A stretch of DNA of 19,186 bases. It comes from Fidelibacterota bacterium. Its GTDB lineage: Bacteria > Fidelibacterota > UBA8477. The notes under the pieces were generated by a model, which was not told the origin of the DNA, ran no database searches, and saw only the letters and a list, made by a program, of their open reading frames with translations. This document shows, in pieces, positions 1-19,186 of the stretch. Location: positions 1-19,186 of the forward strand of contig JAIPJR010000056.1 of the NCBI GenBank assembly GCA_021734045.1, in the 5' to 3' direction. Position 1 is the first letter of the stretch. Every line of letters begins with the position of its first letter. The translations under genes and the position numbers were made by a program.

Positions 1-253
1 TCCAGACTTTGTGAACAAATTGACTGTCTACACTTACAGAGATAACCTCTACACCCAGTTCCTGTAAGGTCTCATACTTGGCAGCGACCGCTGACACTTC
101 GGTCGCTCAGACAAAGGTGAAATCACCCGGATAAAAGCACAGCAACACCCATTTCCCCAGGTAATCGGACAATTTCACATTGGTGAAGGTCCCCTGGTAA
201 TAGGCGGGTGCTGTAAAATCCGGTGCCTTGGTTCCAACTTTTACTTCAGACAT
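1..253 (-). CDS. Selenocysteine-containing peroxiredoxin (AhpC/TSA family), 3' end cut by window edge
   Basis: A thioredoxin-fold peroxidase that would reduce H2O2 and organic peroxides in the cytoplasm. From the ATG at 253 it reads [16 protein letters not shown]..., then YPGDFTFV (residues 41-48), then an in-frame TGA at 107-109. Beyond it the same frame stays open to the edge as [18 protein letters not shown] and [17 protein letters not shown], the normal peroxiredoxin continuation. The TGA is residue 49 and falls on the last position of the active-site motif PxxxTxxC (P42, T46, residue 49), so it replaces the peroxidatic cysteine. Reading it as Sec gives TFV-Sec-ATE against the usual TFVCPTE. 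A GGGGGAG ribosome site lies about 10 nt before this ATG, favouring it over the in-frame ATG at 394. The resolving residue lies outside the window. Selenoprotein peroxiredoxins (PrxU) are known in bacteria. Nonsense mutation or sequencing error are the alternatives, made less likely by the intact downstream frame and the hairpin. Confidence 0.88.
79..97 (-). promoter_or_regulatory. Candidate bacterial SECIS hairpin downstream of the UGA
   Basis: On the minus strand, CAGC (93-90), loop GGTC (89-86) and GCTG (85-82) form a perfect 4-bp stem with a 4-nt loop. The stem can be extended by a G-C and a T-A pair (95/80 and 96/79) around an unpaired T at 94. Counted from the U of UGA, the loop G and U are nucleotides 22 and 23 and the unpaired U is 16. 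In the E. coli fdhF SECIS the key loop bases are G23 and U24 with a bulged U17 (from memory), so the geometry is the same, shifted by one. A competing perfect 8-bp hairpin can form from arms 100-107 and 83-90 and would include the A of the UGA. SelB is the expected ligand, but it is not encoded here. Confidence 0.68.
107..109 (-). other. UGA codon recoded as selenocysteine
   Basis: In-frame TGA (plus-strand tca) at the peroxidatic position of the peroxiredoxin, directly after the codons for Thr-Phe-Val. Genome-wide UGA reassignment is unlikely, because TGA ends other genes here: the homocysteine methyltransferase (2403-2405), the glycosyltransferase (8159-8161) and the B12-binding subunit (11721-11723). 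One base change from TGC or TGT would also give TGA, so a mutation cannot be excluded from this sequence alone. Confidence 0.85.
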
Positions 254-414
254 CTTGCGTGTCTCCCCCGCTTGTTCGGTTTTTAATGTTTCTTTGGGAA
301 TTGGCGCTCCCACCTGAGCGCCGGTAGGCCGGGCACAACCGGCAGATTCTTCCGCCACAAATCCCCCCTTTCCAATTTCTCTCCCCTGCCACACGCCGTC
401 GCAATAGAGATTGC
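254..414 (-). promoter_or_regulatory. Structured 5' leader of the peroxiredoxin gene
   Basis: The region between the peroxiredoxin ATG and the upstream deacetylase gene holds three strong inverted repeats. A 5-bp hairpin with a 4-nt loop lies at 401-414. A 6-bp stem pairs 338-343 with 320-325. A perfect 7-bp hairpin has arms 316-322 and 303-309. The last two share bases 320-322, so they cannot both form fully, as in attenuators or riboswitches. No U-tract follows the last hairpin. The frame is also open upstream of the chosen ATG to 394, so an N-terminal extension of 47 residues is possible, though its Gly/Pro/Glu-rich composition does not look like peroxiredoxin. I do not recognise a known riboswitch class. 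Confidence 0.4.
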
Positions 415-468
415 TGAAAGTTACCGTACTTCCGTTAGAAAAACTAAGCGATTTGCTTGTTATTATTG

Positions 469-493
469 ACTATACAATCGGATTAATTGTCAA
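469..493 (-). promoter_or_regulatory. Possible promoter for the peroxiredoxin leader
   Basis: A perfect TTGACA lies at 493-488 on the minus strand and a TATAGT at 474-469. Their spacing is only 13 nt, shorter than the usual 16-18, so the true -10 may instead be the AT-rich stretch just downstream (468-461). The placement, in the 260-base gap before the structured leader, is where a promoter is expected. Weak call. Confidence 0.25.
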
Positions 494-513
494 TGTCAGG
501 TAACCGGGAACCA

Positions 514-1239
514 TTACCGGGCGTCTCGCAGTGGAAAATACTCCACCTCAAAAACCTCGGCGCAGGGTTCCTGAACAGCCAGTTTCTCTGCAATCTCTCG
601 GTTTACCCGGAGAATCCGCTCATCAAATCCGTAACCGCGGGTTTTCATGTTCCGGTTTTGCTGAGAAACGTGGTGCCGCAGCAATGCCGCCTTCCATTCA
701 GCCTGCTTTTCATCAAATGGCAGATACCGGTCAAAGCGCATATCCTGGGTCTTGGGATCACAACTGAGGCAAGCGGTGACCGGAAAATCAACGGATATGG
801 CAATTTGACGGAAAAAGCGATACGTCAACCGATGGGTGGCATTTTTATCATTCCCGTGGGGAAGAAAGACCGTATCCGGGTGAATATTTACGAAAAACTC
901 CCTGATGATGGCCAAATTCTCAGCAGAATCCGTGGGATGGTGGGTATCATCCTCCACCAGCGGGAGAAATGTGATGCGAGGTCGTTCAAGTCCAAAGTAC
1001 GCGCAGGATGCCAACTGCTCTGCCTGTCGCAGTGCGATTTTGTTGGCGATAGTGGGTGGATCACAGGCGTCATCATCCACACCGCTTACCCCGGAACTGA
1101 CCACGGCCAGGTGAACTTCACTTCCCTTGTCATGGAAAAATTTCAGTGTCACACCCATGGCGTCAAAATCATCGGGATGGGGTGCAAGAACCAGAATACG
1201 ACGAGGAATATTCGCCAGCTTGTTAATTTCCTGTGGCAT
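514..1239 (-). CDS. PIG-L / LmbE-like deacetylase family protein
   Basis: A 241-residue protein of the zinc-dependent N-acetylglucosaminyl deacetylase family (LmbE, MshB, BshB relatives), which remove acetyl groups from amino sugars or sugar conjugates. The N-terminal metal motif is visible as LVLAPHPDDFDAMG (PHPDD at 20-24). A second metal-site segment, LPHGNDKNATHR (127-137), carries H128, D131 and H136. The substrate cannot be named; bacillithiol, mycothiol or glycolipid precursors are all possible, and no thiol-synthesis partner is nearby. CGGAG lies 6-7 nt before the ATG. The gene follows mutY by 30 bases, so the two are probably co-transcribed. Family confident, role open. Confidence 0.85.
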   Translation of the reverse strand: MPQEINKLANIPRRILVLAPHPDDFDAMGVTLKFFHDKGSEVHLAVVSSGVSGVDDDACDPPTIANKIALRQAEQLASCAYFGLERPRITFLPLVEDDTHHPTDSAENLAIIREFFVNIHPDTVFLPHGNDKNATHRLTYRFFRQIAISVDFPVTACLSCDPKTQDMRFDRYLPFDEKQAEWKAALLRHHVSQQNRNMKTRGYGFDERILRVNREIAEKLAVQEPCAEVFEVEYFPLRDAR

Positions 1240-1269
1240 TGGAATCTCCGGTTTCAGATGTGCGTCTAT

Positions 1270-2367
1270 TCATCGTTTTTCTTGCATCATCAACAATGGA
1301 AGGATCTTCTGATTCGCTTTGGGGAAGGCAAATTGTCTGAGCGCCTCCGGTTTGACCCAGCGCTGAGCGGTGGCGGCTTTAGGGCGGGCGGTACCAGACT
1401 GATACATGCAGATAAAGCAAGCGAGGTGGATTTTAAAATGGGTGTAGGCGTGCTTCAACTGTGTCAACTGCCGGTCAATTTTCACTTCCAACCCGGTTTC
1501 TTCCCGAATTTCCCGTATCAATGCATTCTCCGGTGTTTCACCATCGTCGACTTTCCCACCGGGAAATTCCCACAACCCACCCAGCAATCCTTTCGGTGGT
1601 CGTCGCTGAATCAGAATTTTCCCGTTCTGGTAAATCACACCCACCACGATGTGATAGGTTGGGGTTGGTTTGGCTTTGGATTTAACGGGGAATTCGTCTG
1701 TCCGGTGTTGTTGGTACGCGCAGCACAATTCCCGCACCGGACAAGCTTGGCAGATGGGCTGGCGCGGCCGGCAAATCTCCCGACCCAGATCCATGAGCGC
1801 CTGGTTAAAATCGCCTGGACGATCCGGCGGGATGGATTGGGATAGTGCCTGACGCACGCGGGATTTGGTTTTCGCATACCGGATATCTTCGGGCTCACAG
1901 GTGAGACGGCTGTAAACACGCAGGACATTCCCATCCACCAGCGGAACGGCTTCTCCAAAGGCAATGCTGGCAATGGCGGCGGCTGTGTAATCCCCAACAC
2001 CCGGAAGGGTTTTCAGTGTTTCAAATGTGGCAGGGAAACGGTCTGCATGGTCATTCACAATCTCCCGGGCGGCACGCTGCAGATTGCGGGCCCGGGTGTA
2101 ATAGCCCAATCCTTCCCAGACTTTTAGCACCGTATCCAAATCAGCCTCCGCCAAAGCCGTTACAGTTGGAAATTTCTCTAACCAGCGATGATAATAATCC
2201 ACCACTGTACCGATTTGGGTTTGCTGCAGCATCACTTCGGAGATCCAAATGCGGTAGGGATCGGGATCACCCCGCCAGGGCATCTTAGCTGTAGAAGCCA
2301 GCATCTCCCGGTCGTACCAATCCACAAGCACTGGTGCTAATTGACTAAGAGATTTTTTTGTGGTCAC
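1270..2367 (-). CDS. mutY: A/G-specific adenine DNA glycosylase with C-terminal Nudix domain
   Basis: Removes adenine mispaired with 8-oxoguanine in base-excision repair. In the 365-residue protein, the helix-hairpin-helix glycosylase domain has WISEVMLQQT (catalytic E44), LPGVGDYTAAAI (121-132) and VDGNVLR with catalytic D145. The [4Fe-4S] ligands follow the C-x6-C-x2-C-x5-C rule (C199, C206, C209, C215). The C-terminal Nudix-fold domain (about 238-360) normally only recognises 8-oxoG, but here it keeps a complete Nudix box GX5EX7REUXEEXGU (G271 to L293), so nucleotide hydrolysis is conceivable. The start is GTG with no clear ribosome site; no better in-frame start exists before the upstream stop. 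It lies 35 bases after the homocysteine methyltransferase gene. Confidence 0.95.
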   Translation of the reverse strand: MTTKKSLSQLAPVLVDWYDREMLASTAKMPWRGDPDPYRIWISEVMLQQTQIGTVVDYYHRWLEKFPTVTALAEADLDTVLKVWEGLGYYTRARNLQRAAREIVNDHADRFPATFETLKTLPGVGDYTAAAIASIAFGEAVPLVDGNVLRVYSRLTCEPEDIRYAKTKSRVRQALSQSIPPDRPGDFNQALMDLGREICRPRQPICQACPVRELCCAYQQHRTDEFPVKSKAKPTPTYHIVVGVIYQNGKILIQRRPPKGLLGGLWEFPGGKVDDGETPENALIREIREETGLEVKIDRQLTQLKHAYTHFKIHLACFICMYQSGTARPKAATAQRWVKPEALRQFAFPKANQKILPLLMMQEKR

Positions 2368-2402
2368 AGGAAGAAATTATTGGGGGTCGAGAGACTACCA
2401 GA

Positions 2403-3281
2403 TCATTTTGCCACAGCGTTATTTCCGGCCAAATGCTTACTCAATGCGGTGATGTGCTTGTAATTGGAGCCACAGCAGCCGCCCACAATTTCAGCCCCGG
2501 CTTCAATGACCTCACCAGCCCACTGGGCGAACTTTGCCGGCGTCATCACTTTCCCCATTTTACCATCATGATGATCGGCTGCACCCAAATTGGGATAGGC
2601 GATGAGGGGTAATTTTACCACGTCACGCAGTCGCTTGATGGCATCCAGGGTCACATCCGGTTTGGAACAATTCACACCAATGGCATCGATGCCCATGTGC
2701 TCCAGTCGCTTCGCCAAATCTATGAGATTATCACCGTTGAGCAGTTGTCCCTTATCGTTGAGCACAAAGCTCATCCAGACCGGTTTTTCCCGCTTAAGTG
2801 CCAGATCGGCGATGAGTCGGGCTTCCCGGCTGGAATTAATGGTTTCCGCCAGGATAATGTCCACCACCTTGTGGGCCAGATTGTCCAACTGGGCATCGTG
2901 CCAGGGACGGCCGGCGATACTGCCGGGAAATTCGGAGGGTGTGTAGCAATCGCCCAGCGTAGTTAAAGACGCTGCAATTTTCACATCCCGACCCGATTCC
3001 TTGATAACCTTCTGGGCGATACGAATCGCTAATATGGTGAAACGTCTGGCACGGGTGTGGGCTTCTACCCCGTTCATGAGTTTGTGAAAAACGAAAGGCG
3101 TGGTGCGAAAGGTATTGGTTGTAATGACATCAGCGCCGGCTTCGATATTTTCCCGGTGGACTTGTTCCACCGCTTCCACATCGTCTTCCAGCACCATGGC
3201 CGACCAGGTAGGCGCTTCCAGCTTATGCCCCATTTCAATAAGACGGGTCCCCATGGCAGAATCGAGCTTAATGATACTCAT
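2403..3281 (-). CDS. Homocysteine S-methyltransferase family protein
   Basis: A 292-residue zinc-dependent TIM-barrel methyltransferase of the Pfam S-methyl_trans family (MmuM, BHMT and the first module of MetH). Zinc ligands are visible: C205 in GVNCSKP and the C269-C270 pair in VGGCCGSNYKHI. The N-terminus LDSAMGTRL and the ADVITTNTFRTTP segment are family hallmarks. It would move a methyl group to homocysteine to make methionine; the donor (S-methylmethionine, betaine or other) cannot be read from sequence. MetH folate, B12 and reactivation modules are absent. The ATG at 3281 is chosen because family similarity begins there and because it overlaps (TATGA) the stop of a preceding mini-ORF; an in-frame ATG at 3317 has no ribosome site. 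Confidence 0.88.
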   Translation of the reverse strand: MSIIKLDSAMGTRLIEMGHKLEAPTWSAMVLEDDVEAVEQVHRENIEAGADVITTNTFRTTPFVFHKLMNGVEAHTRARRFTILAIRIAQKVIKESGRDVKIAASLTTLGDCYTPSEFPGSIAGRPWHDAQLDNLAHKVVDIILAETINSSREARLIADLALKREKPVWMSFVLNDKGQLLNGDNLIDLAKRLEHMGIDAIGVNCSKPDVTLDAIKRLRDVVKLPLIAYPNLGAADHHDGKMGKVMTPAKFAQWAGEVIEAGAEIVGGCCGSNYKHITALSKHLAGNNAVAK

Positions 3282-3352
3282 AGCCGCACCGTCCTCAATT
3301 CCACCGGGGGTGGACATCCCAAATAGTACTCGTCGATTGTCGCCTGTTCCAT
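3278..3352 (-). CDS. 24-codon mini-ORF overlapping the homocysteine methyltransferase start
   Basis: ATG at 3352, 3 nt after a strong AGGATGGG ribosome site, encodes MEQATIDEYYLGCPPPVELR and four more residues. It ends at a TGA that overlaps the ATG of the methyltransferase. The 4-base overlap is the usual sign of translational coupling, so the ribosome may initiate here and re-initiate at the enzyme gene. It matches no family I recognise. It could be a leader peptide, a relic of a longer gene, or chance. Confidence 0.4.
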   Translation of the reverse strand: MEQATIDEYYLGCPPPVELRTVRL

Positions 3353-3401
3353 AATCCCATCCTATCCGATCTGATTATGGTCAATGTTTTTGATTTGATA
3401 C

Positions 3402-3782
3402 CTAATCTCCAGATTGGCCTCCCCGACCCACCGGTTGGAGCAATTGGATGACATTCCCGTCCGGATCGTCAAATGATGCCATTTTGTCACCAGCACCGAT
3501 CTCGCGTTTATCATACAGCTTAATGCCTTTACCTCTGAGCCATAGCTCGCTTTGCTCCAAATTGTCCACCGCCAAAACCACCGCTCCCAAGGGATTGGCG
3601 TTAGTGGCTTTGAGTCCGTGAATCGCCAATTTCGCACCCGGGCTCAGGTAAAATTCAGCCCACTTCTGCTCCCAGTTAATATCCAGCGGCTTTAGCTCCA
3701 GCTGCTTTTCATAAAATTCGACTGCCCGCTCAAAATCGCTCACCGGGAGCCAGCTGCAGTCAAATTGTTTAAACCATTTCAC
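3402..3782 (-). CDS. VOC (glyoxalase/bleomycin-resistance fold) family protein
   Basis: A 126-residue single-module vicinal-oxygen-chelate protein. The family pattern is clear: an N-terminal beta strand, then PVSDFERAVEFYEKQLELKP, a central AVVLAVDNLEQSELWLRGKG, and the C-terminal FDDPDGNVIQLLQP. Members are lyases, isomerases, dioxygenases or binding proteins; the substrate cannot be assigned. The real start is the GTG at 3782, with AGGGAG 7 nt upstream. It overlaps the end of the HAD gene by 14 bases, so the two are coupled. Methylmalonyl-CoA epimerase belongs to this fold, but the sequence does not show it and the mutase genes are 8 kb away. Confidence 0.8.
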   Translation of the reverse strand: MKWFKQFDCSWLPVSDFERAVEFYEKQLELKPLDINWEQKWAEFYLSPGAKLAIHGLKATNANPLGAVVLAVDNLEQSELWLRGKGIKLYDKREIGAGDKMASFDDPDGNVIQLLQPVGRGGQSGD

Positions 3783-4479
3783 GGAAATACTCCCTTCGTT
3801 CCAGAAACGCCTGCAGTTGGTTAAAATGCCCAATCACACCATCCGCAATTTCAGCCAGACGGTCAGCCGGAATTGTGGTCGTGATACCAACCGTTTGGCA
3901 ACCGGCGCGGCGGGCTGAGTGCAATCCCAACAGGGAATCTTCAATGACCAGCGCCTCTGCTGGTTCAATCCCCAGGCGTTCACACATATTCAAATAGGGA
4001 TCAGGTTCCGGTTTCCCCCGCTCCACATCATCAATCGTACCCAACTCAGTAAATACATTCTCAATACGGGTGTGGGCAAAAATCCAGTCCATAAAATCAC
4101 GACGCGTAGATGTGACCACTGCCGTCTGAAACCGCTCAGCCGCCCAGTGGAAAAAATCCTGAAAACCCGGAACATAATCCAGATGGTCCCGGAATTTCTC
4201 TTTCAACAACTTCCGTCCCCACTGTTTCAGTTCAGCTACCGATTTTTGCGCGCCATATTGATCAATCAAAACCTGATAAAAGGCGTCCTCACCAATTCCT
4301 TTGTTGTGGTGGAAAAAATCATCCGGGATCTTTAAACCCATTGCCTGAATTAATTCCATTTCCGCCTTTTCGTACAGCGGCTCTGAATGCACCACCACAC
4401 CATCAAAATCAAATAAAACCGCCTGAATACGCGACCATGTAATTTTATGACTATTGATCATTTCCTGCTTCGTATTCAA
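3769..4479 (-). CDS. HAD-superfamily hydrolase, beta-phosphoglucomutase-like
   Basis: A protein of about 236 residues with all four HAD motifs: nucleophile and acid in LFDFDGVVVHSEP (D24, D26), VVTSTRR (T123, S124), lysine in RGKPEPDPYL (K156) and LVIEDSLLG (E180, D181). The cap inserted after motif I and the KPEPDPYL signature place it with beta-phosphoglucomutase, phosphoglycolate phosphatase and sugar-phosphate phosphatases. Lying 33 bases after glgC, a role in sugar phosphate turnover is plausible but inferred. The start is uncertain: TTG at 4479 gives the full frame with a weak GAGAG upstream, while ATG at 4461 has AGGA too close to it. Confidence 0.86.
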   Translation of the reverse strand: MNTKQEMINSHKITWSRIQAVLFDFDGVVVHSEPLYEKAEMELIQAMGLKIPDDFFHHNKGIGEDAFYQVLIDQYGAQKSVAELKQWGRKLLKEKFRDHLDYVPGFQDFFHWAAERFQTAVVTSTRRDFMDWIFAHTRIENVFTELGTIDDVERGKPEPDPYLNMCERLGIEPAEALVIEDSLLGLHSARRAGCQTVGITTTIPADRLAEIADGVIGHFNQLQAFLERREYFREMV

Positions 4480-4512
4480 TTCAGATCAATCTCTCTTTCT
4501 TCTTTCCCCTAA

Positions 4513-5745
4513 TCAAATCACCATCCCATCAGGAATTACCGCACCCTTAGGCACAATCACCACTCCGTCCCGGATGGAATAACGGTCATCATCATAAAAT
4601 TCCAGGTTGTCTTTATTAATGATCTGGACATTCTTGCCGATGCGGGCATCCTTGTCCAAAATGGCCTTACGTATCAGTGTGTTTTCGCCAATACCCAACG
4701 GAACCGCTTCCTGGTGATGATTGGTGTAGTAGTCGGCCCCCATCAGCACCACATGATCCAACTCAGCACCATCACGAACCACACTGCGAATACCGATGAC
4801 GGAATTGGATAATTTGGCATGATTGATATAACAGCCTTCGTTAATGAGACACTCGTGAATTTCCGAATTTGTAATGCGCGAGCCCGGTAAAGAACGGGGT
4901 CGGGTGTAAAAAGGATGTTCATCATCGTAAAAAGTAAACGGTGGTTTGGGACTGGTGAGTTTCACATTGGCGCGAAAGAATGCCGCCACTGTCCCGATAT
5001 CCTCCCAATAGCCGTCAAACAGAAAGGACTGCACCTGATAATCTTTCATGGCTGCGGGAATAATATCCCGGCCAAAATCATCTTCTTTATAGGTCTGCAG
5101 CGCATCAAGGAGCACTTCCCGGTTAAAAACATAAATGCCCATGGAAGCCAGGTAGGGTTTTTCTGACGTCTCCGGCAAACGAAATTCATCACGAATATCG
5201 GCTTCCTGAGGTTTTTCGCTAAACCGGGTTATGCGACCCGATTCATCCACCTTGAGAATCCCAAATCCCGGGACCTGGTCGGCCGTAATGGGATAGGTAC
5301 CAATGGTGACATCAGCACCGGTCTCTTCGTGGGTTTTAATGAAATCCCTGTAATCCATTCGGTAAAGATGATCCCCCGCCAGAATCAGGAATTGATCCAC
5401 ATCCAACTGACGAAAATGATCAATGTACTGCCGGACAGCATCGGCTGTGCCCTGGAACCAAAACTGATTCTCATTGGTCTGTTGGGCAGCTAGAATTTCA
5501 ACTAACCCGCTGGAGAACCGGTCAAAATTGTAAGTCTGGAAAATATGCCGGTGCAGCGAGAGGGAATTAAACTGCGTCAGGACATAAATTTCCTTCAGAT
5601 TAGAATTAATGCAATTACTCAGGGGCACATCCACCAGCCGGTACTTTCCGCCGATGGGTACCGCCGGTTTAGCCCGAAAACGGGTGAGCGGCCACAGCCG
5701 CGTACCCTGTCCACCGCCCAGGACAATTGCTGCAGTTTTACGCAA
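4513..5745 (-). CDS. glgC: Glucose-1-phosphate adenylyltransferase (ADP-glucose pyrophosphorylase)
   Basis: Makes ADP-glucose from glucose-1-phosphate and ATP, the committed step of bacterial glycogen synthesis. The 410-residue protein has the nucleotidyltransferase signature GGGQGTRLWPLTRFRAKPAV near residue 10, the catalytic region LAGDHLYRMDY, FSEKP, and the substrate segment GYWEDIGT. A left-handed beta-helix domain follows, ending in IRDGVVIVPKGAVIPDG. The C-terminus resembles the cyanobacterial and plant type more than the enterobacterial one. The start is TTG, with GGGGG 4 nt upstream; no in-frame ATG is available. It follows the CBS-pair gene by 30 bases. No glycogen synthase or branching enzyme is in the window. 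Confidence 0.95.
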   Translation of the reverse strand: MRKTAAIVLGGGQGTRLWPLTRFRAKPAVPIGGKYRLVDVPLSNCINSNLKEIYVLTQFNSLSLHRHIFQTYNFDRFSSGLVEILAAQQTNENQFWFQGTADAVRQYIDHFRQLDVDQFLILAGDHLYRMDYRDFIKTHEETGADVTIGTYPITADQVPGFGILKVDESGRITRFSEKPQEADIRDEFRLPETSEKPYLASMGIYVFNREVLLDALQTYKEDDFGRDIIPAAMKDYQVQSFLFDGYWEDIGTVAAFFRANVKLTSPKPPFTFYDDEHPFYTRPRSLPGSRITNSEIHECLINEGCYINHAKLSNSVIGIRSVVRDGAELDHVVLMGADYYTNHHQEAVPLGIGENTLIRKAILDKDARIGKNVQIINKDNLEFYDDDRYSIRDGVVIVPKGAVIPDGMVI

Positions 5746-5775
5746 GTTTCCCCCGATGATGTTTACTGATCGTTT

Positions 5776-6315
5776 TTAAGCCCCTTCCTGCGATTTCCAC
5801 CCCTCACGGAGCGGTTCCGGTGGAAGGTTGAAGATGGTTGTATCGTAAAAATCAACGATGTAATCCACAATATCCCGCACCGACACAAAGCCAATGGGTT
5901 TGTTCTGATTATCCACCAAAGCAACATGTCGGAAACCACCCACGGACATGCGATTTAAGGCAAACGCAATGGGATCATCCATGTGGAGGAATTCTGGTTC
6001 AGGTGTCATGTATTCACCAACGGTGATTTTCTGATGGTCCAGCCCGCGCCCCAGTATCCGTCGCATGATATCCCGTTCAGTGAAGATGCCGGCCAGTCGT
6101 TCTGCTTTTTCCACCAGGACACACCCAACACTGTTCTCCAGCATGGCTTTGGTCACGGCTGCAATGGTGGTTGCGGGGGATACAATGACCGATTTTTGTA
6201 ATCGTAAGGATTGGATCGGGTCTCCCAGCGAAACGGCCACATTCAGTTTCCGGTTCAACTGATCACTCGATTCATCCATCTGTTTCAGTTCATCATCCAC
6301 TGGATTTTGATCCAT
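5776..6315 (-). CDS. CBS-domain pair protein
   Basis: A 179-residue cytoplasmic protein made of an acidic N-terminal segment of about 40 residues, then two CBS motifs: KSVIVSPATTIAAVTKAM with GIFTERDIMRRIL, and EYMTPEPEFLHMDDPIAFAL with IGFVSVRDIVDYI. CBS pairs usually bind adenine nucleotides (AMP, ATP, SAM) and act as regulators. No catalytic domain is fused. The ATG at 6315 is chosen because AGGAG lies 7 nt before it; the frame is open further upstream, but that would overlap the methylase gene. The 130 bases upstream hold a TATATT at 6340-6345 that could be a -10 box, so a promoter may start here. Co-transcription with glgC suggests energy-linked control, which is inference. Confidence 0.88.
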   Translation of the reverse strand: MDQNPVDDELKQMDESSDQLNRKLNVAVSLGDPIQSLRLQKSVIVSPATTIAAVTKAMLENSVGCVLVEKAERLAGIFTERDIMRRILGRGLDHQKITVGEYMTPEPEFLHMDDPIAFALNRMSVGGFRHVALVDNQNKPIGFVSVRDIVDYIVDFYDTTIFNLPPEPLREGWKSQEGA

Positions 6316-6445
6316 AACACACTCCTCATCCTGTTTGTAAATATACGAAATGAATTCCATAAGTGCATGTTCCAACCTGTAAGAGGTTATAACGATAGGA
6401 AAATGGAGAAACGGGGTTAGGTGTTGGGACTTCTTGCCCGGAATC

Positions 6446-7036
6446 TTATCGAGATTGTAATTTCCGCTCCTGAAGCGTCCACTGACGGCGAATTTCATAG
6501 ACCATAATGCCGAATGCCACGGCCACATTCAGCGAGGATTTCATGCCAAACTGGGGAATTTCTACTGCCAGATCACACGCTGCTGAAATCTCATCTCTCA
6601 CCCCCACGCCTTCGTTACCCACCACGAAAACCAGGGGGAATTGATATTCAATGTCGGTGTAGGCCTGGCTTCGGGTGGTATGCTCCAAGACCACGGCCTG
6701 ATACCCTCGTTTTTGCAGAGCCTGAATCGCCCGTACCGGGTCATTTACATGACGCCAGGGAACCGAATATTCGGAGCCAAGCGCTGTTTTGGAAATTTCC
6801 TTCCGTGGTGGTGTCGCAGTATAGCCTGCCAGAACCATCTCCTCCACCCAAGCGCCATCTGCAGAGCGAAACATGGACCCCACATTCCACATGGATCGGA
6901 TATTGTCCAGCAGCGCGACCACCGGCATGCGGAGACGCCGCTCCAATAATTCAAGTGACGGTTGATTATCCCGAAATACATCATGGGGAATGGTACGCAA
7001 CGGAGCGATGATTTTATCTGGAGTGGGTGATGTCAT
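6446..7036 (-). CDS. TrmH/SpoU-family RNA 2'-O-methyltransferase
   Basis: A 196-residue SPOUT-class enzyme using SAM to methylate ribose 2'-OH in tRNA or rRNA. The three family motifs are visible: DNIRSMWNVGSMFRSADG (44-61), FVVGNEGVGV (137-146) and IPQFGMKSSLNVAVAFG (160-176), which together form the trefoil-knot SAM site. It is a minimal catalytic domain without the L30e-like N-terminal domain of RlmB/TsnR types. The target nucleotide cannot be told from sequence. Its ATG overlaps the stop of the HAD gene (TAATG), indicating translational coupling. Confidence 0.92.
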   Translation of the reverse strand: MTSPTPDKIIAPLRTIPHDVFRDNQPSLELLERRLRMPVVALLDNIRSMWNVGSMFRSADGAWVEEMVLAGYTATPPRKEISKTALGSEYSVPWRHVNDPVRAIQALQKRGYQAVVLEHTTRSQAYTDIEYQFPLVFVVGNEGVGVRDEISAACDLAVEIPQFGMKSSLNVAVAFGIMVYEIRRQWTLQERKLQSR

Positions 7037-7671
7037 TACAAGGATTCGATAAATTCAGGGATCACATCGTGAAGTTCACCCAACATCTGGTCATAGTCAA
7101 AATACTGGATCGCCCGTATGCCCAGGTCACGGGCAGCCCGGACATTGACTTCTAAATCGTCGATGAACACGATTTCATCAGGCTTGAAGGGCGTTTTGGC
7201 CAGAGCGGCCCTGTAAATTTCCGGTGACGGTTTCATATACCCTTCGATAAAACTATAGGTACCACCATTCACCAAATCCAGAATGTCAAACCGGTGCTGC
7301 ATGAGGTCATAATGAAAATCGTTGGTGTTGGACAAGAGCCAAACCGGGTAGGCTTTTAAGAGCGTTTTAAGAAAGTCAATCTCAGCTTCCTTCGGGAAGA
7401 GAACATCCTGCCAGAGGTATTTAAAAAACTCAAAATCAATCTTCCGGGCGCTGTCGCAATTGTTGAGCATGTTCTGATAAAATTCATTCCCCGAGAGTTT
7501 ACCGGTTTCATAATCCGCCAGTAATTGGGGTGACATGGCCTGCCGAACCTGCATGGGGGTTACATCCAGTACCTCCGCAATCTTCCGGATACTCTCGCTG
7601 GCATCCACACGCACCAGAACACCGCCGATATCGAAGAAGAAGCCCCTGATTGGTGTGGTATTTTTGGTCAT
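7036..7671 (-). CDS. HAD-superfamily hydrolase, YihX-like
   Basis: A 211-residue phosphatase-like protein. Motif I reads FFFDIGGVL (D14; the usual second Asp is Gly16, as in the YihX / epoxide-hydrolase N-domain branch). Motif II is WLLSNTND (S114), the motif III lysine is K147 in YMKPSPEIY, and motif IV is VFIDDLEVNVRAAR (D171, D172). E. coli YihX is an alpha-D-glucose-1-phosphate phosphatase. A similar role next to glycogen genes would be neat, but glgC lies in a different sub-block, so this is only a suggestion. AGGA lies about 12 nt before the ATG. Confidence 0.87.
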   Translation of the reverse strand: MTKNTTPIRGFFFDIGGVLVRVDASESIRKIAEVLDVTPMQVRQAMSPQLLADYETGKLSGNEFYQNMLNNCDSARKIDFEFFKYLWQDVLFPKEAEIDFLKTLLKAYPVWLLSNTNDFHYDLMQHRFDILDLVNGGTYSFIEGYMKPSPEIYRAALAKTPFKPDEIVFIDDLEVNVRAARDLGIRAIQYFDYDQMLGELHDVIPEFIESL

Positions 7672-7676
7672 TCTAA

Positions 7677-8162
7677 TTATTCATCCTTTAATCCCAGCAG
7701 GCTCTCCAGCAGTTTCCGCGCGTCACCGTTTAGCTGCAAATATACCGCTGCATCCTGTTCATTTCCCGTTTGCATGTATTTTTGTAACGCCGCTGCTTCC
7801 TGGAGCAACAGGTCAGAGGCTTGTACCAGAATGTCCACATAAAGACTATCGGTTTTTAATGGTAATACCGTGCTATATACACGCAGTTCATCCCGGACGC
7901 CGCCGATAATTTGCATTACCGCGTCCAGATTCTCGTCCAGTTCGGTAAAGGAATAGGCGTCCACGGCATTCAGATCCGCCAGATAGCCGATGTTCAAATA
8001 AGACTGGTATAAGTAGGATGCGGCCAGTACACCAACCATTTTCAGTGAGAGCGTATCCGCCGCTGCCGGCTGCGGGAATGACTGGGCATTTACCACCTGA
8101 GGGGGTGCAATTCTGAACAGGCACGCTACCAGCCCTGCTGCCACAATAAAACGCCCCATCAT
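7677..8162 (-). CDS. Small secreted protein of unknown function
   Basis: I do not recognise this family. The 161-residue product starts with MMGRFIVAAGLVACLFRIAP, a positively charged then hydrophobic signal sequence, with a likely cleavage site after VVNA (26/27). The mature part is alpha-helical by composition (DAVMQIIGGVRDELRV, ILVQASDLLLQEAAALQKYM), with no cysteines and no membrane segment. It is probably periplasmic or exported. Two consecutive ATG codons (8162, 8159) overlap the TGA of the glycosyltransferase gene, so translation is coupled and the pair may work together at the envelope. The frame is open upstream to 8210, but that part overlaps the glycosyltransferase and lacks the signal peptide pattern. 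Confidence 0.72.
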   Translation of the reverse strand: MMGRFIVAAGLVACLFRIAPPQVVNAQSFPQPAAADTLSLKMVGVLAASYLYQSYLNIGYLADLNAVDAYSFTELDENLDAVMQIIGGVRDELRVYSTVLPLKTDSLYVDILVQASDLLLQEAAALQKYMQTGNEQDAAVYLQLNGDARKLLESLLGLKDE

Positions 8163-9082
8163 AGCGCGTCCCTGCGACGAAACCGGATCGCCAGCCCCAA
8201 CCAATGCCACACCAGTCGCGGAATCAATCCCAGGTAGAGCAGAAGCCCCGCCAGAAGATTGAAGAGCTGGTGATGAAACCGATCATAATATTTTTCCAGA
8301 TAGCGGAAAAAGGAGATGTGGGACGAGATAATCATGGTGGTTCGGTTTTTTAGTACGGAACTACCCCCCAGATGCACAACCTGTGCTTCCGGCTGAAACA
8401 GAATTTTATACCCTGCAGCATGGATCCGGCGACACAGGTCCACATCGTTAAAAAACATGGGAAACTGTCGGTCAAAACCCTTCAGTTCCCGCAAGAGACT
8501 CCCCCGCACCATGAGCGCTGCCGCAGCCGGCTGATCCACTTCCCGGGGATAAGCGTGATTAAAATCGCCCATTTTCCAGCCATTAAAAAATCGCGATTCA
8601 GGCCATAACAGATTCAGGCCCAGACTATGGACCACCACATCCCAATGTGTTGGGAAACGACGACAGGAACGCTGAATATGCCCATCCGGCCACAGAAGCT
8701 GTGGCGCCACCGCACCCAGATGATTATCGCCCTGGATGGCGTTCAACAAAATTTCCACTGATCCCACCTGAACCTGCGTGTCCGGATTTAGAATCAGAAG
8801 ATGCTCACCCCGGGCGGCTTCCAATCCCTGGTTATTGGCCACGGAAAAATTATAATTGCGCTGGTTCTTAATTACCTGAATCGCTTCAAAATCGGTGGTT
8901 TCATCCTCAACAATCGCAAGCGTGTCGTCCCGGGAAGCATTATCCACGATAATTATTTCACCACCCAGAAACGTCACTTGTGGTAGAAGCGAATGTAAAC
9001 ATTCGCCAATTTCATCGGCGGAATTATAGGTAACAATGATGACTGAAAGTGGAATAGAATTGTCGTGCTGAACAGATGTCAT
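8159..9082 (-). CDS. Family 2 glycosyltransferase, rhamnosyltransferase-like, membrane-anchored
   Basis: A 307-residue GT-A enzyme transferring a sugar from a nucleotide sugar, probably to a cell-surface polysaccharide or lipid. Visible are LSVIIVTYNSADEIGECLHS (12-31), IIIVDNASRDDT (43-54), the metal-binding DxD-like LNPDTQV (98-104) and, further on, the acceptor/catalytic region FFNDVDLCRRIHAAGY, typical of rhamnosyltransferase-like GT2 (WbbL type). A hydrophobic segment near the C-terminus (about 278-300) followed by RFRRRD would anchor it to the inner membrane. No ribosome site stands out before the ATG; a 5-bp GC hairpin sits in the 37-base gap upstream. Sugar and acceptor are unknown. 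Confidence 0.9.
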   Translation of the reverse strand: MTSVQHDNSIPLSVIIVTYNSADEIGECLHSLLPQVTFLGGEIIIVDNASRDDTLAIVEDETTDFEAIQVIKNQRNYNFSVANNQGLEAARGEHLLILNPDTQVQVGSVEILLNAIQGDNHLGAVAPQLLWPDGHIQRSCRRFPTHWDVVVHSLGLNLLWPESRFFNGWKMGDFNHAYPREVDQPAAAALMVRGSLLRELKGFDRQFPMFFNDVDLCRRIHAAGYKILFQPEAQVVHLGGSSVLKNRTTMIISSHISFFRYLEKYYDRFHHQLFNLLAGLLLYLGLIPRLVWHWLGLAIRFRRRDAL

Positions 9083-9119
9083 TACGGGTACGGAATCCGG
9101 CAGCCGGAATGCAAGCCGG

Positions 9120-10139
9120 TCAGGATTGATCCTCAGCGTCCTGCTGAGCCATCAGTTCCTGGATTTCTTTAATTTCAGCTTCCACCCGGTCCGTGTTGGG
9201 AGATTTTTCCTTTAGAATTTCCAGTACTTCCAGAGCATGCTGGTAGAGTCCCTGGTCCTTAAAAATCTGCATAAGGGTGAAAGTGGCCATGGAGCGGGTG
9301 ATTTTCTGAGGTTTCAACTCTTCCGGTTCAGGTGTGGGCTGGACATTTATATGATGATTGGGCGCACCAGTGGTGTCCGCATCCTGAGTTTTCAACCGCG
9401 CCTGGGATTCTTCTTCAGATTCCTCTTTAAGCTTTTTCGCCTCATCCATCAGTGAGGGTTCGTCCGCTTCCTTCGGTGTGCGTTTAGAATCCGGACTGGT
9501 CTCTGCCTTAACTTTGTCGGTCTTTGCCACCTCTTTTTTCCCGGATTCCGCCGCATCCCGCTTCTCTTTTTTCTCACCTGAGGCAGATGATGCCGATGTC
9601 GCTCCCGTCATACCGGAAGCGTCCAAATCCTCCGGCTCTTCCGTGATACCGGTGGTCACCGACTGACTTTCCGGCATGAAATCCAGGCGATCCGGACGCG
9701 TGAGAATGCGGTCCACATCGCTGTTAAGCTTGTAGAATTTCACCACATCCGGATTCCCGCTGATGATGAACGACAAGCGTCGCATGAGAGCCGTTTCTTC
9801 CTGGGAGGAGAGCTCGGATTTCCAGTTTTTCAGGTAGGTTTGAATTACTCCGGGAAAGGGTTGATGACTCTGGAGTACCAGCGCGTATTCGGTGCGCGCC
9901 TCTTCGGTTTTGCCCTGCGCCAGATAGATATCACCCAGCAACTTGTGCAGTATAACATGATCTGCATTGCCTTTTAAACCCAGGAGGCAGATTTTTTCCG
10001 CGCGGTCCAGTTTCCCGATTTCCATGTTCTGCCGGGCGTACCAGGCATAGAGTGTTGAATTGGAATGACGGAGCAGGTATCCTTCCAACCGTTTTTGTTT
10101 CTGGAAAATCGTATCGCGCTGTGGGGTTTGAGTTGTCAT
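9120..10139 (-). CDS. TPR-like protein with a long charged linker
   Basis: A 339-residue protein of unknown role. Residues 1-100 form tetratricopeptide-like helix pairs (YAWYARQNMEIGKLDRAEKI, LLGDIYLAQGKTEEARTEYA). About 165-275 is a low-complexity, Lys/Glu/Ser/Ala-rich stretch, surely disordered. The last 65 residues return to a TPR-like helical hairpin (MATFTLMQIFKDQGLYQHAL, EVLEILKEKSPNTDRVEAEI). There is no signal peptide or membrane helix, so it is likely a cytoplasmic scaffold. It sits between the carboxylase and the glycosyltransferase. The linker is a good place for lineage-specific length variation. Confidence 0.8.
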   Translation of the reverse strand: MTTQTPQRDTIFQKQKRLEGYLLRHSNSTLYAWYARQNMEIGKLDRAEKICLLGLKGNADHVILHKLLGDIYLAQGKTEEARTEYALVLQSHQPFPGVIQTYLKNWKSELSSQEETALMRRLSFIISGNPDVVKFYKLNSDVDRILTRPDRLDFMPESQSVTTGITEEPEDLDASGMTGATSASSASGEKKEKRDAAESGKKEVAKTDKVKAETSPDSKRTPKEADEPSLMDEAKKLKEESEEESQARLKTQDADTTGAPNHHINVQPTPEPEELKPQKITRSMATFTLMQIFKDQGLYQHALEVLEILKEKSPNTDRVEAEIKEIQELMAQQDAEDQS

Positions 10140-10173
10140 GGGAAGCTCACTTCTTCAGTTCATGGATCAACAC

Positions 10174-11724
10174 TTAAAGTGGAATATTACCGTGTTTTTT
10201 CCGGGGATTTGTATCCACCTTATTGGCCAGGCGCTCGAAAGCGCGGATAAGACGCTGTCGGGTTTCGTGCGGCTCAATCACATCATCCACATATCCCCGC
10301 TCGGCGGCTGAATAGGGATTGGCGAATCGGTCCGCGAATTCAGCTGTAAATTTTTCCAGGGTCGCTTCCGGATCATCCGATTTTGCAATCTCCTTGCGGA
10401 AAATGATTTCCGTGGCACCTTTGGCGCCCATGACGGCGATTTCCGCAGACGGCCAGGCATAATTAAAATCCCCCCGGATGTGCTTGGAATTCATCACGTC
10501 GTACGCACCACCATAAGCTTTACGGGTGATGACGGTGATTTTTGGTACGGTCGCCTCGGCGAAGGCGAAGAGTAATTTTGCACCGTGGCGGATAATACCA
10601 CCCCACTCCTGGTCCGTTCCCGGTAAAAATCCCGGTACATCCTCAAAAACCAGCAACGGAATATTGAACGCATCACAAAAGCGCACAAACCGCGCTCCTT
10701 TTACCGAGGCATCAATATTCAACACACCAGCTAAATAGGCGGGCTGATTCGCTATAATCCCTACCGAATGACCATTGAGCCGGGCAAATCCCACCACCAG
10801 GTTCTGGGCGTAATCGGCGTGGACTTCGAAAAAATCACCGTGGTCAATAACGCGCTGTATCACATCCTTGATATCATACGGCTTATTGGGATTAACCGGG
10901 ACCAACGTATCCAGCTCAGCGTCTGCCCGGTCCACCGGATCATCACAGTCAATTACCGGCGGGTCCTCCAGGTTATTCTGGGGAATAAAGGAGAGGAGGG
11001 TTTTGATTTGATCCAACGCCTCAATCTCATTTTCGGCTACAAAATGACACACGCCGGACTTGGTGGCGTGGGTCACCGCGCCGCCCAGTTCCTCTTTCGT
11101 CACCGCTTCGTGAGTGACTGTCTTTACCACCTCGGGTCCTGTAACAAACATGTAGCTGGTACCGCGACTCATAATCACAAAATCGGTAATGGCCGGTGAG
11201 TAAACCGCACCACCGGCACAGGGACCCAGAATGGCAGAAATCTGCGGAATCACACCGGAAGCAGTGGTATTACGCAGGAAAATATCGGCATAGCCCGCCA
11301 GGCTCACCACACCCTCCTGAATCCGGGCGCCACCGCTATCATTCAATCCGATGACCGGTGCACCAACCCGCATGGCGTGGTCCATGATTTTCACAATTTT
11401 TTCAGCGTACGCCTCCGAAAGGGACCCGCCGAAGACCGTAAAATCCTGGCTGAAGACATACACCAAACGACCGTTGATAGTGCCGGAACCTGCGACCACA
11501 CCATCGCCCAAATATTTTTGTTTATCCAATCCAAAATTATTGGAGCGGTGGGTGACCAGCATTCCCATCTCTTCGAATGATCCTTTGTCCAGCAGTAGGT
11601 CCAGGCGTTCGCGAGCGGTTAGCTTTTTCTTCTCATGCTGAGCTTTAATGCGGGCTTCACCGCCGCCCAACAAGGCTTTTTGTTTCAACTGGCGCAATCG
11701 CTGGACACGGGGGTCTTTACTCAT
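10174..11724 (-). CDS. Acyl-CoA carboxylase beta subunit (propionyl-CoA carboxylase / methylmalonyl-CoA decarboxylase type)
   Basis: Carboxyltransferase subunit of 516 residues that moves CO2 between biotin and propionyl-CoA/methylmalonyl-CoA (PccB/MmdA family). Signatures include [41 protein letters not shown], the oxyanion-hole segment [12 protein letters not shown] and, in the C-terminal half, [16 protein letters not shown]. Its ATG overlaps the TGA of the B12-binding mutase subunit by four bases, so the two products are made together. This ties it to methylmalonyl-CoA rather than acetyl-CoA. Neither a biotin carrier nor a biotin carboxylase is in the window, so pccB and mmdA cannot be told apart. 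AAGGA lies about 9 nt upstream. Confidence 0.92.
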
Positions 11725-12125
11725 GACCGATTTTCCTTCACCCAGGTCTCGATATAGCTGATAATTTCCTTCAAACTGGCACCCGGTCCAAAAAGCCGGC
11801 CCATCCCCTGCTTTTTCAGCGTTTCCATGTCTTTTTCAGGAATAATGCCGCCACCGGTCAGGAGCACGTCATCCAAACCTTCTTTTTTCATTAATTCCAT
11901 CACCTTGGGGAAAATGGTCATATGCGCACCGGATAAAATAGACAGGGCGATCACATCCACATCCTCCTGCAAAGCGGCGGATACAATCATCTCCGGCGTC
12001 TGGCGTAACCCCAGATAAATAACCTCCATGCCCGCATCTCGGAACGCGCTGGCCAGGACCTTGATACCCCGGTCATGCCCATCCAGTCCCGGTTTCGCCA
12101 ATAAAATTCTGATTCTTCGATCCAT
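11721..12125 (-). CDS. Methylmalonyl-CoA mutase, cobalamin-binding subunit (stand-alone)
   Basis: A 134-residue B12-binding domain. The DxHxxG signature is present as GLDGHDRG, with H17 as the lower axial cobalt ligand, followed by [11 protein letters not shown] and [11 protein letters not shown]. In many bacteria this domain is the C-terminus of the large mutase chain; in archaea and some bacteria it is a separate small subunit, as here. The partner TIM-barrel subunit is not in the window. With the large subunit it would interconvert succinyl-CoA and methylmalonyl-CoA, which the next gene's product then carboxylates or decarboxylates. GGGAGAG precedes the ATG by 7 nt. The 105-base gap before it may hold a promoter, but I could not identify boxes. 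Confidence 0.92.
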
Positions 12126-12230
12126 TGCGTTTCTCTCCCGCTCGCTTCAACAAACTTCAACGCCACACCGGCAAAGGGTTAAACTTAGTCGGCAACCGCA
12201 TTGGAAACCAAAACTTTATCCGGCGGCTCC

Positions 12231-12692
12231 CTACCGCTTCCGGGGGAATTTGACCTCGCTGTTGAGCACCATAGTCACGGGTCCCTCATTGCGAATATCC
12301 ACGGTCATCATAGCACCGAATTCACCCTTCTCCACCGGGATGCCCAAAGCAGTCAGCCGTTGCATAAAGTACTCATACAGACGATTCCCTTTCTCAGGGT
12401 CCGCCGCGTGAATGAAACTGGGCCGACGACCCTTACGGTAATCAGCCAGCAACGTGAATTGGGAAATAACCAACGCAGAACCACTCACATCCTGAATGGA
12501 GCGATTCATTTTTTGGTTTTCGTCCTGGAAAACGCGCAACCCGGCGGTTTTTTCGGCCAGCCAGTCAGCATCCCGATCCGCGTCATCTTCAGCTACACCC
12601 AGCAGAATCACCAGTCCGGTTTCAATCGTACCGGTGACCCGGTCCTCAATGGTAACAGACCCGGCACTTACGCGTTGCAGGACAGCTATCAT
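12231..12692 (-). CDS. dtd: D-aminoacyl-tRNA deacylase
   Basis: A 153-residue proofreading enzyme that hydrolyses D-amino acids from mischarged tRNA, and glycine from tRNA-Ala. Both family motifs are present: SQFTLLAD (77-84) and NEGPVTMVLNS (135-145, the NxGPVT cross-subunit Gly-cisPro motif). The length is typical. It lies 12 bases after the dnaE stop, so it is probably co-transcribed. GAGAG lies upstream of the ATG. Confidence 0.95.
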   Translation of the reverse strand: MIAVLQRVSAGSVTIEDRVTGTIETGLVILLGVAEDDADRDADWLAEKTAGLRVFQDENQKMNRSIQDVSGSALVISQFTLLADYRKGRRPSFIHAADPEKGNRLYEYFMQRLTALGIPVEKGEFGAMMTVDIRNEGPVTMVLNSEVKFPRKR

Positions 12693-12704
12693 GGTTGATG
12701 CTCT

Positions 12705-15700
12705 CTACTTGGTAAACCACACATTGGATTCGCCATATTGATTTTTAAGCGAGGTGAGAAAATCACCATTGGCTGACACCCGGATATTTCTGGCCAGTAC
12801 GATTTTCTCCTGGGATTTTGCGTGGCGCAGATGAAAAACCAACTGGCAGGGACCAGCATATCGGCGCGCCAACTGGTACAAATCATCCAGTTCCCGTGTG
12901 GTGCGTTCCAGCGGATCCAAGGCCAGGTGAATCTGCCGGGAGAAGGTGTTACGAGCCTCCTCTATTTTCAGAACCTGGGAAACGATAATTTTAGGATCTT
13001 CATCCGGCCGCTGGCTAATGGCACCCTCCAGAAACACAAGAGAATCATTAAATATCAAGTGTTTGTGGCGATCGTAGCCGTCACTGAAAATGAGACATTC
13101 AATAAATCCATCTAATCCGTTGAGTGTAAAAAAGGCCATCTGATTGCCCTTGCGGTCATAATGAATTTTCAAACCGGAGATGAGTCCACCAACCTTAACG
13201 GCATCACCGTCTTTAGCGCCTTCCAGGTTATCAATATCCAGCGTTGAAAAGGCCCGCACCTCTTCTTCATAACCCTGCAAGGGATGCCCGGTGAGGTAAA
13301 ATCCAATCGCGTCCCGCTCCCGGTTCAACTTGTCCATGGTATCCCATTCCCCCAGTTCCTCCAATTCGGGTGGGCGAATGGTCTCCGGTTTACCGCCGGT
13401 GCCGAATAAATCAGTCTGATCCGTATTTTTCATGGCCTGAACCCGCTGACCATGTTGAAGCGCCATTTCTACCTTAGTAAATTTTTCCTGCCGGGTACCC
13501 GGTAGGGTATCCATAGCGCCGGAGGTAATCAAATTTTCCAAAACACCTTTGTTCACCATGCGGGTATCCACCCGGGACGTAAAATCAAATATATCCGTGA
13601 AGGGACCATTTTCCTGGCGATCAGCCTCAATACATTCGGCTGCCTTGGCGCCTACCTTTTTGATGGCATTCAGACCAAAGAGAATGGAGTCTTCACCTCC
13701 CGGAAAAAACCGCGCATGGGAGCGATTCACATCCGGCGGAATCACCTGAATGCCCATGTTCTTGCATTCATTCAGGAAAAGCAGGATTTTTTTCGAATCG
13801 TCCTTTTCGGACGTGAGGTTGGCGGCCATGAATTCCACCGGATAATAGCGCTTCAGCCAGCCGGTGCGGTACGCCACCAGCGAATAGGCTGCCGAGTGGG
13901 ATTTATTAAAGCCGTACTTGGCAAATTTTTCGATTAAATCCCAGATATCGCGGGCTTTCTTCTCTGTAATGCCATTTTTTTTGGCGCCGGCGATGAACTT
14001 CACCTTCATCTCATCCATGAGGGCTTTGTTCTTTTTCCCCATCGCCCGCCGCATGATGTCGGCTTCAGCCAGCGAGAGTCCGGCGATGGCGGAACCCATC
14101 TGCATCACCTGCTCCTGATAGACGATAATGCCATAAGTCTCACGCAGGATGGGCTCCATGATATCATCCAGCAGCTCGATTTCCTGCTCGCCGTGCTTAC
14201 GGGCGATAAAATCGTTGATATTATCCATGGGGCCCGGTCGATATAGGGCGTTCATGGCAATCAAATCACCCATTACCGTGGGTTTTAGCTTTTTTAAGTA
14301 CTCCCGCATCCCGGTGGATTCGAACTGAAACAGGCCAATGGTAGTGCCATCACCAAAAACCTTAAAAACTTCCGGATCTTCCAGGGATATCGCTTCAATA
14401 TCCACGCGCTTTCCACGGAATTGATTGATGAGTTCCAGTGCATCGTTTATCACTGTGAGGGTCCGCAGCCCCAGGAAATCCATCTTAATCAAGCCCACAT
14501 CTTCCAGCGACTTCATGTCATACTGGGACATGATGGAATCTTCGTTGGCCGGTTTGTAGAGCGGGGCATAATCGGTGAGTTTTCCGGGGGCAATAACCAC
14601 ACCGGCAGCGTGCTTACCGGCATTACGATTCATCCCCTCCAGCACCAGGGAGTAGTCAAACAATTTCTTGTGGGTCTCATCAGCTTCAGAAGCGGTTTTC
14701 AATTCCGGATTTTTCTTCAACGCCTCATCCAGGGTAATGCCCACCTCTTCGGGAACCAGTTTGGCGACCCGATCCGTCTCAGCGATGGGAATTTCCAAAA
14801 CCCGGCCCACATCCCGGATGACAGCCCGCGCTTTCAGTTTGTTGAAAGTGATAATCTGCGCCACCGATTCGTCACTGTACTGCTGGCGGATATAATCAAT
14901 CACCTCGCCGCGCCGGTCGTAGCAAAAATCCACATCAATATCAGGCATGGAAACGCGTTGTGGATTCAAGAAGCGCTCGAACAGGAGATTGTATTGCAGT
15001 GGATCCAGATCGGTGATCCGCAAGGCATACGCCACCAGCGAACCGGCAGCAGAACCACGGCCTGGCCCCACAGGGATGCCATTTTTCTTGGCGTACATGA
15101 TAAAATCCTGGGTAATGAGGAAATACCCGGGGAATCCCATCTCCTGAATAACCTTGAGCTCAAATTCCAGCCGTTCTTTATAACCGCCGTGTGGATTGGG
15201 GACACGTTCGTATAAACCTTCCCAGGCTTTTTTCACCAGGAAATCATCCAGCGTCGCTACACCCGCGTCCTTTGGGATGGGAAAATTGGGCATGTGATGC
15301 TTACCCAACTCCAGCTCAAAATTACACATTTCGGCAATTCGCAGGGTATTCTCAACGGCTTCTGGTACATCCTGAAATAGCGCAGCCATTTCAGCTGCCG
15401 TTTTGATGTAAATATCCCGGGTATCATACTTCAGCCGTTTGGTATCGCTGATGTATTTGCCATGACCGATACAAATCAACGCGTCATGCGCCAGATGATG
15501 AGCAGGGTTCACATAATGGGCGTCGTTTGTGGCTACCAGGGGAATACCGGTATCGGCAGAGATTTTACGCACCACTTCACGGGCGATGGATTCACGCTCA
15601 ATATCCTGTCCCATGAGATTCCGGTGGCGTTGCAGTTCCAGGTAGAAATTACCCTCACCAAAAATCTCATAATATTCCAGTGCGGCTTTCTTAGCCTTTT

Positions 15701-16160
15701 CATAATCCCCCTGAGCAGCAGCATAGGTCACTTCGCCGTTTAAACAGGCGGTGGTGGCAATGAGCCCTTCCGAGTGCTGACGCAAGGCCTCTTTATCCAT
15801 GCGGGGTTTGAAATAGAATCCCTCCAGATAACCCATGGAGGTGAGCTTCATCAGGTTTTTATAGCCGGTTTCATTTTTAGCCAGCAACACCAAGTGGTAA
15901 TTGCGCTTGCCCTCCACCGGTGAGTTTTTATCGGTCATTTTCCCCTGACTTATATAGGCTTCACAACCGATGATGGGCTTGATGCCCTTTGCCCGCGCCT
16001 TCTTGTAAAATTCCACTACACCGAACATGTTACCGTGATCCGTCAGGGCGAAGGCTTTGTGTCCCTGTTCCTCCACGGTCTCTACAATCTGGTCGATTTT
16101 AGCCGCGCCATCCAGGAGCGAATAGTGTGAATGGTTATGAAGATGAATGAATTCAGGCAT
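12705..16160 (-). CDS. dnaE: DNA polymerase III alpha subunit
   Basis: Replicative polymerase catalytic subunit, 1151 residues, the normal DnaE size. The PHP domain begins at once with FIHLHNHSHYSLLDG and continues with LTDHGNMFGV and GCEAYIS. The polymerase core has VGPGRGSAAGSLVAY, the catalytic aspartates in MPDIDVDFCYDR and the third in LIKMDFLGLRTL, and YQEQVMQMGSAIAGL. A C-terminal OB-fold follows (VKVGGLISGLKIHYDRKGNQ). There is no 3'-5' exonuclease insertion, so it is DnaE rather than PolC. The ATG at 16160 has AGGA 6 nt upstream and places the PHP domain at the very N-terminus, better than a TTG at 16175. Confidence 0.97.
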   Translation of the reverse strand: MPEFIHLHNHSHYSLLDGAAKIDQIVETVEEQGHKAFALTDHGNMFGVVEFYKKARAKGIKPIIGCEAYISQGKMTDKNSPVEGKRNYHLVLLAKNETGYKNLMKLTSMGYLEGFYFKPRMDKEALRQHSEGLIATTACLNGEVTYAAAQGDYEKAKKAALEYYEIFGEGNFYLELQRHRNLMGQDIERESIAREVVRKISADTGIPLVATNDAHYVNPAHHLAHDALICIGHGKYISDTKRLKYDTRDIYIKTAAEMAALFQDVPEAVENTLRIAEMCNFELELGKHHMPNFPIPKDAGVATLDDFLVKKAWEGLYERVPNPHGGYKERLEFELKVIQEMGFPGYFLITQDFIMYAKKNGIPVGPGRGSAAGSLVAYALRITDLDPLQYNLLFERFLNPQRVSMPDIDVDFCYDRRGEVIDYIRQQYSDESVAQIITFNKLKARAVIRDVGRVLEIPIAETDRVAKLVPEEVGITLDEALKKNPELKTASEADETHKKLFDYSLVLEGMNRNAGKHAAGVVIAPGKLTDYAPLYKPANEDSIMSQYDMKSLEDVGLIKMDFLGLRTLTVINDALELINQFRGKRVDIEAISLEDPEVFKVFGDGTTIGLFQFESTGMREYLKKLKPTVMGDLIAMNALYRPGPMDNINDFIARKHGEQEIELLDDIMEPILRETYGIIVYQEQVMQMGSAIAGLSLAEADIMRRAMGKKNKALMDEMKVKFIAGAKKNGITEKKARDIWDLIEKFAKYGFNKSHSAAYSLVAYRTGWLKRYYPVEFMAANLTSEKDDSKKILLFLNECKNMGIQVIPPDVNRSHARFFPGGEDSILFGLNAIKKVGAKAAECIEADRQENGPFTDIFDFTSRVDTRMVNKGVLENLITSGAMDTLPGTRQEKFTKVEMALQHGQRVQAMKNTDQTDLFGTGGKPETIRPPELEELGEWDTMDKLNRERDAIGFYLTGHPLQGYEEEVRAFSTLDIDNLEGAKDGDAVKVGGLISGLKIHYDRKGNQMAFFTLNGLDGFIECLIFSDGYDRHKHLIFNDSLVFLEGAISQRPDEDPKIIVSQVLKIEEARNTFSRQIHLALDPLERTTRELDDLYQLARRYAGPCQLVFHLRHAKSQEKIVLARNIRVSANGDFLTSLKNQYGESNVWFTK

Positions 16161-16235
16161 GAAACTTCCTGTCAAAATATGGTCAGCCGCCCGGGACGGC
16201 AGATGAATGAGTGAGCGTTGCGTTTATCGTCGGAT

Positions 16236-17063
16236 TCAGGTCCCCAGCAGGATTGCCAGCAGACCTATGAAAATGTCGTATTTCAGAAACAGCTGCACCC
16301 GCCGGAATGTACTTTTCTCGGGTCTAACCCACAGAAAAATCAACGCACTAAGCAGGGGCAAATTCACGCCGACGATGACAAAAATCAAGTACCATCTATT
16401 ATATATCCCCAGCCAGTAGGGTGAAAGGTCTGCGATAAGAAATATGACAATGAGTAGCGTAACAAATCTCAAAACAGCTCTTTGTCCCCACATGATAGGC
16501 AGGGTATGGGCCCCTGCGCTCACATCGCCCGCCTCATCCTCCAAATCCTTGATGATTTCCCGAATAATGGTAAAGCCAAATGCCAGACCAGCAAGTGGCA
16601 GCATGAGCGGAAAATTGCCAAACGCTGCGCCCACGTATACAAAGGTCAAACCCAACATCACCGCCACCACCACATTACCCACCAACGGCATTCGTTTAAA
16701 CCAACGGGAATATCCCACCAACAAAGGTGTGGCGATGAAGGTTGTGATGATGAAGGTCTGCCAATTAATAAGCGCTGAAGCCAGGATACCGATAACGAAC
16801 AGGATAGTGGTATAAATCCATGCGGTTGGGACTGAAATATCGCTCCCCGGTAAGGGTCGATCGGGTCGGTTGATCCGGTCAATCTCCAGGTCATATATGT
16901 CATTAATCACATTGCCGGCACCGTTGATTGTTACCACCGAAAGCAGCAGGAATAATAAAATTTGTGTCTGGTGAATTTCTTCCAGGATATACGTGGCCAG
17001 TAAAACTGCCAGCACGGCCTGAAACAGGTTGAGAGGGCGTAAAATTTTTATCCAGGGCTCCAT
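16236..17063 (-). CDS. UbiA-family prenyltransferase, geranylgeranylglycerol-phosphate transferase-like
   Basis: An integral membrane enzyme of 275 residues with about eight or nine helices. Both aspartate-rich Mg-diphosphate motifs are seen: NDIYDLEIDRINRPDRPLPG (54-73) and IKDLEDEAGD (171-180). The NDIYDxExDRxNRPDRP form and the short loops match the digeranylgeranylglyceryl-phosphate synthase branch of UbiA, common in archaea and also found in FCB-group bacteria. It would attach a prenyl chain to a glycerol phosphate or aromatic acceptor. Menaquinone or chlorophyll-type prenylation is the alternative. GGAG lies 9 nt before the ATG, inside the end of prmC, which stops only 5 bases away. Confidence 0.87.
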   Translation of the reverse strand: MEPWIKILRPLNLFQAVLAVLLATYILEEIHQTQILLFLLLSVVTINGAGNVINDIYDLEIDRINRPDRPLPGSDISVPTAWIYTTILFVIGILASALINWQTFIITTFIATPLLVGYSRWFKRMPLVGNVVVAVMLGLTFVYVGAAFGNFPLMLPLAGLAFGFTIIREIIKDLEDEAGDVSAGAHTLPIMWGQRAVLRFVTLLIVIFLIADLSPYWLGIYNRWYLIFVIVGVNLPLLSALIFLWVRPEKSTFRRVQLFLKYDIFIGLLAILLGT

Positions 17064-17068
17064 GGCTG

Positions 17069-17941
17069 TTAGCTCCGGTAACGTCCACTGATAAGCCGGG
17101 GATTCCCGCTGTAATCCCGGGTGATTTCCAATTCAATATACCCGGCATCCATGAAAAGATTCAACAGCGCTTTTTCCTGATGCTCGCCACCAAACTCAAA
17201 AACAAAGCGTCCGCCCGGGTTGAGCAGGCGGGGTAAAATGTGGGCGAATCGGCGGTAGAAAGTCAATCCATCAGCACCGTCAAACAACGCCACACTCGGT
17301 TCGTATTCAGCAACTTCCTGCTGCAAACCGTCCCGCTCTCCCGCGCTGATATACGGCGGATTTGATACCACCAAATCCACCCGCTCTTCCAACCGGGGCA
17401 GTGCTTTCAAAATGTCGAATTGACGCAGGATGATCGCGGATTCCAGCGCGTGTGCGGCCACGTTTTGCCGGGCCAGTTCTAACGCAGCGTCGTCTGCATC
17501 CAATGCCAGGACGTGGGCACCGGAAATGGCTTTGGCCAGTGCAATGGCAATACAACCGGTGCCGGTGCCCACATCAATAATGCGTGGTGAGGGGATATTT
17601 TTCAAAAATGCCAGTGACGTATCCACCAACACCTCGGTTTCAGCCCGGGGAATCAGCGCGGCTGGTGATGTGGCGATGTGTAGTCCCATGAATTCGGTAT
17701 ATCTCAAAATATGTTGCAGGGGTTCGCGCCGGCCCCGGCGTTTTAACATGGCGCGGAATCGGGTCAGCTCAGGCTCGGTTAGTGGTCGGTCAAATGCCAT
17801 GTACAATTCCACCCGGGACTTCTCCAACACTTCCGCCAGCAAGTACTCCGCATCCAGACGGGGATCGGGGACGCCCCGCTCGGAGAGCCACTTTTCGCTT
17901 TCGGTGATGATATCGATTACGCGCCATAAAGCCATAGGCAA
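17069..17941 (-). CDS. prmC: Peptide chain release factor N5-glutamine methyltransferase
   Basis: Methylates the GGQ glutamine of release factors 1 and 2, which speeds peptide release. In the 290-residue protein the N-terminal helical domain ends in RRGRREPLQHIL. The Rossmann domain follows, with SAM motif DVGTGTGCIAIALA (123-136) and the family-defining substrate motif NPPY (194-197, in VVSNPPYIS). IPRAETEVLVD is also a PrmC signature. Two starts compete: TTG at 17941 lies 6 nt after GAAGGG, while ATG at 17935 is 12 nt away. The ribosome-site spacing favours TTG, although ATG is the stronger codon. It is the first gene of the long minus-strand run. Confidence 0.95.
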   Translation of the reverse strand: MPMALWRVIDIITESEKWLSERGVPDPRLDAEYLLAEVLEKSRVELYMAFDRPLTEPELTRFRAMLKRRGRREPLQHILRYTEFMGLHIATSPAALIPRAETEVLVDTSLAFLKNIPSPRIIDVGTGTGCIAIALAKAISGAHVLALDADDAALELARQNVAAHALESAIILRQFDILKALPRLEERVDLVVSNPPYISAGERDGLQQEVAEYEPSVALFDGADGLTFYRRFAHILPRLLNPGGRFVFEFGGEHQEKALLNLFMDAGYIELEITRDYSGNPRLISGRYRS

Positions 17942-18106
17942 GTATAACCCTTCTGTTGAATAATGTGCAGCTGGATCATGGTGCTATGCCATTATCCATC
18001 AAGTCTTGGAATTTTGTCCGGAACATATTAATTAGCCAAAGTTATGACTGAATACCTCATGAATAAACGCAAAATCAATCTAAAACCTCATTAAATGGAG
18101 ATTCTC
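17942..18106. promoter_or_regulatory. Divergent intergenic region between prmC and the SOD gene
   Basis: These 165 bases separate two genes transcribed away from each other, so promoters in both directions must lie here. The stretch is AT-rich around 18020-18040 (ATATTAATTA). On the plus strand a TTGGAA at 18006 is followed 14 nt later by TATTAA, too close to be a convincing pair. I could not define a box with confidence in either direction, and see no clear operator palindrome. Confidence 0.35.
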
Positions 18107-18760
18107 ATGAAATTAGCGAAGCTGAATAAACTGGCGCTTTTCATTGTTAGTGTTGTTTTTCTCGGTGGTTGTTCCACCATGGGTGTGCATAAAACCCACG
18201 ATATGCGCGCTGATCACACCATTCACCATGAAAAAATGATGATGGAAAAGACACACGACGGACACGGAGATACCTGCTGTGACAAGGACATGCCGGTTTT
18301 CACCAAAGCGGTGGCAGTCCTCAATCCCACAGCCGGTAATACCGCCGGGGGGATTGTGACATTTACCCAAACTGATTCCGGTGTGCGGGTCGTGGTGGAA
18401 TTGACCAATGTGAGTCCCGGGAACCACGGCTTTCATATTCACGAATTGGGCGACATCAGCGCACCAGACGGCACTTCTGCCGGGGGTCATTTTAATCCGG
18501 CCGGAATGTCTCATGGCGGTCCAATGGCCGGTGAACGCCACGGTGGCGACATGGGTAATGTGGTTGCCGATGAAAACGGGATTGCCCGGCTGGACTATGT
18601 GGATTCCCACATCAAACTCAATGGTCCGGAATCCATCATGGGGCGGGGTGTGATTTTACATGCCGACGAGGATGATCTCAAAAGTCAACCCACCGGTGCT
18701 GCCGGAGCCCGAATTGCCAGCGGTGTCATTGGCATTGCCGAAATTAAAGCGTCTAACTGA
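18107..18760 (+). CDS. Copper/zinc superoxide dismutase, lipoprotein, with a His/Met-rich N-terminus
   Basis: SodC-family protein of 217 residues that dismutates superoxide outside the cytoplasm. Residues 1-22 form a lipoprotein signal (MKLAKLNKLALFIVSVVFLG then GC) with lipobox LGGC, lipidated Cys22. Residues 28-61 are a metal-binding tail rich in His and Met, with MMM at 44-46 and CC at 57-58. The catalytic domain keeps the Cu ligands H110, H112, H128 and H185, the Zn ligands H128, H136, H145 and D148, and the guiding R202. Both cysteines of the usual intramolecular disulfide are missing: the GC before the bridging His is DGTSAGGHF, and RLACGV is RIASGV. The ATG at 18107 has GGAG 6 nt upstream; an earlier in-frame ATG at 18095 has none. 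A terminator follows. Confidence 0.93.
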   Translation: MKLAKLNKLALFIVSVVFLGGCSTMGVHKTHDMRADHTIHHEKMMMEKTHDGHGDTCCDKDMPVFTKAVAVLNPTAGNTAGGIVTFTQTDSGVRVVVELTNVSPGNHGFHIHELGDISAPDGTSAGGHFNPAGMSHGGPMAGERHGGDMGNVVADENGIARLDYVDSHIKLNGPESIMGRGVILHADEDDLKSQPTGAAGARIASGVIGIAEIKASN

Positions 18761-18777
18761 CCAATTCCCAGATTCAC

Positions 18778-18807
18778 AAAAAGGCCGGGAGACATTCCCG
18801 GCTTTTT
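18778..18807. terminator. Rho-independent terminator after the SOD gene, possibly bidirectional
   Basis: A perfect 7-bp GC-rich stem (18784-18790 with 18796-18802) closes the 5-nt loop GACAT and is followed by TTTTT. A run of A on the left side gives a U-tract for the other strand too. It starts 17 bases after the SOD stop. Confidence 0.9.
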
Positions 18808-18862
18808 CATATTGGTGAGCCTGTATTGGAATAATATATTCGCCCGCTGTTTTAAATAGCAT

Positions 18863-18936
18863 GGGCGCTTGGCTCAGTTGGTTAGAGCGCCGCCCTTACA
18901 AGGCGGAGGTCACAGGTTCGAATCCCGTAGCGCCCA
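18863..18936 (+). tRNA. tRNA-Val (anticodon UAC)
   Basis: A full cloverleaf. The acceptor stem GGGCGCT pairs with AGCGCCC (18929-18935), with discriminator A18936. The D arm is GCTC...GAGC. The anticodon stem CCGCC/GGCGG closes the loop CTTACAA (anticodon TAC, valine GUA). The T loop is TTCGAAT. The T stem ACAGG/CCCGT has one A-C mismatch in the middle, where CCTGT would be expected. The CCA end is not encoded. It lies 56 bases after the SOD terminator and runs directly into a tandem repeat that copies parts of it. Confidence 0.95.
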
Positions 18937-19055
18937 CTTTCTCCACCGCAATTACAACCATTTCCTTCATCAACTGCCCTCACCAGGCGGAGGTCACAGG
19001 TTTGAGCCGAAATGAGCGTCAGCGAATGGAGACAAGGGAGGACAGCGTCCGACCT
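18921..19055 (+). repeat. 135-bp tandem repeat, copy 1 (tRNA-derived)
   Basis: The unit begins inside the T loop of tRNA-Val. It consists of four parts: the tRNA 3' end (18921-18936), a 39-base spacer, a 29-base piece matching the tRNA anticodon-to-T-loop region, and 51 bases that contain a GGAC-AGC-GTCC mini-hairpin (19040-19050). I found no difference between this copy and the next by eye. No coding capacity is evident; open frames across it are by-products of the repeat. Confidence 0.88.
18976..19004 (+). pseudogene. tRNA-Val fragment (anticodon arm to T loop, CAC anticodon), repeat copy 1
   Basis: 29 bases aligning to tRNA-Val positions 18892-18920 with three differences. The anticodon loop becomes CTCACCA, so the triplet is CAC, which would read valine GUG. 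A five-pair anticodon stem can still form (CTGCC/GGCGG, starting at 18974). The 5' acceptor and D arm are absent, and the T arm diverges after TTTGA, so this is not a working tRNA as it stands. Confidence 0.65.
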
Positions 19056-19186
19056 AATCCCGTAGCGCCCACTTTCTCCACCGCAATTACAACCATTTCC
19101 TTCATCAACTGCCCTCACCAGGCGGAGGTCACAGGTTTGAGCCGAAATGAGCGTCAGCGAATGGAGACAAGGGAGGACAGCGTCCG
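19056..19186 (+). repeat. 135-bp tandem repeat, copy 2, truncated by the window edge
   Basis: 131 bases that look identical to copy 1 over their whole length, starting again at the tRNA 3' end and stopping 4 bases short of a full unit because the window ends. The total copy number is therefore unknown. If the window edge is a contig end, an assembly overlap artefact must be considered. Confidence 0.85.
19111..19139 (+). pseudogene. tRNA-Val fragment (CAC anticodon), repeat copy 2
   Basis: Same sequence as the fragment 135 bases upstream, with the same CTCACCA loop and the same missing 5' half. Confidence 0.65.

Follow-up and report, generated by a model that had tools for sequence, protein, structure and literature searches.

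A probable UGA-encoded selenocysteine at the peroxidatic position of a PrxU-type peroxiredoxin fragment from a Fidelibacterota bacterium

Introduction

A peroxiredoxin containing selenocysteine (Sec) was described from Eubacterium acidaminophilum by Sohling et al. (2001; cited in PMC13188914). A Prx selenoprotein family with the motif TxxU has been found in metagenomes, with 43 genes in the Sargasso Sea data (PMC1088965) and 253 genes in the GOS data (PMC2398784), and Sec peroxiredoxins are abundant in marine metagenomes (PMC1088965, PMC2398784).

In this study, we analyzed a stretch of DNA of 19,186 nucleotides (the window), positions 1 to 19,186 of contig JAIPJR010000056.1 from a Fidelibacterota bacterium. 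We infer with high confidence that the window begins with the first 84 codons of prxU, encoding a thioredoxin-fold peroxiredoxin in which UGA would be decoded as Sec at the peroxidatic residue. The fragment shares the AhpC/TSA domain and the Sec of PxxxTxxU with NF040737 (peroxi_PrxU) and the E. acidaminophilum protein, although with only 84 residues it stays below the family cut-off of 270 bits. With the metagenomic Prx family it has in common the TxxU motif and the peroxiredoxin domain, a likeness of motif rather than of one-by-one comparison. Judged by its sequence, the window gene is thus a further member of the known PrxU or Prx TxxU family (PMC13188914, PMC1088965, PMC2398784), and the novelty implied by an earlier reading of the letters alone (the sequence-only reading) is not supported.

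Typical 2-Cys peroxiredoxins and AhpC (PDB 5zte BAS1, human Prx2) belong to the same fold family, and their C-terminal VCPAGW is shared with the clade of the window gene; one relative (L023) matches 5zte at 1.5e-46. However, the 2-Cys enzymes carry Cys, usually followed by Pro, where PrxU carries Sec, and 5zte has ILFFYP without a Cys at position −10, whereas LLCFYP, with a Cys at −10 from Sec, is present in 80/80 PrxU members (loci L023-L102). The UxxC Prx-like selenoproteins also have a peroxiredoxin-like domain, but their motif is UxxC (PMC1088965), in contrast to the TxxU followed by ATE of the window gene.

Results

The gene fragment and its in-frame TGA

The features of the fragment are as follows:
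1..253, minus strand: 5' part of prxU, 84 codons, with ATG at 253-251, translated with TGA as U, matched by NF040737 and cut at base 1 by the contig end
107..109, minus strand: in-frame TGA, predicted from homologues and the Sec machinery to be Sec49 at the peroxidatic position, FTFV-U-ATE
264..270, minus strand: GGGGGAG ahead of the ATG, a likely Shine-Dalgarno stretch, from direct reading of the sequence

When TGA is translated as Sec, the only break in the minus-strand peroxiredoxin frame (253..2) is the TGA at codon 49, and 35 conserved peroxiredoxin codons follow it in the first 106 bases of the window. The frame matches the Pfam AhpC-TSA domain (PF00578) with 89.5 bits (E 2.2e-25; cut-off 26), and its best match is NCBIfam PrxU NF040737 (158.5 bits, E 2.1e-46, 83 of 233 profile positions), the curated cut-off of 270 bits being set for the whole protein and the fragment ending at the contig edge. 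The AhpC NCBIfam model scores lower, at 99.8 bits. The UGA lies in frame at the peroxidatic position, giving PxxxTxxU. Because base 1 of the window is also base 1 of its contig (G000:C20), prxU has been cut by the assembly, which consists of 119 contigs and is 92% complete. Standard annotation calls such a gene a fragment that ends at the catalytic residue; here it was recovered through homologues, Sec machinery, and RNA covariation.

Conservation of TGA among homologues

The catalytic codon is TGA in 79 of the 80 closest homologues and TGC in the remaining one (L064). These homologues span Calditrichota, KSB1, Neomarinimicrobiota, Chloroflexota, Acidobacteriota, Thermodesulfobacteriota, Synergistota, Bacillota, and others, and all but two stay open past the TGA for 150-158 codons to a normal end; of the exceptions, the TGC form runs 150 codons before it meets an edge, and another ends after 69 codons. 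Since nearly all of the nearest homologues share the codon, chance or sequencing error does not account for the TGA. The lone TGA at the catalytic residue with conserved codons to the edge, which the sequence-only reading had pointed out, is therefore borne out by the translation with TGA as Sec and by the homologues.

The same reading had proposed that Ala after Sec, in place of the usual Pro, may mark a distinct selenoprotein subgroup, and had called for an alignment with PrxU selenoproteins and Cys homologues. The alignment supports Sec at the catalytic residue; the subgroup had to be rejected. Ala follows the catalytic residue in 68/80 homologues, Pro in 10, and Ser in 1, the single Cys homologue also having Ala, and in the tree the Pro forms make two small groups beside Ala forms among the Sec members. 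Ala after Sec is the norm of the PrxU family, since it is the majority state and the Pro forms sit within the same Sec tree.

Selenocysteine machinery

Searches of the source genome detected selA (502.7 bits) and selB (361.9 bits), adjacent on one contig, selD (389.2 bits; G000:C24:15775-16698, L012), and a tRNA-Sec with the anticodon TCA (67.2 bits; also supported by ARAGORN). The four components of bacterial Sec insertion, selA, selB, selD, and tRNA-Sec, are thus found within one genome, and the absence of machinery, which the sequence-only reading had named as a refutation when it proposed a search for selA, selB, selC, and selD, was not observed. The selenophosphate synthetase SelD appears to be a selenoprotein itself, since selD has one in-frame TGA within the active-site sequence GUAGKIGP. 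For formate dehydrogenase as a further selenoprotein, the only sizeable match in the genome was below the cut-off and had no internal TGA.

A TGA-type prxU is present in eight other relatives, and each of them also gave a match to selA, in one case to a fragment at a contig end; selA also occurs in many relatives without prxU. Two genomes of the same order as the source genome (G014 and G015) carry PrxU proteins. The two other genomes of the same genus that were searched (G001 and G002, 82-89% complete) have selA and gave no PrxU-level match, which suggests that prxU is patchy within the genus.

A covarying hairpin after the UGA

A hairpin was recognized directly downstream of the UGA:
80..95, minus strand: predicted bacterial SECIS hairpin UCAGC-GGUC-GCUG, with the apical GGUC loop at +18..+21 from the UGA and the extension pair +12/+27 reaching base 80

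Codons +5 to +8 read TCA GCG GTC GCT or TCG GCG GTC GCC in nearly all rows of the alignment, and fold as C-A/G-G-C (GGUC) G-C-U/C-G. In the 82 rows, the pair +15/+24 is A-U in 46, G-C in 34, C-G in 1, and unpaired in 1. It is a standard pair in 81/82 rows, compared with 59.9 on average after shuffling, the pair 12-27 is standard in 69 rows against 41.0, and loop positions 18-21 (G-C or A-U) pair in 81 rows against 75.5, values reached in each case by 0/2000 shuffles; these statistics ignore shared ancestry, yet both pair states are found inside several phyla. Synonymous codon choice is also frozen: Val is GTC in 75/82 rows compared with 31% elsewhere in the same genes, and Ala is GCG in 76/82 rows compared with 16%. 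In the sole TGC homologue, the sequence is TCG GCC CTG GCC, and the loop is gone.

The hairpin 3' of the UGA, with its covarying stem and the conserved G of its apical loop, fits in position and loop the descriptions of bacterial SECIS elements (PMC2398784; PMC8659212). On the covariation, the frozen synonymous codons, and the loss in the Cys homologue, we identify it as a predicted bacterial SECIS element. E. coli SelB binds to a GGUC loop in fdhF.

The energy z-score of the 63-base stretch was −0.14 and gave no signal, owing to a competing helix of greater stability, so that covariation is the informative test. The Rfam model SECIS_1, which we take to describe the eukaryotic element, had zero matches and was silent on the controls too, and therefore says nothing about a bacterial SECIS. 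The hairpin pattern had 8 matches genome-wide, compared with 11 in the reversed control, and does not indicate a shared element.

The competing helix

The competing helix involves the bases next to the UGA:
100..106, minus strand: GCGACCG, complementary to CGGUCGC at 84-90, a putative mask of the SECIS loop in ribosome-free mRNA

In the window, this helix has a predicted energy of −13.8 kcal/mol, compared with −4.0 kcal/mol for the SECIS stem alone, and single-sequence folding prefers it over the SECIS hairpin. When folding starts at +10, the pair 15-24 forms in 79/82 rows; in the model, the SECIS hairpin can thus form as a local fold once the initial bases downstream of the UGA are covered, for example, by a ribosome. 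Among the 71 rows with Ala directly after the UGA, 49 encode it by GCG, against 10.6 expected from the Ala usage of the genes themselves.

The C-terminus and the resolving Cys

The PrxU proteins of relatives are mostly 196-205 residues long. In the part of the tree that holds the window gene (support 91/94, not strong), 26/27 rows have a resolving Cys at +123 within a motif of the VCPAGW type; in the rest of the PrxU tree, Thr predominates at this position, with Met or Ala in some members. PrxU thus splits into members with and without the C-terminal resolving Cys, all with the unusual Cys at −10, and owing to this split one can test how the selenolate is regenerated in members that lack the resolving Cys. 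The sequence-only reading had suggested extending the contig leftward to the full C-terminus and any resolving residue. The C-terminus lies outside the assembly: the contig ends at base 1, and a search of the genome with the C-terminal 119 residues of a relative found, in place of the 3' half of prxU, only an ordinary AhpC (41%, on contig C38); the resolving residue can be judged from the tree neighbours, and the window copy probably has Cys at +123.

A second peroxiredoxin interrupted by TGA, on the same contig C38, was considered as a selenoprotein and rejected: its catalytic residue is Cys (VCPTE), and the TGA lies upstream of it, in the stretch close to the edge of the contig where the frame breaks. 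This locus (G000:C38:11611-12087; L002, L117) is a Cys-type AhpC whose N-terminal part is broken by TGA near the contig end, perhaps through an insertion or an assembly join.

Discussion

The claim that the peroxiredoxin has Sec at its peroxidatic position agrees with the homologues, the complete Sec machinery, and the covarying SECIS hairpin. The TGA could instead be a genuine stop, or an error of sequencing, in a decayed or mis-sequenced Cys peroxiredoxin, a reading suggested by the fact that only half of the gene is visible and that the genus mates G001 and G002 have ordinary AhpC-type genes and no PrxU. However, a TGA common to 79/80 independent homologues, the conserved reading beyond it, the covarying SECIS, and the Sec machinery make decay or error very improbable. 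Reassignment of TGA to another amino acid, such as Trp under code 4, would leave an open frame of the same appearance, but table 11 accounts normally for the ends or the reading of the other genes of the window, the genome has a tRNA-Sec (anticodon TCA) together with selA, selB, and selD, and the position is that of the catalytic chalcogen, which is Cys in the one relative without TGA; we consider it hardly conceivable. Against Sec-containing PrxU itself, the 3' half lies outside the assembly, so the window copy may carry a downstream frame break, and both the two same-genus genomes without a PrxU-level match and the preference of single-sequence folding for the masking helix count against it.

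An RNA layer might be added to the Sec reading, in which GCGAC after the UGA pairs with GUCGC and hides the SECIS loop from SelB until a ribosome melts the pairing. The enrichment of GCG after the UGA and the stability of the helix in the window speak for it, as does a masking probability near 1 in most close relatives of the window gene. However, most members from Chloroflexota are not predicted to form the helix and keep GCG anyway, so that masking can explain the bias no more than in part, and covariation is absent at 6-18 and weak at 3-21; we regard this addition as unlikely. That the prxU mRNA would be a two-state element, with GCGAC masking the GGUC loop in free mRNA and a ribosome at the UGA unmasking it so that SelB is recruited only when needed, is a model that we consider quite unlikely; if true, it would account for the marked bias towards GCG as the codon next to the UGA, at any rate within the clade of the window gene.

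With Sec as the reading of the UGA, Sec-tRNA(UCA) would be made by SelA and SelD, and SelB, as homology and covariation suggest, would bring it to the ribosome by recognizing the hairpin whose GGUC loop lies 18-21 bases after the UGA. Translation past the UGA would yield a protein of about 203 residues, as estimated from the lengths of its relatives. The selenolate in the PxxxTxxU (Pro-Thr-Sec) pocket is predicted to reduce peroxides and be converted to selenenic acid, which in this clade the C-terminal Cys (VCPAGW, +123) would probably resolve as a selenenylsulfide that thioredoxin reduces, by analogy with the relatives and with 2-Cys peroxiredoxins. The Sec and Cys peroxiredoxin chemistry behind this scheme has been described (PMC13188914; PMC8533274).

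At the opposite end of the window (18921-19186), a 135-base unit is present in two identical copies in tandem, which run to the contig end and include the 3' end of a tRNA-Val (18863-18937) and a tRNA-like piece.
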